In this document: one piece after another, positions 1 through 64,000 of the stretch
Layout: every line of letters begins with the position of its first letter
Position numbering within the stretch: position 1 is the stretch's first letter
From: Bradyrhizobium canariense
Lineage (GTDB): Bacteria > Pseudomonadota > Alphaproteobacteria > Rhizobiales > Xanthobacteraceae
Direction of reading: 5' to 3'
DNA length: 64,000 nt
Assembly: GCF_900105125.1 (NCBI RefSeq)
Contig: NZ_LT629750.1
Coordinates: forward strand, 5,359,001 to 5,423,000
Program-made: the position numbers and the translations under genes
The notes under the pieces: generated by a model
Seen by the model: the letters and a program-made list of their open reading frames with translations, nothing else
Database searches by the model: none
What the model was told of the DNA's origin: nothing

Positions 1-77
1 TTTGAACGTCTGGGGGTTCGGTTCGGTGCGCCGTCAGGGCCCAGCCAACCTGCCGCAAAAAGAAGGATATGAGGACC

Positions 78-1979
<1,902 letters not shown>

Positions 1980-1993
1980 TTCAGGCGATGAAC

Positions 1994-2047
1994 ATGACCC
2001 TCATGCCAAAGAGCGCGCAGCGCGTCTCAATGGGTGGGGGTCATTTT
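1994..2047 (+). terminator. Hairpin with T-run between dnaK and dnaJ, probably a degenerate dispersed repeat
   Basis: ATGACCC at 1994-2000 pairs with GGGTCAT at 2038-2044 and is followed by a run of T. The loop carries an inner GC-rich palindrome (gagcgcgcagcgcgtctc). The shape is that of a weak intrinsic terminator or attenuator, which would lower dnaJ expression relative to dnaK. The inner palindrome resembles repeats scattered through Bradyrhizobium genomes, as far as I recall. Termination activity is inferred, not shown. Confidence 0.45.
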
Positions 2048-2121
2048 TCGTTAAGCCGAAGGCTGCATCTTTCAATACGCATTCCCTCGGAATGACGACG
2101 AACTTCGGGCGGATTTGACGG

Positions 2122-3255
2122 ATGTCCACCAAGCGCTGCTATTACGAAACTCTCGAGGTTGAACGGACCGCGGACGACTCCAAGCTCAAGGCAGCGTTCC
2201 GCAAGCTGGCGATGAAATGGCATCCGGACAAGAATCCGGGCGATGCCACCAGCGAGGTGCGTTTCAAGGAAATCAACGAAGCCTATGAAGTTCTGAAGGA
2301 CGGCGACAAGCGCGCCGCCTATGACCGGTTCGGTCATGCAGCGTTCGAGCAGGGTGCCGGCGGCGGACCTGGATTCGGCGCGGGCTTTGCCTCGTCGTTT
2401 TCGGATATTTTCGAAGACCTGTTCGGCATGGCCGGGCAGCGTGGCGGCCGTGGCGGTGGCCGCGAGCGCGGCGCCGATCTGCGCTACAACATGGAAATCA
2501 CGCTCGAGGAAGCCTTCCTCGGCAAGACCGCCCAGATCGAGATTCCGGTTTCGGTCACCTGCGAATCCTGCTCGGGCACTGGCGCGAAGGCTGGCACCAA
2601 GCCGAAGACCTGTTCGATGTGCGGCGGCGCCGGCCGTGTGCGGCAGGCACAGGGATTTTTTACGCTGGAGCGGACCTGTCCCGGGTGCCAGGGGCGCGGG
2701 CAGATGATCGAGGATCCGTGCCCTTCCTGCTCGGGCTCGGGCCGGGTGACACGCGAGCGCACCTTGTCGGTCAATATTCCGCAAGGTGTGGAAGACGGCA
2801 CGCGCATCCGGCTCGCCGGTGAGGGCGAAGCCGGCGTCCGCGGCGGACCTTCGGGCGATCTCTATATTTTTCTCTCGCTGGCCTCGCATCAATTCTTCCA
2901 GCGCGACGGCGCCGATCTGCATTGTCGCGTGCCGATCTCGATGGTGACGGCGGCGCTCGGCGGTGAATTCGAGGTGCCGACCATCGACAAGGGCAAGACC
3001 AAGGTGAAAGTCCCATCGGGAACCCAATCGGGCCGACGCTTTCGCATTGCATCAAAGGGCATGCCGGTGCTGCGTTCGCGACAGACCGGAGACATGTATG
3101 TCCAGGTGATGGTCGAAACCCCGCAGAATCTGACGAAGAAGCAGCAGGAATTGCTCGCCGAGTTCGAAAAATTATCGTCCGGTGCAACCCAACCCGAGGC
3201 GGCGGGTTTCTTCACTAAGGTCAAGGACTTCTTCGGTACCCGCGCTAATCCATAG
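2122..3255 (+). CDS. dnaJ: Co-chaperone DnaJ (Hsp40)
   Basis: DnaJ delivers unfolded clients to DnaK and stimulates its ATPase. The J domain spans residues 1-75 with the essential HPD at 34-36 ([10 protein letters not shown]). A Gly/Phe-rich linker follows, then four CxxCxGxG-type zinc repeats ([32 protein letters not shown]) and two C-terminal beta domains. Length is 377 residues, normal for type I DnaJ. The gene lies 142 nt after dnaK on the same strand, the classic dnaKJ order. Confidence 0.97.
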
Positions 3256-3455
3256 CGCAGTCCGCAAAAGTGGGTCCGGTTTGACGGCCGACCGCGCAAA
3301 AAAATAATTTGCGCATGGTTTTGTCGCCACACCGCAAACATTTTAGCAGAGCACGTGCGAGGACTGTCTGGCTTGACCGTTTCGACGGCTACCTATACCT
3401 CTTTGTGACTATATTCTGACACTGCCGCTTAATCGCGGTCCCGCCTGGTAGTGAC

Positions 3456-4058
3456 ATGCCTTTGCACTCGTCCGTGCGCGCGTTGAAGAAGCCCCTCCGT
3501 CTTGACGACGAGGTGCGCTTTCTTCGTTCATGGATCGAAAAGCCCCTGCACATGGGCGCAGTCATGCCTTCGGGACGGGTGTTGGCCCGTACCATGGCGC
3601 AGTATGTCGATATCGAATCCTCAGGACCCGTCGTCGAACTCGGGCCCGGCACCGGTGCGATCACCAACGCGCTGATCGAGCACGGTATCGATCAGAAGCG
3701 CCTTGTGCTGGTCGAATATAATCCGGGCTTCTGCGCGCTGCTGCGCGATCGCTACCCGCAGGCCAAGGTCGTGCAGGGCGATGCTTACACACTGCGTGAC
3801 TCGCTCTGGAACGTGCTCAACGCCCCCGCATCAGCCGTGGTATCGGGCCTGCCGCTCGTCACCAAGCCGATGCTGACGCGCCTGAAGCTGATCCGCGATG
3901 CCTTCCTGGCGCTAGCGCCGGGGGCGCCGTTCGTGCAGTTCACCTATTCGGTGGCACCGCCAATTCCAAAATCGTTGCCGGGCGTTTCCACAGAAGCCTC
4001 TGAGCGTATCTGGATGAACCTTCCGCCCGCGCGGGTCTGGGTGTATCGCAAGGGCTGA
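3456..4058 (+). CDS. pmtA: Phosphatidylethanolamine N-methyltransferase-like SAM methyltransferase (PmtA)
   Basis: A 200-residue class I SAM-dependent methyltransferase of the soluble rhizobial PmtA type, which methylates phosphatidylethanolamine on the way to phosphatidylcholine. The SAM-binding motif is VVELGPGTGAITNALI near residues 60-75, followed by an acidic strand end (VLVEYNPGF) and the later motif VVSGLPL. The N-terminal FLRSWIEKPLHMGAVMPS is typical of this group. I recall that in B. japonicum pmtA also lies beside dnaKJ. A weak sigma70-like pair (TTGACC 3373-3378, TATACC 3394-3399, 15-nt spacer) lies upstream. Which lipid or methylation step is preferred cannot be read from the sequence. 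Confidence 0.85.
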   Translation: MPLHSSVRALKKPLRLDDEVRFLRSWIEKPLHMGAVMPSGRVLARTMAQYVDIESSGPVVELGPGTGAITNALIEHGIDQKRLVLVEYNPGFCALLRDRYPQAKVVQGDAYTLRDSLWNVLNAPASAVVSGLPLVTKPMLTRLKLIRDAFLALAPGAPFVQFTYSVAPPIPKSLPGVSTEASERIWMNLPPARVWVYRKG

Positions 4059-4109
4059 TACCGCCCCGGTACTATCGCGTGGCGGTTTATGCTAACGCGA
4101 TTTTAAATC

Positions 4110-4688
4110 ATGTCAGCGTTGAAAATCCTCGTGATCCCCGGCTCGCTGCGCACCGGCTCGCTCAATGCGAGGCTGGCGGCGGCGGCGGCCCATGAAATCG
4201 CGCAGGCCGGCGTGGAAGTCACGCGTATTTCACTCGGCGATTTCCCGCTGCCGATCTACGACGGCGATCTGCAGACGAAATCGGGCGTGCCGAAGAACGC
4301 GGTCAATCTCAAGCGCATGATGTCAGCACATCACGGCGTCCTGATTGTCACGCCAGAATACAATTCGTCGGTCCCGCCCTTGGTCAAGAACACCATCGAC
4401 TGGGTGACGCGCGTGCAGGATCTTCACGAGACCCGCGGGCAGGTGTTTCGCGAACGGGCGTTTGCGATCGCCGCCGCCTCGGAAAGCCGCCTCGGCGGGA
4501 CCCGAGCGCTGGCGGCGCTGCGGCTGATTTTGTCGGCGTGCCAGGCGCCGGTTATTCCGAGCCAACTGGCGCTGTCGTTCGCGAACGACGCCTACGATGA
4601 TAGCGATCGATTGAAGCATCCGGCCGATCTCGAGGCATTGAAGGCGGTGGTACGGCAGCTGATCGAATTTTCCCAACGCATGATGTGA
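4110..4688 (+). CDS. NAD(P)H-dependent FMN reductase family protein
   Basis: A 192-residue flavodoxin-fold reductase of the NADPH-dependent FMN reductase family (chromate or quinone reductase-like). The FMN phosphate loop is GSLRTGSLN near residues 11-19, and the second flavin-contact motif PEYNSSVPPLVKNTIDW is also family-typical. Such enzymes reduce free FMN, quinones or metals with NAD(P)H in the cytoplasm; the natural substrate here is unknown. It ends only 6 nt before pyrF, so the two are probably co-transcribed. Confidence 0.88.
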   Translation: MSALKILVIPGSLRTGSLNARLAAAAAHEIAQAGVEVTRISLGDFPLPIYDGDLQTKSGVPKNAVNLKRMMSAHHGVLIVTPEYNSSVPPLVKNTIDWVTRVQDLHETRGQVFRERAFAIAAASESRLGGTRALAALRLILSACQAPVIPSQLALSFANDAYDDSDRLKHPADLEALKAVVRQLIEFSQRMM

Positions 4689-4694
4689 GGTGAC

Positions 4695-5405
4695 ATGCAG
4701 CCAGCAAATATCGTTCCACGCGACCGGTTGATTGTAGCGCTCGACGTGCCCGGCGTGGCCGCCGCGGAAGCGATGATTGCAAGGCTTGGCGACAGCGTGA
4801 CGTTCTACAAGATCGGCTATCAGCTGGCCTATGCCGGCGGCCTGCCGCTGGTGCGCCAGCTCACGGCAGCGGGGAAAAAGGTCTTTATCGATCTCAAGCT
4901 GCATGACATCGGCAACACCGTGGCGCGCGGCGTCGAGAGCATCGCTTCGCTCGGCGCGACATTCCTGACGGTGCATGCCTATCCGCAGACCATGAAAGCG
5001 GCGATTGATGCGCGCGCGGGGTCGAATTTGAAGATCCTCGCCGTCACCGTGCTGACTTCCTATGACGATGGCGATCTCCATGCGGCGGGCTATCGGCTCG
5101 GCGTATCCGATCTGGTCGAAGCACGCGCCCGGCAGGCGCAGACGCTCGGCGTCGATGGTCTCGTCTGCTCGCCGGAAGAGGCCGCGAACCTGCGCAGGAT
5201 TGTCGGTCATCGGATGGGTCTGGTGACTCCCGGCATTCGGCCGGCGGGTTCATCGGTGGGCGACCAGAAGCGCATCATGACGCCCGCGCGCGCCATTGCC
5301 GCCGGCGCCGACTATCTTGTGGTCGGCAGGCCGGTGATGGAAGCTGCCGATCCAAAGGCGGCCGCGGATGCCATTCAGGCGGAGATCGCACAGGCGCTAG
5401 GTTAA
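4695..5405 (+). CDS. pyrF: Orotidine 5'-phosphate decarboxylase
   Basis: Catalyses the last step of UMP synthesis, decarboxylation of OMP. The TIM-barrel active-site motif [10 protein letters not shown] is at residues 66-75 with the Asp-Lys-Asp network (D66, K68, D71). The N-terminal substrate Asp (IVALDVP) and the phosphate-binding region VTPGIRPAG are present. Length is 236 residues, usual for the short bacterial form. The gene sits between the FMN reductase gene and a DUF1330 gene on the same strand. Confidence 0.97.
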
Positions 5406-5424
5406 GTAAAAAAAGGAGAGCGAG

Positions 5425-5727
5425 ATGGCAAAAGGCTACTGGATTGGGCGGGTCGATGTTCATAACGAAGAAGGCTACAAACCCTATGCCGCGGCCAACG
5501 CGGCGATCTTCAAGAAATTCGGCGGCAAGTTTATCGTGCGCGCCGGCAAGTTCACCGGCGTGGAAGGCCAAAGCCGCTCGCGCAACGTGGTGATCGAGTT
5601 TCCGGACTATGAGACGGCGATGGCCTGCTACCGCTCGCCGGAATATCAGGCCAACATTAAGGTGCGGCAGCCGCATTCGACCGCCGAACTGGTCGTCGTC
5701 GAGGGCTATGACAGCCCGCAGCCCTGA
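5425..5727 (+). CDS. DUF1330 family protein
   Basis: A 100-residue protein with the ferredoxin-like (dimeric alpha/beta barrel) DUF1330 pattern: N-terminal GYWIGRVDV, central GGKFIVRAGKFTGVEG and the C-terminal strand pair ending LVVVEGYDS. The family is widespread in proteobacteria with no settled function. A strong ribosome-binding site (AAGGAGAG) lies before the ATG. It starts 20 nt after pyrF and is probably part of that transcript. Confidence 0.85.
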   Translation: MAKGYWIGRVDVHNEEGYKPYAAANAAIFKKFGGKFIVRAGKFTGVEGQSRSRNVVIEFPDYETAMACYRSPEYQANIKVRQPHSTAELVVVEGYDSPQP

Positions 5728-5803
5728 TCCTTACCGCTGATGTCGCGGCCGATTGGTTGCCGGAACAGCCCGTCCCGGCTATAGGGCGTAGAGAGGTATA
5801 GCC

Positions 5804-6619
5804 ATGGCCGACATGCGTTTGATCGTTGCGGGGGCCGGCGGCCGGATGGGCCGTGCGCTGACGCGCGTCATTGCGGAAACACCGGGTGCGGTGCTCGCCG
5901 GCGCGCTGGAAGCGCCCGGTTCCGAGCTTCTGGGCAAGGATGCCGGCGTGCTCGCTGGTCTGCCCGCCAACGGCGTCCAGCTTTCCGCCGATCTGTGGAC
6001 CTTGTCGGCCAATGCCGACGGTATCTTGGACTTCACCGTGCCGGGCGCCACGATTGCCAATGTTGCGATCGCCGCCCAGCGCGGGCTTGTTCACGTCATC
6101 GGCACGACGGGCCTGTCGGCGTCGGATGAAGCCGTGATCAAGAGCGTCACCTCGCGCGCCATTGTGGTCAAATCAGGCAATATGAGTCTCGGTGTCAATT
6201 TGCTCGCGGCGCTGGTGAAGCGCGTGGCGCAATCGCTGGACGAAAGTTTCGACATCGAAATTCTCGAAATGCATCACAAGTCCAAGATCGATGCGCCGTC
6301 AGGCACGGCGTTGATGCTTGGCGAAGCCGCAGCAGCCGGACGCAAGATCGCGCTCGAGGAACGCTCGGCGCGTGGCCGCGACGGCTTTACCGGCGCGCGA
6401 CGGTCCGGCGATATCGGCTTTGCCTCGTTGCGCGGTGGCACCGTTGTCGGCGATCACAGTGTGATCTTTTCCGGCCCCCACGAACGCATCACGCTGGCGC
6501 ACCATGCCGAAGATCGCATCTTGTTTGCGCATGGCGCGCTGAAGGCGGCGCTGTGGGCGCATGGCAAGAAGCCTGGCTTCTACTCGATGGCTGACGTGCT
6601 GGGCCTGGGCGACACCTGA
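5804..6619 (+). CDS. dapB: 4-hydroxy-tetrahydrodipicolinate reductase
   Basis: NAD(P)H-dependent reductase of the diaminopimelate/lysine pathway, supplying peptidoglycan and lysine. The N-terminal Rossmann motif is [12 protein letters not shown] (residues 8-19). The catalytic motif [15 protein letters not shown] near residue 157 holds the His pair and the Lys that binds substrate. Length is 271 residues, as expected. AGAGAGGT precedes the start. The next gene, gpmA, follows after 27 nt. Confidence 0.97.
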
Positions 6620-6646
6620 ACCGAAATCGAAACGGAAATCACAGCA

Positions 6647-7270
6647 ATGAGCGACCGCCTTCTTGTGCTCGTGCGTCACGGCCAGAGCGAATGGAATCTG
6701 AAGAACCTCTTCACCGGATGGAAGGATCCCGATCTTACCGAGAAGGGTGTCACCGAGGCCAAGGAAGCCGGCCGCAAGCTGAAAGCGCAGGGGTTGTCGT
6801 TCGATATCGCCTTTACGTCGGTACTCACGCGGGCGCAGCACACGCTCGATCTCACACTGGCGGAGCTCGGCCAGACCGGCCTTCCGACTAAAAAGAACCT
6901 CGCGCTCAACGAGCGTGACTACGGCGACCTGTCGGGCCTCAACAAGGACGACGCCCGCAAGAAGTGGGGCGAGGAGCAAGTCCTGATCTGGCGGCGCTCT
7001 TACGATGTGCCGCCGCCCGGCGGCGAAAGCCTAAAGGATACGCTGGCGCGCACGCTGCCGTACTATGTCCAGGAGATATTGCCCTGCGTGTTGCGCGGCG
7101 AGCGCACGCTGGTGGCCGCGCATGGCAATTCGCTGCGCGCGCTGATCATGGTGCTGGAGAAGCTGACGCCGGAAAGCATTTTGAAGCGCGAGCTGGCCAC
7201 CGGCGTGCCGATCATCTATCGGCTCAATGCCGACGCCACCGTTGCTTCAAAGCTCGATCTGGCGGCGTGA
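6647..7270 (+). CDS. gpmA: 2,3-bisphosphoglycerate-dependent phosphoglycerate mutase
   Basis: Interconverts 3- and 2-phosphoglycerate in glycolysis and gluconeogenesis. The phosphohistidine motif [10 protein letters not shown] is near the N-terminus, with [13 protein letters not shown] after it, the acid/base region ERDYGDLSG, and the second catalytic His in [11 protein letters not shown]. At 207 residues it is the short alphaproteobacterial form; the longer form is about 250. Its stop codon overlaps the GTG start of the next gene. Confidence 0.95.
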
Positions 7271-7824
7271 GCGCGAGGCCAGACACCGAAAAGCCCGATA
7301 TCGTCGTTCTCGACGGAAACATCGACGACACCGCGATCGAGCAGCTCGCTTCTGTGCTGGTCGATTGTGTGGAAGGTGGCGCCAGCGTCAGCTTCATGCC
7401 GCCATTCTCCGGGGAAGACGGGCAGAAGTTCTTTCGTAAAATCGCGGGCTCGGTCGCATCAGGCGATACGGTTTTGCTGGCGGCAAAACTGGCGGGCCGG
7501 ATTGTCGGCACCGTGCAGCTTGGGTTGGATACGCCGCCGAACCAACCGCATCGCGCCGACGTCAAGAAAATGCTGGTGCATCGCTCCGTGCGCGGTCGCG
7601 GCATCGGCGCGGCATTGATGTCAGCGGTCGAACAAGAAGCCAGGCGGTGCGGCCGCTGGCTTCTGGTTCTTGACACGGTGCCCGGCGAAAACGGCTATCG
7701 CCTCTACATCAGAGCAGGCTGGACCCAGAGCGGCATCATTCCGGACTACGCGCTGTTTCCCGACGGACGGCTGTGCGACACGGCAGTGTTCTGGAAACGG
7801 CTCAACCGGTCGTCAGCGGGTTAG
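7267..7824 (+). CDS. GNAT family N-acetyltransferase
   Basis: A 185-residue acetyl-CoA-dependent acetyltransferase. Family signs are the strand [12 protein letters not shown], the CoA pyrophosphate loop [15 protein letters not shown] and the C-terminal region [17 protein letters not shown] place the start at the GTG at 7267, which overlaps the gpmA stop as GTGA and indicates translational coupling. Its stop overlaps the stop of the minus-strand Ogt gene by 4 nt. The acetylated substrate is unknown. Confidence 0.85.
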
Positions 7825-8717
7825 TGCATCCCCAACTGTCCCGCTTCCCAGCCCAGCATCGCCTGCTTGCGGGTGATGCCCCAGTGATAGCCGGTCAACG
7901 CGCCGCCTTTGCCGAGTGCACGGTGACACGGCACCACGAACGATACCGGGTTTCTTCCGATCGCGGCGCCGACCGCGCGTGAGGCCTTGGGATTTTTGAT
8001 CTTGGTCGCGATATCGGAATAGCAGACCGCGCGGCCCATCGGGATTTTCAGCAGCGTCTCCCATACCCGGACCTCGAAATCGGTGCCGATCAGGACCACG
8101 CGCAATGGCTGGTCGGCGCGCCACAATTTCGTGTCGAAGATGCGCTGTGCCAGTCCCGCCGTGCCATCATGGTCTTCGACATAGCTCGCGTTGGGCCAGC
8201 GGCGCTTCATGTCGGCGAATGCGGTCTGCTCGCTGCCGGGATCTGCGAAGGCAAGGCCGGCCAAGCCACGGCCGCTGGCGATCACGATCGCAGTGCCGAA
8301 CGGGGAGGGGTGAAATCCGTAGCGCAGTGCCATGCCGGCGCCGCCATTCTTCCATTCGCCCGGTGACATCGCCTCATGGGTGACGAACAGGTCATGCAGC
8401 CGGCCCGGGCCTGAAAGCCCGGAATCGAGTGCGGCATCGAGCACGCTGGCGGAGTCGCGCAGCAGCCCCTTGGCGTGATCGAGTGTCAGCGCCTGCATGA
8501 AGTCTTTTGGCGTCAAGCCGGCCCAGCGCCGAAACAAATGGTGCAGTTCATCTGGTGTCACGCTGGCCGCATCCGCCATCGCTTCGATGCTCGGCTGCGC
8601 GCGCCAATGCTCCGAGATAAAGGCGATCGCCCGCCGCACCGAGTCATAGTCGCGAAGCGCCGCGTTCTGCGGGCCGGGTTTGGTCAGGCGATGGTCATTT
8701 ATGGCGAGTGTCATCAT
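7821..8717 (-). CDS. AraC-type HTH / O6-methylguanine-DNA methyltransferase fusion (Ada/Ogt-like)
   Basis: A 298-residue fusion. The N-terminal 115 residues form an AraC-like helix-turn-helix domain (IEAMADAASVTPDELHHLFR, then LTPKDFMQALTL). The C-terminal part is an O6-alkylguanine-DNA alkyltransferase with active-site VVPCHRAL and the preceding VGAAIGRNP. It transfers alkyl groups from DNA to its own cysteine. The Ada N-terminal zinc/methyl-phosphotriester domain is absent, so it is not a full Ada. Two adjacent ATGs can start it; I use the upstream one. Whether it still activates transcription is open. Confidence 0.9.
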   Translation of the reverse strand: MMTLAINDHRLTKPGPQNAALRDYDSVRRAIAFISEHWRAQPSIEAMADAASVTPDELHHLFRRWAGLTPKDFMQALTLDHAKGLLRDSASVLDAALDSGLSGPGRLHDLFVTHEAMSPGEWKNGGAGMALRYGFHPSPFGTAIVIASGRGLAGLAFADPGSEQTAFADMKRRWPNASYVEDHDGTAGLAQRIFDTKLWRADQPLRVVLIGTDFEVRVWETLLKIPMGRAVCYSDIATKIKNPKASRAVGAAIGRNPVSFVVPCHRALGKGGALTGYHWGITRKQAMLGWEAGQLGMH

Positions 8718-8771
8718 AACCGTGGATGTAAGCCCAGGCAGGCCGCCAAACCACCCGATTTCCGACAGCCT

Positions 8772-9293
8772 TCATGAAACCGGATTATAAGTCGGACCGC
8801 GCTTGGCGGCCTGTAATGCAGCCAATAAGGCTTTGGCAAAGCTCGCTTTTTCGTCCGGCCCCAGGAAGCTTGCAATGGAGACGCGGCGCCCCCGCGAAAC
8901 CAGATAAAGCTTTTCGATACCGAATTCGGCGTGGGTCTTCTGATCGAGCTGCACCCAGAGCGGATTGAGCACCCATTCGACGACGTGTCCGCGGTGGCTG
9001 ACCCGTCGCACCCGCAGCTCGGACGATGTCACCAAGATCTCTTCGGTGGCTTTGGCGCGCCGGAAATTGACCTTGAACGCCCAATAGATCAGGAGAACAT
9101 CGAGGCCGAAAAAGCCGAACACCGGCCAGGCGCCCATCAGCCAAAACGCAAATCCGGCGGCGAAGCTGATCACGCTGAGAAACGCCATCAGCACAATAAA
9201 GCCGGTGCGGTTCAGCGAACGGTGCGGCGTCAACAGTGCCGAAAACAATTCCGGCTCGGCCTGCGCCGGATCAAAGTCGTTGCCTGCGGTCAT
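8772..9293 (-). CDS. DUF2244 domain membrane protein
   Basis: A 173-residue integral membrane protein with two adjacent transmembrane segments (about residues 30-50 and 53-70), then a soluble beta-rich domain containing LRVRRVSHRGHVVEWVLNP and LYLVSRGRRVSIASFL. This matches DUF2244, a conserved alphaproteobacterial family of unknown role. It is divergent from nth with only 22 nt between the starts. Confidence 0.85.
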   Translation of the reverse strand: MTAGNDFDPAQAEPELFSALLTPHRSLNRTGFIVLMAFLSVISFAAGFAFWLMGAWPVFGFFGLDVLLIYWAFKVNFRRAKATEEILVTSSELRVRRVSHRGHVVEWVLNPLWVQLDQKTHAEFGIEKLYLVSRGRRVSIASFLGPDEKASFAKALLAALQAAKRGPTYNPVS

Positions 9294-9315
9294 CGCCTGT
9301 CAGTATACCCGGATC

Positions 9316-10161
9316 ATGGCCAAAATCATCCGCAAGACTGCGCCCAAAAAGACGGCGTCCAAATCACAGCCTGCTATGGCTCAACGCGCCGGCAAGTCTC
9401 GCGTTCAATCCAGGGCAAAGCCGGCGCAGGAAAAATCGGCGAAAAAGGCCGCGGCCAAATCGGTGCCCAAACGCGCGGCAGCAAAATCGCCTGGGGCGAG
9501 CAAAGGCGGGGCCCAGGCGGTCAAACCCTGGACCGCCGCCGAAGTGTACGAGGCGTTCAGCCGCTTTCGCAAAGCCAACCCCGAACCGAAAGGCGAGCTC
9601 GAGCATCTCAATCCCTACACGCTGCTGGTCGCCGTCGTGCTGTCGGCGCAGGCAACCGACGCCGGCGTCAACAAGGCGACGCGTGCGTTGTTTGCGGTCG
9701 CGGATACGCCGCAAAAGATGCTGGCGCTCGGCGAAGACACGGTGCGCGATTACATCAAGACCATCGGTCTCTACCGCAACAAGGCGAAAAATGTCATCGC
9801 GCTGTCGCAAAAGCTGATCGCTGAATTCGGTGGCGAGGTACCGCGCACCCGCGCCGAGATCGAATCGCTGCCCGGCGCCGGCCGCAAGACCGCCAATGTC
9901 GTGCTCAACATGGCGTTCAGCGAACACACCATGGCGGTCGATACGCACGTGTTTCGTGTCAGCAATCGCACGGGCCTGGCGCCGGGCAAGACGCCGCTCG
10001 AAGTCGAGCTCGGCCTCGAGCGTGTGATCCCGTCGGAGTTCATGCTGCATGCGCATCACTGGCTGATCCTGCACGGCCGCTACACCTGCCTGGCACGTTC
10101 GCCGCGCTGCGAACTGTGCCTGATCAACGATCTCTGCCGCTGGCCGGAGAAGACAGTTTGA
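9316..10161 (+). CDS. nth: Endonuclease III (DNA glycosylase/AP lyase)
   Basis: Base-excision repair enzyme removing oxidised pyrimidines. The helix-hairpin-helix motif LPGAGRKTANVVLN contains the catalytic Lys, and VDTHVFRVSNR holds the catalytic Asp. The C-terminal 4Fe-4S motif follows the C-x6-C-x2-C-x5-C pattern (CLARSPRCELCLINDLC). The start at 9316 gives 281 residues, including about 65 N-terminal residues rich in Lys, Ala and Pro that are absent from E. coli Nth. Earlier in-frame starts exist but would run into the divergent DUF2244 gene. Confidence 0.95.
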   Translation: MAKIIRKTAPKKTASKSQPAMAQRAGKSRVQSRAKPAQEKSAKKAAAKSVPKRAAAKSPGASKGGAQAVKPWTAAEVYEAFSRFRKANPEPKGELEHLNPYTLLVAVVLSAQATDAGVNKATRALFAVADTPQKMLALGEDTVRDYIKTIGLYRNKAKNVIALSQKLIAEFGGEVPRTRAEIESLPGAGRKTANVVLNMAFSEHTMAVDTHVFRVSNRTGLAPGKTPLEVELGLERVIPSEFMLHAHHWLILHGRYTCLARSPRCELCLINDLCRWPEKTV

Positions 10162-10231
10162 GGCATGATATCTGACCCACGTTTCTTCTGATCTGTTCGC
10201 GCAGGAGAACGGTTTTAGCGGGGAAGGCGCC

Positions 10232-11404
10232 TTGCAAGAGCAGATTAGTTCGTCATCCACGCCCAGTCAGGCGAGTTCTGCGTCATCCTCCGCCGCCGCG
10301 TCTGCGGCCGGTGCGCCGATATCACCGCCGCTGCCCGATATCCGCAGTTCGTCGCGTCGTCTTGCGATCCCGATATTCGCCGTGCTGGCCGCGTTCGGAT
10401 TTATCGTGCTGGCAACATTGCGCTGGGATGCCTGGGTCGGCGGCGCCGTGATCCAGACCACGGATGACGCCTATATCAGGGCCGATCTGACACAGCTGAG
10501 CAGCCGGGTCGCCGGTGAGGTCCTCGTCGTCGCCGTAAATGATTACCAGCGCGTCAAGGCCGGCGATCTCCTGGTAGAGATCGATCCTGCCGACTACCAA
10601 GCCCAGGTCGCCCAAGCAGAAGCCGGCGTCGCGGCCGCACAGGCAGCGCTCGACAATCTCGACAATCAGGTGGAGCTGCAATACGCGACCATTGCTCAGG
10701 CGGAGGCGCAACAGGTGTCCGCGGCCGCTCAGGAGGTCGAAACCCGTGAGGAACAGGAGCGGCAACAGTCACTCACCCAGACCGAGGCTGGAACCCGGCA
10801 AAAACTTGAACAGGCCACTGCGGCCTATGCCCGCGCACAGGCCGATGTTCGGGCGAGCCGGGCCTTGATCGCCGCGCAACGCCACCAGCTCGAAGTGCTG
10901 TCCGGAACCAAGAAGCAGCGCGCGGCGGACCTGCAAGCGGCGAAAGCTTTGCTGACTGCGGCCCGGCTCAAGCTCGGTTACACCAAAATCGTCGCACCGT
11001 TCGACGGCGTCGTGGGTGAGCGGCAAGTTCAGCCCAACGACTACGTCAATATCGGGAGCAACCTTATCGACGTGGTGCCGCTGCCGAATGTGTACGTGAT
11101 CGCCAATTACAAGGAAACCCAACTGACCCGGGTGAAGCCGGGCCAGCCGGTCGACGTGACCGTCGATAGTTTTCCGAACCAACAACTGCATGGCCGGGTC
11201 GAGCGCATCGCGCCCGCCAGCGGATCGCAATTCGCGCTGCTGCCGCCCGACAATGCGACCGGCAATTTTACCAAGGTGGTTCAGCGCATCCCGGTCCGGA
11301 TTGCGCTCGACAAGGGCCAGCCATTGCTGGAGCGCCTGCTGCCGGGAATGTCGGTCGTCACCGGAATTCATACCGACGAAGCGGGGACGGATGGCGGCAA
11401 ATGA
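10232..11404 (+). CDS. HlyD/EmrA-family membrane fusion protein
   Basis: Periplasmic adaptor of a tripartite efflux system. A Ser/Ala-rich cytoplasmic N-terminus is followed by one transmembrane segment (about residues 45-65), the lipoyl-like half TTDDAYIRADLTQLSSRVAG, a long coiled-coil hairpin rich in Gln and Ala (about 120-245) and the second half IVAPFDGVVGERQVQPNDYV. Length is 390 residues. It starts at TTG with GGGAAGG just upstream. The last codons overlap the start of the MFS transporter gene, so the pair is an EmrAB-like export unit. Confidence 0.92.
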   Translation: MQEQISSSSTPSQASSASSSAAASAAGAPISPPLPDIRSSSRRLAIPIFAVLAAFGFIVLATLRWDAWVGGAVIQTTDDAYIRADLTQLSSRVAGEVLVVAVNDYQRVKAGDLLVEIDPADYQAQVAQAEAGVAAAQAALDNLDNQVELQYATIAQAEAQQVSAAAQEVETREEQERQQSLTQTEAGTRQKLEQATAAYARAQADVRASRALIAAQRHQLEVLSGTKKQRAADLQAAKALLTAARLKLGYTKIVAPFDGVVGERQVQPNDYVNIGSNLIDVVPLPNVYVIANYKETQLTRVKPGQPVDVTVDSFPNQQLHGRVERIAPASGSQFALLPPDNATGNFTKVVQRIPVRIALDKGQPLLERLLPGMSVVTGIHTDEAGTDGGK

Positions 11405-13016
11405 CGACGACCGCCGTGGACCGATCTCGCGTGGCGGCGTCGCGCCTCAGCCTTTGTTCGCGGTCGGCGCCGTGCTGCTTGGCTCCTTTCTCGCGAACTT
11501 TGACAGCCGGCTGACCTCGGTCGGATTACCGGACCTGCGCGGCGCTTTTTCGCTGAGCTTCGATGAAGGCGCCTGGCTCAGCACGGCGGCGATCGGCTCG
11601 CAGATTTTCATCGCGCCCGCCGTGGCCTGGCTTGCAACGGTGTTCGGCCTACGCCGCATTCTGGGCATCCCGAGCCTTGTCTATGCGCTGATCTCGCTCG
11701 TGATTCCATTCGTCCACGATTACTATGCGCTGATTACGCTCAGCATCGTGCACGGCATGCTACTCGGCATGTTCGTTCCCGCGACGTTGATGATCATCTT
11801 GCGCAATCTGCCGATCAGATGGTGGCTGCCGGCGATTGCGATCTATTCAATCCGGGTCGGGTTCGCGCTGGATACCGGCAGCTCGCTGGTCGGCTTTTAT
11901 GTCGATCATTGGGGATGGCAGTGGCTGTACTGGCAGGGCGTAGTAATCGCGCCGCTGATGGGCCTGATGGTCTATCTCGGGACGCCGCATGAAGAGGTCA
12001 ACCGTTCCCTGCTCCGCGATGCCGACTGGGGCGGCATGCTGCTGCTCGGAACCGGCATCTCGATGATTTATGCCGGTCTCGATCAAGGCAATCGCCTTGA
12101 CTGGCTGGAATCGGGCACGGTGATCGCGCTGCTGTTGTGCGGCGGCTTGCTCAGTGTCGGCTTTGTCATCAACGAGACGCTGGTCCGTCAGCCTTGGGCC
12201 CACATCAACGTGCTGTTCTCGCGCAATGTCGGGCTCGCGCTGGCAGGTATTCTTCTCTATACGCTCGCCAGCCTGTCCAACTCTTCGCTGGTTCCGAATT
12301 TCCTGGGCACCGTTGTCCTGTTGCGGCCCGAACAAAGCGGCCACCTGCTGTTCGTCTATGGCGCGCTGCCGATGTTCGTGATGGTGCCGGTGTCGATCTT
12401 TCTGCTCCGGCATATCGATCCCCGTTGGGTGTTGATCGTTGGTTTGTCGGCTTTCGCGACAGCCAACCTGCTGGGAACGCAATTGACCCACGAGTGGGCC
12501 CGAGAAGATTTTATTCCGATCGTTATTTTGCAATCGATCGGCCAGGCGTTCACGCTGCTGCCACTCATCATCATCCTGCTATGTAATGCCGATCCTTCCC
12601 GCGCCACCGCGTTCGCGGCCTACATCCAGATCACGCGGCTCTGTGGCGCTGAAATCGGCGTCTCGTTGATGGGGACCTGGCTGCGCATTCGCGAGCAAAT
12701 CCATTCCAATTTCATCGGGCAACATGTCGCCAGCGGCAGCGCCGATGTCACCCGCATCCTCAAGCAGCTTGCGGACAGCTTCGCGTCCCACGGCGGTGCA
12801 GCCGCGCCGGCGCGCGCGGTAGCTTCGCTCTCGGCGCTGGTCCAGCGCGAGTCGAACGTGCTCGCCTATATCGACGGCTTTTGGCTGACTTTCTGGATCG
12901 CGATGCTCGCACTGATTTTGGTGATTCCGATCACCCGGGCACCGAAGGGGCCGTTTACGCCCATGCCCCTGGACATCCAGGCTCTGACGCAGCGGTTCAG
13001 ATTGTCCCGGACGTAG
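11391..13016 (+). CDS. MFS transporter, DHA2 (EmrB/QacA) family
   Basis: A 541-residue, 14-helix proton-driven exporter of the DHA2 drug family. The first helix region LLGSFLANFDSRLTSVGLPDLRG and the following FDEGAWLSTA match the EmrB pattern. A 200-bp longer reading frame exists upstream, but the ATG at 11391 overlaps the end of the HlyD gene by 14 nt and gives the normal N-terminus. With its HlyD partner it probably exports toxic organics across both membranes; substrates are unknown and no regulator is adjacent. Confidence 0.92.
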   Translation: MAANDDDRRGPISRGGVAPQPLFAVGAVLLGSFLANFDSRLTSVGLPDLRGAFSLSFDEGAWLSTAAIGSQIFIAPAVAWLATVFGLRRILGIPSLVYALISLVIPFVHDYYALITLSIVHGMLLGMFVPATLMIILRNLPIRWWLPAIAIYSIRVGFALDTGSSLVGFYVDHWGWQWLYWQGVVIAPLMGLMVYLGTPHEEVNRSLLRDADWGGMLLLGTGISMIYAGLDQGNRLDWLESGTVIALLLCGGLLSVGFVINETLVRQPWAHINVLFSRNVGLALAGILLYTLASLSNSSLVPNFLGTVVLLRPEQSGHLLFVYGALPMFVMVPVSIFLLRHIDPRWVLIVGLSAFATANLLGTQLTHEWAREDFIPIVILQSIGQAFTLLPLIIILLCNADPSRATAFAAYIQITRLCGAEIGVSLMGTWLRIREQIHSNFIGQHVASGSADVTRILKQLADSFASHGGAAAPARAVASLSALVQRESNVLAYIDGFWLTFWIAMLALILVIPITRAPKGPFTPMPLDIQALTQRFRLSRT

Positions 13017-13119
13017 ACGTGGGATGGTTCGCCGGCATCTTGTGTGCCGACAGGGCTGAGCTTACGCTCCACAATATGCCAAGGCCTAAATCAAGGGCCG
13101 CGCATCAGGGAGAGACGCC

Positions 13120-14331
13120 GTGCGATTGCAGCTTTTGCTCGTTGCAGCTCTGACAGCTGTTTGCTTTGAAACGTCGGTCGCGCACGCGCAAATCTCCGAC
13201 GATGTCGTCAAAATAGGCGTCCTCAACGATCAGTCAGGACTCTATGCCGACCTCGGCGGTCCCGGCACCGTCGTTGCCGCACGCATGGCGGTGGAGGATG
13301 CCGGCGGCAGCGTGCTCGGCAAGCCCGTCGAAATCGTGTTCGCCGATCATCAGAACAAGTCCGATGTCGGTGCCGCGATCGCCCGCCAATGGTTCGAGGT
13401 CGGCAAGGTCGACATGGCCATCGGGTTCGACAATTCGGCGGTGGCGCTCGCGGCCGAGCAGCTTGCCGCTGAACACAACCGGATTGCGATTGCAGGTGCG
13501 GTAGGCAGCACGGCCTTCACCGGCAAATCATGCACGCCGACCGAAGCGTCCTGGATCTATGACAGCTACGCGCTTACCACGAGCCTCGCCAAGTCGATCG
13601 TCGCGCAAGGCCTTGATACCTGGTTCTTCATCACGGTCGACTACACCTTCGGTCATTCGCTGGAAGCCGACGCGACCAGCGCAGTGCAGGCGGCGGGTGG
13701 CAAAGTGCTCGGCAGCGTGCGCCATCCGCTCAACACGGCGGATTTCAGTTCCTATCTGCTGCAGGCTCAGGCGTCAGGCGCCAAGGTCGTCGCGTTGGCC
13801 AATGGTGGCGGCGACATGGTCAATGCGATCAAACAGGCCAACGAATTCGGGCTGGCCAAAAATCAGACCATGGTGACGTTGCTGGTGTTCATCTCCGATG
13901 TTCACAGCATGCAGCTTCAGGCTGCGCAGGGTCTGAAATTCGTGACCGGATTCTACTGGGATCGCGACGACGAGACCCGCGCCTGGTCGAAGCGCTTCTT
14001 TGAGCGGCAAGGGAAAATGCCGACCATGCCCCAGGCCAGCGCCTATTCGGCGATCCGCCACTATCTTGCCGCCATAGCGTCCGCCGGCACCGACGAAGCG
14101 AAGGCGGTAATGGCGAAAATGCGCGAGACGCCGGTCAACGACTTCTACGTCAGGAACGGCCATTTGAGAGAAGACGGCCGTCTGGTTCACGACATGTATC
14201 TGGCACAGGTAAAGACGCCGTCGGAATCCACCAAGCCCTGGGATTATTACAAGATACTGGCGACGATCCCCGGCGATCAGGCTTTCCGTCCGCTGGCCGA
14301 AGGGGGCTGCCCGCTGGTGGCGCAACACTGA
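13120..14331 (+). CDS. Branched-chain amino acid-type ABC transporter substrate-binding protein
   Basis: A 403-residue periplasmic binding protein of the LivJ/Peripla_BP_6 type. A Sec signal peptide (residues 1-23, cleavage after SVAHA) is followed by VKIGVLNDQSGLYADLGG and the lobe motif VDYTFGHSLEADATSAVQAAGG-like region. It starts at GTG with AGGGAGAG before it. No permease or ATPase gene is adjacent, so it either works with a system encoded elsewhere or has a sensing role. The ligand cannot be read from sequence. Confidence 0.9.
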   Translation: MRLQLLLVAALTAVCFETSVAHAQISDDVVKIGVLNDQSGLYADLGGPGTVVAARMAVEDAGGSVLGKPVEIVFADHQNKSDVGAAIARQWFEVGKVDMAIGFDNSAVALAAEQLAAEHNRIAIAGAVGSTAFTGKSCTPTEASWIYDSYALTTSLAKSIVAQGLDTWFFITVDYTFGHSLEADATSAVQAAGGKVLGSVRHPLNTADFSSYLLQAQASGAKVVALANGGGDMVNAIKQANEFGLAKNQTMVTLLVFISDVHSMQLQAAQGLKFVTGFYWDRDDETRAWSKRFFERQGKMPTMPQASAYSAIRHYLAAIASAGTDEAKAVMAKMRETPVNDFYVRNGHLREDGRLVHDMYLAQVKTPSESTKPWDYYKILATIPGDQAFRPLAEGGCPLVAQH

Positions 14332-14370
14332 TCAAGCCGGGGGGCCGAGAAAAGGTTGCTCATCTCGCTC

Positions 14371-14458
14371 GTCATGCCCGGCCGTGTGCCGGGCATCCAC
14401 GTCTTCTCCGACCTTTAGCAAGCGAGACGTGGATGGCCGGGACGAGCCCGGCCATGAT
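14371..14458. repeat. Intergenic inverted repeat
   Basis: A left arm at 14371-14404 (starting gtcatgcccggccgtg) and a right arm at 14425-14458 (starting agacgtggatggccgg) are imperfect inverted copies, each with its own inner palindrome. It lies between convergent genes (the binding protein and the EI24 gene), where it could also act as a bidirectional terminator. It resembles dispersed palindromic elements of Bradyrhizobium. Confidence 0.7.
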
Positions 14459-14479
14459 GACATTGAGCCAGCATCGCCT

Positions 14480-15232
14480 CTAGGCTACCGGCAAACCCGT
14501 CTTGCGGGCCGGCTCGATCAGCTCCGGCCGCGGGCCGGAAAGCCGCTTGTGCATGTGAACCATGAACGCCATGCCGAACAGCGGCGTTGCCAGATTGACA
14601 ATCGGGATCGACACGAATGCCGCGATCACCAGCCCCGCGGTGAATACGATGCCGGCATTTTGCTTGCGCATCGCCTTGGCCTCAGCCGGCGGACGGAATC
14701 GCATCGCGGCGAGTTCGAAATATTCCCGGCCGAGCAACCACGCCGTCGCCACGAAGAATGCGATGAAACCCGCGCCTGCAAAGAAAACGAATGGCAGCGC
14801 GATCAGATAGACCAGGATGGTGAGCAAGGCGGTCTTGCTGCCTTCGGTGATGGCGACACCGAGCGGCAGCGCTGTTCCCGGCCGCTCCGCGGGATAGTGT
14901 TCACGCTCGACATGATCGGCGACCTCGTCGACGAAGATGCTCGCCACCAGCGAGGTGATCGCAGGCATCAGGAACACCGCGCCGAACACGACGCCGAAAC
15001 CGGCGGCAATCGAAACGATCCATGAAAGGATATTGAGCGGCGTGTGGAAGCCCGGGCCGAGCATCGCTTCCGCCCAGCTCTCGCCGTACACGGCGAACCA
15101 GCTCAGCAGCCGCTGCAGGCCGATCGCGAGCACCACGATCAGCGCCAGCGCCAGTCCGATCGATCGCCACAGGATCGAGCGCATCGGCGGCGACAGAATT
15201 TGCGATAGCGCCTTGACGGCAGCATCCAGCAT
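14480..15232 (-). CDS. EI24 domain / CysZ-like membrane protein
   Basis: A 250-residue multi-pass membrane protein of the EI24 (PF07264, CysZ) family. Several hydrophobic stretches are visible, including a paired segment around residues 25-85 and others near 135-165 and 195-235. The family motif region FVDEVADHVEREHYP lies between them. CysZ imports sulfate in enterics, but no cysteine genes are nearby, so transport of sulfate is only one possibility. I chose the ATG at 15232 (protein begins MLDAAVKAL) over an upstream start. Confidence 0.82.
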   Translation of the reverse strand: MLDAAVKALSQILSPPMRSILWRSIGLALALIVVLAIGLQRLLSWFAVYGESWAEAMLGPGFHTPLNILSWIVSIAAGFGVVFGAVFLMPAITSLVASIFVDEVADHVEREHYPAERPGTALPLGVAITEGSKTALLTILVYLIALPFVFFAGAGFIAFFVATAWLLGREYFELAAMRFRPPAEAKAMRKQNAGIVFTAGLVIAAFVSIPIVNLATPLFGMAFMVHMHKRLSGPRPELIEPARKTGLPVA

Positions 15233-15477
15233 GATGGTCGAGCCCTCAGGAACGGTCCGCGCAGAGGTAGAGATACCTGCGGCGTTCGGCAAGAGCGCGT
15301 GCCAGCGGGACGCTCAGGCGCGAGCCCGGCTTCTGGCGGGCCCAACTACCGGCCGTCAGTCGATGCATTTGCGTTATGCAACCGTGAATGCACCGTTCCC
15401 CAGATTATATTTTCCAGATCGCGGCTGAAAGCCTAGTCTCCCGCTACGGCCTGAGACCGAACGGTACGGGAGATGAA

Positions 15478-16665
15478 ATGACTGGGACGGGATTGCCCCT
15501 GGCGGGCGTGAGGGTCATCGAAATGACCCACATGGTGATGGGGCCGACCTGCGGCATGATCCTGGCGCAGCTCGGCGCCGAGGTCATCAAGGTCGAGCCG
15601 CCCGCAGGCGACAAGACCCGCAGCCTCGGCGGCATGGGAACCTCGTTCTTTCCGCTGTTCAATCGTGGCAAACGCAGTGTCGTCCTCGACTTCGCCAAGG
15701 CTGAAGACCGCGACACCATGCACCGGCTACTCGCCAGCGCGGACGTATTTGTGGAGAATTTCCGCGACGGACAACTTGAGAAGCAGGGGCTCGGCGCGGA
15801 AGAGCTGCGCGCAAAATATCCGCATCTGATTATCGCCGGCCACAAGGGCTTTATGTCAGGTCCCTATGAACACCGCCCGGCGCTCGACGAAGTGGTGCAG
15901 ATGATGTCGGGCCTCGCCGCCATGACCGGGACCAGGGACAAGCCGCAGCGCGTCGGCTCCTCGGCGAACGACATCATGGGCGGCATGTTCGGGGTGATCG
16001 CGATACTCTCCGCGCTCTATCAGCGGCGCAGCAATGCGGCGGGCGCCGGCGGGGCGGACATTCGCATCGGATTATTCGAAAACTGCCTGTTCCTGGTTGC
16101 ACAGCATATGGTCGAATATGAAATGACCGGCAACAAGCCGCGCTCGATGCCGGAACGCGAACATGCCTGGCCGATCTACGATATTTTCGAGACCTCGGGC
16201 GGAGAACGCATTTTCATCGGCGTCGTCACCGAAGGCCACTGGCAGAGTTTTTGCCGGGAATTCGGTCTGAAGGAATTTTTGGACGATCCGACGCTGGTCA
16301 CCACGACGGACCGCATTCTGGCGCGGGCGAGAATCATTCCGCGAGCCGCGGCGGAGATCAAGCGCTGGAACGTGGCGGAGCTGTCTGCAAAACTCGATCG
16401 GCTCAATATCTGCTTCTCGCCGATCAATCGCCCCGAAGATCTGCTGGATGATCCGCACGTGCTGCGCCCGGGCGGTCTCGTCAATAACATCAACGCGGAT
16501 GGCAAGCCGTTTCGTGTTCCGGCACTTCCCGTCGAATGGAACGGGGGCAATCTCGGCGAAGGGCTTAAGGTGCCGTTGCTCGGCGCCGATACCGAGGCGG
16601 TTCGCGCCGAACTCGAGCAACGGCAATTTTCTCCAACCGACAAAGCCGCAGTGAGGCGCGCATGA
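15478..16665 (+). CDS. Class III CoA-transferase (CaiB/BaiF family)
   Basis: A 395-residue family III CoA-transferase that moves CoA between carboxylic acids. The N-terminal signature is LAGVRVIEMTHMVMGPTCGMILAQLGAEVIKVEPP. The catalytic Asp is expected in the region after FVENFRDGQLEKQG; family motifs VVQMMSGLA and NDIMGGMFG are present. GGGAG at 15468-15472 supports the start at 15478. Its stop overlaps the next start as ATGA, coupling it to an HMG-CoA lyase, so a short branched dicarboxylic acid such as 3-hydroxy-3-methylglutarate is a plausible substrate. That assignment is inference. Confidence 0.9.
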   Translation: MTGTGLPLAGVRVIEMTHMVMGPTCGMILAQLGAEVIKVEPPAGDKTRSLGGMGTSFFPLFNRGKRSVVLDFAKAEDRDTMHRLLASADVFVENFRDGQLEKQGLGAEELRAKYPHLIIAGHKGFMSGPYEHRPALDEVVQMMSGLAAMTGTRDKPQRVGSSANDIMGGMFGVIAILSALYQRRSNAAGAGGADIRIGLFENCLFLVAQHMVEYEMTGNKPRSMPEREHAWPIYDIFETSGGERIFIGVVTEGHWQSFCREFGLKEFLDDPTLVTTTDRILARARIIPRAAAEIKRWNVAELSAKLDRLNICFSPINRPEDLLDDPHVLRPGGLVNNINADGKPFRVPALPVEWNGGNLGEGLKVPLLGADTEAVRAELEQRQFSPTDKAAVRRA

Positions 16666-17609
16666 CCCGAGTTCAAGATATCTATCCCAAAGATCGTGTG
16701 ATCCTGCGCGAGGTCGGTTTGCGCGACGGCCTGCAGCTCGTGAAGAAGTTTCCCTCCACCGCGGCCAAGCAACGCTGGGTCCGCGACGAATACGCCGCCG
16801 GTGTGCGGCATTTCGAGGTTGGCTCGTTCCTGCCCGCAAAAACCTTTCCGCAGTTCGCCGATGTGGGCGATGTCGTTCAGACCGTCGCGTCGCTTCCAGG
16901 CGCGCACGGAATTGCGCTTGTGCTCAATGAACGCGGTGTCAACGAAGCGCTGGCGTCGGGCGTCGCTGAAATCGCATCGGTGCTTTCGGCCACCGAGCAA
17001 CACAGCCAGGCCAACGCCAATCGCTCACGCGAAGCCGCGATTGCCAATATCAAACGGCTTTGCGAACTGCGCGACGCGAGCGCTCACAAGCCGGTGGTGA
17101 ACGCGGCGATCTCGATGGCGCTCGGCTGTTCGATCGCCGGGCCGGTGGACCCGAAAGAGGTGCTTCGCCTGGTTGAGAAGTGCTTCGAGGCCGGCGTCGA
17201 TATGGTGGGTATTGCCGACACCGTGGGCTACGCGGGCCCCAAACAGGTGGGCGATCTCACCAAAGCTGCGGTCAGGATCGCCGGATCGAAAGCGATCTTT
17301 GTCCATCTGCACGACACCAGGGGAATGGGAATCGCCAATGCCTCGGCGGCGCTGGATGCGGGCGCGCGCATCCTCGACGGCTCGCTCGGCGGTCTCGGCG
17401 GTTGTCCGTTCGCGCCCGGTGCTACCGGCAATGTAGTGTTCGAGGATTTGGTGTTTCTTTGCGAGAGCAAGGGATTTGCCACCGGCATCGATATCGACCG
17501 GCTGATTGCGGTGCGCTCGATCCTGCGAGCGGAAATGCCTGGCGAGCAGCTCTATGGCGGCATGGCCCGCGCCGGTCTGCCCAGCAGAAGCGCTGCCGCG
17601 GCGGCCTGA
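16662..17609 (+). CDS. Hydroxymethylglutaryl-CoA lyase family protein
   Basis: A 315-residue DRE-TIM metallolyase of the HMG-CoA lyase family, which cleaves HMG-CoA to acetyl-CoA and acetoacetate. The N-terminal catalytic motif REVGLRDGLQ binds the metal and substrate, HLHDTRGMG supplies metal-binding His residues, and GGLGGCPFAPGATGN contains the signature cysteine. It is translationally coupled to the upstream CoA-transferase. A related 3-hydroxyacyl-CoA substrate is possible. Confidence 0.93.
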   Translation: MTRVQDIYPKDRVILREVGLRDGLQLVKKFPSTAAKQRWVRDEYAAGVRHFEVGSFLPAKTFPQFADVGDVVQTVASLPGAHGIALVLNERGVNEALASGVAEIASVLSATEQHSQANANRSREAAIANIKRLCELRDASAHKPVVNAAISMALGCSIAGPVDPKEVLRLVEKCFEAGVDMVGIADTVGYAGPKQVGDLTKAAVRIAGSKAIFVHLHDTRGMGIANASAALDAGARILDGSLGGLGGCPFAPGATGNVVFEDLVFLCESKGFATGIDIDRLIAVRSILRAEMPGEQLYGGMARAGLPSRSAAAAA

Positions 17610-17615
17610 CGGTTT

Positions 17616-18554
17616 CTATGCTGCCAGCTCGGAGGCCTGTTTGGGGGCTTGCGCAGAGTCGCGCTCGACCAGCGCAGTCTCCTCCGCGACCGATGCTACT
17701 TCTTCAACAGGAAACGGCGCTTCTTCGTCAATCTCTTCAGGAACAAGTGGCGGCGCACCGAACGGTTCTGGAAACACGCTGAGATCGCCCGCTACCTCCC
17801 GGAGCGGCTTTTGTTTGTCGGCCCAGTGTAACGCGGTGTAGTCGAACCCTTGCACGATGGTGGGTTTGACGATTTCGAAATAGGGCGAGATATCGAAGTC
17901 CCGCGGCATGTAGAGCGAGGAGTCGCGGATGTGAAGGATTTCACGCCGGGCGCGCCGGCTGCCGGCGCGCGTGATCTTCGGCAGGATCGGATAGCGCACC
18001 GCATCGAACGCCTGCGCGATCAGTGCCGAGCAGATGATCTTGGTGGGATCGCCGGAGCCGAACGCGATCATCCGCCGCCGCCAGCGCTGCGGGATCGGCA
18101 GCGGGATCAAAAAGCGCATCAGGTCGAGGATGTTCTTGGTGTCGTATCCAAACCCGATCCGGTTGATCGCATAACGGCAGACGGTATTGCGGTCCTCGAA
18201 CGACAGGCCGACGGGCCGGCACAGCCGGGTGTGATAGGGCAAATATTTCGACAGCGGCGCGGAGGTGACGCCTTCGCCGATATTGGCCTCGATCAGAACA
18301 TGCGGCTCGCCGTCAGGTTCGGCCGCGCCGTCGATCGGTCCGACAAATAGTGCCGCGTGCGACCAGGTCGATTGCGTGAGGTATTTGATGATGCCGGAGA
18401 CCCGGTTGTTGCCTTCGACCAGCAGCACATCGCCCTGCTCGACCACACCTCGTAAATGTTCCGGATCGCTCGGCGTGAACGGCTCGTAGCCGGGCACTTC
18501 CTTTTGCAGGTAGCTCGCGATCCACTTGCCGACGGTATCGAGCACGACGCCCAT
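17616..18554 (-). CDS. YiiX/YebB-like permuted papain-fold protein
   Basis: A 312-residue protein with the circularly permuted NlpC/P60-papain fold (YaeF/YiiX, C92-like). The motif GDVLLVEG with STWSHAALFVG gives the conserved His, and KIICSALIAQAFDAV gives the catalytic-type Cys. A Glu/Pro-rich C-terminal tail of about 60 residues follows. No signal peptide is seen, so it is probably cytoplasmic. GGGGAGA before the ATG at 18554 supports this start over one 26 codons upstream. Amidase or thioesterase activity is possible; the substrate is unknown. Confidence 0.8.
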   Translation of the reverse strand: MGVVLDTVGKWIASYLQKEVPGYEPFTPSDPEHLRGVVEQGDVLLVEGNNRVSGIIKYLTQSTWSHAALFVGPIDGAAEPDGEPHVLIEANIGEGVTSAPLSKYLPYHTRLCRPVGLSFEDRNTVCRYAINRIGFGYDTKNILDLMRFLIPLPIPQRWRRRMIAFGSGDPTKIICSALIAQAFDAVRYPILPKITRAGSRRARREILHIRDSSLYMPRDFDISPYFEIVKPTIVQGFDYTALHWADKQKPLREVAGDLSVFPEPFGAPPLVPEEIDEEAPFPVEEVASVAEETALVERDSAQAPKQASELAA

Positions 18555-18744
18555 GGTAGTCTCCCCACGGCCTTTTCCGGCCGCTTTTTCCCTCTCCTTA
18601 TCATGGTCGAAAGCCGTTGCAATTTGGTTCATGCATCCCGCAGATCAAATCATGATTGATTCACCATGGTGGTTGCTGCGCACCATAAGATGCGGCAAGG
18701 TTCACTAGACGTTCTTGTATTTTCAAGCTTCCGGAAACCATGAC

Positions 18745-20172
18745 ATGACAATGACGCGCCGGGATTTTCTGTCGGCGTCCGCAGCTCTTGCGGTGACGCC
18801 GGCGCTCGGCGCTCGGGCACGGGCGGCGTCATTGCCGCGCGAAGCTGACATTGTCGTGATCGGCGCGGGTGCCGCCGGCATCGCTGCAGCGCGGCGGATT
18901 CAGGCCGCCAACCGCAAGGTGATCGTGGTCGAAGCATCGGGCCAGATCGGCGGCCGCTGCCTCACCGACACAACGACCTTCGAGGTGCCGTTCGACCGCG
19001 GCGCGCGGTGGCTGCACAATCCCGACGTCAACCCGATGATCAAGCTCGGGCGCAATGCGGGTTTCGACATTTCAGCGGCACCGCTGAGCCAGAAGATCCG
19101 CATCGGCCGCCGCAACGCGCGGGCCGGCGAAACCGAGGAGTTTCTCGCAGCCCTGGTGCGCGCCAACCGCGCCATCGACGACGCCTCGCGCGGCAGGGCC
19201 GATGTGTCCTGCGCCTCGGCGCTGCCGAAAGACCTCGGCGATTGGGCCGGAACCGCGGAGTTCGTATTAGGCGCCGATTTCTCCGGCAAGGATCTGAAGG
19301 ATGTTTCCGCGATCGACAAGGCCCGCGCGCAGGACCGCAATGCCGCGATCGCCTGTCGCCAGGGCCTGGGCACGCTGGTCGCCAAGCTGGGCGGAGATGT
19401 CCCTATTGCACTGTCGACGCCTGCAAATCGCATCGTGTGGGACCGGCGCGATGTCACAGTAGACACGCCGTCGGGCAAGATCGCCGCACGCGCCGCCATC
19501 ATCACCGTGTCCAGTAATGTGCTGGCTGCCGGGAATATCAAATTCGCGCCTGATCTTCCCAAGCGCCAGCTTGATGCCGCGGCAAAGCTGAGCCTCGGCA
19601 GTTACGATCATATCGCGCTGCAACTGCCGGGTAATCCGCTCGGGCTCGCGCTCGATGATGTGATCATCGAGCAGAGTACGTCGACCCGGACGGCGCTCTT
19701 GTTCGCCAACATAGGGTCGTCGTCGCTGTGCGTGATCGATGTGGCCGGATCGTTCGGTCGCGATCTGTCGGCGCAGGGCGAGGCGGCCATGGCGGCGTTC
19801 GCATCGGAATGGCTGACCAAGCTGTTCGGCCGCGAAGCAGTCGCAGGCATCAAGAAAACCAGCGCCACACGCTGGAATGCCGCGCCGTTTGCGCTCGGCG
19901 CGATGTCGTCGGCCGTGCCGGGCGGTCAGCCATCGCGAAAAATTCTGACGGAGCCGGTCGGCTGCCTGTTCCTTGCCGGCGAAGCGACCCATGAAACGTT
20001 ATGGGGTACCGTTGACGGCGCCTGGGAAAGCGGCGAGCGCGCAGCAGACGCCGCGCTACAAAAAATCGGAGCGCTTAAAAGCAGCGCCCCTGCGGAGACG
20101 CCGGCGCGAGCGCCAAAACAACGGCGCCGTGCGGCGCCCTCCAGGACTACGCCAGCGTCTCCGATCGATTGA
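18745..20172 (+). CDS. FAD-dependent flavin monoamine oxidase family protein, Tat-exported
   Basis: A 475-residue amine oxidase-like flavoprotein. The N-terminus TRRDFLSASAALAV is a twin-arginine signal, so the folded FAD protein should be exported to the periplasm. The dinucleotide motif VVIGAGAAGIAAARRI, the GGRCLTD motif and the C-terminal FAD-contact region GCLFLAGEATHETLWGTVDG-like stretch are all present. The tail is basic and Pro/Ala-rich. GGAA at 18733-18736 supports the start at 18745. The amine substrate is unknown. Confidence 0.88.
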   Translation: MTMTRRDFLSASAALAVTPALGARARAASLPREADIVVIGAGAAGIAAARRIQAANRKVIVVEASGQIGGRCLTDTTTFEVPFDRGARWLHNPDVNPMIKLGRNAGFDISAAPLSQKIRIGRRNARAGETEEFLAALVRANRAIDDASRGRADVSCASALPKDLGDWAGTAEFVLGADFSGKDLKDVSAIDKARAQDRNAAIACRQGLGTLVAKLGGDVPIALSTPANRIVWDRRDVTVDTPSGKIAARAAIITVSSNVLAAGNIKFAPDLPKRQLDAAAKLSLGSYDHIALQLPGNPLGLALDDVIIEQSTSTRTALLFANIGSSSLCVIDVAGSFGRDLSAQGEAAMAAFASEWLTKLFGREAVAGIKKTSATRWNAAPFALGAMSSAVPGGQPSRKILTEPVGCLFLAGEATHETLWGTVDGAWESGERAADAALQKIGALKSSAPAETPARAPKQRRRAAPSRTTPASPID

Positions 20173-20249
20173 AGTCGCCGCGGGCACTGCCCTGGTCGAG
20201 CGGCAAGGACGGCATTTACGCGGATTGCGATCAGGCGATGGAGGGGGCG

Positions 20250-21194
20250 CTAGACCGGCAGCTTCAGCTCCATCAGGTCGTTCGCGACGATGATCCGGCC
20301 GCTGAAATGCTTCTTCGCCTCGTCGGTCCAGTTCTCTTCCGTCACGTCCAGATCGCCCGGTACCAGATGGCTGAGCACCAGCAGCTTGACGTTGGCGGCA
20401 TCGGCGATGCGCCCGACATCCTCCGCGGAGGTATGGCTTTCGAGCAGATGTTTCTTCAGCGTTGCACCGTTCTTGACCCTGGTCACCAAACGATCGACCC
20501 AGGGGACATAGAGCGCTTCATGCACCAGCACGTCGGCGCCCTTGGCAAATTCCGCGAGCTTGGGATTGTAGTTGGTGTCGCTGGAGAACACGATCACGCC
20601 ATCCGGCGTCTCGAATTTGTAAGCGAAATTATCCGTAATCGGCGGATGCGGCGTGCGGAACGCCGTGACCTTCACGTCCGGTGTTTGCAGCACCACGCCG
20701 TCTTCGGTGATGTCCTTGGCAATCAAGAGCTGGCGCGGATCGGGGCGGCCTTCATCCTCGATCCGGGTTTCGACATCGAATTTGTTCAGCTCCCAAAAGG
20801 TCTTGGTCATCGCTTCAAGGCCCTTCGGGCCGAAGGAATGGACCGGCGTTGAAAGACCGGCGGCCCAGCCGTTGTAGACGAGGTTGCCATATTCGAGGTT
20901 GTGATCGGAATGGTGATGGCTGATGAAAATATATTTCACCGATTCGAGCGGCACACCCGCGCTTACAAGCTGATGGCTCACGCCCATGCCGCAATCGATC
21001 ACGAACGGCGTGTCGTTCACCATCACGAGGTTGGCGGGATTGGACCGTCCGAGGCCGACGCGTGGTCCGCCCTTGGTGCCGAGAAACACGATTTTGGTGC
21101 GCGGTTTCGCTGGGGTCTGTGCGATGGCCGGCGCAGCGAGCGCGGCGGCGGCGCTGCCAACCATCACTTTCAGTATGTCGCGGCGTTCGATCAT
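20250..21194 (-). CDS. MBL-fold metallohydrolase with Tat-like signal
   Basis: A 314-residue metallo-beta-lactamase-fold hydrolase. The zinc motif SHHHSDHNLEYGNL is clear, with later ligands in the FSSDTNYN and VHEALY regions and a final His in LVLSHLVPGD. The N-terminus MIERRDILKVMVGSAAAALA looks like a twin-arginine signal, suggesting a periplasmic enzyme. The layout is like RNase Z or arylsulfatase-type MBL proteins. It is convergent with the amine oxidase gene. Confidence 0.88.
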   Translation of the reverse strand: MIERRDILKVMVGSAAAALAAPAIAQTPAKPRTKIVFLGTKGGPRVGLGRSNPANLVMVNDTPFVIDCGMGVSHQLVSAGVPLESVKYIFISHHHSDHNLEYGNLVYNGWAAGLSTPVHSFGPKGLEAMTKTFWELNKFDVETRIEDEGRPDPRQLLIAKDITEDGVVLQTPDVKVTAFRTPHPPITDNFAYKFETPDGVIVFSSDTNYNPKLAEFAKGADVLVHEALYVPWVDRLVTRVKNGATLKKHLLESHTSAEDVGRIADAANVKLLVLSHLVPGDLDVTEENWTDEAKKHFSGRIIVANDLMELKLPV

Positions 21195-21289
21195 GGCGTT
21201 CTCCCGTGGGTTTTGTTTCTCTCGAAGTGCAGCGTACCTAATTGCATCCGCAAACCGGGCAAAAGCCGGACTTTAGTCATGGTGCCGGG

Positions 21290-22060
21290 TCAGCGCAGCA
21301 CGCCGTCAAGCGCTGGCAGGCCGGCGATCACCGCGGCTGCGATCAACGCATAACAGATTGAACGGAACAGCTCGTCGCTGGCGCGGCCGAACAACCGTGA
21401 GCCACACCAGACGCCAACGGCATAGACCGGTCCGACCAGACATGAGAATCGAACGGCGTCCGATGTGATCAGCCCGGTGAACGCATAGCTGACGAGGGAA
21501 AAGAAATCCGAAGCGCCGAAAAACAATAGGATGTTGGCGCGTGCGATGGCCGGCGCAATCGGCCGGCCGAGCCAGTAGCCGACGATCGGGGGCCCGCCGG
21601 TCTGCGCGAGTCCGCTGCAAAAGCCTGACAGGCCGCCGATGCCGATCGAAAGCGCGGGGTAATCCTTGCCCCGATAGCGCCAGCCTGACAGCAACAGCAG
21701 CAAGAGCGCGCCGACAAACCCGGAGATGATCCAGCGCGTCGTCACGGGCTCGAGCCGGCTGAGGAAATAGGTTCCGATGGGAACTCCGATGAAGGCGCCT
21801 GCCACCATCACGGCGGTGGCCTTGCGGTCTGCGTGTTTCCAGGCGTTCGGGAGCAGCGGCGCGGCCGCGACAAAATCGATCACAAGCAGCAGTGCGGCAA
21901 CCAGACGCGGTGCCGCGATGCTGCTGGCCAGCGGCATGAAGATCAGAGCCGAGCCGAAACCGGAAAACCCGCGTGCAATGCCTGACAATAATGCGATCGC
22001 GCAGATGCCGACGACGACGTTGATGCTGACATCCGTCGGGATCAGGCTGAAGGCGCTCAT
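21290..22060 (-). CDS. TauE/SafE family sulfite exporter-like permease
   Basis: A 256-residue protein with about eight hydrophobic helices in two repeated halves, each with the family-type Gly-rich motif (GIARGFSGFGSALIF and GGLSGFCSGLAQTGGPPIVGYWL). TauE/SafE proteins export sulfite, sulfoacetate or other organic anions; the substrate here is unknown. It starts only 16 nt after the pheT stop on the same strand, so it may be read from that transcript. Confidence 0.88.
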   Translation of the reverse strand: MSAFSLIPTDVSINVVVGICAIALLSGIARGFSGFGSALIFMPLASSIAAPRLVAALLLVIDFVAAAPLLPNAWKHADRKATAVMVAGAFIGVPIGTYFLSRLEPVTTRWIISGFVGALLLLLLSGWRYRGKDYPALSIGIGGLSGFCSGLAQTGGPPIVGYWLGRPIAPAIARANILLFFGASDFFSLVSYAFTGLITSDAVRFSCLVGPVYAVGVWCGSRLFGRASDELFRSICYALIAAAVIAGLPALDGVLR

Positions 22061-22076
22061 CCCTTTGACGTCGGCA

Positions 22077-24485
22077 TCATGCGCGCAACGTACCGCCGGT
22101 CTTCTTGGTCACTTCAGCGACGATCTTGGCGGCAACCGCGTCGATCTCCTGATCGGTCAGGGTCTTTTCGTACGGCTGGATCGTGACCGCGATCGCAATC
22201 GACTTCTTGCCGTCGTCGATGCCCTTGCCCTCATAGACGTCAAACACCGTGACAGCTGTGATCAGCTTTTTGTCCGCTGCTTGCGCCGATCGCACGATGT
22301 CGCCGGCGCGAACGCTGCGATCGACGATGAAAGCAAAATCGCGCGACACCGGCTGGAACGCCGACAGCTCGATCTGCGGCTTGGCGCGGGTCGGCTTTTT
22401 CTTGGCATCGGGGATGCGATCGAGGATCACCTCAAACGCCATCAAAGGCCCGTCGGCACCGAGCGCTTCCAGCGTGCGCGGATGCAGTTCGCCGAAATAT
22501 CCGAGAATATTTTGCGGGCCGATCTGGATGGTGCCTGAACGTCCGGGATGCAGCCAATCGGCGCCGCCGGGCACGATCTGCAGCGCCTGCATCGGCGCGC
22601 CGGCGGCCGACAGAACGGCGAAGGCGTCGGCCTTGGCATCGAGCGCATCGGCCGTGGCCGAGCCGGACCAGTGCCGTCCCATGCCCTTTGACGACGCAAA
22701 GCCGTGACGGATGCCGGCGGCCGCGATCAACTGGTCCTGCGGCTGGTCACCCCTAAAGATCTGCCCGACTTCGAACAGTGCCACATCGGAAAAGCCGCGG
22801 TCGCTGTTGGCTTGAGCCGCGGCCACAAGGCCCGGCAGCAGGCTCGGCCGCATATCCGATAGATCCGACGCAATCGGATTGGCCAGGGCGAGCTCGGCCT
22901 GCCCGCCGCCGAACAATTCGGCTGACGGCTTTGCGATGAACGACCAGGTCACCGCCTCAACCATGCCGCGCGCAGCCAGCGCGCGCTTGGCGCGGCGGGT
23001 GCGCAGTTGGATCGCGGTGAGGATCGGTTTGCGTGGCGCATCGCCGCGCTCGAACGGCGTCATCGGCACCTTGTCGACGCCGACCATGCGCACGATCTCT
23101 TCGACGATGTCAGCCTTGCCATGCACGTCCGAGCGCCAGGAGGGCACAGCGACCTTCATCACCGGGCCGTTACCGGCCATCATGAAGCCGAGATGACTCA
23201 GGATGCGCTTCATCTCTGGAAGCGGCACATCGATCCCCGCGAGGCGCTTGACCTCGGTCAGCGGAAAATCGATCACGCGGTCGTCGCCGAAGGCGTTGCC
23301 GACCACGACATTTTCGGACGGTGTGCCGCCGCACAATTCCATGACCAGTCGCGTGGCCATCTCCAGACCCGGCACCATGAAGGCCGGATCGACGCCGCGC
23401 TCGAAGCGATAGCGTGCATCCGAATTGATACCGAGCTTGCGGCCGGTCTGCGCGATGTTGATCTCGTTCCATAGCGCCGATTCGATCAGCACGTCGGTGG
23501 TGTTCTCGTCGCAGCCCGAGGCCTCGCCGCCCATGATGCCGGCGAGCGATTCGACGCCGTGATCGTCAGCGATCACGCACACGCTGTTGTCGAGCGTGTA
23601 GGTGCGGCCGTCGAGCGCCAGCAGCGTCTCGCCGTCGCGCGCGCGGCGGACGGTGAGATTGCCCTTCACTTTTGCCGCGTCGAACACGTGCAGCGGCCGG
23701 GCGCGATCGTAGGTCATGAAATTGGTGATATCGACCAGCGCATTGATCGGGCGCAGGCCGATCGAAGTCAGGCGCTGCTGCAGCCATTCCGGCGACGGGC
23801 CGTTCTTGACGCCGCGCACCAGCCGCAGCGCAAAGCCCGGACACAGCGTGGCGTCCTCGACGGTGACCTTCACGGGACAGGGAAATTCGCCCTTGATCGG
23901 TTTGATGCCCGGGTCCTTGAACTTGCCCATGTCGGCTGCGCTCAAATCGCGCGCGATGCCATGCACGCCGGTGCAATCCTGCCGGTTCGGCGTCAAATTG
24001 ATTTCGATGACGGGATCGCCAAGCCCGGCCCATTGGGCGTAGCCGGCGCCAATGGGCGCATCGGCCGGCAGCTCCATGATGCCGTCGTGATCTTCCGAGA
24101 GCTGCAATTCCGCCGCCGAGCATAGCATGCCGCGGCTCTCGACACCCCGGATGGTGCCGACGCCGAGCGTGATGTTCTTGCCGGGAATGAAGGTGCCGGG
24201 TGGGGAGAACACGCTGACAAGGCCCGCGCGTGCGTTCGGCGCGCCGCAGACCACCTGCACTGGCGCTGTGCCATTGCCGGTATCCACCATGCAGACCCGC
24301 AAGCGATCCGCATTGGGATGCTGCTCGGCCGAGATCACGCGCGCAACGGTGAAGGCCGACAGCGCTTTCGCCTTGTCCTCGATATGCTCGACCTCCAGTC
24401 CGATCATGGTGAGCTTGTCGGTGAGCCTTTCCAGCGGCTCGTCGGTGTCGAGATGCTCCTTCAGCCAGGAGAGGGTGAATTTCAT
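22077..24485 (-). CDS. pheT: Phenylalanine--tRNA ligase beta subunit
   Basis: The 802-residue beta subunit of the alpha2-beta2 phenylalanyl-tRNA synthetase. The N-terminus [18 protein letters not shown] leads into the tRNA-binding B1 domain (about residues 40-150), the B3/B4 editing region, B5, and the C-terminal anticodon-binding FDX-ACB domain (about 710-802). Its ATG overlaps the stop of the small DUF559 gene by 4 nt, an unusual arrangement because pheS normally directly precedes pheT. Confidence 0.97.
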
Positions 24486-24952
24486 GGCTGCGCGCCTCGA
24501 ATATTGCCGGTGTTCTGTGTGATATCTGCGCCGGCGCCACTGTTCCCTCCCCCCTTGTGGGGGAGGGTTAGGGAGGGGGGTGAGCCGCTTGCCCGGGAAG
24601 ACGCCGCTTGTCGAATCGTTTCCACAACACCTTCCAAGTGGGACATCACCTGTTCATTCCTGAAGCGCAGAACCTGGAAACCTTCCGACACGAAGAAAGC
24701 ATCACGCTTTTCGTCTGCCCTCATTTGCTCTTCGAAATCATGCGAAACGCCGTCGAGCTCGACAATCAACTTGGCCGAGTGACAAAGAAAATCGACGATG
24801 TAATTTTGGATCGGAGTTTGCCTGCGAAAACCGAGGCCATCTACCCGACCAGCTTTCAGGTAACGCCAGAGTAAGGTCTCGGCAGGCGTCATAACCTGGC
24901 GAAGTTGCTTCGCCCGGCCGCGTTGACGTTCCCTGACGATTGCATGCGGCAT
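24482..24952 (-). CDS. DUF559 (very-short-patch-repair-like) endonuclease domain protein inserted between pheS and pheT
   Basis: A 156-residue protein of the DUF559 family, related to Vsr-type PD-(D/E)XK nucleases. Visible family features are the N-terminal [26 protein letters not shown], the nuclease core [18 protein letters not shown] with the expected Asp and Glu, and [12 protein letters not shown]. The last 30 or so residues are low-complexity and encoded by a palindromic repeat (24541-24581). An inverse copy lies just upstream of the ATG, where its G-rich strand could serve as ribosome-binding site. The gene interrupts pheS-pheT and overlaps pheT by 4 nt. Its cellular role is unknown. 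Confidence 0.88.
24541..24581 (+). repeat. 41-bp inverted repeat, copy 1 (inside DUF559 coding end)
   Basis: This segment, beginning tgttccctccccccttgtgg, is the reverse complement of 24961-25001 at 39 of 41 positions. Together the two copies bound a 461-bp unit that carries the DUF559 domain core. Copy 1 encodes the [13 protein letters not shown] tail of the protein. Each copy also has a small internal palindrome. Confidence 0.9.
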
Positions 24953-24960
24953 TTGCGGCT

Positions 24961-25001
24961 ACCCCCCTCCCTGGCCCTCCCCCACAAGGGGGGAGGGAAC
25001 A
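24961..25001 (-). repeat. 41-bp inverted repeat, copy 2 (pheS-DUF559 gap)
   Basis: Partner of 24541-24581, in opposite orientation with two mismatches. It ends 8 nt upstream of the DUF559 ATG. On the minus strand its GGAGGGGGG run could act as the Shine-Dalgarno sequence for that gene. Confidence 0.9.
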
Positions 25002-25035
25002 GGAAGAGCCTGTTGAGAGCTCAGGACGAGATCGC

Positions 25036-26118
25036 TCACGAGCTCAACCCTCCGGCCAGCGTCGGGACATCGAGCGGCTTGAAGCCGTAGTGGCTGAGCC
25101 AGCGCACGTCGCTGTCGAACAATTGCCGCAGGTCCGACATGCCGTATTTCAGCATCGCGATGCGGTCGATGCCCATGCCCCAGGCAAAGCCCTGGTAGAC
25201 GTCGGGATCGATGCCGCAGGCGCGCAGCACGTTGGGATGCACCATGCCGCAGCCGAGAATCTCCAGCCAGTCCTCGCCCTCGCCGAAACGGATTTCACCC
25301 TTGTCGCGGCGGCACTGGATGTCGACCTCGAGCGACGGCTCGGTGAACGGAAAGAACGACGGCCGGAAGCGCATATTGATGTGATCGACCTCGAAGAACG
25401 CCTTGCAGAACTCGTGCAGGATCCATTTGAGGTGGCCAAGGTGCGAGCCTTTGTCGATGACAAGGCCTTCGACCTGGTGAAACTGCGGCGTGTGCGTGGC
25501 ATCGGAGTCGATGCGATAGGTGCGGCCCGGGCAGACGATGCGGATCGGCGGCTTCTGCGTCAGCATGGTACGCACCTGCACCGGCGAGGTGTGGGTGCGC
25601 AGCAGCATGCGCGAGCCGTCTTCCTTCGGATTGAAGAAGAACGTGTCGTGCATTTCCCGCGCCGGATGGCCTTCGGGAAAATTCAGTTTCGTAAAGTTGT
25701 AATCGTCGGTCTCGATGTCCGGCCCTTCGGCGATCGAAAATCCCATGTCAGCGAAGATCGTGGTCAGTTCGTCCATCACCTGGCTGAGCGGATGGATGCG
25801 GCCCTGCTCGGCCGGGGTCTCGCGTAACGGCAGCGTGACGTCGATGGTCTCGGAGGCAAGCCGCGCGTCGAGTGCTGCGGATTTCAGGATGTCGCGGCGC
25901 GTCGTCAGCGCCTGCGTGACCTTGTCCTTGGCGAGATTGATGGCCGCGCCTTGCGTCTTGCGCTCGTCCGGCGACATTTTGCCGAGCGTTGACAGAAGCG
26001 CGGAGATCGAACCCTTCTTGCCGAGTGCGGCGACCCGCACCGCTTCGAGTGCGGCCTCATCGCTTGCGGCGGCGATGTCGGCGAGTACCTGGGATTCGAG
26101 TTGAGCGAGGTCGGACAT
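25036..26118 (-). CDS. pheS: Phenylalanine--tRNA ligase alpha subunit
   Basis: The 360-residue catalytic alpha subunit. An N-terminal coiled-coil tRNA-binding arm (residues 1-90) precedes the class II catalytic core: motif 2 region [27 protein letters not shown] and motif 3 region [15 protein letters not shown] start it at the ATG at 26118 because AGGTGA lies about 8 nt upstream; a GTG four codons earlier is less well supported. The neighbours rplT, rpmI and infC upstream match the usual infC-rpmI-rplT-pheST cluster. Confidence 0.97.
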
Positions 26119-26166
26119 GGCGACGGTCACCTGTTGGGAGCACGCTCGCAGTCCAGCACAAGGCCG

Positions 26167-26258
26167 TTATCATCCGCGAATGCGGATGATCCAGTAACCC
26201 CCGGATCAAAATGCTGGTCGGTGGTTACTGGATGCCCCGCTTACGCGGGGCATGACAC
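26167..26258. repeat. Two-hairpin dispersed repeat, copy A
   Basis: Two hairpins (atcatccgc/gcggatgat at the left, atgccccgc/gcggggcat at the right) are joined by arms containing ccagtaac and gttactgg, giving an overall inverted symmetry. Related copies in the same orientation lie at 28901-28999 and 30437-30535. This one lies between pheS and rplT. Confidence 0.8.
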
Positions 26259-26291
26259 CGGAGTTGCAAGACTCGAGCTGCGATCGGAAGC

Positions 26292-26651
26292 TTACGCCGC
26301 CAGCGCGGCCTTGGCCTTTTCAGCGATCGCCTGAAACGCCACCGGTTCGTTGATGGCGAGATCCGACAGCACCTTGCGGTCGACGGTGATGCCCGACTTG
26401 GACAGGCCGTTGATGAAAACGCTGTAGGTCATGCCGAATGGACGCACCGCGGCGTTGAGGCGCTGGATCCACAGGGCGCGGAAGGTGCGCTTCTTGCGCT
26501 TGCGGTCGCGGAAGGCGTACTGGCCGGCCTTGTCGACCGCAGCCTTGGCGGCGCGAATGGTGTTCTTGCGGCGGCCGTAGAAGCCCTTGGCGGCCTTGTA
26601 AACTTTCTTGTGCTTGGCGTGAGAGGTCACACCGCGTTTAACGCGAGACAT
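26292..26651 (-). CDS. rplT: 50S ribosomal protein L20
   Basis: L20 is a 119-residue primary binder of 23S rRNA needed early in large-subunit assembly. The basic N-terminus [17 protein letters not shown] and the family stretch [13 protein letters not shown] are diagnostic, with [21 protein letters not shown] at the C-terminal half. In other bacteria L20 represses its own operon by binding the leader mRNA; I cannot confirm that here. It follows rpmI by 77 nt. Confidence 0.98.
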
Positions 26652-26728
26652 GACGGATCTCCTTCATGAAAAATGGGTGACGGATCGCCGCGCGGACGCG
26701 GCTCGGCTGAGATGGACCGCGAGCGCGA

Positions 26729-26929
26729 TCAGGCGTTCGGCAAGAAGTACTTCTTGACGTTATCGCCGTCGGTCTTGAACAGCACGCGGGTGCCGCGGAG
26801 CTGACGAATCTGCTTCTTCGTCCGCTTGATCATGCCGTGGCGTTTGCCGCGCTGGGCGTGCAAGACTTTGCCTGTAGCAGTCACCTTGAAGCGCTTTTTG
26901 GCGCCTGACTTGGTCTTCAGCTTGGGCAT
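26729..26929 (-). CDS. rpmI: 50S ribosomal protein L35
   Basis: A 66-residue basic protein with the L35 pattern [17 protein letters not shown] at the start, [16 protein letters not shown] in the middle and the terminal KKYFLPNA. It sits between infC and rplT as in most bacteria. AGGAGA lies just before the ATG. Confidence 0.98.
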
Positions 26930-27145
26930 TTGGCTCTCCTATGGCCGCAACACGAAAACGCCCGCGAGGGCGTCCGGTCGGCTAAAATGCTCGTTAGAGC
27001 GTTGAAAGTACTCAGCTATTTCCGAAATGAAACAACTGGCACGGGCATCGACCACGGCAGCCCTTGATCAGCCGGGCGATGAAGGCTGCGCTTATGGCAG
27101 AGCCGGGAAAAATTAGCAACGACGGATTGGCAACGCCAAAACGAA

Positions 27146-27167
27146 CCCACGGCACGGGGTCCGTGGG
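27146..27167 (-). terminator. Hairpin in the 333-nt infC-rpmI gap
   Basis: CCCACGG (27146-27152) pairs with CCGTGGG (27161-27167). On the minus strand a TTCGTTTT stretch follows, giving the shape of a weak terminator or attenuator between infC and rpmI. The rest of the gap (26930-27262) contains GC-rich short palindromes but no gene that I can support. Confidence 0.4.
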
Positions 27168-27262
27168 TTTGGGGATCGGGTGTTCGGGGGCTCGGAGGGC
27201 CTGATCGGGCCGGCCAAAGGCCGGACCCGTCGGCTTACTTGCGGGGACGAAGAAGATTGGGT

Positions 27263-27802
27263 CTAGCGCGGCGCCAGAACCATCACGACCTGACGGCCTT
27301 CGAACCTGGCGTCCTGCTCGACCTTGGCGAACTCGGCGACGTCGGCCTTCACCTTGTCCAGCAATTTGGTGCCGATTTCCTGGTGCGCCATTTCGCGGCC
27401 ACGGTAGCGCAAGGTGATCTTGACCTTGTCGCCCTCCTCGAAGAACCGCTGCATCGCCCGCATCTTCACGTCGTAATCGTGATCGTCGATCATCGGCCGC
27501 AGCTTGATCTCCTTGATCTCGACGACCTTCTGCTTCTTGCGGGCTTCGGCGGCCTTCTTCTGCGCGGAATATTTGAACTTCCCGTAGTCCATAATTTTGC
27601 AGACGGGAGGGGTGGTGTTCGGCGAAATTTCGACAAGATCCATGCCCGCTTCGAGGGCCATCTTGACCGCAACGACGGTTTCGACGGTGCCCAGGTTGAC
27701 ACCGGTCTGATCGATCAGCTGGATCTGCGCATTGCGGATTTCATCATTGGTGCGCGGCCCGTCTTTGGCGGCGGCGGGCGGGGCTCTATTGGGACGGCGA
27801 AT
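27263..27802 (-). CDS. infC: Translation initiation factor IF-3, ATT start codon
   Basis: IF-3 binds the 30S subunit, checks start-codon fidelity and keeps subunits apart. The protein is 179 residues: N-terminal domain [17 protein letters not shown] and the C-terminal domain with [13 protein letters not shown] and [15 protein letters not shown]. No ATG, GTG or TTG fits the N-terminus. Instead an ATT at 27802-27800, preceded by GGAGAG with 8 nt spacing after GGAG, starts the expected IRRPNRAPP sequence. ATT starts are the known basis of infC autoregulation in E. coli. The ATG at 27661 would remove the N-terminal domain. Confidence 0.93.
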
Positions 27803-27905
27803 GGGTGACTCTCCAAGGTTGTGAACGAAGGCGATATTTTGAAGGAATAAGGCCGCGCGGGCAAGCTAACTCGTACGCCCCTGCCCAAAAACCATCAAAT
27901 ACGAG

Positions 27906-27945
27906 ACATTTCGGTCACGCCACAACGCTTGTGGGGCCGAAATGT
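27906..27945. repeat. Long inverted repeat between infC and the divergent hydrolase gene
   Basis: ACATTTCGG (27906-27914) pairs with CCGAAATGT (27937-27945), and an inner CCACAA/TTGTGG pair extends the hairpin. It lies in the 271-nt divergent region 27803-28073, where it could be an operator or a leader structure. I cannot assign a function. Confidence 0.5.
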
Positions 27946-28073
27946 TCAGAACAGCCCACATAGAGCGCAAGGTTTCGCTCTGCAAGCACCGCCGCGGCCG
28001 TAAAGGCCGGTATCTGTGTCCGTTGACGGATGGCGGCCGCTGCAGCAAACAGCAGCCAAAACATGAAGGACCG

Positions 28074-28880
28074 ATGACCGAACTATCAGCGCACACACCC
28101 GATCTGGAACCGGCCTTCATCGACGTCGGGCAGAACGGCAATCAAAACAGCGGTCGGCGCCGCATCGCGGTCCGCGCCCGAGCCGGTGAGGGCCCGGGGC
28201 TGTTCTGGTTGGGCGGCTTCAACTCCGACATGAAGGGCACCAAGGCGTTGGCGCTGGATGGCTGGGCCGCCGGGCAGAATCGCGCCTGCGTCAGGTTCGA
28301 TTATTCCGGCCACGGCGAATCCGGCGGCGCGTTCAGAGACGGCACCATCGGGCGATGGCTGGAGGAAGCCGTCGCGGTGTTCGACCGCTTCTGCGCCGGA
28401 CCGCAGGTCGTGATCGGCTCGTCGATGGGTGGCTGGATGGCGCTGCTGCTGGCGCGCGAACTGGCGCGGCGGACGTCAAATCGCGCGTCGCTGGCCGGGC
28501 TGGTCCTGATCGCCCCGGCGCCGGATTTCACCGAAGAGCTGATGTGGAAAGGTTTTTCACCCGAAATTCGCCAGGAGATCGAGACCAGGGGCATGTGGTT
28601 GCGACCGTCGCAATATGGCGAGCCCTATCCGATCATGCGTGCGCTGATCGAAGAAGGCCGCAACCATCTCGTGCTCGGCAGCGCCATCGATGTCGGGTGC
28701 CCGGTGCACATCCTGCAGGGCGCGCAGGATCCGGACGTGCCGTGGCGGCACGCCTTCGCGTTGGCGCATCGGCTGCCTGCCGACGATGTGGTGCTGACCA
28801 TGATCCAGGATGGCGATCACCGCCTGTCGCGGCCGCAGGATATCGCGCGTATGATCGCTGCAGTCGCGGAGATGAAGTAA
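28074..28880 (+). CDS. Alpha/beta hydrolase
   Basis: A 268-residue alpha/beta-hydrolase with the nucleophile elbow GSSMGGW near residue 120, an oxyanion-side FDYSGHGESGG and a C-terminal GDHRLSRP supplying the catalytic His. The early motif LFWLGGFNSDMKGTKA resembles ABHD10-like carboxylesterases or thioesterases. It starts at the ATG at 28074 after GAAGGA. The substrate is unknown and no partner gene is adjacent. Confidence 0.88.
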   Translation: MTELSAHTPDLEPAFIDVGQNGNQNSGRRRIAVRARAGEGPGLFWLGGFNSDMKGTKALALDGWAAGQNRACVRFDYSGHGESGGAFRDGTIGRWLEEAVAVFDRFCAGPQVVIGSSMGGWMALLLARELARRTSNRASLAGLVLIAPAPDFTEELMWKGFSPEIRQEIETRGMWLRPSQYGEPYPIMRALIEEGRNHLVLGSAIDVGCPVHILQGAQDPDVPWRHAFALAHRLPADDVVLTMIQDGDHRLSRPQDIARMIAAVAEMK

Positions 28881-28900
28881 GTTCTCAGGGTTACTCAAGG

Positions 28901-28999
28901 TCATCGTCCGCGAAGGCGGACGATCCAGTACGCCGTGACGTCTCGATTTATTTGATGTGCTCTGGAATACGGATGCCCCGCCTTCGCGGGCATGACGGC
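28901..28999. repeat. Two-hairpin dispersed repeat, copy B
   Basis: Same architecture and orientation as copies A (26167-26258) and C (30437-30535). It has a left hairpin built on tcgtccgc/gcggacga, then ccagtacgccgtgac (also in copy C), and a right hairpin built on gcccgc/gcgggc-type arms. It lies between the hydrolase and the NTF2-like gene. Confidence 0.8.
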
Positions 29000-29018
29000 T
29001 GTCATCGGGAGAAACGCC

Positions 29019-29489
29019 ATGAACACCACAGCCATGCTGCGTGCCTTTTGTGACGCGGTCGAGCAACGCAACGGCGCGGCGTTTGCGTCTCTGTTCACCG
29101 AAGACGGCGTCTATCACGATGTTTTCTATGGCGCCTTCGCAGGCCGCGAGAAGATCGCTGCGATGGTGGACGACTGGTTCTATCGCACGGCAACGAATTT
29201 TCGCTGGGACATGCACGCGCCGGTCAGCGACGGCGAGACGCTCTATGCGCGCTACACGTTCAGCTATCGCTCGACGCTGCCGGAAGCCAAGGGCGCCCGC
29301 GCCATGTTCGAGGGCGTCGCGATCATGCAGCTGCGCGACGGCAAGATCGCCGCTTATCACGAAGTCGCCAACACCGCGCCCGGCTTCGTCGATATGAACT
29401 TTGCACCGGAACGCATCGCCAAGATCGCCGCCAAGCAGGGCGCGGCGCTGAAGGCGCGTCCGGAGATGAAGCGGCATCTGGCGGAGTAA
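29019..29489 (+). CDS. NTF2-like (SnoaL-fold) nuclear transport factor 2 family protein
   Basis: A 156-residue protein with the cone-shaped NTF2/SnoaL pattern: an N-terminal helix region AFCDAVEQRNGAAFASLFTEDGVYHDVF, then beta strands ending in VAIMQLRDGKIAAYHEVAN. Such folds host small enzymes or ligand-binding proteins. GGGAGA at 29007-29012 supports the ATG at 29019; an earlier frame start lies inside repeat B and is unlikely. Function is unknown. Confidence 0.82.
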   Translation: MNTTAMLRAFCDAVEQRNGAAFASLFTEDGVYHDVFYGAFAGREKIAAMVDDWFYRTATNFRWDMHAPVSDGETLYARYTFSYRSTLPEAKGARAMFEGVAIMQLRDGKIAAYHEVANTAPGFVDMNFAPERIAKIAAKQGAALKARPEMKRHLAE

Positions 29490-29494
29490 GTTTC

Positions 29495-29562
29495 GCGAGG
29501 CAATCCAGAATTCGCCAAACGATTCTGGATTGCTTCGTCGCTATCGCTTCTCGCAATGACGG
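29495..29562. repeat. Palindromic element between convergent genes
   Basis: caatccagaat and attctggattg (29501-29511 and 29522-29532) form a perfect 11-bp stem, flanked by gcgagg on the left and a ctcgcaatgacg segment on the right. It sits between the convergent NTF2-like and thioesterase genes, where it could end both transcripts. It is a different family from repeats A-C. Confidence 0.65.
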
Positions 29563-29577
29563 CTTAACGTCCATCGG

Positions 29578-30372
29578 CTACGGCGGCGGTGGTTTCACCA
29601 TCGGCTTGCGCTGCGCCAGGGCCGCCACGGTAGAAGTCCCGATCGGGCCCTGCTCGTCATAGAGATAGCACTCGCCGATCGCGACGCCGTCGGTGGCGTG
29701 GTGGTTCACCACCTCGAAGCCGATCCATTGTGTCACCGGCAGGCGATGCAAATACAGCGTGACGTCGCTGTTGATATAACCAAGGCCATGGTCGCCGGCG
29801 TTGGCAAAGGGGCTGGCGAAATCCGCTGCCACCGCGACCCGCACGAACGGCGTTAGCGGCGCGCCCTCGACGAGGCCGCGCACCTCGCTCATCCATAGCC
29901 GCCGCGGACCAACGGTCCCCATTGCGCCAACGATCGGGCGCGTGGTCCATTTGCCGTTCATGCCAAGCCGCGGATCGGTTGGGGCGGCAATGTCCGCGGG
30001 CGCAGGCACATCCCAGTTCGGCGGAGACCAGACCACACCTTCGGCATTTTGCGTCTTGCGCAATAATTGGCTGGAGGCGCGCGCCATGCTGACGCCGCCG
30101 CTGAAAAATTCCGCTTCGACCACACGAATGCGCAGGCCGTTGCGGACGATCTTTGTCTTGACCTCGATTGGTGCGAATCCAGGCAGGCGAAACATGTCCA
30201 CCGTCAGCCGCGCCGGTACGAAATCGTCGGCGCCGTGGCGTTGTTCGATCACGAAAGCGAGGAGCCCGATGATAACACGCCCGTGCAGCGATTTGGGGTC
30301 CCACGGGCCGTTCGCGACAGTGGTGGGAATGAAAGCGTCACCGTCTCGGGTGAAGAAAGGCTGGTTTGTCAT
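29578..30372 (-). CDS. Thioesterase family protein (TesB/4HBT-like)
   Basis: A 264-residue double hot-dog-fold protein of the acyl-CoA thioesterase-like superfamily. The first half contains GPWDPKSLHGRVIIGLLAFVIEQ and the second GHGLGYINSDVTLYLHRLP-like strands with WIGFEVVNHHATDGVAIGECYLYDEQG near the end, typical of TesB-like proteins. It probably hydrolyses acyl-CoA thioesters; chain-length preference is unknown. The protein ends in a Pro-rich tail. Confidence 0.82.
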   Translation of the reverse strand: MTNQPFFTRDGDAFIPTTVANGPWDPKSLHGRVIIGLLAFVIEQRHGADDFVPARLTVDMFRLPGFAPIEVKTKIVRNGLRIRVVEAEFFSGGVSMARASSQLLRKTQNAEGVVWSPPNWDVPAPADIAAPTDPRLGMNGKWTTRPIVGAMGTVGPRRLWMSEVRGLVEGAPLTPFVRVAVAADFASPFANAGDHGLGYINSDVTLYLHRLPVTQWIGFEVVNHHATDGVAIGECYLYDEQGPIGTSTVAALAQRKPMVKPPPP

Positions 30373-30436
30373 GGCCCGCGACCATGGCGGATTCGGCGCG
30401 GTGAAATCAAGGGCAGACGCTTATGCAAGCCGGCTG

Positions 30437-30535
30437 TCATCATCCGCGGATACGGATGATCCAGTACGCCGTGACATCGACGTATCATTGTTCGCGCCCC
30501 GGAATACTGGATGCCCCGCCTGCGCGGGGCACGAC
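30437..30535. repeat. Two-hairpin dispersed repeat, copy C
   Basis: Third member of the family with copies at 26167-26258 and 28901-28999, all in the same orientation. The left hairpin is catccg/cggatg, followed by ccagtacgccgtgac; the right hairpin is atgccccgc/gcggggca. It lies between the thioesterase and queG genes. Confidence 0.8.
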
Positions 30536-30544
30536 GACCGAGTG

Positions 30545-31729
30545 TTACGCGAGCCGCCATTCCTCTTGCACGCTTTCGTCCGTCTCTACGCCGATCGCAT
30601 CCGATGCAAGCGCAGCAAACGCCTCCGGCTCCATCAATTGCGACAGCGCCCAGACCGCGGCGCCCCGGACCAGCGGGTTGTCGTCATCAAGCAGGCGCTT
30701 CGCCTCGACGGCCAAAGCGCTGTCATGGGCATTGCCGATTGCGATCAGCACGTTGCGGATAAATCGATTGCGGCCAATGCGTTTGACGGGCGATTTCGCA
30801 AACAGTGCACGAAACGCGGCGTCGTCGAGACGAACGAGTTCGGCCAGCGATGGCGCGCGCAATTCGTCGCGCGCGGTGAGTTTTGCCTCGCGTCCCGCTT
30901 GCGCGAACTTGTTCCACGGGCACGCGGCGAGGCAGTCGTCGCACCCGTAAATACGGTTGCCGATGGCTTTGCGGAATTCGTGCGGAATCGGTCCCTTGCT
31001 CTCGATCGTCAGATAGGAAATGCAGCGCCGTGCATCGAGTCTGTAGGGTGCGGGAAACGCCGCGGTCGGGCAGATGTCGAGGCAGGCCTGGCATGAGCCG
31101 CAATGATCGACGGCGGCGTCGTCACGCGGCAGCGCCGCGGCGGTGAAGATCGTGCCGAGAAACAGCCATGAGCCGAATTCACGTGAGACAAGATTGGTGT
31201 GCTTGCCTTGCCAGCCCAGCCCCGCGGCGTGCGCCAACGGCTTTTCCATCACGGCCGCGGTATCGACGAATACTTTTACTTCGGCGCCTGATGCCGCGAC
31301 CAGCCAGCGCGCCAATGTCTTCAGCCGTTTCTTGATCACGTCATGATAGTCGTCGCCCTGCGCATAAACCGAGATCGCGCCGCGCGCGCGCTGCTGCAGG
31401 ATCGCGAGCGGGTTTTCGTCAGGTCCGTAATTGACGCCGAGCATGATCACCGAGCGCACGCCGGGCCACAGCACGCGCGGATCGGTGCGGCGTTCCGGCT
31501 GCGCGGCGAGCCAGTCCATATCGCCATGCGCGCCGGCGTCGAGAAAGGCATGAAAGTGCCGCGCCGCATCCGCAATCGCATCCGGATCGGTTACGCCGAC
31601 GCAGTCGAAACCAAGCGCGCGGGCTTCGCTGGCGAGCGCAGCCTTTAGATCGGCAGGCGAAAGCTTGACGTTTGCGTTCAGAAATCGAGATCCACGTAGG
31701 TGCGCGACGCCGGCACCCCCGCCAGCCAT
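30545..31729 (-). CDS. queG: Epoxyqueuosine reductase QueG
   Basis: Cobalamin and Fe-S-dependent enzyme of the last queuosine step, reducing epoxyqueuosine to queuosine in tRNA. Two 4Fe-4S motifs are clear: [16 protein letters not shown] and [18 protein letters not shown]-like C-terminal part ([20 protein letters not shown]) follows. The start is uncertain. The first canonical ATG (31729) overlaps the GST gene by 52 nt and gives 394 residues. A CTG at 31681, overlapping the GST stop as CTGA, would give the more family-like [17 protein letters not shown]-terminus and 378 residues. Confidence 0.92.
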
Positions 31730-32370
31730 TCGCTCAGCAGCGGTCGGAACGACGGGCGGGATTTCACCCGCGCGTACCAGGCTTTTGCCGCTTCGTCCTC
31801 GATCCATGGCACGTCGCCTAGATAATCGATCGCCGAAAGATGCGCCGCGGCGGCGAGGTCCGCATAGGTCAACTGGTCGCCGGCGAGATAATTCCGCGTT
31901 TGCGCCAGCCAGCCGATATAGGCCAGATGATAGCGCACATTTGCCTTGGCTGCGCGGATCACGTCCGTCGCCGGAGCGCCGCCGCCATTTTCCTCGCTCA
32001 TGAAGCGCTTGTAGATGCGCTCGGTGACCAGCGGATTGGAGGCTTCCTCGAAAAACTTCTCGTTGAACCACGCCATCAGCCGGCGCACCTCGACGCGTTC
32101 GGCCACTGTCGTCGGCATCAGCCGGCGGCCATTCATCTCGGTGCCATGGGTCTCATCGAGATATTCGGCGATGATGCCGGCGCCGGGAATCGCGGGCATT
32201 CCTTCCGTCGTCAACAGCGGCGTGGTTCCCGCGGGATTGAGCGTGAGAAACCCCTCCCGACGCTCCCAGACCCGCTCCTCCACCAGCTTCAGATCAAGCC
32301 CGTACTCGCCCAGCGCCAGGCGGACGAAGCGCGAATGCGGACAGAACGGATGATGAAACAGCGTGAACAT
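31678..32370 (-). CDS. Glutathione S-transferase family protein
   Basis: A 230-residue GST. The thioredoxin-like N-terminal domain has a CPxS-type active site ([18 protein letters not shown]) and the glutathione-binding [13 protein letters not shown]...IAEYLDE pattern. The helical C-terminal domain carries [19 protein letters not shown]. The catalytic Cys suggests thiol-transfer or reductive chemistry rather than classical conjugation. It overlaps queG and is probably co-transcribed with it. Confidence 0.92.
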
Positions 32371-32658
32371 GAAGCCCTTGATAATTTTACGGTGCTTAAG
32401 AAATTCTCAACCGTGAAGGCAGTGCGGACCGCCCGAGAAGCGCGCCAACCTACCTAAGCCTTGGTACGAGGCAACCGGTCTTTTTGCATTTTGCGATTGC
32501 GGCTGCGCGACGAATAAGCGAGAAGAACCCGGCTTTTTTGACGCATTTCGAACATAACGGCTGATGTTACCGATTTGAAGTTCCTGCATCGTTACAGCTA
32601 GTCGTGTCAGGGACGCCAAAACGAGCAACGGCACGACCTTCCGGAACGGGGCGCTGGC

Positions 32659-33465
32659 ATGATGTCTGACACATTGAGAGCGGTGATTCTCGGCATTATT
32701 GAGGGCGTCACGGAATTTCTGCCGGTTTCCTCGACCGGCCATCTGCTGCTGGCGGAACGATTCTTCAATCTCGGCGAGGGCAGTTTCTGGAATAGCTTCA
32801 CCGTGCTGATTCAGCTCGGCGCAATTCTCGCGATTCTCGCGCTTTATTTTGTCAAATTGTGGAACGTCGCGCTCGGCATGTTCACCAATTCCGATGACAG
32901 GCGCTTCGTCATCGGGGTTCTTGTGGCGTTTTTGCCCGCCGCCGTGATCGGCGCCGCCCTCGGCGGCTTCATCAAGAGCTATCTGTTCAACCCGTGGGTC
33001 GTGTGCTTCTCGCTGATCGTCGGCGGCGCAGTTCTGCTGTGGGTCGATCAGCTCGATCACGATCCGCATGAACACGACGCGACCAAATTTCCGCTGCCGA
33101 TGTATCTGACGATCGGATTCGCACAGTGTCTTGCGATGATCCCCGGGGTGTCGCGCTCCGGCGCAAGTATCGTGGCGGCGATGCTGTTAGGGGCCGACAA
33201 GCGCGCGGCGGCGGAGTTTTCATTCTTTCTGGCGATCCCGACCATGGTCGGTGCATTCGCCTATGATTTTTACAAGAACCGCGCCGACATGAACACCGAG
33301 CATTTGGGCATCGTCGCGATCGGATTCGTGGTCTCGTTCATTACCGCGCTCATCGTCGTGAAGACGTTTTTGAACTATGTCACGCGCAACGGCTTCACGC
33401 TGTTTGCGTGGTGGCGCGTCGTTGTCGGCACGCTCGGCCTGATCGCGCTGGCGATGGGAAAGTAA
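32659..33465 (+). CDS. uppP: Undecaprenyl-diphosphatase
   Basis: Membrane phosphatase that recycles the lipid carrier for peptidoglycan and O-antigen synthesis (also called BacA). Two diagnostic motifs are present: GIIEGVTEFLPVSSTGHLLL near the N-terminus and PGVSRSGASIVAAMLLG in the second half. Length is 268 residues with about eight membrane helices. Adjacent ATGs at 32659 and 32662 could both start it. The 288-nt divergent gap before it holds no other gene that I can see. Confidence 0.97.
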   Translation: MMSDTLRAVILGIIEGVTEFLPVSSTGHLLLAERFFNLGEGSFWNSFTVLIQLGAILAILALYFVKLWNVALGMFTNSDDRRFVIGVLVAFLPAAVIGAALGGFIKSYLFNPWVVCFSLIVGGAVLLWVDQLDHDPHEHDATKFPLPMYLTIGFAQCLAMIPGVSRSGASIVAAMLLGADKRAAAEFSFFLAIPTMVGAFAYDFYKNRADMNTEHLGIVAIGFVVSFITALIVVKTFLNYVTRNGFTLFAWWRVVVGTLGLIALAMGK

Positions 33466-33494
33466 ATTTCTCGCTGGGACGAGGGGCGGAGGCG

Positions 33495-34463
33495 TTAAGC
33501 GCTCTTCTTCTGGAATTGCCCGGCGGCGCGGAAGCGCCAGAGATATTGTGGCGCGATCGCTTCCAGCGAATCCGGCGTGATGCCGAGCCCTTCAAGCGTT
33601 AGTCCGGCGGCTTTCGCGGCGTCCGACACCACATTGTCCGATCGCAGCAGTATCACCTGATCCGGCGTCAGTTTCAGCGCGCCGGGCGCGAATTGCAGGA
33701 ACATCGCCTGGAGTTTCGCGAGCTCGAACGGCAGCGACACCAGCATCCGGTGGCGCTCCGCAGTCGCGAGGATGATCTCCATGATCTCGCGCATCGTCAG
33801 CACTTCCGGGCCGCCGAGCTCGTAGGTCGCGCCAGCCTTGGTCTTGCCGTCGACGGCATCGGCGATCGCGGTCGCGACATCGCCGACATAGACGGGCTGC
33901 AGCCGGGTGACGCCGCCGCCGATCAGCGGCAGTGCCGGCGACATCCTGGCAAGCGCCGCGAAACGGTTGGTGAACTGGTCCTCGGGCCCGAACACGACGG
34001 AAGGCCGCATGATTGTGGCCGAGGGTAGCGCCGACAGCACCGCCTTTTCACCGGCCGCCTTGGCGCTGGCGTAGCGCGACGGGGAGTTCTCGTCGGCGCC
34101 GATGGCCGAGACATGTACCATCCGGGCGCCGACCGCGCCGGCGGCCTTGGCTACCGTTTCCGCGCCCTGGCCCTGCACCGCGTCGAATGTCTGGGCGCCG
34201 CCTTCGGCCAGGATGCCGACCAGATTAATGGCGACGTGGGAATCACGCATCGCGGCTTCGATCGAGGCGGGGTAGCGCACATTGGCCTGGACGGCGTGGA
34301 TCTGCCCGACCTTGCCCATCGGCTGCAGATGCCCGGCCAGTTCCGGCCGCCGCACCGCGACCCGGATCCGGTAATCGCGCTTGCAGAGCGCGCGGACCAC
34401 GTGTCGTCCCAGAAAGCCCGATCCTCCGAAAACCGTGACCAATGTGTCCATATTCGATGCCAT
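33495..34463 (-). CDS. Complex I NDUFA9 subunit family NAD(P)-binding protein
   Basis: A 322-residue atypical short-chain dehydrogenase of the NDUFA9-like group. The Rossmann motif VTVFGGSGFLGRHVVRAL is at the N-terminus, with VNLVG-type strand INLVGILAEGG and the motif YASAKAAGEKAV. The mitochondrial homologue is an accessory NADH dehydrogenase subunit that binds NADPH. Bacterial versions may bind quinone-linked partners, but no nuo gene is nearby. I chose the ATG at 34463, which has AGGA about 10 nt upstream, over a TTG at 34472. Confidence 0.88.
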   Translation of the reverse strand: MASNMDTLVTVFGGSGFLGRHVVRALCKRDYRIRVAVRRPELAGHLQPMGKVGQIHAVQANVRYPASIEAAMRDSHVAINLVGILAEGGAQTFDAVQGQGAETVAKAAGAVGARMVHVSAIGADENSPSRYASAKAAGEKAVLSALPSATIMRPSVVFGPEDQFTNRFAALARMSPALPLIGGGVTRLQPVYVGDVATAIADAVDGKTKAGATYELGGPEVLTMREIMEIILATAERHRMLVSLPFELAKLQAMFLQFAPGALKLTPDQVILLRSDNVVSDAAKAAGLTLEGLGITPDSLEAIAPQYLWRFRAAGQFQKKSA

Positions 34464-34614
34464 GGGGGTCAATTCCTGCCGGTCAAATTCGAAAAATCGC
34501 GAGCGTCTTTAGCGGTTTCGCGATACGCCAACACGCCCGCGCTGTACAGCGTATTTGGACGGCGTTTCGCCAATTTGACAAGCGCGCGACCGATCCGTAG
34601 TAACCGCCTCCAAT

Positions 34615-34701
<87 letters not shown>

Positions 34702-34809
34702 TTTTATGCGGATTCGACGTGGTCGGGCCGGCGGATCAGCCGGCGCCGCCATGAAACGGTGAGGGACCGCCCCCGGTTCGGGCCGCCGTGGCGGGCTCGG
34801 ACGCCCGCC

Positions 34810-36090
34810 TCAGACAATCTCCTTGCCCGCCTGATTCGCGACCGACTTCTGCACAAAGTACATCGCAATCAGCGAGAGGATCGACGTCGTCACGACGATG
34901 TATCCCAGCCGATCGAAATGCCGGAGCGAACCATCGGCATTTTGCGCGATGATCGCCGCGGCCAGAACCGACCCGAGCCCGCCCGAAAGCTGCTGCAGGG
35001 AAGCGCTGACCGCGCTGAATGAGCCGCGCTGGCTGGCTACGGGTATCGCTGAAATCAGCGCCTGCGACGGGATCATGCGGGAAAAGATCCCGACGAACAT
35101 CAGCACATTGACGACGATCGCGGTCGTCAAGGTGACCTGACCGAGATGCGTGTAGATCAGCACCATGACGACGGAAACCGCACTGCCGAACACGAAGGTG
35201 GGGAACTTGCCGAAAGCGTCGCTCGCCCGGCCAACGAGGGGTCCTGTAAAAATGCTGAAGAAGCCGGAGACGAGATAGATCGTCGGGAGATGCACGATAT
35301 CGATACCGAGATTGTGCACAGTGAAGGCGCTCCCGAACGGCATCAACATGAATCCGCCAGTCGCCAGTAACGTGGTCACCATAAACGCCAGCGTATAGCG
35401 CGGCTGTCCTATGGTCGCGATCAGGTGCGCAAAGGCGTTCTTGTCCTGCTTGAGCCGCAGATGACCGTTCACCGGCTGCATCAAAATCAGGACGGCGGCC
35501 ATCGCTGCGATCGCCAACCCGACGATCGCGCCGAACGAGACGTGCCAGCTCCAATGATTGGAGAGAAAAAGCCCGACCGGAATACCGAGCACCTGGCTTG
35601 CCGCGAAGGCTGTCTGGACAAAGCCCATCACGCGACCTCGCAGGTGTAACGGGAAAAGGTCGGTGACAATCGCGAGCACGATCGAGCCGATCACGCCGCC
35701 GAACAAACCGGTGACGATTCGGCCGACCAGAAGCACATGATAATTCTGCGCAAGCGCGCAGAGAGCCGTTCCGAGGGTGAAGCCGACATAGAAGAATAAT
35801 AGAAGGCGCTTGCGATCGAATCGATCGGCAAAACCCGCTGCCAGGATGCCCGAAATCCCGGCGCTGAAGGCGTAGGCCGAAACCGCCACGCCGAACTGCG
35901 CGGCGGTAATATTCAGCGCCGGCATGATGATGGCGCCGAGCGGCGACATGATAATGAAATCGAGAATGACCGTGAACTGGACGAACGCCAGCAACGCAAC
36001 GAGGAGCGACTGGTAGCGTGAGAAGCCGCGTTCCTGTTCCTGCTGGTTGTCGATTGGTGCTGCCAGGGCTTGTTCGGTCATGACACTCAT
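34810..36090 (-). CDS. MFS transporter (DHA1-like, AraJ/sugar-efflux type)
   Basis: A 426-residue, 12-helix major facilitator. The first-helix sequence LLVALLAFVQFTVILDFIIMSPLGAIIMP and the loop motif GFADRFDRKRLL are typical, as is PLHLRGRVMGFVQTAFA for the drug-efflux subfamily. Substrate is unknown. It lies downstream of a tetR gene on the same strand with a 215-nt gap, so regulation by that repressor is plausible but not shown. The start has only a weak ribosome-binding site; a second ATG lies three codons in. Confidence 0.88.
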   Translation of the reverse strand: MSVMTEQALAAPIDNQQEQERGFSRYQSLLVALLAFVQFTVILDFIIMSPLGAIIMPALNITAAQFGVAVSAYAFSAGISGILAAGFADRFDRKRLLLFFYVGFTLGTALCALAQNYHVLLVGRIVTGLFGGVIGSIVLAIVTDLFPLHLRGRVMGFVQTAFAASQVLGIPVGLFLSNHWSWHVSFGAIVGLAIAAMAAVLILMQPVNGHLRLKQDKNAFAHLIATIGQPRYTLAFMVTTLLATGGFMLMPFGSAFTVHNLGIDIVHLPTIYLVSGFFSIFTGPLVGRASDAFGKFPTFVFGSAVSVVMVLIYTHLGQVTLTTAIVVNVLMFVGIFSRMIPSQALISAIPVASQRGSFSAVSASLQQLSGGLGSVLAAAIIAQNADGSLRHFDRLGYIVVTTSILSLIAMYFVQKSVANQAGKEIV

Positions 36091-36305
36091 TCAAAAAAGA
36101 GAGAACGGACGGTCTTGCAGCGGCGCTTGCCGCACGTGCCGCAAAAGATGGGGTGGGTCTAGCGCGATTTCACGACCCCGGCGCAAAACAGAATTTTGTG
36201 CGGGGGACGTTCAAGAACGAAAAGCTGGCGAGAGGTTGTCGGATCCAAAGCGAAGTCTCGAAATATGGCTGCGTCGGGTTTCCGAACCGGTGGGATCTTT
36301 ATTTT

Positions 36306-36881
36306 TTATTTCGATGGCGTAACGAGCAGTTTCAGCGCCTGCTCGGCGCGATGCATCGGCTCCAGGCTGCGATAGGTTCGTGCCAGCAACAACGCGCCCT
36401 CGAGCTGGCTGAGTACGGTGGTTGCGATTGTTTCCGATTTATCGGAAGCCATGCCGAAACGTTCCAGTCCGCGTCTGATTTCGTTTTCCCATTTCTGAAA
36501 GGCGTTACGGGTGGCTGCGCCGAGCACATCCGACTGTGCCGCGGTTTCAAGCGCCGTGGTTGCGATCGGGCACCCCTCTTTGTAGCCGGATTTCTCCAGA
36601 TCGGATGCCATGCCACGCGCCACGCGCGTGAGAAACATTTCTGCGGTCTGGGACGTTTCGGCCGCGTGCGCGATGGCCTCGCGCACGGCTTCGCCGGCGA
36701 GCGTCAGCGCAGCTTCGCCGATTTCTTCCTTGCCGCCGGGAAAGTGGAAATAGAGCGAACCTCGGGGCGATCCGCCGGCCGCCAAGACGTCGTGGAGGGC
36801 TGTGCCATGATAGCCCTGCTGGCGAAATAACCGGGCTGCGGCGGCGATCGTTTTCCCTTTGGAATCAGATGGTTTTGCCAT
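36306..36881 (-). CDS. TetR/AcrR family transcriptional regulator
   Basis: A 191-residue repressor. The N-terminal HTH is TIAAAARLFRQQGYHGTALHDVLAAGGSPRGSLYFHFPGGKEE, very close to the YxaF/LmrA subgroup. The C-terminal ligand domain contains SGYKEGCPIATTALE. I chose the ATG at 36881 because the protein then begins MAKPSDSKGK. A 20-bp palindrome in the 105-nt divergent region is the likely operator, so it probably represses itself and the ester cyclase-like gene. Confidence 0.92.
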   Translation of the reverse strand: MAKPSDSKGKTIAAAARLFRQQGYHGTALHDVLAAGGSPRGSLYFHFPGGKEEIGEAALTLAGEAVREAIAHAAETSQTAEMFLTRVARGMASDLEKSGYKEGCPIATTALETAAQSDVLGAATRNAFQKWENEIRRGLERFGMASDKSETIATTVLSQLEGALLLARTYRSLEPMHRAEQALKLLVTPSK

Positions 36882-36924
36882 GCGTGAAAATATCAATTGC
36901 CAATCAGTATGTCGACCTTCATAA

Positions 36925-36944
36925 TATGTATGTTAACCTACATA
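36925..36944. promoter_or_regulatory. Candidate TetR operator palindrome
   Basis: tatgtatgttaacctacata pairs with itself at 9 of 10 positions. It lies between the divergent tetR and ester cyclase-like genes, where a self-regulating TetR protein would be expected to bind. Confidence 0.6.
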
Positions 36945-36986
36945 GTAGCCTTTCGACCCATAGCTTCGCCCTTGCAAAGGACCGCC

Positions 36987-37418
36987 ATGACCCAACTTAG
37001 TGAAGAACAAGCCCGCGCCGCGATTGCGCCTTGGTACAGCCTGTTCAACATCGCCACCCGGGGCGACGTGAAAGCCATTCAGGAACAGATCCTCGCCGAA
37101 GATTATGAATCCTGCGCCGGCTATTTGCCGGGGGAATGCTGGGGCCGCGACACCTCGATCAAGGTGGTCTCGAACTTCGCCAACACGATTCCGGACATGA
37201 AGTTCGACATCAAGGAAATGCTGGTGGCAGGCGATCGCGTCATCGTACGGGGCGAGGTGACCGGCACGCCCGCTGGCGAATTATTCGGCGTGCCGCATGG
37301 CGGCAAGAGCTTCCGTATCATGGCCGTCGATATCCAGACCATCAGGGACGGCAAGATCGTAAAAACCTTCCATATGGAAAACTGGCTCAGCGCTATTGGG
37401 CAGCTGCGCGCCAAATAG
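36987..37418 (+). CDS. Ester cyclase / SnoaL-like polyketide cyclase family protein
   Basis: A 143-residue SnoaL-fold protein: helix IAPWYSLFNIATRGDVKAIQEQILAEDY, the central IKVVSNFANTIPDMKFDIKEML and terminal IQTIRDGKIVKTFHMENW pattern. The family is annotated as ester cyclase but most members have no proven reaction. AAAGGA precedes the ATG at 36987. It is divergent from tetR and shares its candidate operator. Confidence 0.82.
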   Translation: MTQLSEEQARAAIAPWYSLFNIATRGDVKAIQEQILAEDYESCAGYLPGECWGRDTSIKVVSNFANTIPDMKFDIKEMLVAGDRVIVRGEVTGTPAGELFGVPHGGKSFRIMAVDIQTIRDGKIVKTFHMENWLSAIGQLRAK

Positions 37419-37540
37419 GCGAAAAACCGCTGTTTGGGCCCTATTTTCCGGTCCGAGCGGCCCGCCTGCCGCTCGCCTCTTTAAGATTTGAGCGTTAGTG
37501 TCCTCAGTCGAATCGACCTGAGACACCGAGGCTTAATTTC

Positions 37541-38155
37541 ATGACTATCCGGCTACATCGCGGCGATCTGCCCGATCTGTCCCGCTATACCGATTCGGTG
37601 GCGATCGATACCGAAACCATGGGGCTGCATCCGCACCGCGACCGGCTTTGCGTGGTGCAGATGTCAAATGGCGACGGCAGCGCCGACGTGGTGCAGATCC
37701 CGAAGGGTCACACCGACGCACCGAACCTGAAGGCGTTGCTGGCCAATCCGAAGATCACCAAAATCTTTCACTTCGCCCGGTTCGATCTCGCCGCCCTCTA
37801 CAACGCGCTCGGGGTCATGCCGCAGCCGGTTTACTGCACCAAGATCGCCTCACGGCTCTGCCGCACCTACACCGATCGCCATGGCCTGAAGGATCTGGTG
37901 CGCGAGGTGCTCAACATCGATCTGTCGAAGCAGCAGCAATCCAGCGACTGGGGCGCGCAAAGTCTGAGCGAAGCACAACTGGCTTACGCGGCGTCCGACG
38001 TGCTGCATCTGCACGCCCTGCGCGAGCGGCTCGATGCCATGGTGGCGCGCGAGGGTCGGACGGAACTTGCGCGCGCCTGTTTCGAATTTCTGCCGACGCG
38101 GGCGAAACTCGATCTGCAAGGCTGGGATACCGAGGACATCTTCGCCCATTCGTAA
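37541..38155 (+). CDS. Ribonuclease D-like 3'-5' exonuclease
   Basis: A 204-residue DEDDy exonuclease domain without the HRDC domains of full RNase D. Exo I is AIDTETMG, Exo II is HFARFDLAAL and Exo III is YAASDVLHLHAL with the Tyr. It probably trims RNA 3' ends. Short forms like this are common in alphaproteobacteria. The 243-nt gap after it has a GC-rich hairpin (ccggctg/cagccgg) and a short tandem repeat near 38314-38346 but no gene. Confidence 0.9.
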   Translation: MTIRLHRGDLPDLSRYTDSVAIDTETMGLHPHRDRLCVVQMSNGDGSADVVQIPKGHTDAPNLKALLANPKITKIFHFARFDLAALYNALGVMPQPVYCTKIASRLCRTYTDRHGLKDLVREVLNIDLSKQQQSSDWGAQSLSEAQLAYAASDVLHLHALRERLDAMVAREGRTELARACFEFLPTRAKLDLQGWDTEDIFAHS

Positions 38156-38398
38156 GCGCCGGAATCGCGCCTCGTATAGGTCTCCGCCCCGTTTCGGACA
38201 CACTCATGGGACGAGGTCCCCGGCTGCATCAGCCGGCGATCCGGGGTAGGATGGGAAAAGCGCGATCAGCAAAAGCCGGCACGCATTTTGTTGGACCAAC
38301 GTCTGGTTTGTCTTGGGATCGGGCTTAACTGGGATCGGGCTCAAACCTATTGACGGCGAGCCTGCCCTTTTTCGCCAGCGCATTCAGTTTGGCGGACC

Positions 38399-39199
38399 AT
38401 GGACGAACGGCGCCAGCGCTTTGGAGCAGCGGTGAATTCGGTTCAAAGCCCAGCCTATGACGATCCCGGATTGGAGGCGCGCTTCGCCGTCGCGGCGCGC
38501 CACAGCCGGATGGTGCGGGTGCTGCGCATCGCAGTCCCGGCGCTCGTGGTGCTGTCGCTGGCGTCGATCGTCGCGGTGTCGATCTTCAATCCGTTCCGGA
38601 TGCTGCTGCCTAAATTACCGCTCGACACCGGCAATCTCGTCGTCTCCGGAACCAAGATCACGATGGAATCCCCGCATCTGTCCGGCTACACGACCGATCG
38701 GCGGCCGTACGAAGTCTGGGCAAACACCGCCGTGCAGGACGTAACCGATCCTGACCATCTCGACCTCAGTATTCTTCGCGCCAAGCTCCTGATGGAAGAT
38801 CAGTCGACCCTGACGATGGATGCCAAAAAAGGCTTCATGAATACCAAGGATCAGCAGCTGGAATTGCATAAGGATATCTTTTTGCAAACCTCGACAGGCT
38901 ACGAAGCGCGTCTGAGCCAGGCGTTTGTCGACATGGGCAAGGGCACGGTCACATCGGATGAACATGTCGACGTCAAACTGACCAACGGAACGCTTACTTC
39001 CGACAGGCTCAGGATTACCGGAAGCGGCGAGGTGATAACATTCGAAGGCAATGTCGTGATGCATCTGGACAAGCTGCCTGACCCGGATCCGCCGACGCAG
39101 TCGGCCACCGCAGAGGCGGAGCCTGTAGCGCCGGAACCTGCGCCTGCTCATCCCGGCAAGTTGCGGTCTTCGTCCCACAAGAGCGCCAATCCGAAATGA
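38399..39199 (+). CDS. lptC: LPS export ABC transporter periplasmic protein LptC
   Basis: LptC is the single-pass membrane protein that hands LPS from LptBFG to LptA. It has one transmembrane segment (about residues 40-60, VPALVVLSLASIVAVSIF) and then a periplasmic beta-jellyroll domain (ISMESPHLSGYTTDRRPYEV-like start, ending near FEGNVVMHLDK). A Pro/Ala-rich tail of about 35 residues follows. It overlaps lptA by 4 nt (ATGA), so translation is coupled. Confidence 0.9.
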   Translation: MDERRQRFGAAVNSVQSPAYDDPGLEARFAVAARHSRMVRVLRIAVPALVVLSLASIVAVSIFNPFRMLLPKLPLDTGNLVVSGTKITMESPHLSGYTTDRRPYEVWANTAVQDVTDPDHLDLSILRAKLLMEDQSTLTMDAKKGFMNTKDQQLELHKDIFLQTSTGYEARLSQAFVDMGKGTVTSDEHVDVKLTNGTLTSDRLRITGSGEVITFEGNVVMHLDKLPDPDPPTQSATAEAEPVAPEPAPAHPGKLRSSSHKSANPK

Positions 39200-39936
39200 T
39201 GATCATGAAGATGTTTTTCCGGCGCCAGACCAGGATCATGCAGATCGCCCGTTGCGTCGGCGTGTCCGCTGTCGCGTTCGCACTACTCCTGGCGGGTGAT
39301 GCCCGCGCACAGAGTGCGGTGCAGGGCGTGCCCAATGCCATGCAGGGCTTTTCGCAGAACCGCGACCAGCCAATCCAGATCGAAGCCGCGACGCTGGAGA
39401 TGCGCGACAAGAAAAAGGAAGCAACGTTTTCCGGCAATGTGAAGGTGGTGCAGGGCGATACCACCATGACGTCGAAGACGCTCGTGGTGTTCTACGATTC
39501 TAGCTCGCCTGCGGCCGCGGCCGGCGCGCCGGGGGCCAATGCGAAAGCGCCAGCTAAATCGGCGCCGACGCCGTCCGCACCGATCCAGTCCGCTACCCCG
39601 GGGCCCGGCGGCAGCTCGTCGATTCGCCGGCTGGAAGCCCGAGGTAACGTCGTCGTCACCCAGAAGGATCAGGTCGTGACCGGCGAAACCGCGGTGTTCG
39701 ACACCAAGACCAATCTCGTCACCATGCTTGGCGGCGTGGTTCTGACCCAGGGCAAGAACGTGCTGCGCGGCGACCGGCTGATGGTAGACATGACGACCGG
39801 CGTGTCGCGGGTCGAATCGGATAGCGGCAAGGTCCAGGGCCTGTTCATCTCGTCCGGCCAGGGCGGCGGTCCGGGTATCCCGGGTCTCGCCTCTCCCGCC
39901 CCGGGGGCGGCACCGGGAGCAACCAAACCGAAATAA
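39196..39936 (+). CDS. lptA: LPS transport periplasmic protein LptA (OstA-like)
   Basis: Periplasmic bridge for LPS. A signal peptide runs to about residue 38 (ALLLAGDARAQS), followed by an OstA/LptA jellyroll: IQIEAATLEMRDKKKEATFSGNVKVVQGD and later VTGETAVFDTKTNLVTMLGGVVLTQGKNVLRGDRLMVDM. A Pro/Ala-rich linker of about 40 residues interrupts the jellyroll, and a Gly/Pro-rich tail ends it. It lies between lptC and lptB as expected. Confidence 0.92.
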   Translation: MMIMKMFFRRQTRIMQIARCVGVSAVAFALLLAGDARAQSAVQGVPNAMQGFSQNRDQPIQIEAATLEMRDKKKEATFSGNVKVVQGDTTMTSKTLVVFYDSSSPAAAAGAPGANAKAPAKSAPTPSAPIQSATPGPGGSSSIRRLEARGNVVVTQKDQVVTGETAVFDTKTNLVTMLGGVVLTQGKNVLRGDRLMVDMTTGVSRVESDSGKVQGLFISSGQGGGPGIPGLASPAPGAAPGATKPK

Positions 39937-40025
39937 TATCAATCACTTGTAGGTTAGGTGCACCTGCTACGGTTGAAGCTGGCTGCACGAACCTCTATCT
40001 ACGGCCAGCCGGCGCGGGGGACAGA

Positions 40026-40047
40026 CGCCTCTAAATCGAGGTGTTTT
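40026..40047 (+). terminator. Weak hairpin with T-run after lptA
   Basis: CGCCTC at 40026-40031 pairs with GAGGTG at 40038-40043 (one G-U), followed by TTTT. It lies in the 223-nt lptA-lptB gap and could reduce read-through into lptB. The stem is short, so this is tentative. Confidence 0.35.
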
Positions 40048-40159
40048 GCTGGGCAATGGATATCCATTCATTCATGGTTCGCGAGCGAATCGAATCGCCC
40101 CGGGCATGTCGTGGGATCTCCGTGAGAGGCTGAGCAACGGAAAGGCTGAGCAAGCGGCG

Positions 40160-41173
40160 ATGGTGGATTTACTCAGCATGTTCCGGCGACGTCCGGCGAA
40201 GCGCAAGCCGCCAGGATTTGCGCGCTCGCATGACGACATCACCGCGCTCGGCGATTCCCTCGGCGGCATGCTGACAAGCGCGGTGCGCGATGCGCCGCCG
40301 ATTGCGCGCGATGCCCCGGTGCCGCGAATTGATCCGCCTCACGCCGATCCGCCACGCGCTGAACGGCCGCCTCCGGCCCAGGAGCCGCGTCCGCGGCCCA
40401 AAGCCAAGACCAACGGCGCGGCGGCCGCTGCCCCGCGGCTATTGAAGCGGCCGGGCTACCTGGCTGTGCATAGCGTGGAAAAGAGTTTCGGCACCCGCCA
40501 GGTGGTGCGCGGCGTCAGCATCTATGTTCGCCGCGGCGAAGCGGTCGGTTTGCTGGGTCCGAATGGCGCCGGCAAGACCACGGTGTTCTACATGATCACC
40601 GGCCTGATTCCGGCCGATCGCGGCGCGATCGAGCTCGACGGCCACGACGTCACCAAGCTGCCAATGTATCAGCGCGCCCGGCTCGGAATCGGCTATTTGC
40701 CGCAGGAGGCCTCGATCTTCCGTGGCCTTTCGGTGGAGCAGAATATCCGTGCGGTGCTCGAAGTCGTCGAGCCCAACAAGAAGAAGCGCGAGGCCGAACT
40801 GGATTCACTCCTCGATGAATTCAACATCACGCGCCTGCGTAAAACGCCGTCGATCGCGCTCTCCGGCGGCGAGCGTCGCCGCGTCGAGATCGCGCGTGCG
40901 CTGGCGACGCGGCCCAATTACATGCTGCTCGACGAACCGTTCGCCGGCATCGATCCGATCGCGGTGGGCGACATTCAGGATCTGGTCCGCCATCTCACCA
41001 ATCGCGGCATCGGCGTCTTGATTACCGACCACAATGTGCGGGAAACGCTTGGCCTGACCGACCGCGCCTATATCGTCTATGCCGGCGAGATCTTGACAGA
41101 AGGCAGCCCGGACGAGATCGTCAACGATCCGGATGTCCGGCGCCTTTACCTTGGCGAGGAATTCCGCCTCTAA
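40160..41173 (+). CDS. lptB: LPS export ABC transporter ATP-binding protein LptB with N-terminal extension
   Basis: The ATPase of the LptBFGC exporter. Walker A GPNGAGKTTV, signature LSGGERRRVEIARAL, Walker B YMLLDEPFAGID and the switch His in ITDHNVRETL are all present. The usual LptB is about 240 residues; this one is 337 because roughly 95 Pro/Ala/Arg-rich residues precede the domain. I start it at the ATG at 40160 (MVDLLSMFRRRPAKRK). Other in-frame ATGs at 40046 and 40106 would lengthen it further. rpoN follows, as in other rhizobia. Confidence 0.93.
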   Translation: MVDLLSMFRRRPAKRKPPGFARSHDDITALGDSLGGMLTSAVRDAPPIARDAPVPRIDPPHADPPRAERPPPAQEPRPRPKAKTNGAAAAAPRLLKRPGYLAVHSVEKSFGTRQVVRGVSIYVRRGEAVGLLGPNGAGKTTVFYMITGLIPADRGAIELDGHDVTKLPMYQRARLGIGYLPQEASIFRGLSVEQNIRAVLEVVEPNKKKREAELDSLLDEFNITRLRKTPSIALSGGERRRVEIARALATRPNYMLLDEPFAGIDPIAVGDIQDLVRHLTNRGIGVLITDHNVRETLGLTDRAYIVYAGEILTEGSPDEIVNDPDVRRLYLGEEFRL

Positions 41174-41264
41174 TCAATTTTTCTAATCAGTCAAGCCGTG
41201 TACATCGGCCTTGGACTAAGTTAAGCAAGAATCGGACCAACTTCAGGGAACGGTTCTTGCCTTC

Positions 41265-42917
41265 ATGGCGCTGACGCAGAGATTAGAGTTCCGCCAGTCG
41301 CAGTCGCTGGTAATGACGCCGCAGCTGATGCAGGCGATCAAGCTGCTGCAACTGTCTAATCTCGACCTCTCGGCCTTTGTCGAGGAGGAACTGGAGCGAA
41401 ATCCGCTGCTCGAGCGCGCCAGCGACGGCCCTGAGTCTCCGGTGGCGGGCGAACCGGGACCGGAACGGCCCGATTTTTCCGATTCCGACGATTCATCTTA
41501 CGGCGACGCAAGCGCCGACCGCACCGAAATGGGCCACGGGCCGGCTGGCGACGGTTCTGAGCCGGTGCAGGAAGAATGGCTCAATAGCGATCTCGGCAGC
41601 CGCGCGGAGATCGAGCAGACCCTCGACACCGGCCTCGACAACGTGTTCACCGAAGAGCCGGCCGAGGCTGCGGCGCGAACCGCGCAGGACGCGGCGCCGA
41701 CCGCCTATACGGAATGGGGCGGCGGCGCCTCCAACGACGACGAATATAATCTCGAAGCCTTCGTCGCCGCGGAAGTGACGCTTGGCGGCCATCTCGCCGA
41801 GCAACTGGCGGTAGCGATCGCTGCGCCGGCGCAACGCATGATCGGGCAATATCTGATCGACCTGGTGGACGAGGCCGGCTATTTGCCGGCCGATCTGGGA
41901 CAGGCCGCCGAGCGGCTCGGCGCGTCGTCGCAAGACGTGGAAGCCGTGCTCGCGGTGCTGCAGAAGTTCGACCCGCCCGGGATCTGCGCGCGTAACCTGA
42001 GCGAGTGCCTTGCGATCCAGTTGCGCGAACTCAATCGTTACGATCCCGCGATGCAGGCGCTGGTCGAGCATCTGGATCTGCTCGCCAAACGCGATATAGC
42101 GGCGCTGCGGAAACTGTGCGGCGTCGATGATGACGATATCGCCGAAATGATCGGCGAAATTCGCCGCCTCGATCCCAAGCCCGGCTTGAAGTTCGGCGCC
42201 TCGCGAATGCAGACCGTGGTGCCGGATGTCTATGTGCGGCCCGGCCCCGACGGCGGCTGGCATGTCGAACTCAACAGCGACACGTTGCCGCGCGTGCTGG
42301 TCAATCAGGTCTATTACACCGAGCTGTCGAAGACGATCCGCAAGGACGGCGACAAATCCTATTTCACCGATTGCCTGCAGAATGCCACCTGGCTGGTGCG
42401 CGCGCTCGATCAGCGCGCCCGCACCATCCTGAAGGTCGCGACCGAAATCGTGCGCCAGCAGGACGGCTTCTTTACCCACGGCGTGGCGCACCTAAGGCCG
42501 CTTAATCTCAAGGCGGTCGCCGACGCGATCCAGATGCATGAATCGACGGTGTCGCGGGTGACCGCCAACAAATACATGGCGACCAATCGCGGCAGTTTCG
42601 AATTGAAGTATTTCTTCACCGCGTCGATCGCATCCGCCGACGGCGGCGAGGCCCATTCCGCGGAGGCTGTGCGTCACCACATCAAGCAATTGATCGATGC
42701 GGAAGATCCGGCGACGATCCTTTCCGACGACACCATCGTGGAACGATTGCGCGCATCCGGCATTGATATCGCCCGCCGCACCGTTGCGAAATATCGCGAG
42801 GCGATGCGAATACCGTCCTCGGTGCAGCGCCGCCGTGACAAACAGAGCATGCTTGGTAATGCCCTTTCGGCCTCTGCCGCACCTTCCGACCGCTCCCGCG
42901 ACACCGCGCCGGCCTGA
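41265..42917 (+). CDS. rpoN: RNA polymerase sigma-54 factor RpoN
   Basis: Sigma-54 directs RNA polymerase to GG/GC promoters of nitrogen, transport and motility genes, with enhancer-binding activators. The Gln-rich activator region I (residues 1-50, QSLVMTPQLMQAIKLLQLSN) is followed by an acidic region II, the core-binding domain, and the C-terminal HTH and RpoN box (ARRTVAKYREAM). Length is 550 residues. The order lptB-rpoN-hpf-ptsN is the standard rhizobial one. B. japonicum has two rpoN copies; this context fits one of them. Confidence 0.97.
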   Translation: MALTQRLEFRQSQSLVMTPQLMQAIKLLQLSNLDLSAFVEEELERNPLLERASDGPESPVAGEPGPERPDFSDSDDSSYGDASADRTEMGHGPAGDGSEPVQEEWLNSDLGSRAEIEQTLDTGLDNVFTEEPAEAAARTAQDAAPTAYTEWGGGASNDDEYNLEAFVAAEVTLGGHLAEQLAVAIAAPAQRMIGQYLIDLVDEAGYLPADLGQAAERLGASSQDVEAVLAVLQKFDPPGICARNLSECLAIQLRELNRYDPAMQALVEHLDLLAKRDIAALRKLCGVDDDDIAEMIGEIRRLDPKPGLKFGASRMQTVVPDVYVRPGPDGGWHVELNSDTLPRVLVNQVYYTELSKTIRKDGDKSYFTDCLQNATWLVRALDQRARTILKVATEIVRQQDGFFTHGVAHLRPLNLKAVADAIQMHESTVSRVTANKYMATNRGSFELKYFFTASIASADGGEAHSAEAVRHHIKQLIDAEDPATILSDDTIVERLRASGIDIARRTVAKYREAMRIPSSVQRRRDKQSMLGNALSASAAPSDRSRDTAPA

Positions 42918-42979
42918 TTGCGTGCCGGCCAAATCGGAATAGTCTCGGCTCCATTCCAGAACCAATCGAGGCCATCAAC

Positions 42980-43591
42980 ATGACCCTTCGGATCTCGGGA
43001 AAAAGCATCAGCATCGGCGAGGCGCTGCGCGGCCGCGTCAGCGAGCGCACCGAGGAAGTCCTTCGCAAATATTTCGATGGCAATTACTCCGGCCACATCA
43101 CGCTCAGCAAGGACGGCTTCGGTTTCCGCACCGACTGCGCGCTGCATCTGGATTCCGGCATCACGCTGGAGGCCGATTCCAACGCTCCCGATGCCTATGC
43201 CAGCGCCGATCAGGCGCTGCTGATGATCGAAAAACGGCTGCGCCGCTACAAGAGCCGTCTCAAGGACCGCTCGGCCCGCAAGGCCTATGTTGCATCCGCA
43301 GCCCTTGCGGAGATCGCGGCGCCAACGCTGGATGCGCCGAGCTATGTGATCGAAGCGCCGGCGTCCGACGGCGAATCCGAGATGGATAGCTACAACGCCG
43401 TGATTATCGCGGAGGCGACGACATCGCTGAAACGGCTGTCGGTCAGCGAGGCGGTGATGGAACTGGACCTGACCGGTGCCGCCTGCATGGTATTCCAGCA
43501 CGGCTCCAGCGGCCGGGTGAACATCATTTACCGCCGGGCGGACGGCAATGTCGGCTGGATCGATCCGCCCAGCGTTACCGCGGGGGAGTAA
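42980..43591 (+). CDS. hpf: Ribosome hibernation-promoting factor, long form
   Basis: Binds stationary-phase ribosomes and promotes dimerisation into inactive 100S particles. The N-terminal HPF/YfiA domain (residues 1-100: LRISGKSISIGEALRGRVSERTEEVLRKYF) and the C-terminal dimerisation domain (about 145-200: KRLSVSEAVMELDLTGAACMVFQHGSSGRVNIIYRRADGN) mark the 203-residue long form. It lies 62 nt after rpoN and is probably part of the same transcript. Confidence 0.95.
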   Translation: MTLRISGKSISIGEALRGRVSERTEEVLRKYFDGNYSGHITLSKDGFGFRTDCALHLDSGITLEADSNAPDAYASADQALLMIEKRLRRYKSRLKDRSARKAYVASAALAEIAAPTLDAPSYVIEAPASDGESEMDSYNAVIIAEATTSLKRLSVSEAVMELDLTGAACMVFQHGSSGRVNIIYRRADGNVGWIDPPSVTAGE

Positions 43592-43598
43592 AATGCCC

Positions 43599-43749
43599 GC
43601 AGGCATTGACGCCTTCCAAGGCCCTCCCTATGGTCCGCCACCCTTAAGGATAGGGCCAAGGATAGCTTGGGGAACACGCTTGCGGCAGTTGGCACCGGGC
43701 AAGCGTTGGAGTAGAAGCCCCCCGGTCGGGACCCAGGCGTGAAACCTGC
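43599..43749 (+). ncRNA. Possible structured non-coding RNA between hpf and ptsN
   Basis: The 237-nt gap 43592-43828 holds an unusual density of pairing. The ends can close as GCAGG/CCTGC and CGCC/GGCG, GGTCC pairs with GGACC further in, and the apex is a CGCTTGC/GCAAGCG hairpin (43677-43705). Local alternatives GGCCCT/AGGGCC and CCAAG/CTTGG also exist. The rod shape with internal loops is reminiscent of 6S RNA, but I cannot match conserved 6S bases. It may equally be a ptsN leader. Confidence 0.3.
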
Positions 43750-43828
43750 CTCCCGTCGTATCTTCTTGACGCTACCGCTTTAAAACCTATTTCGCACCCT
43801 GACGGTTTAATTCACCTCGGAACGCCCA

Positions 43829-44290
43829 ATGACGATTACCGATCTGGTCGCACCCGAGGCGATACTCCCCGCATTGAAGGTCAACAGCAAAAAGCAGGCG
43901 CTGCAGGAACTGGCAGCGCGGGCGGCCAGCCTGACCGGGCAAAACGAGCGCGCGGTTTTCGAAGTTCTGCTGCAACGCGAGAAACTGGGAACCACAGCGG
44001 TTGGCTACGGCGTCGCCATCCCGCACGGCAAGCTGCCCAAGCTCGAAAAGCTGTTCGGGCTTTTTGCCCGTCTCGAACGCCCGATCGATTTCGAGGCGAT
44101 GGACGGTCAGCCGGTCGACCTGGTGTTCCTGCTGCTGGCGCCGGAGGGTGCAGGCGCCGATCACCTGAAGGCGCTGGCGCGGATCGCCCGGCTGTTGCGG
44201 GACGTAGACGTCGCCAAGAAGCTGCGCGCCTCGCGCGATGCGCAGGCGATCTACTCGGTGCTGGCGCTGCCGCCGGCGAGCGCCGCCTAG
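43829..44290 (+). CDS. ptsN: PTS IIA-like nitrogen regulatory protein PtsN
   Basis: EIIA-Ntr, the terminal phospho-acceptor of the nitrogen PTS, which controls K+ transport, ABC transporters and metabolism rather than sugar uptake. The 153-residue protein has the phosphorylated His in GVAIPHGKLP near residue 66 and family stretches TTAVGYG and LVFLLLAPEGAGADHLKALARIARLL. It closes the rpoN-hpf-ptsN cluster. Confidence 0.96.
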   Translation: MTITDLVAPEAILPALKVNSKKQALQELAARAASLTGQNERAVFEVLLQREKLGTTAVGYGVAIPHGKLPKLEKLFGLFARLERPIDFEAMDGQPVDLVFLLLAPEGAGADHLKALARIARLLRDVDVAKKLRASRDAQAIYSVLALPPASAA

Positions 44291-44352
44291 GATACAGCCT
44301 TCATAGCCTCGCGCTCCCGGCTGGTTCGCCAAGCCTGCAGTGACTCGGTCCG

Positions 44353-45228
44353 TCACCTTTCCGAAAGCGCGAGAAATCCGGCGAGGCAGGGATTTTTGTT
44401 GGCCGGTGACCAATATAAAAGCTGATCGATCATGGGCGGATCGTCGACCTTTCTGAATACGGCGCCTTTGATCTGAGAACGCTGCATCGATGCCGGCACG
44501 AAGGCGATCCCAAGCCCTTCGGCGACAAAGTTGACGATGGTTTGCTGCAGATAAACCTCAAGCCCAATGATCGGATCAAAACCCGCGGCCCGGCAGCACT
44601 GGACGATGCTCGCATGAAGCGACGGCACCTGGTCGCGCGGGACGATTAAAAACCGCTCTTGCGAGAGATCCTCGACTTTGATCTTTCTCGATTTCGCCAA
44701 CGGGTGACGTTCCGGCAAGACCAGATTGAGCGGCTCCCGAAACAGCGGGCGGGCTTCGAAGCGCGAACCTTCACTGCCGGGGAAACTTATCGCGATATCG
44801 ATCACGCCATCCTTCAAATCGCTTTCCAGCGCATTTGGCATCAATTCGCGGACCCGCAGATCGACATCGGGGAAGGCCCGCTTATAGCGGCGGGTCAAAT
44901 CAGGCACGACGCTATAGGCGGCGCACATCGTGAAACCCATGGTGAGCTGACCGGCTTCCCCGCGTCCCGTGGCTGCGGCATTGCGCGTTGCCTGCGCGAC
45001 AAGACGAAGAATCTCGGTGGCATCCGATTGGAATTGGCGTCCGGCCGCGGTTAACGCGACGCCTTTTGGCGAACGCACAAACAGCGCGGTTCCGAGTTCC
45101 TGCTCCAATGCTGCGATCTGCCGGCTCAGCGGCGGCTGGGACATATGCAGACGTTCGGCGGCGCGACCAAAATTGCCGAGGTTCGCCAGTTCGCAAAAAT
45201 AGCGCAGCTGATTGAGAGAGGGCGCCAT
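44353..45228 (-). CDS. LysR family transcriptional regulator
   Basis: A 291-residue LTTR. The N-terminal winged HTH is LNQLRYFCELANLGNFGRAAERLHMSQPPLSRQIAALEQELG, followed by the two-lobed effector-binding domain with GFTMCAAYSVVPDL and GLGIAFVPAS. The ATG at 45228 fits the usual MxxxLNQLRYF start. It is divergent from an AEC transporter gene, 101 nt away, which it probably controls. The inducer is unknown. Confidence 0.92.
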   Translation of the reverse strand: MAPSLNQLRYFCELANLGNFGRAAERLHMSQPPLSRQIAALEQELGTALFVRSPKGVALTAAGRQFQSDATEILRLVAQATRNAAATGRGEAGQLTMGFTMCAAYSVVPDLTRRYKRAFPDVDLRVRELMPNALESDLKDGVIDIAISFPGSEGSRFEARPLFREPLNLVLPERHPLAKSRKIKVEDLSQERFLIVPRDQVPSLHASIVQCCRAAGFDPIIGLEVYLQQTIVNFVAEGLGIAFVPASMQRSQIKGAVFRKVDDPPMIDQLLYWSPANKNPCLAGFLALSER

Positions 45229-45329
45229 CGCGTGCCATACCCTTAAGGTATTGAAATGAGCCAAAACAGCATTGGAATGGAATAGCTCGCTTCGGTAGTC
45301 AACAGGCTGTCGATTTGAAGGATTCCGCC

Positions 45330-46277
45330 ATGCTTACGTCGCTGTCTGTGGTCTGCCCGGTGTTTGCCGTGATCGTCGCGGGTTTTGCCTGCGGCCGGCT
45401 GGGATTGCTCGGGCCTACTGCAAGCTCGGAGCTGAACCGCTTTGTCGTCTACCTCGCCTTGCCCGCCTTGTTGTTCCAGGTCATGTTCGAGGCGAACTGG
45501 CCGACCTTGTGGCAGCCGGGTTTCATCGCGTCGTTTGCGATCGGCATCGTCGTCATCTTCGGCGGCACCCTGATCTACCGCGTCGCGAGCGGGCATCATC
45601 TGACGGATGCATCGATCGATGCTCTGAACGCGGGCTACGCCAATGTCGGCTACATCGGATTTCCGCTCTGTGAGATGATTTTCGGGCGCCAAAGCCTGGC
45701 TCTGGTGACGATCGCGACCATCATGACCGTCAGCGTCTTGTTCGCGATCGCGATCATCTTTGTGGAAATAGGCCTGCAGACCGAGCGCCGTGTGCATCGC
45801 CTGTTCGCGAAGATTGGAAAGGCGCTGATCCGCAATCCGTTGCTGGTTGCACCGTTGCTGGGTGTCTTATGGTCGACATTCAATACGCCGGTCCCGGAAG
45901 CCGCCAAGGCCGTGCTTCATATGCTGGGCGCGGCGGCCAGCCCCTGCGCGTTGGTGTCGCTGGGTCTGTTCCTCGCCGCCAAGCACCGCGGCAGCCGTTC
46001 AAGCCGACCGGTCGCGGTCGCGCTCACGGCGCTGAAACTGGTCATCCAGCCTGCAATCGTCGCCGTTTGCGCCTATGGCATCTTCAAGCTGCAGCCGGTG
46101 CCGGCTGCGGTCGTTGTGCTGCTCTCGGCATTGCCGACAGGGACAGGCCCGTTCATGGTCGCGGAGTTCTATAAGCGCGAGGCTGTTGTGACGTCGGGCA
46201 CGATTCTTTTCACGACGATGGCCTCCGTCGTCTCGTTGACCGCGTGCCTTGTGCTGGTAGGCCACGTCCAGCACTGA
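45330..46277 (+). CDS. AEC (auxin efflux carrier) family transporter
   Basis: A 315-residue, roughly ten-helix permease of the AEC family, which includes malonate and other organic-acid carriers. Family features include NRFVVYLALPALLFQ in the first half, NAGYANVGYIGFPL in the middle, and LPTGTGPFMVAEFY in the last third. AAGGA precedes the ATG at 45330. It is divergently paired with the LysR gene. The 196-nt gap after it contains no gene I can support. Confidence 0.88.
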   Translation: MLTSLSVVCPVFAVIVAGFACGRLGLLGPTASSELNRFVVYLALPALLFQVMFEANWPTLWQPGFIASFAIGIVVIFGGTLIYRVASGHHLTDASIDALNAGYANVGYIGFPLCEMIFGRQSLALVTIATIMTVSVLFAIAIIFVEIGLQTERRVHRLFAKIGKALIRNPLLVAPLLGVLWSTFNTPVPEAAKAVLHMLGAAASPCALVSLGLFLAAKHRGSRSSRPVAVALTALKLVIQPAIVAVCAYGIFKLQPVPAAVVVLLSALPTGTGPFMVAEFYKREAVVTSGTILFTTMASVVSLTACLVLVGHVQH

Positions 46278-46473
46278 CGATCGACGGCAGGTCTGCCGGA
46301 AATTTGCAGCTTGCCAGATACGCGAGTTAGTCCCCGATTCCCCGAGGACAACACCCGTACCGTAAATTCGTGTCGGTGATTTCAGCAGAGACAGCTGCGC
46401 CGCCAACGACGCGGGCAAGGGCCGGGTCGGTGACGGCGGTAAACTGCCTTCAGTGACGCCGCCAAGTGGCGGG

Positions 46474-46740
46474 TCAGTGTACGCTGACGGCCTGGAGCTC
46501 GTTGCTCCATGCGTTCGCAATCGCCGCCTCGCGGCTGTCGGTCAGCATGATCGGGGTGCCATCGGCGGCGTGGAGCGCAAACAGCTTCAATCCCGGTGCA
46601 ATCTTCGGCGCCTGTGGAAACAGGTCCGGTACGTCCTCGGAACGCACCTGCTTCACATAGGCGATATGGCCTTCGCCGAGATGGGCCAGCGCCTCGGGGG
46701 TGACGCTCGTCGGTTCGTACGCGAAACTAACTTCAGTCAT
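46474..46740 (-). CDS. DUF1150 family protein
   Basis: An 88-residue protein with the DUF1150 pattern: TPEALAHLGEGHIAYVKQVRSEDV, then FALHAADGTPIMLTDSREAAIANAWSNEL. The family commonly sits next to small heat-shock genes in rhizobia. Here it lies 51 nt after hsp20 on the same strand, so it should be heat-inducible through the hsp20 promoter. No biochemical role is known to me. Confidence 0.88.
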   Translation of the reverse strand: MTEVSFAYEPTSVTPEALAHLGEGHIAYVKQVRSEDVPDLFPQAPKIAPGLKLFALHAADGTPIMLTDSREAAIANAWSNELQAVSVH

Positions 46741-46791
46741 GGTCTCGACTCCTTTGTGAGACTAAGCGGTCGAGTCCGCTACTCGTTCCCA

Positions 46792-47217
46792 TTATTCGTG
46801 TTCATTGATAGCGATTGTCTTAACGACCTTCTCCGGCTCAGGCCGGGCGAGGTCGATCGACAACAGCCCGTTCTTCAAGTCCGCGCCCAGCACCAACATC
46901 CCCTCCGCCAGCACGAAGGTGCGCTGGAAGTGGCGCGCGGCGATGCCGCGATGGATGTATTGCCGGGCCTTGTCGTCCTGCTGGCGGCCCCGGATCACGA
47001 GCTGGTTTTCCTCAATGGTTACATCGAGTTGGTCACGGGTGAAGCCCGCCACCGCCAGCGTGATGCGCAGCCGTTCGGGCTGGCCGTTGGCACGATCGCA
47101 CCGCTCGATGTTGTAGGGAGGATAACCGTCGGCGCCTTTCACGACGCGATCGAGCGCACGCTCGATCTCGTCGAATCCCAAAAGGAACGGACTGGATAAC
47201 GAAGGAACACGAGACAT
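46792..47217 (-). CDS. Small heat-shock protein, Hsp20/IbpA family
   Basis: A 141-residue ATP-independent holdase. The alpha-crystallin domain runs from about residue 40 to 130 (YNIERC, then RITLAVAGFTRDQLDVTIEENQLVIRG and GLLSIDLARPEPE). AGAGGA before the ATG at 47217 supports this start over one 16 codons upstream. Expression is probably controlled twice: a heat-shock sigma promoter at 47305-47334, and a hairpin that hides the ribosome-binding site. Confidence 0.95.
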   Translation of the reverse strand: MSRVPSLSSPFLLGFDEIERALDRVVKGADGYPPYNIERCDRANGQPERLRITLAVAGFTRDQLDVTIEENQLVIRGRQQDDKARQYIHRGIAARHFQRTFVLAEGMLVLGADLKNGLLSIDLARPEPEKVVKTIAINEHE

Positions 47218-47219
47218 TA

Positions 47220-47243
47220 CAAAGTCCTCTCGAAGCGACTTTG
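47220..47243 (-). promoter_or_regulatory. ROSE-like RNA thermometer hairpin before hsp20
   Basis: In the mRNA, CAAAGUC pairs with GACUUUG (7 bp), and the pairing covers part of the AGAGGA ribosome-binding site, ending 2 nt before the AUG. The 5' arm continues into UCGCU, which matches the U(U/C)GCU motif known opposite the Shine-Dalgarno of ROSE elements. Two further hairpins (about 47245-47263 and 47280-47294) lie upstream in an 80-nt leader, the usual ROSE layout. Confidence 0.7.
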
Positions 47244-47304
47244 AGGGGCCCTTGCGGCACCCCATTTGTGGCCGGCCGGCGGACTTGCCGTCCGGTTAAC
47301 AGCG

Positions 47305-47334
47305 AATATGGGCATGATTTGGCAGGGGTTCAAG
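47305..47334 (-). promoter_or_regulatory. Heat-shock (RpoH) promoter of hsp20
   Basis: On the minus strand CTTGAA (47334-47329) and CCCATATT (47312-47305) are separated by 16 nt, close to the sigma-32 consensus CTTGAA...CCCATnT. The predicted transcript start is near 47298, about 80 nt before the hsp20 start codon. Confidence 0.75.
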
Positions 47335-47438
47335 CGCCCGGGAACCCGCTCCCCAGCATCCTTCGGGGCGCGATCGCAAGGAGCGAACGGGAACTCTCGA
47401 GCTTGTCGCCACCCGCTTCCGAATGACGACATGGAGGC

Positions 47439-48524
<1,086 letters not shown>

Positions 48525-48543
48525 TGGGGCTACCTCCGGGAAC

Positions 48544-48632
48544 GGCGAATAGCGAATGGCGGATAGCGAACAGGGAAGAGTGGGAATGTCTCAGCACATC
48601 GTCCATTCGCCATTCGCCACTCGCTATTCGCC
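48544..48632. repeat. Inverted repeat in the ugpE-ugpC gap
   Basis: A 27-bp arm at 48544-48570 (starting ggcgaatagcgaatggcg) is an inverted copy of 48606-48632 at 24 of 27 positions. It could form a long hairpin in the mRNA and lower ugpC expression relative to upstream genes. Confidence 0.75.
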
Positions 48633-48642
48633 ATCTTCCCCA

Positions 48643-49491
48643 TCACTTTTCCGTCTCGACCAGTCCGCGTACGAACAGGCGCTGCATGAACACCACCACC
48701 GCAACCGGCGGCACCATGGCGAGCACGGCCGTGGCCATCGCGAGCTGCCATTCCGCCAACTCGTCGGTCGTCGTCAGCATCTTCTTGATGCCGGTGACGA
48801 TCGTCTGCATGGAATCCTGCGTGGTGATCAGGAGCGGCCACAGATATTGATTCCAGCCATAGATGAACTGGATCACGAACAGCGCCGCGATCGTCGTCAT
48901 CGACAGCGGCAGCAGCGTATCCCAGAAGAACCTGAAGGGTCCGGCGCCGTCGATCCGTGAAGCTTCCAGCAGCTCGTCCGGCACCGTCATGAAGAACTGA
49001 CGGAACAAGAGCGTGCCGGTCGCGGACGCGATCAAGGGCAGGATCAGCCCGGCATAGGTGTCCAGCATGTGCAGGTCGGACACGACCTTGTAAGTCGGAT
49101 AGATGCGGACCTCGACCGGCAGCATCAGGGTGATGAAGATGATCCAGAATGCGGTCTTGCGGAATGGAAAGCGAAAATACACCACCGCGTAGGCCGACAG
49201 GATCGAAATGAAGATCTTGCCGACCGCAATCCCGGTGGCCGAGACGAACGAATTGAACAGCAGGCGGCCGACCGGCTCGCGGTTGAAGCGCGAGGCCCCG
49301 ACAAAGACGGCACGGTAGTAGTTTTCCAGCGTATGCCCGCCCGGCAGAAGCGGCATATTGCCGCCGACCACGGTGGCCGCGTCGTGGGTCGAGGCAATGA
49401 ACGCGAGATAGACCGGGAAGCCGACGATGAATACGCCGAACGTCAGGATGGCATAGGCGATGATGTCATTCCATGGGCGGTGCTCGACCAT
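48643..49491 (-). CDS. ugpE: sn-glycerol-3-phosphate ABC transporter permease UgpE
   Basis: A 282-residue inner-membrane permease of the MalG type with six hydrophobic segments. The cytoplasmic coupling loop EASRIDGAGPFRFFWDTLLPLS matches the EAA motif. It overlaps the ugpA stop by 1 nt (TGATG), so the two permeases are translationally coupled. Confidence 0.92.
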   Translation of the reverse strand: MVEHRPWNDIIAYAILTFGVFIVGFPVYLAFIASTHDAATVVGGNMPLLPGGHTLENYYRAVFVGASRFNREPVGRLLFNSFVSATGIAVGKIFISILSAYAVVYFRFPFRKTAFWIIFITLMLPVEVRIYPTYKVVSDLHMLDTYAGLILPLIASATGTLLFRQFFMTVPDELLEASRIDGAGPFRFFWDTLLPLSMTTIAALFVIQFIYGWNQYLWPLLITTQDSMQTIVTGIKKMLTTTDELAEWQLAMATAVLAMVPPVAVVVFMQRLFVRGLVETEK

Positions 49492-50372
49492 CAGTATTGC
49501 ACCTTGCGTTCGACATAGCGGAACTGGATCGCGGTCAACGCGATCACGATGACCATCAGCACCACCGATTGCGCGGCCGAACTCCCGAGGTCGCCGCCGA
49601 GCCGTCCGTCCGCATAGACCTTGTAGACCATGGTCGTGGTCGCGCCGGCCGGACCGCCGCCCGTCACCGCATCGATGATGCCGAACGTATCGAAGAACAC
49701 GTAGACGATGTTCACGACCAGCAAAAAGAACGTGGTCGGTGACAGCAGCGGAAACACGATGGTCCAGAACCGTCGCATCGGTCCCGCGCCGTCGATCGCC
49801 CCGGCTTCAATCACGCTTTTGGGGATCGATTGCAGCCCCGCCAGGAAGAACAGGAAGTTGTAGGAGACCTGCTTCCACACCGCGGCCATCACCACCAGGA
49901 TCATGGCATGGGTGCCGTTCAGCAGCGGATTCCAGTCGAAGCCCAGCACGCGCAGCGGCCGCGCCAGCGTCCCGAGCGAGGGGTGGAACATGAAGAACCA
50001 CAACACACCGGCCACGGCCGGCGCCACCGCATAGGGCCAGATCATGAACGTCTTGAAGGTGGCGGCCGCCTTCAGGTTCTTGTCGGCCTGGGTAGCGAAC
50101 AACAGCGCAATGGCGAGCGACAGCGTCGCGACCAGCGACGAGAATATCAGCGTGGTCAGCATCGCCTTGTAATATTCGGGCTGCGCAAACAGCGCCTGGT
50201 AATTCTCCAGGCCGACAAATTCGGAAGATAGTCCGAATGCATCCTCGCGAAGAAAGGATTGCCAGACCGCCTGACTCGCCGGCCAGTAGAAGAAAACGAA
50301 TGTGATGATGAGCTGCGGCACGAGCAGCAGATATGGAAGCAGCTTACTGTTGAAGAAGGCCGACTTTTCCAT
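49491..50372 (-). CDS. ugpA: sn-glycerol-3-phosphate ABC transporter permease UgpA
   Basis: A 293-residue MalF-type permease. Six hydrophobic segments are visible, and the EAA loop [22 protein letters not shown] is near residue 195. The N-terminal [17 protein letters not shown] is typical. It follows ugpB by 73 nt. Confidence 0.92.
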
Positions 50373-50445
50373 TCAGGGCGTCGTGGCGATCCGTGCGGGT
50401 GAAGAAAGCTCCCTCTTCGGAGCGAGAGGGAGCTTTCAGGATGAC

Positions 50446-51765
50446 CTACTTCACGGTTTTTTCAAAGGTCCGCAACATGGCATTGCCACGCGCCACGGCG
50501 CTGTCGAGCGCTTCCTTGGCGGTTTTCTGGCCCGCCAGCGCGGCTTCCATTTCCTCCGCCCAGATGTCGCGCATCTGCACCATGTTGCCGAAGCGCAGGC
50601 CGCGCGAATTCTCGGTCGGCTCCTTGTTGGTGAGCTCCTTGAGCGGGGTCTCCAGGATCGGATTCTTCTCATAGAAGCCGTCCGCCTTGGTCTTTTCGTA
50701 GGCCGCCTTGGTGATTGGGAGGTAGCCGGATTCCTGATGCAGCTTGGCCTGGCGGTCGGTGTCCGAGAGGAAGGTGAAGAATTTTGCGACGCCCTTGTAT
50801 TCCTCGGGCTTCTTGCCGCCCATCACCCACAGCGAAGCGCCGCCAATGATCGAATTCTGCGGTGCGCCCTGGACGTCGGGATAATAGGGCATCGGCGCCG
50901 AGGTGAAGTCGAATTTGGCGGTGCTCTTGGCGGTGGCGTAATAGCCCGACGACGTCAGGAAGATCGCGCATTCGCCGGAGGCGAAGCGGCTTTCGCTGGC
51001 ATTGCCGCGGCCGGAATAATCGTAGGTCTTGTCTTTCTGCAGGTCGATCAGGTTCTGCAGATGCCGGATATGCAGTGGGGAGTTGAACGTCAGCACGGTG
51101 TCGAAGCCGTCGAGGCCGTTCGCCTTGGTGCCGATCGGCACGTTGTGCCACGCGGAAAATTGTTCGATGTTGGCCCATGTCGCCCAGGCGTTGGAGAAGC
51201 CGCAGGTGGTGTGCCCGGCGGCCTTCAGCTTCTTGGCGGCATCGAAGACTTCCGGCCACGTCTTCGGAATCTCGGCGACGCCGGCTTTCTTCAGCTCATC
51301 CTTGTTGATCCACATCACCATCGACGACGAGTTGAAGGGAAACGACAGCATGTCGCCCTTTGATGTCGAGTAGTAGCCGGTGATGGCCGGAAGATAGGCC
51401 TTGGGGTCGAACGGCTCGCCGGCCTCCTTCATCAACTGGTAGACCGGCTTGATGGCGCCCGTGGCGCTCATCATGGTCGCGGTGCCGACCTCGAACACTT
51501 GAATGATGTGCGGGGCGTTGCCGGCGCGGAATGCGGCGATGCCGGCATTCATGGTGTCCGGATAGCTGCCCTTGAAGGTCGGGATGACCTTGTAGTCCGA
51601 CTGGCTGGCGTTGAAATCATCGGCGAGCTTGTTGACGATGTCGTTGTTGCCGCCGGTCATGGCGTGCCACCACTGAATCTCGATCACCGCGTGCGCGGGT
51701 GTCGCGGCGGCGAGCGCGAGTGTAAAGGCCGTGGCGATAGCCGCGCCGAATTTTCGAAGAGCCAT
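50446..51765 (-). CDS. ugpB: sn-glycerol-3-phosphate ABC transporter substrate-binding protein UgpB
   Basis: A 439-residue periplasmic binding protein. A signal peptide ends near residue 26 (AAATPAHA), then IEIQWWHAMTGGNNDIVNKLADDFN and AGNAPHIIQVFEVGTATMM, which are characteristic of UgpB. GGGGGAGA precedes the ATG at 51765. A PhoB-type direct repeat lies 57 bp upstream, so phosphate starvation probably induces the operon, letting the cell use glycerol-3-phosphate as a phosphate source. Confidence 0.93.
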   Translation of the reverse strand: MALRKFGAAIATAFTLALAAATPAHAVIEIQWWHAMTGGNNDIVNKLADDFNASQSDYKVIPTFKGSYPDTMNAGIAAFRAGNAPHIIQVFEVGTATMMSATGAIKPVYQLMKEAGEPFDPKAYLPAITGYYSTSKGDMLSFPFNSSSMVMWINKDELKKAGVAEIPKTWPEVFDAAKKLKAAGHTTCGFSNAWATWANIEQFSAWHNVPIGTKANGLDGFDTVLTFNSPLHIRHLQNLIDLQKDKTYDYSGRGNASESRFASGECAIFLTSSGYYATAKSTAKFDFTSAPMPYYPDVQGAPQNSIIGGASLWVMGGKKPEEYKGVAKFFTFLSDTDRQAKLHQESGYLPITKAAYEKTKADGFYEKNPILETPLKELTNKEPTENSRGLRFGNMVQMRDIWAEEMEAALAGQKTAKEALDSAVARGNAMLRTFEKTVK

Positions 51766-51821
51766 CAAATTTTCTCCCCCGTTGGACCGTCATCGTCGTT
51801 GTCGCGCGGTAGCAGCGCCGG

Positions 51822-51839
51822 ATGACGTGCAAATGACTG
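51822..51839 (-). promoter_or_regulatory. Candidate Pho box upstream of ugpB
   Basis: On the minus strand CAGTCAT and ACGTCAT are separated by 4 nt (11-nt period), resembling the PhoB site CTGTCAT-N4-CTGTCAT. Position 57-74 bp before the ugpB start is suitable for activation. Each half has one or two mismatches. Confidence 0.5.
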
Positions 51840-51925
51840 TATAAGCGAGCGGATGCTACGGGGGAAGCGCCGGCCTAGGAAGCAGGAAAATAGGCCAAGT
51901 TAGCCGCAGGTAGTTACGTCGAGAG

Positions 51926-51954
51926 CCATCGTCCCGCGAATACCGGGACGATGG
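51926..51954. terminator. Strong palindromic hairpin between ugpB and the CoA-transferase gene
   Basis: ccatcgtcccg (51926-51936) and cgggacgatgg (51944-51954) form a perfect 11-bp stem with a 7-nt loop. It lies just after the minus-strand CoA-transferase stop, so it could terminate that transcript, but no T-run follows. It could also be a dispersed repeat. Confidence 0.45.
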
Positions 51955-51967
51955 ATGACGAAGCAGC

Positions 51968-53173
51968 TTAGCGCTTCCGCTCGGGTCCGCAGACCGCGCC
52001 CTTGGCAACCAGGGCTTCGATCTCGCCCTTGGAATATCCGAATTCCGAAAGCACTTCCGAGGTGTGCTGGCTGAATTTCGGCGGCGTGCGGCGCAGGCTG
52101 GGTTTGCTGCGCTGAAGACGGATTGGCGAAGCGACCCCCTTGTACCAATCCTTCTCGATGACGTCGCCGCGATGGATGGTATGGGCGCTGGTGAGCGCCT
52201 GATCGATCGATTGCACCGGGCCGGCGGGAAGCCCCGCGGCCAGCAGGCGATCGCAGAGCGGTGCGGCGTCGTGCTGGCTGAACACGGCTGCGAGTTCAGC
52301 GCGCAATGCGTCGCGGTTGGCGATGCGGTCCTTGTTGCGCGCAAAGCGCGGATCGGTTCCGAGTTCGGGCTTGCTGATTTCCTTGGCCAGCTTGCGGAAG
52401 GTGCCGTCATTGCCGACGCCGATAAAGATGTCGTCGGTACGGGTCGGGAAGATCGCGTAAGGCACGAGGTTCGGATGCTCGTTGCCGGTGAGCTGCGGCG
52501 GCTTCCCGTGCATGAAATAATTCGCAGCGTGTGGATGCATGACGGCGAGGCCGGTTTCATACAGCGTGGTCTCGAGAAACTGCCCGAGTCCCGATCTCTG
52601 CCGTTCCGACAGCGCCATCAGAATGCCGATCGCCGCATAAAGCCCGGTGGTGATGTCCACCACGGGAACGCCGATGCGCATCGGGCCGCTTTGCGGCGAG
52701 CCGGTCGCCTTGATCATCCCGGTCATGGCCTGGATGATGGCGTCATAGCCGGGATTACCGCCGCGCGGACCGTCGGCGCCGAAACCGGAAATCCGGCAGT
52801 GCACGAGTTTCGGGAATTTCGCGCGCAGCACGTCGTTGCCGATGCCCCATTTGTCGAGCGTGCCCGGCTTGAAGTTCTCGATCAGCACGTCGGCGCCTTC
52901 CAGCATCTTCATCAGCACGGCGCGGCCGCCTTCCGATGCGAGGTCGAGCCCGATCGAGCGCTTGTTGCGGTTGATGCCGACGAAATAGGCCGCGTCTTCC
53001 TCGTGGAAGGGAGGTCCCCAGTCGCGCACCTCGTCGCCGGCGGGCGGCTCGACCTTGATCACATCGGCGCCGTGATCGGCGAGAATCTGCGTGCAGTAAG
53101 GGCCGCCCAGAACGCGCGTGAGATCGATCACGCGCAGTCCGGTCATCGCGCCGGGAGCCGCTAGGGAATTCAT
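51968..53173 (-). CDS. Class III CoA-transferase (CaiB/BaiF family)
   Basis: A 401-residue family III CoA-transferase. The N-terminal signature TGLRVIDLTRVLGGPYCTQILADHGADVIKVEPPAGDE is clear, with the FKPGTLDKWG and GYDAIIQAMTGMI motifs of formyl-CoA or succinyl-CoA transferases and a conserved VDITTGLYA. It is a different subfamily member from the gene at 15478-16665. AAGG lies 9 nt before the ATG. No adjacent lyase or dehydrogenase indicates its acid substrate. Confidence 0.9.
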   Translation of the reverse strand: MNSLAAPGAMTGLRVIDLTRVLGGPYCTQILADHGADVIKVEPPAGDEVRDWGPPFHEEDAAYFVGINRNKRSIGLDLASEGGRAVLMKMLEGADVLIENFKPGTLDKWGIGNDVLRAKFPKLVHCRISGFGADGPRGGNPGYDAIIQAMTGMIKATGSPQSGPMRIGVPVVDITTGLYAAIGILMALSERQRSGLGQFLETTLYETGLAVMHPHAANYFMHGKPPQLTGNEHPNLVPYAIFPTRTDDIFIGVGNDGTFRKLAKEISKPELGTDPRFARNKDRIANRDALRAELAAVFSQHDAAPLCDRLLAAGLPAGPVQSIDQALTSAHTIHRGDVIEKDWYKGVASPIRLQRSKPSLRRTPPKFSQHTSEVLSEFGYSKGEIEALVAKGAVCGPERKR

Positions 53174-53322
53174 GAAAACAACCTTCGCTCAAGCAGGGTT
53201 CGAGTGGAATTCCTGAGCTAGCGGTCTTCAGGCGCGGCAGCAATGCCTTCTCGCGCGTAGGCGCATGCCGGGACGGCCGTCGGCGTGCCTGGTTGCGGCG
53301 TGGCGAACCCTCCGTGCGACAA

Positions 53323-53351
53323 ATGGTCCGCCGATTGTCTCGGCGGACCAT
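53323..53351 (-). terminator. Hairpin terminator downstream of ohr
   Basis: atggtccgccga (53323-53334) and tcggcggaccat (53340-53351) make a perfect 12-bp stem with a 5-nt loop, 12 nt after the ohr stop. On the minus strand a short TTTG follows, so the T-run is weak. The rest of the 190-nt gap 53174-53363 shows no gene. Confidence 0.55.
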
Positions 53352-53363
53352 CCGGCGGTGTCG

Positions 53364-53789
53364 TTACACGACCGTCAGGCGCACATCCACATTGCCGCGG
53401 GTCGCGTTGGAATAGGGGCATACCTGGTGGGCTTTCTCGACCAGGGCCTCTGCTTCGGCGCGCGGAACGCCGGGCAAGGAGACGGCAAGTGCGATCTCCA
53501 GGCCGAAGCCGCCGGCCGAGCGCGGTCCGATCCCGACGGTGGAGGTCACCGACGCGTCCGCGGGCACCTTCGGGCCGCCTTGCGAGGCAACGAATTTCAT
53601 CGCGCCAATGAAGCAGGCGGCGTAGCCGGCGGCGAACAGCTGCTCGGGATTGTTGCCCGCACCGCCACCGCCACCGAGTTCCTTCGGCGTGGTGAGTTTG
53701 ACGTCCAACGCTCCGTCGAGGGTCGCGGCGTGGCCATCCCGGCCTCCGGTGGCCTTGGCACTGGTTTTGTAGAGGACATTCACGGACAT
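53364..53789 (-). CDS. ohr: Organic hydroperoxide resistance protein Ohr
   Basis: A 141-residue thiol peroxidase that reduces organic hydroperoxides with lipoylated protein partners. The peroxidatic Cys is in [14 protein letters not shown] and the resolving Cys in [13 protein letters not shown]. The N-terminal [18 protein letters not shown] is typical. AGGGAGA before the ATG at 53789 supports this start over one 17 codons upstream. It is divergent from ohrR and shares a strong palindrome with it. Confidence 0.95.
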
Positions 53790-53820
53790 GTCGGTCTCCC
53801 TGTTGGCGGTTTCGATCCAT

Positions 53821-53857
53821 TTATATTGCACACAATTCAATTGTGTACAATATAAAT
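53821..53857. promoter_or_regulatory. Main OhrR operator palindrome
   Basis: A 37-bp palindrome runs outward from a central c: tttatattg-c-acacaatt-c-aattgtgt-a-caatataaa, with only one mismatched pair. It lies between the divergent ohr and ohrR genes and contains the AATT-rich core typical of OhrR/MarR sites. Confidence 0.8.
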
Positions 53858-53876
53858 AACGTAAGCACGTGATTTA

Positions 53877-53890
53877 ATTGTTTGCAATTG
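53877..53890. promoter_or_regulatory. Second possible OhrR half-site pair
   Basis: aattg and caatt flank a 4-nt spacer 20 bp from the main palindrome, on the ohrR side. It could give cooperative binding or control ohrR separately. Confidence 0.4.
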
Positions 53891-53950
53891 ATTGCTCGCG
53901 TGCCCGAGCCCAAAATGAACCATGGGCGCTATCAGTTGGCGAGGTTGCTA

Positions 53951-54409
53951 ATGGCCAAGAAACACGTGGCGGACTTGCCGCTGCTGCTGGGTAATCAAGT
54001 CTGTTTCGCAGTCTATTCCACGGCGCATGCGTTCAACCGGGTCTACAAGCCGTTACTTGACCGGCTCGGACTGACCTATCCGCAATACCTGGTGATGCTG
54101 GTGCTGTGGGAGCGCGATGGCGTGCCGGTCAGGGATATCGGTGAACGGCTGTTTCTGGACTCCGGCACGCTCACGCCGCTGCTTAAGCGGCTGGAGGCAG
54201 CGGATCTGATCAAACGCACGCGCAGCACCGAAGATGAGCGGCAGGTGCTGATCGCGCTCACATCGCAAGGTCATGCCCTTCGGGAAAAAGCCCGGACAGT
54301 GCCTCAGTCCATCCTGGCCGCCTCGGCGTGCTCGGTCGGCGAACTATCGGCGTTGAAAAACGATCTCATCGCTCTTCGGGACCGGTTGAATGCCGCGCTC
54401 GATGACTAG
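53951..54409 (+). CDS. ohrR: MarR-family organic hydroperoxide sensor OhrR
   Basis: A 152-residue MarR-type repressor. The sensing Cys is in [25 protein letters not shown] near residue 20, and the winged HTH is [39 protein letters not shown]. Oxidation of the Cys by organic peroxides releases it from the ohr operator. GAGG upstream supports the ATG at 53951, although an earlier ATG at 53915 is possible. Confidence 0.93.
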
Positions 54410-54483
54410 TCGCCGCGAGGCGACTTCAAATGATCACGGCGGGGGCCTCTGAGTTTTGTGGGGCGTCATGAAAGCCATCAACG

Positions 54484-54726
54484 TCAGAGGCGCTTCTTCG
54501 CAAACGCCCGACCGGAATGGGATTTGAGATATTTCTCGAATTCCAGCGCTTTATATTTGTCGCGGAAGGCGCAATACCAAACCAATTCCCAGGGCCTGAA
54601 TTTGGCGGTGTGGGTGGATTTGCCAGCATTGTGGTCGGATATTCGACGCTTCAAGTCTGCGGTGGCACCAATGTATTCCTGCTCTGGCGAGCTAATGCTG
54701 CGGATTATGTAGACGTACCACATCAA
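54484..54726 (-). CDS. GIY-YIG nuclease superfamily protein (YhbQ-like)
   Basis: An 80-residue single-domain GIY-YIG protein. The motif is degenerate WYVYIIRS...EYIGATADLKRRISDHNAG, followed by the conserved Arg, the HTAKFRPWELVWYCAF strand and a terminal FEKYLKSHSGRAFAKKR. Small members are common in Bradyrhizobium and lack an assigned substrate. It lies next to a pair of direct repeats and tRNA-Ala. Confidence 0.88.
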   Translation of the reverse strand: MMWYVYIIRSISSPEQEYIGATADLKRRISDHNAGKSTHTAKFRPWELVWYCAFRDKYKALEFEKYLKSHSGRAFAKKRL

Positions 54727-54730
54727 TCCT

Positions 54731-54808
54731 CCAGCCCGTCGTCGCTCTTCGGGCTATGCCGGGCATGCCTCGCCTTCGACTACGTGGCTGCGCCACGCGT
54801 AGCCGAAG
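54731..54808 (+). repeat. 78-bp direct repeat, copy 1
   Basis: This stretch, starting ccagcccgtcgtcgctcttc, recurs at 54866-54943 with two substitutions. Its right part is itself nearly palindromic (cttcgactacgtggc ... gccacgcgtagccgaag). The copies are 57 bp apart. Confidence 0.92.
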
Positions 54809-54865
54809 ACATAATAGCAAATAGATTTATGAAGATAGATGTAGCTATAGCTGTGCGTGCTGTCA

Positions 54866-54943
54866 CCAGCCCGTCGTCGCCCTTCGGGCTATGCCGGGCA
54901 CGCCTCGCCTTCGACTACGTGGCTGCGCCACGCGTAGCCGAAG
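54866..54943 (+). repeat. 78-bp direct repeat, copy 2
   Basis: Second copy of 54731-54808, ending 8 bp before the 3' end of tRNA-Ala. The AT-rich 57-bp spacer between copies differs in composition from its surroundings. Confidence 0.92.
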
Positions 54944-54951
54944 GCGAAGCG

Positions 54952-55027
<76 letters not shown>

Positions 55028-55095
55028 TGAACCTGACCTGCGCGTCTTGGGCAACGCGCGGGTTGGAAGACCCTGAACATAGTTCAGGGTTTATC

Positions 55096-55521
55096 TCAAG
55101 TCTCCTCGTCGCCGCCGACGTCGCCGATGATATCGGTGACGTCCTCGTCACCTTCTTCCTCGTCGGCGATGAAGGTCGAATCGTCATCATCATCGTCTTC
55201 GATGGTCTCGTCGATCTCGATGTCGTCCTCCGACTCGGGAACGACAGCCTTGACCTTGCCGGTGTTCTCTTCGGCATCGGCCTCCTCGAGCGAGACCAAC
55301 TCTTCGGCCTCGGCGGGCTCCGGCGTGACCTCGGCGGCAGAAGCCGCGGAAGCAGCCGCGGCACGCGCCGCATCGCCACGGGCCGCCCGCGGCGGAGCAA
55401 CCGGAGCAATCGGGACAACCTCGCCAGTATAGGGCGAGATCACCGGACTCTTGTTGAGGTCGTAGAATTTCTTACCCGTCGTCGGGCAAATGCGTTTGGT
55501 TCCGAGATCGGATTTGGCCAC
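55096..55521 (-). CDS. FYDLN_acid (TIGR02300) family protein
   Basis: A 141-residue alphaproteobacterial protein of unknown role. The conserved N-terminus reads VAKSDLGTKRICPTTGKKFYDLNKSPVISPYTG; the rest is Ala-rich and then extremely acidic, with long Glu/Asp runs in the last 60 residues. It starts at GTG at 55521 with AGGA about 10 nt upstream. A much longer reading frame upstream overlaps aroA on the other strand and is not credible. The gene is divergent from aroA. Confidence 0.9.
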   Translation of the reverse strand: MAKSDLGTKRICPTTGKKFYDLNKSPVISPYTGEVVPIAPVAPPRAARGDAARAAAASAASAAEVTPEPAEAEELVSLEEADAEENTGKVKAVVPESEDDIEIDETIEDDDDDDSTFIADEEEGDEDVTDIIGDVGGDEET

Positions 55522-55666
55522 GTGTGGAATCCTGGGAATTTCTGAAAAACGGTGCTTCACTTGGCTAGTTGAAGCGCTGCTGTCAATAGCGCTTTGCGGG
55601 ACTTCGACAGTGGCGTGACGCAGCCCGGCCCATGTGATACCTGCCGCCCCTGCAGAGGACACAATC

Positions 55667-57007
55667 TTGACCCATTCAGCTACCCCAGCGACGCCGCTCG
55701 AGGCCCGTTCGAGCGGTCCTTTGACCGGAAAGGCGCGCGTACCCGGCGACAAGTCGATTTCGCACCGCGCCCTGATCCTGGGGGCGCTGTCGGTCGGCGA
55801 AACCCGGATTTCGGGCCTGCTTGAGGGCGAAGACGTGCTCAACACCGCCAAATCCATGCGGGCGCTGGGCGCCAGGGTGGAACGGATCGGCGAATTCGCC
55901 TGGTCGGTTCACGGGGTTGGCGTCGCCGGTTTCGCGCAGCCCGAAGTTCCTCTTGATTTTGGCAATTCCGGTACCGGGTGCCGGCTGGTGATGGGCGCCG
56001 TCGCCGGCTGCCCGATTACCGCTGTTTTCGACGGCGACGCCTCGCTGCGCAGCAGGCCGATGCGGCGGGTGCTCGATCCCCTGGAACTGATGGGCGCGTG
56101 CGTGGGCAGCAGCGGCGAGGGCGGCCGACTGCCGCTGACGCTGAACGGCGCCCGCGACCCGCTGCCGATCCTCTACCGTACCCCGGTGGCGTCGGCGCAG
56201 ATCAAATCCGCAGTGCTGCTGGCGGGGCTGGCGGCGCCCGGGGTCACGACCGTGATCGAGACCGAAGCCAGCCGTGACCATACCGAACTGATGTTGAAGC
56301 ATTTCGGGGCACAGATCGTCTCGACGCCAGAGGGCGGTCATGGCCGCAAGATCGCGCTGACCGGGCAGCCTGAATTGCACGGCGCCGAAGTCGTGGTGCC
56401 GGCCGATCCGTCATCGGCGGCGTTTCCGCTGGTTGCGGCCCTGATCGTGGAAGGTTCCGACGTCGTGCTGTCCGATGTCATGACCAATCCGCTGCGCACC
56501 GGACTGTTCACGACGCTGCGCGAGATGGGCGCCTCGATCGAACAGAGCCATGTCCGCGGCGATGCCGGCGAGCCGATGGCGCAATTCCGGGTACGCGCCT
56601 CGCGATTGCGCGGGGTCGAGGTGCCGCCGGAGCGCGCGCCCTCGATGATCGACGAATATCTGGTGCTCGCGGTCGCGGCGGCCTTTGCCGAAGGCACCAC
56701 CATCATGCGCGGCCTGCAGGAATTGCGCGTCAAGGAATCCGACCGGCTGGAAGCGACCGCGGCGATGCTGCGGGTCAACGGCGTCAAGGTCGAGATCTCA
56801 GGCAACGACATGATCGTCGAAGGCATGGGCCATGTGGAGGGCGACGGCCTGGTCGCGACCCACATGGATCACCGCATCGCAATGTCGGCACTGGTGATGG
56901 GGCTCGCTTCCGACAAGCCGGTGAAGGTCGACGATACCGCCTTCATCGCCACCAGCTTTCCGGATTTCATTCCGATGATGCGATCACTTGGCGCGGAGTT
57001 TTCATGA
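55667..57007 (+). CDS. aroA: 3-phosphoshikimate 1-carboxyvinyltransferase (class II EPSP synthase)
   Basis: Sixth step of the shikimate pathway, joining PEP to shikimate-3-phosphate. The 446-residue protein has [15 protein letters not shown] near the N-terminus, [29 protein letters not shown], and [13 protein letters not shown] with the class II pattern [22 protein letters not shown] start at the TTG at 55667, where AGAGGA is 8 nt upstream; a GTG at 55634 is possible. The stop overlaps the cmk start by 4 nt. Confidence 0.95.
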
Positions 57008-57642
57008 TTATTGCCATCGATGGACCGGCCGCCTCGGGGAAAGGCACGCTCGGCAAGCGGCTCGCCCATCACTACGGCTATCGCCACCTCGATACCGGTG
57101 TGATCTACCGCGCGGTCGCCAAGGCGCTGCTGGACGCCGGCGCCGAACTCACCGATGAGGCGCAGGCGGTCGCCGTAGCGATGGAACTCGATCCCGAAAA
57201 GTTCGGAGATCCCGTCCTGAAGACCCAGAGGGTGGGCGAAGCCGCCTCGGTGGTCTCGGCGATCCCGCGGGTGCGGGAGGCGCTGGTTGATTTTCAGCGG
57301 CATTTCGCCGCCGGACCGCCTGGCGCGGTGCTCGACGGCCGCGATATCGGAACGGTGATCTGCCCGGATGCCGATGTGAAGATCTTCGTCGTGGCCGACC
57401 CCAAGGTCCGCGCCCGCCGCCGCACGCTGGAGGCCAAGGCTCGCGGCGAGGACGCCGACGAGGCGCGGGTACTGGCGGATATCCTTGCACGTGACGAACG
57501 TGACCAGAATCGCGCCACGGCTCCTTTAAAGGCAGCGGCGGATGCTTACTTGCTTGATAACTCGCATTTGGATATAGAAAGCGGCGTCCGGGCCGCCATC
57601 GACATTGTCGAGGCCGTCCGAGCGGGCCGGCAGCGGGTTTGA
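57004..57642 (+). CDS. cmk: Cytidylate kinase
   Basis: Phosphorylates CMP and dCMP with ATP. The P-loop is [18 protein letters not shown] at the N-terminus, followed by [18 protein letters not shown] and the [13 protein letters not shown] motif that binds CMP. Length is 212 residues. It is translationally coupled to aroA, and rpsA lies 224 nt downstream, a common order in proteobacteria. Confidence 0.96.
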
Positions 57643-57866
57643 GCCCCTGCCGTCATTGGAGGAAAGCCCGCTCTCAGGTTCTTGAAGTCGATAAGCTCGT
57701 TTCAGGTCCCGGATAAAATCAACGTATTTCATGTGCAGGCATGCTGCTGGCCCGCCCTCGCGATTTGTCGCGGCGAGCGGACGTTAGGGTTTGCGGACCT
57801 CTGACACCTCACACGCGATACGCCCCTTAACCCGAATGGCCGGCGATACCCGCATCTGGAGAACAA

Positions 57867-59567
57867 ATGGCTTCGACTGCTGCTTCTTATAATCCTACCC
57901 GCGACGATTTCGCCGCGATGCTTGATGAGTCTTTTGCCGGCGGCAATTTGCAGGAAAGCTCCGTCATCAAGGGCAAGGTAGTTGCAATTGAAAAGGACAT
58001 GGCCGTCATCGACGTCGGCCTGAAGACCGAAGGCCGCGTGGCGCTGCGCGAGTTCGCAGGACCCGGCCGTGAAAGCGATCTCAAGGTCGGCGACGAGGTC
58101 GAGGTGTTCCTCGATCGCATTGAAAATGCGCTCGGCGAAGCCGTGCTGTCGCGCGACAAGGCGCGCCGCGAGGAAAGCTGGGGCAAGCTCGAGAAGGCGT
58201 TCAACAACAACGAGAAGGTGCACGGCGTTATCTTCAACCAGGTCAAGGGTGGCTTTACCGTCGATCTCGACGGCGCGGTGGCCTTCCTGCCGCGTTCGCA
58301 GGTCGACATCCGGCCGATCCGCGACGTCGCACCGCTGATGAACAATTCGCAGCCGTTCCAGATCCTCAAGATGGATCGCCGCCGCGGCAACATCGTGGTG
58401 TCGCGCCGCACGGTTCTGGAAGAGACCCGCGCCGAGCAGCGCCAGGAGCTGGTGCAGAACCTCGAAGAGGGTCAGGTGATCGACGGCGTCGTCAAGAACA
58501 TCACCGATTACGGTGCGTTCGTTGATCTCGGCGGCATCGACGGCCTGTTGCACGTCACCGATATCGCCTGGCGCCGGGTCAATCACCCGACCGAAGTGCT
58601 GACCATCGGCCAGACGGTGAAGGTCAAGATCATCAAGATCAACCACGAGACCCACCGCATCTCGCTCGGCATGAAGCAGTTGCTGGACGATCCGTGGCAG
58701 GGCATCGAGGCGAAGTATCCGCTCGGTGCGCGCTTCACCGGCCGCGTCACCAACATCACCGACTACGGCGCATTCGTCGAACTGGAGCCGGGCATCGAAG
58801 GCCTGATCCACGTCTCGGAGATGTCGTGGACCAAGAAGAACATGCATCCCGGCAAGATCGTCTCGACCTCGCAGGAAGTCGAAGTGCAGGTGCTCGAAGT
58901 CGATTCCGTCAAGCGCCGGATTTCGCTCGGTCTCAAGCAGACCATGCGCAACCCCTGGGAAGTGTTCATCGAGAAATTCCCGGTCGGCTCGACGGTCGAA
59001 GGCGAGGTCAAGAACAAGACCGAATTCGGGCTGTTCCTTGGGCTCGAGGGCGATGTCGACGGCATGGTCCATCTGTCCGATCTCGACTGGAAGCTTCCGG
59101 GCGAGCAGGTGATCGACAACTTCAAGAAGGGCGACATGGTCAAGGCCGTGGTGCTCGATGTCGATGTCGAAAAGGAGCGCATCTCGCTCGGCGTCAAGCA
59201 GCTCGAGGGCGATCCGTTCGCCGAGCCGGGCGACGTCAAGAAGGGTGCGGTCGTGACCTGCGAAGTGCTCGAAGTGAAGGAATCCGGCATCGAGGTTAAG
59301 ATCGCCGGCACCGACTTCACCACCTTCATCAAGCGCTCCGAGCTTGCCCGCGACCGCAACGATCAACGCGCCGAACGTTTTGCGGTTGGCGAAAAGGTCG
59401 ATGCGCGGGTGATCCAGTTCGACAAGAAGGCCCGCAAGGTGCAGGTCTCGATCAAGGCGCTCGAAGTCGCCGAAGAGAAAGAGGCCATCGCGCAGTATGG
59501 CTCCTCCGATTCGGGAGCGACGCTGGGCGATATTCTCGGCACCGCGCTCAAGAACCGCGACAAGTAA
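57867..59567 (+). CDS. rpsA: 30S ribosomal protein S1
   Basis: S1 helps ribosomes bind and unwind mRNA leaders. The 566-residue protein has six S1 domains, roughly at residues 30-96, 114-179, 200-268, 285-355, 372-442 and 459-530, the third opening with GQVIDGVVKNITDYGAFVDLGG. GGAGAA precedes the ATG. The 224-nt leader 57643-57866 probably holds the promoter and autoregulatory site, but I cannot define them. A strong terminator follows the stop. Confidence 0.98.
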   Translation: MASTAASYNPTRDDFAAMLDESFAGGNLQESSVIKGKVVAIEKDMAVIDVGLKTEGRVALREFAGPGRESDLKVGDEVEVFLDRIENALGEAVLSRDKARREESWGKLEKAFNNNEKVHGVIFNQVKGGFTVDLDGAVAFLPRSQVDIRPIRDVAPLMNNSQPFQILKMDRRRGNIVVSRRTVLEETRAEQRQELVQNLEEGQVIDGVVKNITDYGAFVDLGGIDGLLHVTDIAWRRVNHPTEVLTIGQTVKVKIIKINHETHRISLGMKQLLDDPWQGIEAKYPLGARFTGRVTNITDYGAFVELEPGIEGLIHVSEMSWTKKNMHPGKIVSTSQEVEVQVLEVDSVKRRISLGLKQTMRNPWEVFIEKFPVGSTVEGEVKNKTEFGLFLGLEGDVDGMVHLSDLDWKLPGEQVIDNFKKGDMVKAVVLDVDVEKERISLGVKQLEGDPFAEPGDVKKGAVVTCEVLEVKESGIEVKIAGTDFTTFIKRSELARDRNDQRAERFAVGEKVDARVIQFDKKARKVQVSIKALEVAEEKEAIAQYGSSDSGATLGDILGTALKNRDK

Positions 59568-59598
59568 GCGTTTCGCGGTCTTCGCCATCCATCAATCG

Positions 59599-59627
59599 GG
59601 CCCCGGTTTCGACCGGGGCCTTTTTGT
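59599..59627 (+). terminator. Rho-independent terminator of rpsA
   Basis: GGCCCCGGT (59599-59607), a TTCG tetraloop and ACCGGGGCC (59612-59620) form a perfect 9-bp stem, followed by TTTTTG. It begins 32 nt after the rpsA stop. Confidence 0.95.
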
Positions 59628-59814
59628 TTCACCGCTGTCGTCCAGGCCTTGCTGGCACAACGATAAAGCGGGAACGACGGAGGAGAGATTGGCGCTGGCG
59701 GTGGCGAGGTAACAGCCTTGTTTTCTTCAAATTGCACCGCAATTGATGTATTCAGGTAACCCGATGGTCATGCTGCGGATGCAAAACGCGGCTGATTATT
59801 CCAGGAGAAATTCG

Positions 59815-60795
59815 ATGTCGCTTGATTCGGATGTGATCGTCGATCGCCGCAGGATACGCCGCAAGCTGACGTTCTGGCGCGTGGTCGCAGCCGTGGTCGC
59901 GATCGCTGCGATCGTCACGGTCGGCATGATCGTGACGCCGGGCGGGCGCGGGGCGCTCACGGCCTCGGGCTCGATTGCCCGCATCACTATCGAAGGTCTG
60001 ATCCGCAGCGACCAGGATCGCGTCGAGGCGCTGGAGCGTCTGGCGGATTCGAAGACCGCGGCCGTCATCGTGCACATCAATTCACCGGGCGGCACCACCG
60101 CCGGCTCCGAGCAGCTCTACGACTCGCTGGTGCGGCTAAAGGCGAAGAAGCCGCTGGTGGTCGTCGTCGACGGGCTGGCGGCGTCCGGCGGCTACATCAC
60201 CGCGATCGCGGCCGATCACATTATCGCGCAACAGACCTCGCTGGTCGGTTCGATCGGCGTGCTGTTTCAGTTTCCGAATTTTACCGATCTGCTGAAAACC
60301 GTCGGCGTCAAGGTCGAGGAAGTGAAGTCTTCGCCGCTGAAAGCGGCGCCCAACGGGTTTGAGCCGACCAGTCCCGAAGCGCGCGCGGCGCTGGATTCGC
60401 TGGTCAAGGATTCCTACGCGTGGTTTCGCGGTCTGGTCAAAGACCGGCGCGGCATGGATGACACACAACTCGAAAAAGTAGCGGATGGACGGGTTTTTAC
60501 CGGCCATCAGGCGGTCGATCTCAAGTTGATTGATGAGCTCGGCGACGAGAAAACCGCTGTTGCATGGCTGGTCGCGCAGAAGGGCATCAAGAGCGATCTG
60601 CCGGTGCGCGATTACAAGCTTCAGCCACGCTTCGGCGATCTGACTTTTCTGCGAACGGCGGCTTCCATTACGCTCGATGCGCTTGGTTTGAGCAGTATTG
60701 CGCGCCAGGTCGAGCAGGTCGGAGCGGTGCAGGCCGTCGATCGATTGGGTCTCGATGGAATGTTGGCGTTGTGGCAGCCGGCTGGGTCCAATTGA
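59815..60795 (+). CDS. sppA: Signal peptide peptidase SppA, short form
   Basis: Membrane-anchored serine protease that degrades leftover signal peptides. A transmembrane segment lies near residues 28-48, and the catalytic Ser is in DGLAASGGYITAIAADHI, with the catalytic Lys likely in SSPLKAAPNGFEP. The 326-residue length matches the S49 short form. AGGAGA upstream supports the ATG at 59815 rather than earlier in-frame starts. It is followed by ihfB, as in related genomes. Confidence 0.93.
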   Translation: MSLDSDVIVDRRRIRRKLTFWRVVAAVVAIAAIVTVGMIVTPGGRGALTASGSIARITIEGLIRSDQDRVEALERLADSKTAAVIVHINSPGGTTAGSEQLYDSLVRLKAKKPLVVVVDGLAASGGYITAIAADHIIAQQTSLVGSIGVLFQFPNFTDLLKTVGVKVEEVKSSPLKAAPNGFEPTSPEARAALDSLVKDSYAWFRGLVKDRRGMDDTQLEKVADGRVFTGHQAVDLKLIDELGDEKTAVAWLVAQKGIKSDLPVRDYKLQPRFGDLTFLRTAASITLDALGLSSIARQVEQVGAVQAVDRLGLDGMLALWQPAGSN

Positions 60796-60967
60796 GCGGC
60801 ATGAAAGCGGCTTTCACCCCGGTTTCCCGCACTGCGAGCATTGTCACAATCCCGGTTCCGGCCGTTTGTCACGCGTTTTCACGGCGCCCAAATTTCATTT
60901 AGCGTCTTGACAGTTCAAGGCATTTTCACGGAAATGCATATCCGTACGTTCCCGGACCCTGGTTTCG

Positions 60968-61273
60968 ATGATCAAATCCGAACTCGTTCAGCGCATCGCC
61001 GAGCACAACCCGCATCTCTATCAGAGGGATGTGGAGAATATTGTGAACGCGATCCTTGATGAAATCGTCGCGGCACTGGCGCGCGGGGACCGGGTTGAAC
61101 TGCGTGGTTTCGGCGCATTTTCGGTGAAGCATCGCCCGGCGCGTGCGGGACGCAATCCGCGCACCGGCGCGCATGTGCCGGTGGATCAGAAGAGCGTTCC
61201 GTTTTTCAAGACGGGCAAGGAAATGCGCGAACGGCTGAACCGCGAGGGCGGTATGCCTGACGCCGGCGCCTGA
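60968..61273 (+). CDS. ihfB: Integration host factor beta subunit
   Basis: A 101-residue HU/IHF-family DNA-bending protein, the beta partner of IHF-alpha. The N-terminal helices [26 protein letters not shown] are followed by the strand [28 protein letters not shown], whose Arg-rich loop and Pro tip insert in the minor groove. It bends DNA at sigma-54 promoters, relevant to rpoN in this window. Confidence 0.96.
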
Positions 61274-61362
61274 GGCGTTCCCGGTCGCGCCTATTCAGGT
61301 TGTAACTTGTGCCGTGTTGCGGGATATCTACCCGCCGATTTCCATCGATGCGAGAGATGGTC

Positions 61363-61752
61363 ATGCGAAAATTCTTCACGGCCTTGGTCGTCATTCCGCT
61401 GGGCTTGATCTTCATCGTCTTCGCGGTCGCCAACCATCATCTGGTGACGGTGTCGTTCGACCCCTTCAATTCCAGCGATCCTTCGATCGCCGTTCGCCTG
61501 CCGCTGTTCGTGGTCATCATCGCGGTGGCGATCGCAGGCGTGGTGGCCGGCAGCTGCGCGACCTGGTTTCGGCAGCGGCGTTGGCGCCGCGCGGCGCGCC
61601 AGCATGAGGCCGATTCGCGGCGGGCACAGGCGCAACTGGCTGAATTTCAGGCTGCGGCGGTCCGAACCGGTAGTCCCCGGCCGTTCCCCGCATTGACGCA
61701 GGGCGGCCTTTATGGCGCCTCCGGGCGAGACAAGCAGGGCGCGACGTTGTAG
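61363..61752 (+). CDS. LapA (DUF1049) domain membrane protein
   Basis: A 129-residue protein with two N-terminal transmembrane segments (about residues 3-25 and 45-65) separated by the family motif FAVANHHLVTVSFDPF, then a basic coiled-coil-like cytoplasmic tail. In E. coli LapA works with LapB in controlling LPS synthesis; whether that holds here is unknown. The start at 61363 has GAGAG upstream; nearby in-frame ATGs at 61348 and 61357 are alternatives. Confidence 0.82.
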   Translation: MRKFFTALVVIPLGLIFIVFAVANHHLVTVSFDPFNSSDPSIAVRLPLFVVIIAVAIAGVVAGSCATWFRQRRWRRAARQHEADSRRAQAQLAEFQAAAVRTGSPRPFPALTQGGLYGASGRDKQGATL

Positions 61753-61816
61753 AACGCGGCCGGCGCCGACCGGCTCTCAGAGTGTGCCGCCGCGGCCCGA
61801 ACCCGTACATTGAAAC

Positions 61817-62476
61817 ATGTCGCTGACTGTCAAAATTTGTGGCCTGTCCACGCCCGAGACCCTGGATGCCGCGCTGCAAGCGGGGGCGGACATGGTGGGA
61901 TTCGTGTTTTTTCCGCCGTCGCCCCGCCACATCAGCCTGGAGACGGCGCGCGATCTCGGCAAGCAGGCCAAGGGCCGCGCCGTCAAAGTGGCGCTCACGG
62001 TGGATGCCGATGATGCGACGCTTGCAAACATCATCGAGACGTTGCGGCCGGATATCCTGCAGCTCCATGGCAGCGAGACCGTGGCACGGCTGCGCGACAT
62101 CAAACAGACGTTTGGGCTGCAGGTCATGAAAGCCATGGCCGTCGAGACCACCGCTGATCTTGCACCGCTGCCGGGTTATGCCGCGGCCGCCGATCGCATC
62201 CTGTTCGATGCCCGCGCACCGAAAGGCGCCACGCGGCCGGGTGGCCTCGGCGCGGTGTTCGACTGGCATGTGCTGGAGAATCTCGATCTCAGCCTGCCCT
62301 TCATGGTCTCGGGCGGTCTCAATGCCGGTAATGTCGCGGAGGCCGTTCGCGTCACGCGCGCCGGCGGCGTGGACGTTTCCTCGGGTGTCGAGCGCGCGCC
62401 CGGCACCAAGGATCCCGAGATGATCCGCGCCTTCATCCGCGCCGCGCGCGCCACCGAAGAGTTAAGCGTACGATGA
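61817..62476 (+). CDS. trpF: Phosphoribosylanthranilate isomerase
   Basis: Third step of tryptophan synthesis, an Amadori rearrangement of PRA to CdRP. The 219-residue TIM barrel has the catalytic Cys in [10 protein letters not shown] near residue 8, the phosphate-binding regions [14 protein letters not shown] and [12 protein letters not shown], and a late DVSSGVE motif. It overlaps trpB by 4 nt, so the two are coupled. Confidence 0.96.
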
Positions 62477-63690
62477 ATCCAAACCTGCCCAATTCCTTCC
62501 GCAGCGGACCCGACGAGCGCGGGCATTTCGGTATTTTCGGCGGCCGCTTCGTCGCGGAAACGCTGATGCCGCTGATCCTCGATCTAGAGAAAGCCTACGC
62601 CGACGCCAAGGCGGATCCGGCGTTCCAGACGGAAATGAACGGCTATCTCAAGCATTATGTCGGCCGGCCGTCGCCGCTCTATCTCGCCGAGCGCCTGACC
62701 GAGCACCTCGGCGGGGCCAAAATCTATTTCAAGCGCGAAGAGCTCAACCACACCGGTTCGCACAAGGTCAACAATGTGCTCGGCCAGATCATGGTGGCGC
62801 GGCGCATGGGCAAGAAGCGCATCATCGCCGAAACCGGCGCCGGCCAGCATGGTGTTGCCACCGCGACGCTGTGCGCGCGGTTCGGGCTCGATTGCGTGGT
62901 CTATATGGGCGCCGTCGATGTCGAGCGGCAGCAGCCCAACGTCATCCGCATGGAAATGCTGGGCGCCAAGGTGATCCCGGTGCAATCCGGCTCGCGCACG
63001 CTGAAGGACGCGATGAACGAGGCACTGCGAGACTGGGTCACCAACGTGCACAACACGTTCTACTGCATCGGCACCGTCGCGGGTCCGCATCCCTATCCGA
63101 TGATGGTGCGCGATTTCCAGTCCGTCATCGGCAGCGAGACCCGCGTCCAGATGCAGGAGGCCGAAGGCCGTCTGCCGGATTCGCTGATCGCCTGCATCGG
63201 CGGCGGCTCCAACGCGATGGGGCTGTTTCATCCATTCCTCGATGATCCCGGCATCGAGATTTTCGGCGTTGAAGCCGCTGGCCACGGGCTCACGCAATTG
63301 CACGCGGCCTCGATCGCCGGCGGCCGGCCCGGCGTGCTGCACGGCAATCGCACCTATCTGCTGATGGACGACGACGGCCAGATCCAGGATGCGCATTCGA
63401 TTTCGGCGGGGCTGGATTATCCCGGCATCGGCCCGGAGCATTCCTGGCTGCACGAAACCGGCCGGGTGACCTATCTGTCCGCGACCGACAATGAAGCCCT
63501 CGCGGCGTTTCAATTGCTGTCGCGGCTGGAAGGCATCATTCCGGCGCTGGAGCCGGCGCATGCCATCGCCAAGGTGATGGAGCTCGCGCCGAAACGGCCC
63601 AGGGATCATCTGATGGTGGTCAATCTCTCCGGCCGTGGCGACAAGGACGTGCCGCAGGTCGGCGATATCCTGCGGGGCAGGAAGACGTGA
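62473..63690 (+). CDS. trpB: Tryptophan synthase beta subunit
   Basis: Condenses indole and serine to tryptophan with PLP. The PLP Lys lies in [14 protein letters not shown], phosphate binding is by [15 protein letters not shown], and the N-terminal [17 protein letters not shown] stretch is normal. Length is 405 residues. trpA, its usual neighbour, is not in the remaining 310 bp; a minus-strand DUF559 gene starts 22 nt after the trpB stop instead. Confidence 0.97.
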
Positions 63691-63712
63691 TCAAAGAATG
63701 CCGCCACTTTCT

Positions 63713-64000
63713 TCACCTCTCCCCGGCAGGGAGAGGTCGGCTGCGTAGCAGCCGGGTGAGGGGTCTTTTCTCTCGATCGGGCCGAAGCGTGCCTTCAATC
63801 ATTTCGAGGACCCCCTCGATATTGTCATATACATCGATATTTGAGACGCGGACAATGTGGAAGCCGCACGCCTCCAATACTTCGGAGCGGGCCGTATCTT
63901 TTGCCAGTTCCGATGGTTCGGCATGCGTCACGCCGTCAACTTCGACGATCAGCTTTCCGTCCAGCGTTAGGAAATCAACGACGTACCGATCGATAGAATG
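63713..64000 (-). CDS. DUF559 endonuclease domain protein, N-terminus beyond window edge
   Basis: The reading frame is open to the window end, so only the C-terminal 95 residues are visible. They show the DUF559 core DRYVVDFLTLDGKLIVEVDGVTHAE followed by DTARSEVLEACGFHIVRVSN. The final residues PLTRLLRSRPLPAGER are encoded by a palindromic repeat (63715-63764), as in the other DUF559 gene at 24482-24952. It lies immediately after trpB on the opposite strand. Confidence 0.88.
   Translation of the reverse strand, partial: HSIDRYVVDFLTLDGKLIVEVDGVTHAEPSELAKDTARSEVLEACGFHIVRVSNIDVYDNIEGVLEMIEGTLRPDREKRPLTRLLRSRPLPAGER
63715..63764. repeat. Palindromic repeat forming the end of the second DUF559 gene
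   Basis: cctctccccg/gggagagg and ggctgc/gcagcc hairpins lie in tandem, with gtgagggg at the right edge. The element encodes the last 16 residues of the DUF559 protein and abuts the trpB 3' end. It resembles the G/C-rich repeats flanking the first DUF559 gene in style, not in exact sequence. Confidence 0.7.

Follow-up and report, generated by a model that had tools for sequence, protein, structure and literature searches.

A stand-alone DUF559 nuclease gene between pheS and pheT of Bradyrhizobium canariense, enclosed by an inverted pair of the dispersed palindrome that belongs to it: a candidate REPIN/RAYT-like unit

REPIN/RAYT systems, which pair REP doublets with REP-associated tyrosine transposases (PMC3116915, PMC3733652), are the nearest working model for the DUF559 gene and repeats described here. 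As far as the available parts of those reports go, the likeness extends to short palindromes that often form inverted pairs, to an enzyme gene flanked by or adjoining its own repeat type, to several enzymes per genome with a repeat each, and to repeats that outlast a lost gene. Unlike the RAYT, an IS200-like HUH/Y1 tyrosine transposase, the enzyme of the present unit is a DUF559 nuclease with an EDxHD/Vsr-like fold, and its repeats differ from REPs in combining a G/C-run palindrome with a second G-run and in having no GTAG tag. The CGTC-tagged REPs, mostly of Alphaproteobacteria and described in PMC3733652 as having no association with transposase genes, are likewise dispersed palindromes, mostly inverted dimers, found in Bradyrhizobium among others; unlike the repeats described here they carry a CGTC tag and AT at the stem start, and they were ruled out on sequence as the identity of our repeat.

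The closest repeats are the G/C-rich intrastrand triplex motifs described by Holder in 2015 in E. coli and over 260 genomes (PMC4666352), with Neisseria and Microcystis singled out there for their many copies. The E. coli form, TMECO (earlier PIT), is intergenic, with 23 copies in strain MG1655 that include five inverted pairs; in vitro, TM repeats adopt triplex structures, and they are markers of variable loci. According to the accessible text of that paper, no mobility genes lie close to the motif, and no word there begins with 'nuclease'. TM/PIT repeats and those described here both consist of a C-run/G-run palindrome with a second G-run behind it as a tag, and the published TMECO layout, CCCTCTCCC-loop-GGGAGAGGG-NN-GGGTGAGGG, is by eye that of our arms. 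The available text of RepRanger (PMC12306157) has no word beginning with nuclease, DUF559 or RAYT, and a search of the open literature, with subscription journals and preprints largely outside it, found nothing that joins DUF559 to such repeats. On the enzyme side, the EDxHD homing endonuclease I-Bth0305I, as described in the accessible part of PMC3943268, resembles the unit in its catalytic fold and as a selfish nuclease gene at a conserved place; unlike it, the unit shows no intron or intein and no separate DNA-binding domain and has its own dispersed repeat family. Unlike Vsr, the unit has pheS and pheT as neighbours rather than a cytosine methyltransferase gene. The unit is probably one copy of a REPIN/RAYT-like, two-part selfish or semi-domesticated system in which a DUF559 nuclease would take the place of the tyrosine transposase.

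The analysed window is a stretch of 64,000 nt of the Bradyrhizobium canariense genome (GCF_900105125.1, contig NZ_LT629750.1, positions 5,359,001-5,423,000 of the forward strand), and its relevant features are collected in Table 1. The open reading frame between pheS and pheT matches PF04480 with an E value of 1.9e-36 (124.7 bits against a curated cut-off of 20.6), and within its product Pfam recognised the DUF559 domain, no transposase domain and no separate DNA-binding domain. A sequence-only reading of this DNA had described 41-bp inverted repeats around the nuclease core. The repeats are real and slightly longer than claimed, at 42 nt each, 95% complementary and separated by 379 nt, and the entire domain lies between them. 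Other details of that reading held as well: one arm lies inside the DUF559 frame and codes for part of the protein tail; the other is at the ribosome-binding region, stopping 8 nt ahead of the ATG; and the frame shares 4 nt (ATGA) with pheT. The G-rich tag of each arm faces the gene, and that of the upstream arm occupies, as read from the sequence, the expected Shine-Dalgarno position. A further inverted repeat, with 30-nt arms of 80% complementarity, lies at 26174-26248 between pheS and the next gene and may be a different dispersed repeat.

Table 1. Coordinates of the DUF559 units and neighbouring features in the window.
Feature	Position	Strand	Basis and remarks
DUF559 (PF04480) nuclease gene, 156 aa	24482..24952	-	Pfam profile match; 4-nt overlap with pheT
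DUF559 domain, residues 9-116, EDxHD/Vsr-like fold	24605..24928 (about)	-	Pfam; fold comparisons
Upstream repeat: palindrome CCCTCCCCCCTTGTGGGGGAGGG outer, G-rich tag inner	24961..25002	-	Inverted-repeat search
Downstream repeat, inverted copy of the upstream element	24540..24581	+	Inverted-repeat search
Spacer from pheS stop to first repeat	25003..25035	-	Within the stretch missing from empty alleles
Stretch from second repeat to pheT start, also the end of the DUF559 frame	24486..24539	-	Missing from empty alleles
pheS	25036..26130	-	Named from sequence; served as query
pheT	22077..24485	-	Named from sequence; N-terminus served as query
Repeat arm of second DUF559 unit (clade 4, trpB|trpA), which leaves the window's right end	63715..63763	+	Inverted-repeat search
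Second DUF559 gene, cut at the window end; domain at genome positions 5422788-5423111	63788..64000	-	Genome-wide DUF559 search

A search of the whole B. canariense genome found seven DUF559 matches. Of these, five are genes that stand alone, each with inverted palindrome copies on both sides. They are located at pheS|pheT, ureB|ureC, dnaN|recF and trpB|trpA and between a pair of ABC ATPase genes, one of which has a branched-chain amino acid transporter domain, the neighbours other than pheS and pheT having been checked with Pfam. Four of the five run in the sense of the operon and the trpB|trpA copy is antisense. This last unit, of clade 4, reaches into the right end of the window (63715-64000) and has its own repeat, different from that at pheS|pheT; its arms, at 1428-1476 and 1832-1880 of the extracted trpB|trpA locus (L005), agree at 94%. 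The remaining two DUF559 domains belong to larger frames, one of 402 aa with a SpoU methylase domain and one of 1666 aa, whose flanks have no such repeats. In the former (L006:619-1824) the DUF559 domain is C-terminal to the SpoU domain within a single frame, and weak DUF559 matches in frames of about 400 aa were seen in several relatives. With up to three mismatches, the palindrome pattern has 47 forward matches in the genome, which merge to 33 distinct places when shifted registers are combined, and the reversed control pattern has none. Several of these places form inverted pairs, spaced by 66-141 bp, that enclose no DUF559 gene, and some gene-less pairs and the ends of the window unit share by eye a common inner edge, about TAAGCCGC.

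Flanking was compared among genomes by searching 160-nt windows on either side of each gene with an inverted-repeat score of 13 as cut-off. Sixty Bradyrhizobium genomes gave 131 different DUF559 loci among the matches listed, 130 of them with enough flank; the loci analysed were strong matches among those listed, for the genus nearly all of good length and for the other samples a part of the listed strong matches, best first. The score was reached by 116 of the 130 genus loci (86 of 96 in a smaller, earlier set), compared with 2 of 461 displaced windows and none of 383 in a separate earlier run. Because of this difference, the 42-nt inverted repeat around DUF559 is not a product of chance. Among other Alphaproteobacteria 45 of 70 loci passed; beyond the class, 8 of 16 loci in the phylum sample passed and 8 fell below, as did 8 and 9, respectively, in a further set of 17 loci that includes one cut at its edge and one titled as an Anaerolineae bin, with 2 of 192 displaced windows passing for these two sets. 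The weaker flanking farther out, with 25 of the 70 other alphaproteobacterial loci below the cut-off, counts against a REPIN/RAYT-like reading. Inspection of flanks still found a G-run palindrome beside many sub-threshold loci, either on a single side or on both.

By exact palindrome pattern, 82 of the 130 genus loci had a copy on both sides, 12 on one side and 36 on neither. The tag was on the gene side in 96 upstream and 94 downstream arms of the 130; 11 downstream arms had it reversed, and no palindrome was found by the pattern in 26 upstream and 15 downstream positions. In other Alphaproteobacteria the tag faced the gene at only 16 of 70 upstream and 21 of 70 downstream arms, with 9 and 2 reversed and the palindrome missing at 37 and 34. 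Repeats of the same kind also occur beside unrelated genes, a situation that the sequence-only reading had counted against a mobile unit; this is true of the gene-less copies, as in REPIN systems, and paired repeats are nonetheless far commoner around DUF559 genes than in displaced windows. Taken together, several comparisons establish that stand-alone DUF559 genes belong with a palindrome family of their own.

The relation between nuclease and palindrome was followed by grouping the DUF559 proteins of the genus at 62% identity. The palindromes of the nine clades with at least two members are mostly distinct; those of clades 2 and 4 resemble each other in the stem, and the loop of clade 2 has many variants. 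Arm similarity was correlated with protein identity across 3,920 locus pairs from different sites (rho 0.33, the maximum in 300 permutations being 0.09), with medians of 9-12.5 below 55% protein identity and 18.5-30.5 above it. The same correlation within genomes, over 69 pairs, was not significant (rho 0.20, permutation maximum 0.41). Three palindrome types were then counted in the 60 genomes and compared by one-sided tests. Median counts with and without the matching clade were 16 versus 2 for type 0 (p = 8e-6), 14 versus 4 for type 3 (p = 1.5e-4) and 16 versus 0 for type 5 (p = 5e-6), and after subtraction of two arms per gene the p values were 2e-4, 2e-3 and 1e-5. Fourteen of the fifteen off-diagonal combinations of type and clade were not significant, the exception being type 0 with clade 2 (p = 0.006). 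In independent pairs on the pheS-pheT tree, the mean numbers in the same versus the other direction were 4.5/0.4, 4.5/0.3 and 3.6/0; each of these tests alone fails the 0.05 level (median p 0.125), and rounded and pooled they stand at 13 to 1 (p = 0.002). Comparison of genomes thus shows clades matched to palindromes, and repeat numbers that depend on the presence of the matching nuclease.

At least eight repeats with no intact matching gene were found in 11, 13 and 9 of the 60 genomes for types 0, 3 and 5. Three of the type-5 cases, G058 (51 repeats), G028 (45) and G020 (15), have a broken clade-5 gene in place of an intact one. A broken matching gene accounts for only these three; the other six type-5 cases are unexplained, and none of the 11 type-0 and 13 type-3 genomes is explained in this way. 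One genome (G048) has 65 type-0 repeats and a broken gene of clade 7. Truncated DUF559 matches in G049 and G011 lie outside the locus set, and the truncated gene of G011 may, or may not, be the partner of the 11 type-5 repeats in that genome.

Repeat numbers were also compared in wider samples, with a genome counted as a carrier if its best DUF559 match was below E = 1e-20. Among 241 alphaproteobacterial genomes, 80 had any match, 23 of them weaker or partial and counted as non-carriers, and the median repeat number was 16 in the 57 carriers and 0 in the 184 others. At least five repeats were present in 44 of 57 carriers and 15 of 184 non-carriers (odds ratio 38, p = 9e-24), and 39 carriers remained at that level after two arms per match were subtracted (odds ratio 24). 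In the 23 families holding both kinds, carriers were higher in 19, lower in 2 and equal in 2. Outside the class, where weaker matches were likewise counted as non-carriers, 186 pseudomonadotal genomes gave at least five repeats in 20 of 27 carriers and 9 of 159 others (odds ratio 48, p = 2e-14); the arm correction left 20 of 27, and the families divided into 6 up, 1 down and 1 tie. By the general pattern, the genus sample had a median of 90 repeats in 53 genomes with an intact stand-alone gene and 23 in the 7 without (p = 0.006), an exception among the latter being G002, with 164 matches. Fewer than five repeats were present in 13 of the 57 carriers of the class and 7 of the 27 outside it, which counts against a nuclease that spreads the repeats. 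The non-carriers with at least five repeats and no strong DUF559 match (15/184 and 9/159) would be expected if a RAYT or another transposase moved the repeats and DUF559 genes had merely been caught between two of them. We consider such a passenger role very improbable in view of the flanking of 116 of 130 loci against 2 of 461 displaced windows, the matching of palindromes and their counts to clade, the two repeat-free DUF559 fusions of B. canariense and eight junctions with an ASCH-domain gene, described below, that have no repeat by the pattern used.

In E. coli MG1655 a DUF559 gene, ycjD, is located between sapF and fabI, and one of the 23 motif copies follows it at a distance of about 170 bp. 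The probability of such closeness by chance is about 0.004, calculated post hoc, and unlike the window unit ycjD has a repeat on one side only. Behind the gene (L307:5028-5407) a stretch resembling its 3' end occurs again by eye, like the partial remnant of another DUF559 copy. In two other strains, CB9615 and R11 (L308, L309), RND efflux genes adjoin fabI where K-12 has ycjD; the presence of these genes behind fabI ruled out both strains as a precise ycjD-empty site.

Thirteen columns are invariant across 29 DUF559 domains, that of the window protein included. A profile of these 29 domains matched structure 3hrl, titled in its record as a Neisseria gonorrhoeae protein, at E = 1e-37 and the homing endonuclease I-Bth0305I at E = 0.0021. 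The predicted structure of the window protein, of moderate confidence (mean pLDDT 69.9), had the same two as best Foldseek matches, at E = 1e-7 and E = 1.7e-4 (TM 0.80 by target length) respectively; the match to a Vsr structure was weak (E = 0.08). Among NCBIfam models the nearest, PRK09767 for a DUF559 protein, stayed below its cut-off, and PADLOC gave partial matches only, the best to DpdF at E = 1.5e-6. A simple count within five clades puts dN/dS at 0.08-0.09, dS being close to saturation, and this comparison shows the gene to be under purifying selection. Databases name DUF559 proteins 'very-short-patch-repair endonuclease' or 'endonuclease domain-containing protein'. To our knowledge, they have no settled role beyond the work on VsrA in Caulobacter.

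Purifying selection would also fit a structure-processing repair enzyme, in which a Vsr-like nuclease handles hairpins or triplexes that disturb replication, the flanking copies are self-regulatory, and the repeats are spread by replication errors or another agent. The available text on TM repeats, with its triplexes in vitro and variable loci (PMC4666352), and that on VsrA, a Caulobacter DUF559 protein behind a DNA damage response without a cytosine methyltransferase (PMC12907096), agree with such a function. A general repair enzyme would need neither a separate clade for each palindrome type nor palindrome flanks at several different sites, and the unit adjoins pheS and pheT rather than a methyltransferase gene. 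This reading is regarded as rather improbable.

The pheS|pheT junction was compared in 59 of the 60 genus genomes, G048 having been left out since its pheS was present only as fragments. A DUF559 gene occupies 27 junctions (18 of clade 3 and 9 of clade 0), one of which (G014) is cut; 11 are empty, 8 hold an ASCH-domain gene, 6 are short scars with repeat remains, one is a gene-less repeat pair, one is a short spacer, 4 contain different inserts and one (G039) is cut. The empty junctions include that of the nearest relative by pheS identity (G031, 97%). Mapped on the pheS-pheT tree, where the states are mixed, the presence or absence of DUF559 requires at least 14 changes, and well-supported sisters differ: G026 and G046 are empty and their respective sisters G042 and G007 occupied, and G017 has a clade-0 gene where G033 has one of clade 3. 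These comparisons show gain and loss at a single junction. A DUF559 gene conserved without repeats in all relatives, which the sequence-only reading had named as evidence against mobility, is excluded.

In that reading, an empty site with a precise absence of 461 bp would have supported mobility. None was found at pheS|pheT in the 59 genus junctions: pheS and pheT share 4 nt when the junction is empty and are 529-670 nt apart when it is occupied (exceptions G012, 403, and G034, 1041), so the inserted length exceeds the repeat-to-repeat unit and the spacer outside the repeats must have been inserted too. What stands of the proposed small mobile unit is a repeat-bounded nuclease gene in host operons that occurs at several sites, is missing from the pheS|pheT junction of relatives and has gene-less counterparts in pairs of its repeat; its exact empty site does not stand. 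An RTGA of 4 nt at both edges of the insert could be a target-site duplication or merely the overlap of start and stop, and unrelated inserts at the same junction have RTGA too. A non-exhaustive look brought up no genome with a recent second copy of the unit at another site. An identical DUF559 pair in G011 was ruled out as recent movement, the gene being part of a 3-kb stretch present twice on contig 16 (L150, L151), inverted and 100% identical, which is either an assembly fault or a recent large duplication.

Occupied and empty alleles mixed on the tree, a fold closest to I-Bth0305I after the DUF559 structure 3hrl, and re-use of junctions, the four most often used of which account for 27, 13, 13 and 12 genus loci, are all consistent with a free-standing homing endonuclease whose gene spreads only by cutting its own empty junction while the palindromes hitch-hike as recognition context. 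Homing of this kind leaves unexplained both the genome-wide dependence of repeat number on nuclease clade and the likeness of the arms when similar proteins are encoded at different sites, and we regard it as unlikely. The ASCH junctions (L110:2547-2969 and those of G038, G023, G019, G024, G032, G036 and G044) were assigned by Pfam in one of the eight and by sequence likeness in the others. Junctions of G051 and G027 have an ASCH-like gene plus one repeat.

The suggestion that translation of pheT may depend on the inserted gene gained weight from the overlap of DUF559 stop and pheT start (ATGA), which recurs at all 25 measurable junctions of the 27 occupied (in G009 the motif was not located by the script, and G014 is cut); coupling is here deduced from the overlaps. 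In 17 of the 18 clade-3 junctions a frame is open from the GTG at the pheS stop to the ATGA, G034 being out of frame, and the 8 measurable clade-0 junctions have one stop 23-28 codons into the same frame. That frame is also open in the six scars, the gene-less pair, the spacer and 4 of the 8 ASCH junctions. Comparison thus shows a frame running from pheS to pheT through most inserts and, since it is open in most of them, it could pass translation from one gene to the other, making a stop-to-start translational relay possible. The open frame from GTGA (pheS stop) to ATGA (pheT start) is found even in scars after loss of the gene.

In the REPIN/RAYT-like reading, the stand-alone nuclease lies between two inverted copies of its dispersed palindrome, and the gene-less, REPIN-like pairs scattered in the genome would be its non-autonomous partners. 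The nuclease may recognise its own palindrome as duplex, hairpin or triplex and cut or nick at the palindrome or at target junctions, after which repair would copy the two repeats, either alone or together with the gene, to new places. The likeness of the fold to homing endonucleases suggests break-and-copy, rather than cut-and-paste transposition, as the way of moving between strains. Persistence in pheS|pheT may be favoured by a frame that ends on the pheT start, since operon transcription and, to judge by the overlaps, coupled translation would be kept. A nuclease that moves the repeats would be the simplest explanation for the correlation of clade and repeat, and the clade-specific repeat versions suggest that it may be the spreader of a repeat without a known mover.

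Partnerships of enzyme and repeat are already known, and the present findings make a case for a second origin of them. More tentatively, and at somewhat short of an even chance, stand-alone DUF559 proteins may be the missing movers of TM/PIT repeats throughout the Pseudomonadota, YcjD included, and so a second, unrelated invention of the REPIN/RAYT kind, based on an enzyme that resembles homing endonucleases. If this is true, several clade-matched pairs of nuclease and palindrome are at work side by side in one genome, and such pairs offer ready-made controls of specificity. The tie between DUF559 and triplex repeats, drawn from clades and from counts per genome, supplies a testable function for each of them, and the pheS|pheT junction illustrates a way in which two essential, co-translated genes could come to accommodate a selfish gene, namely one that relays translation from stop to start.
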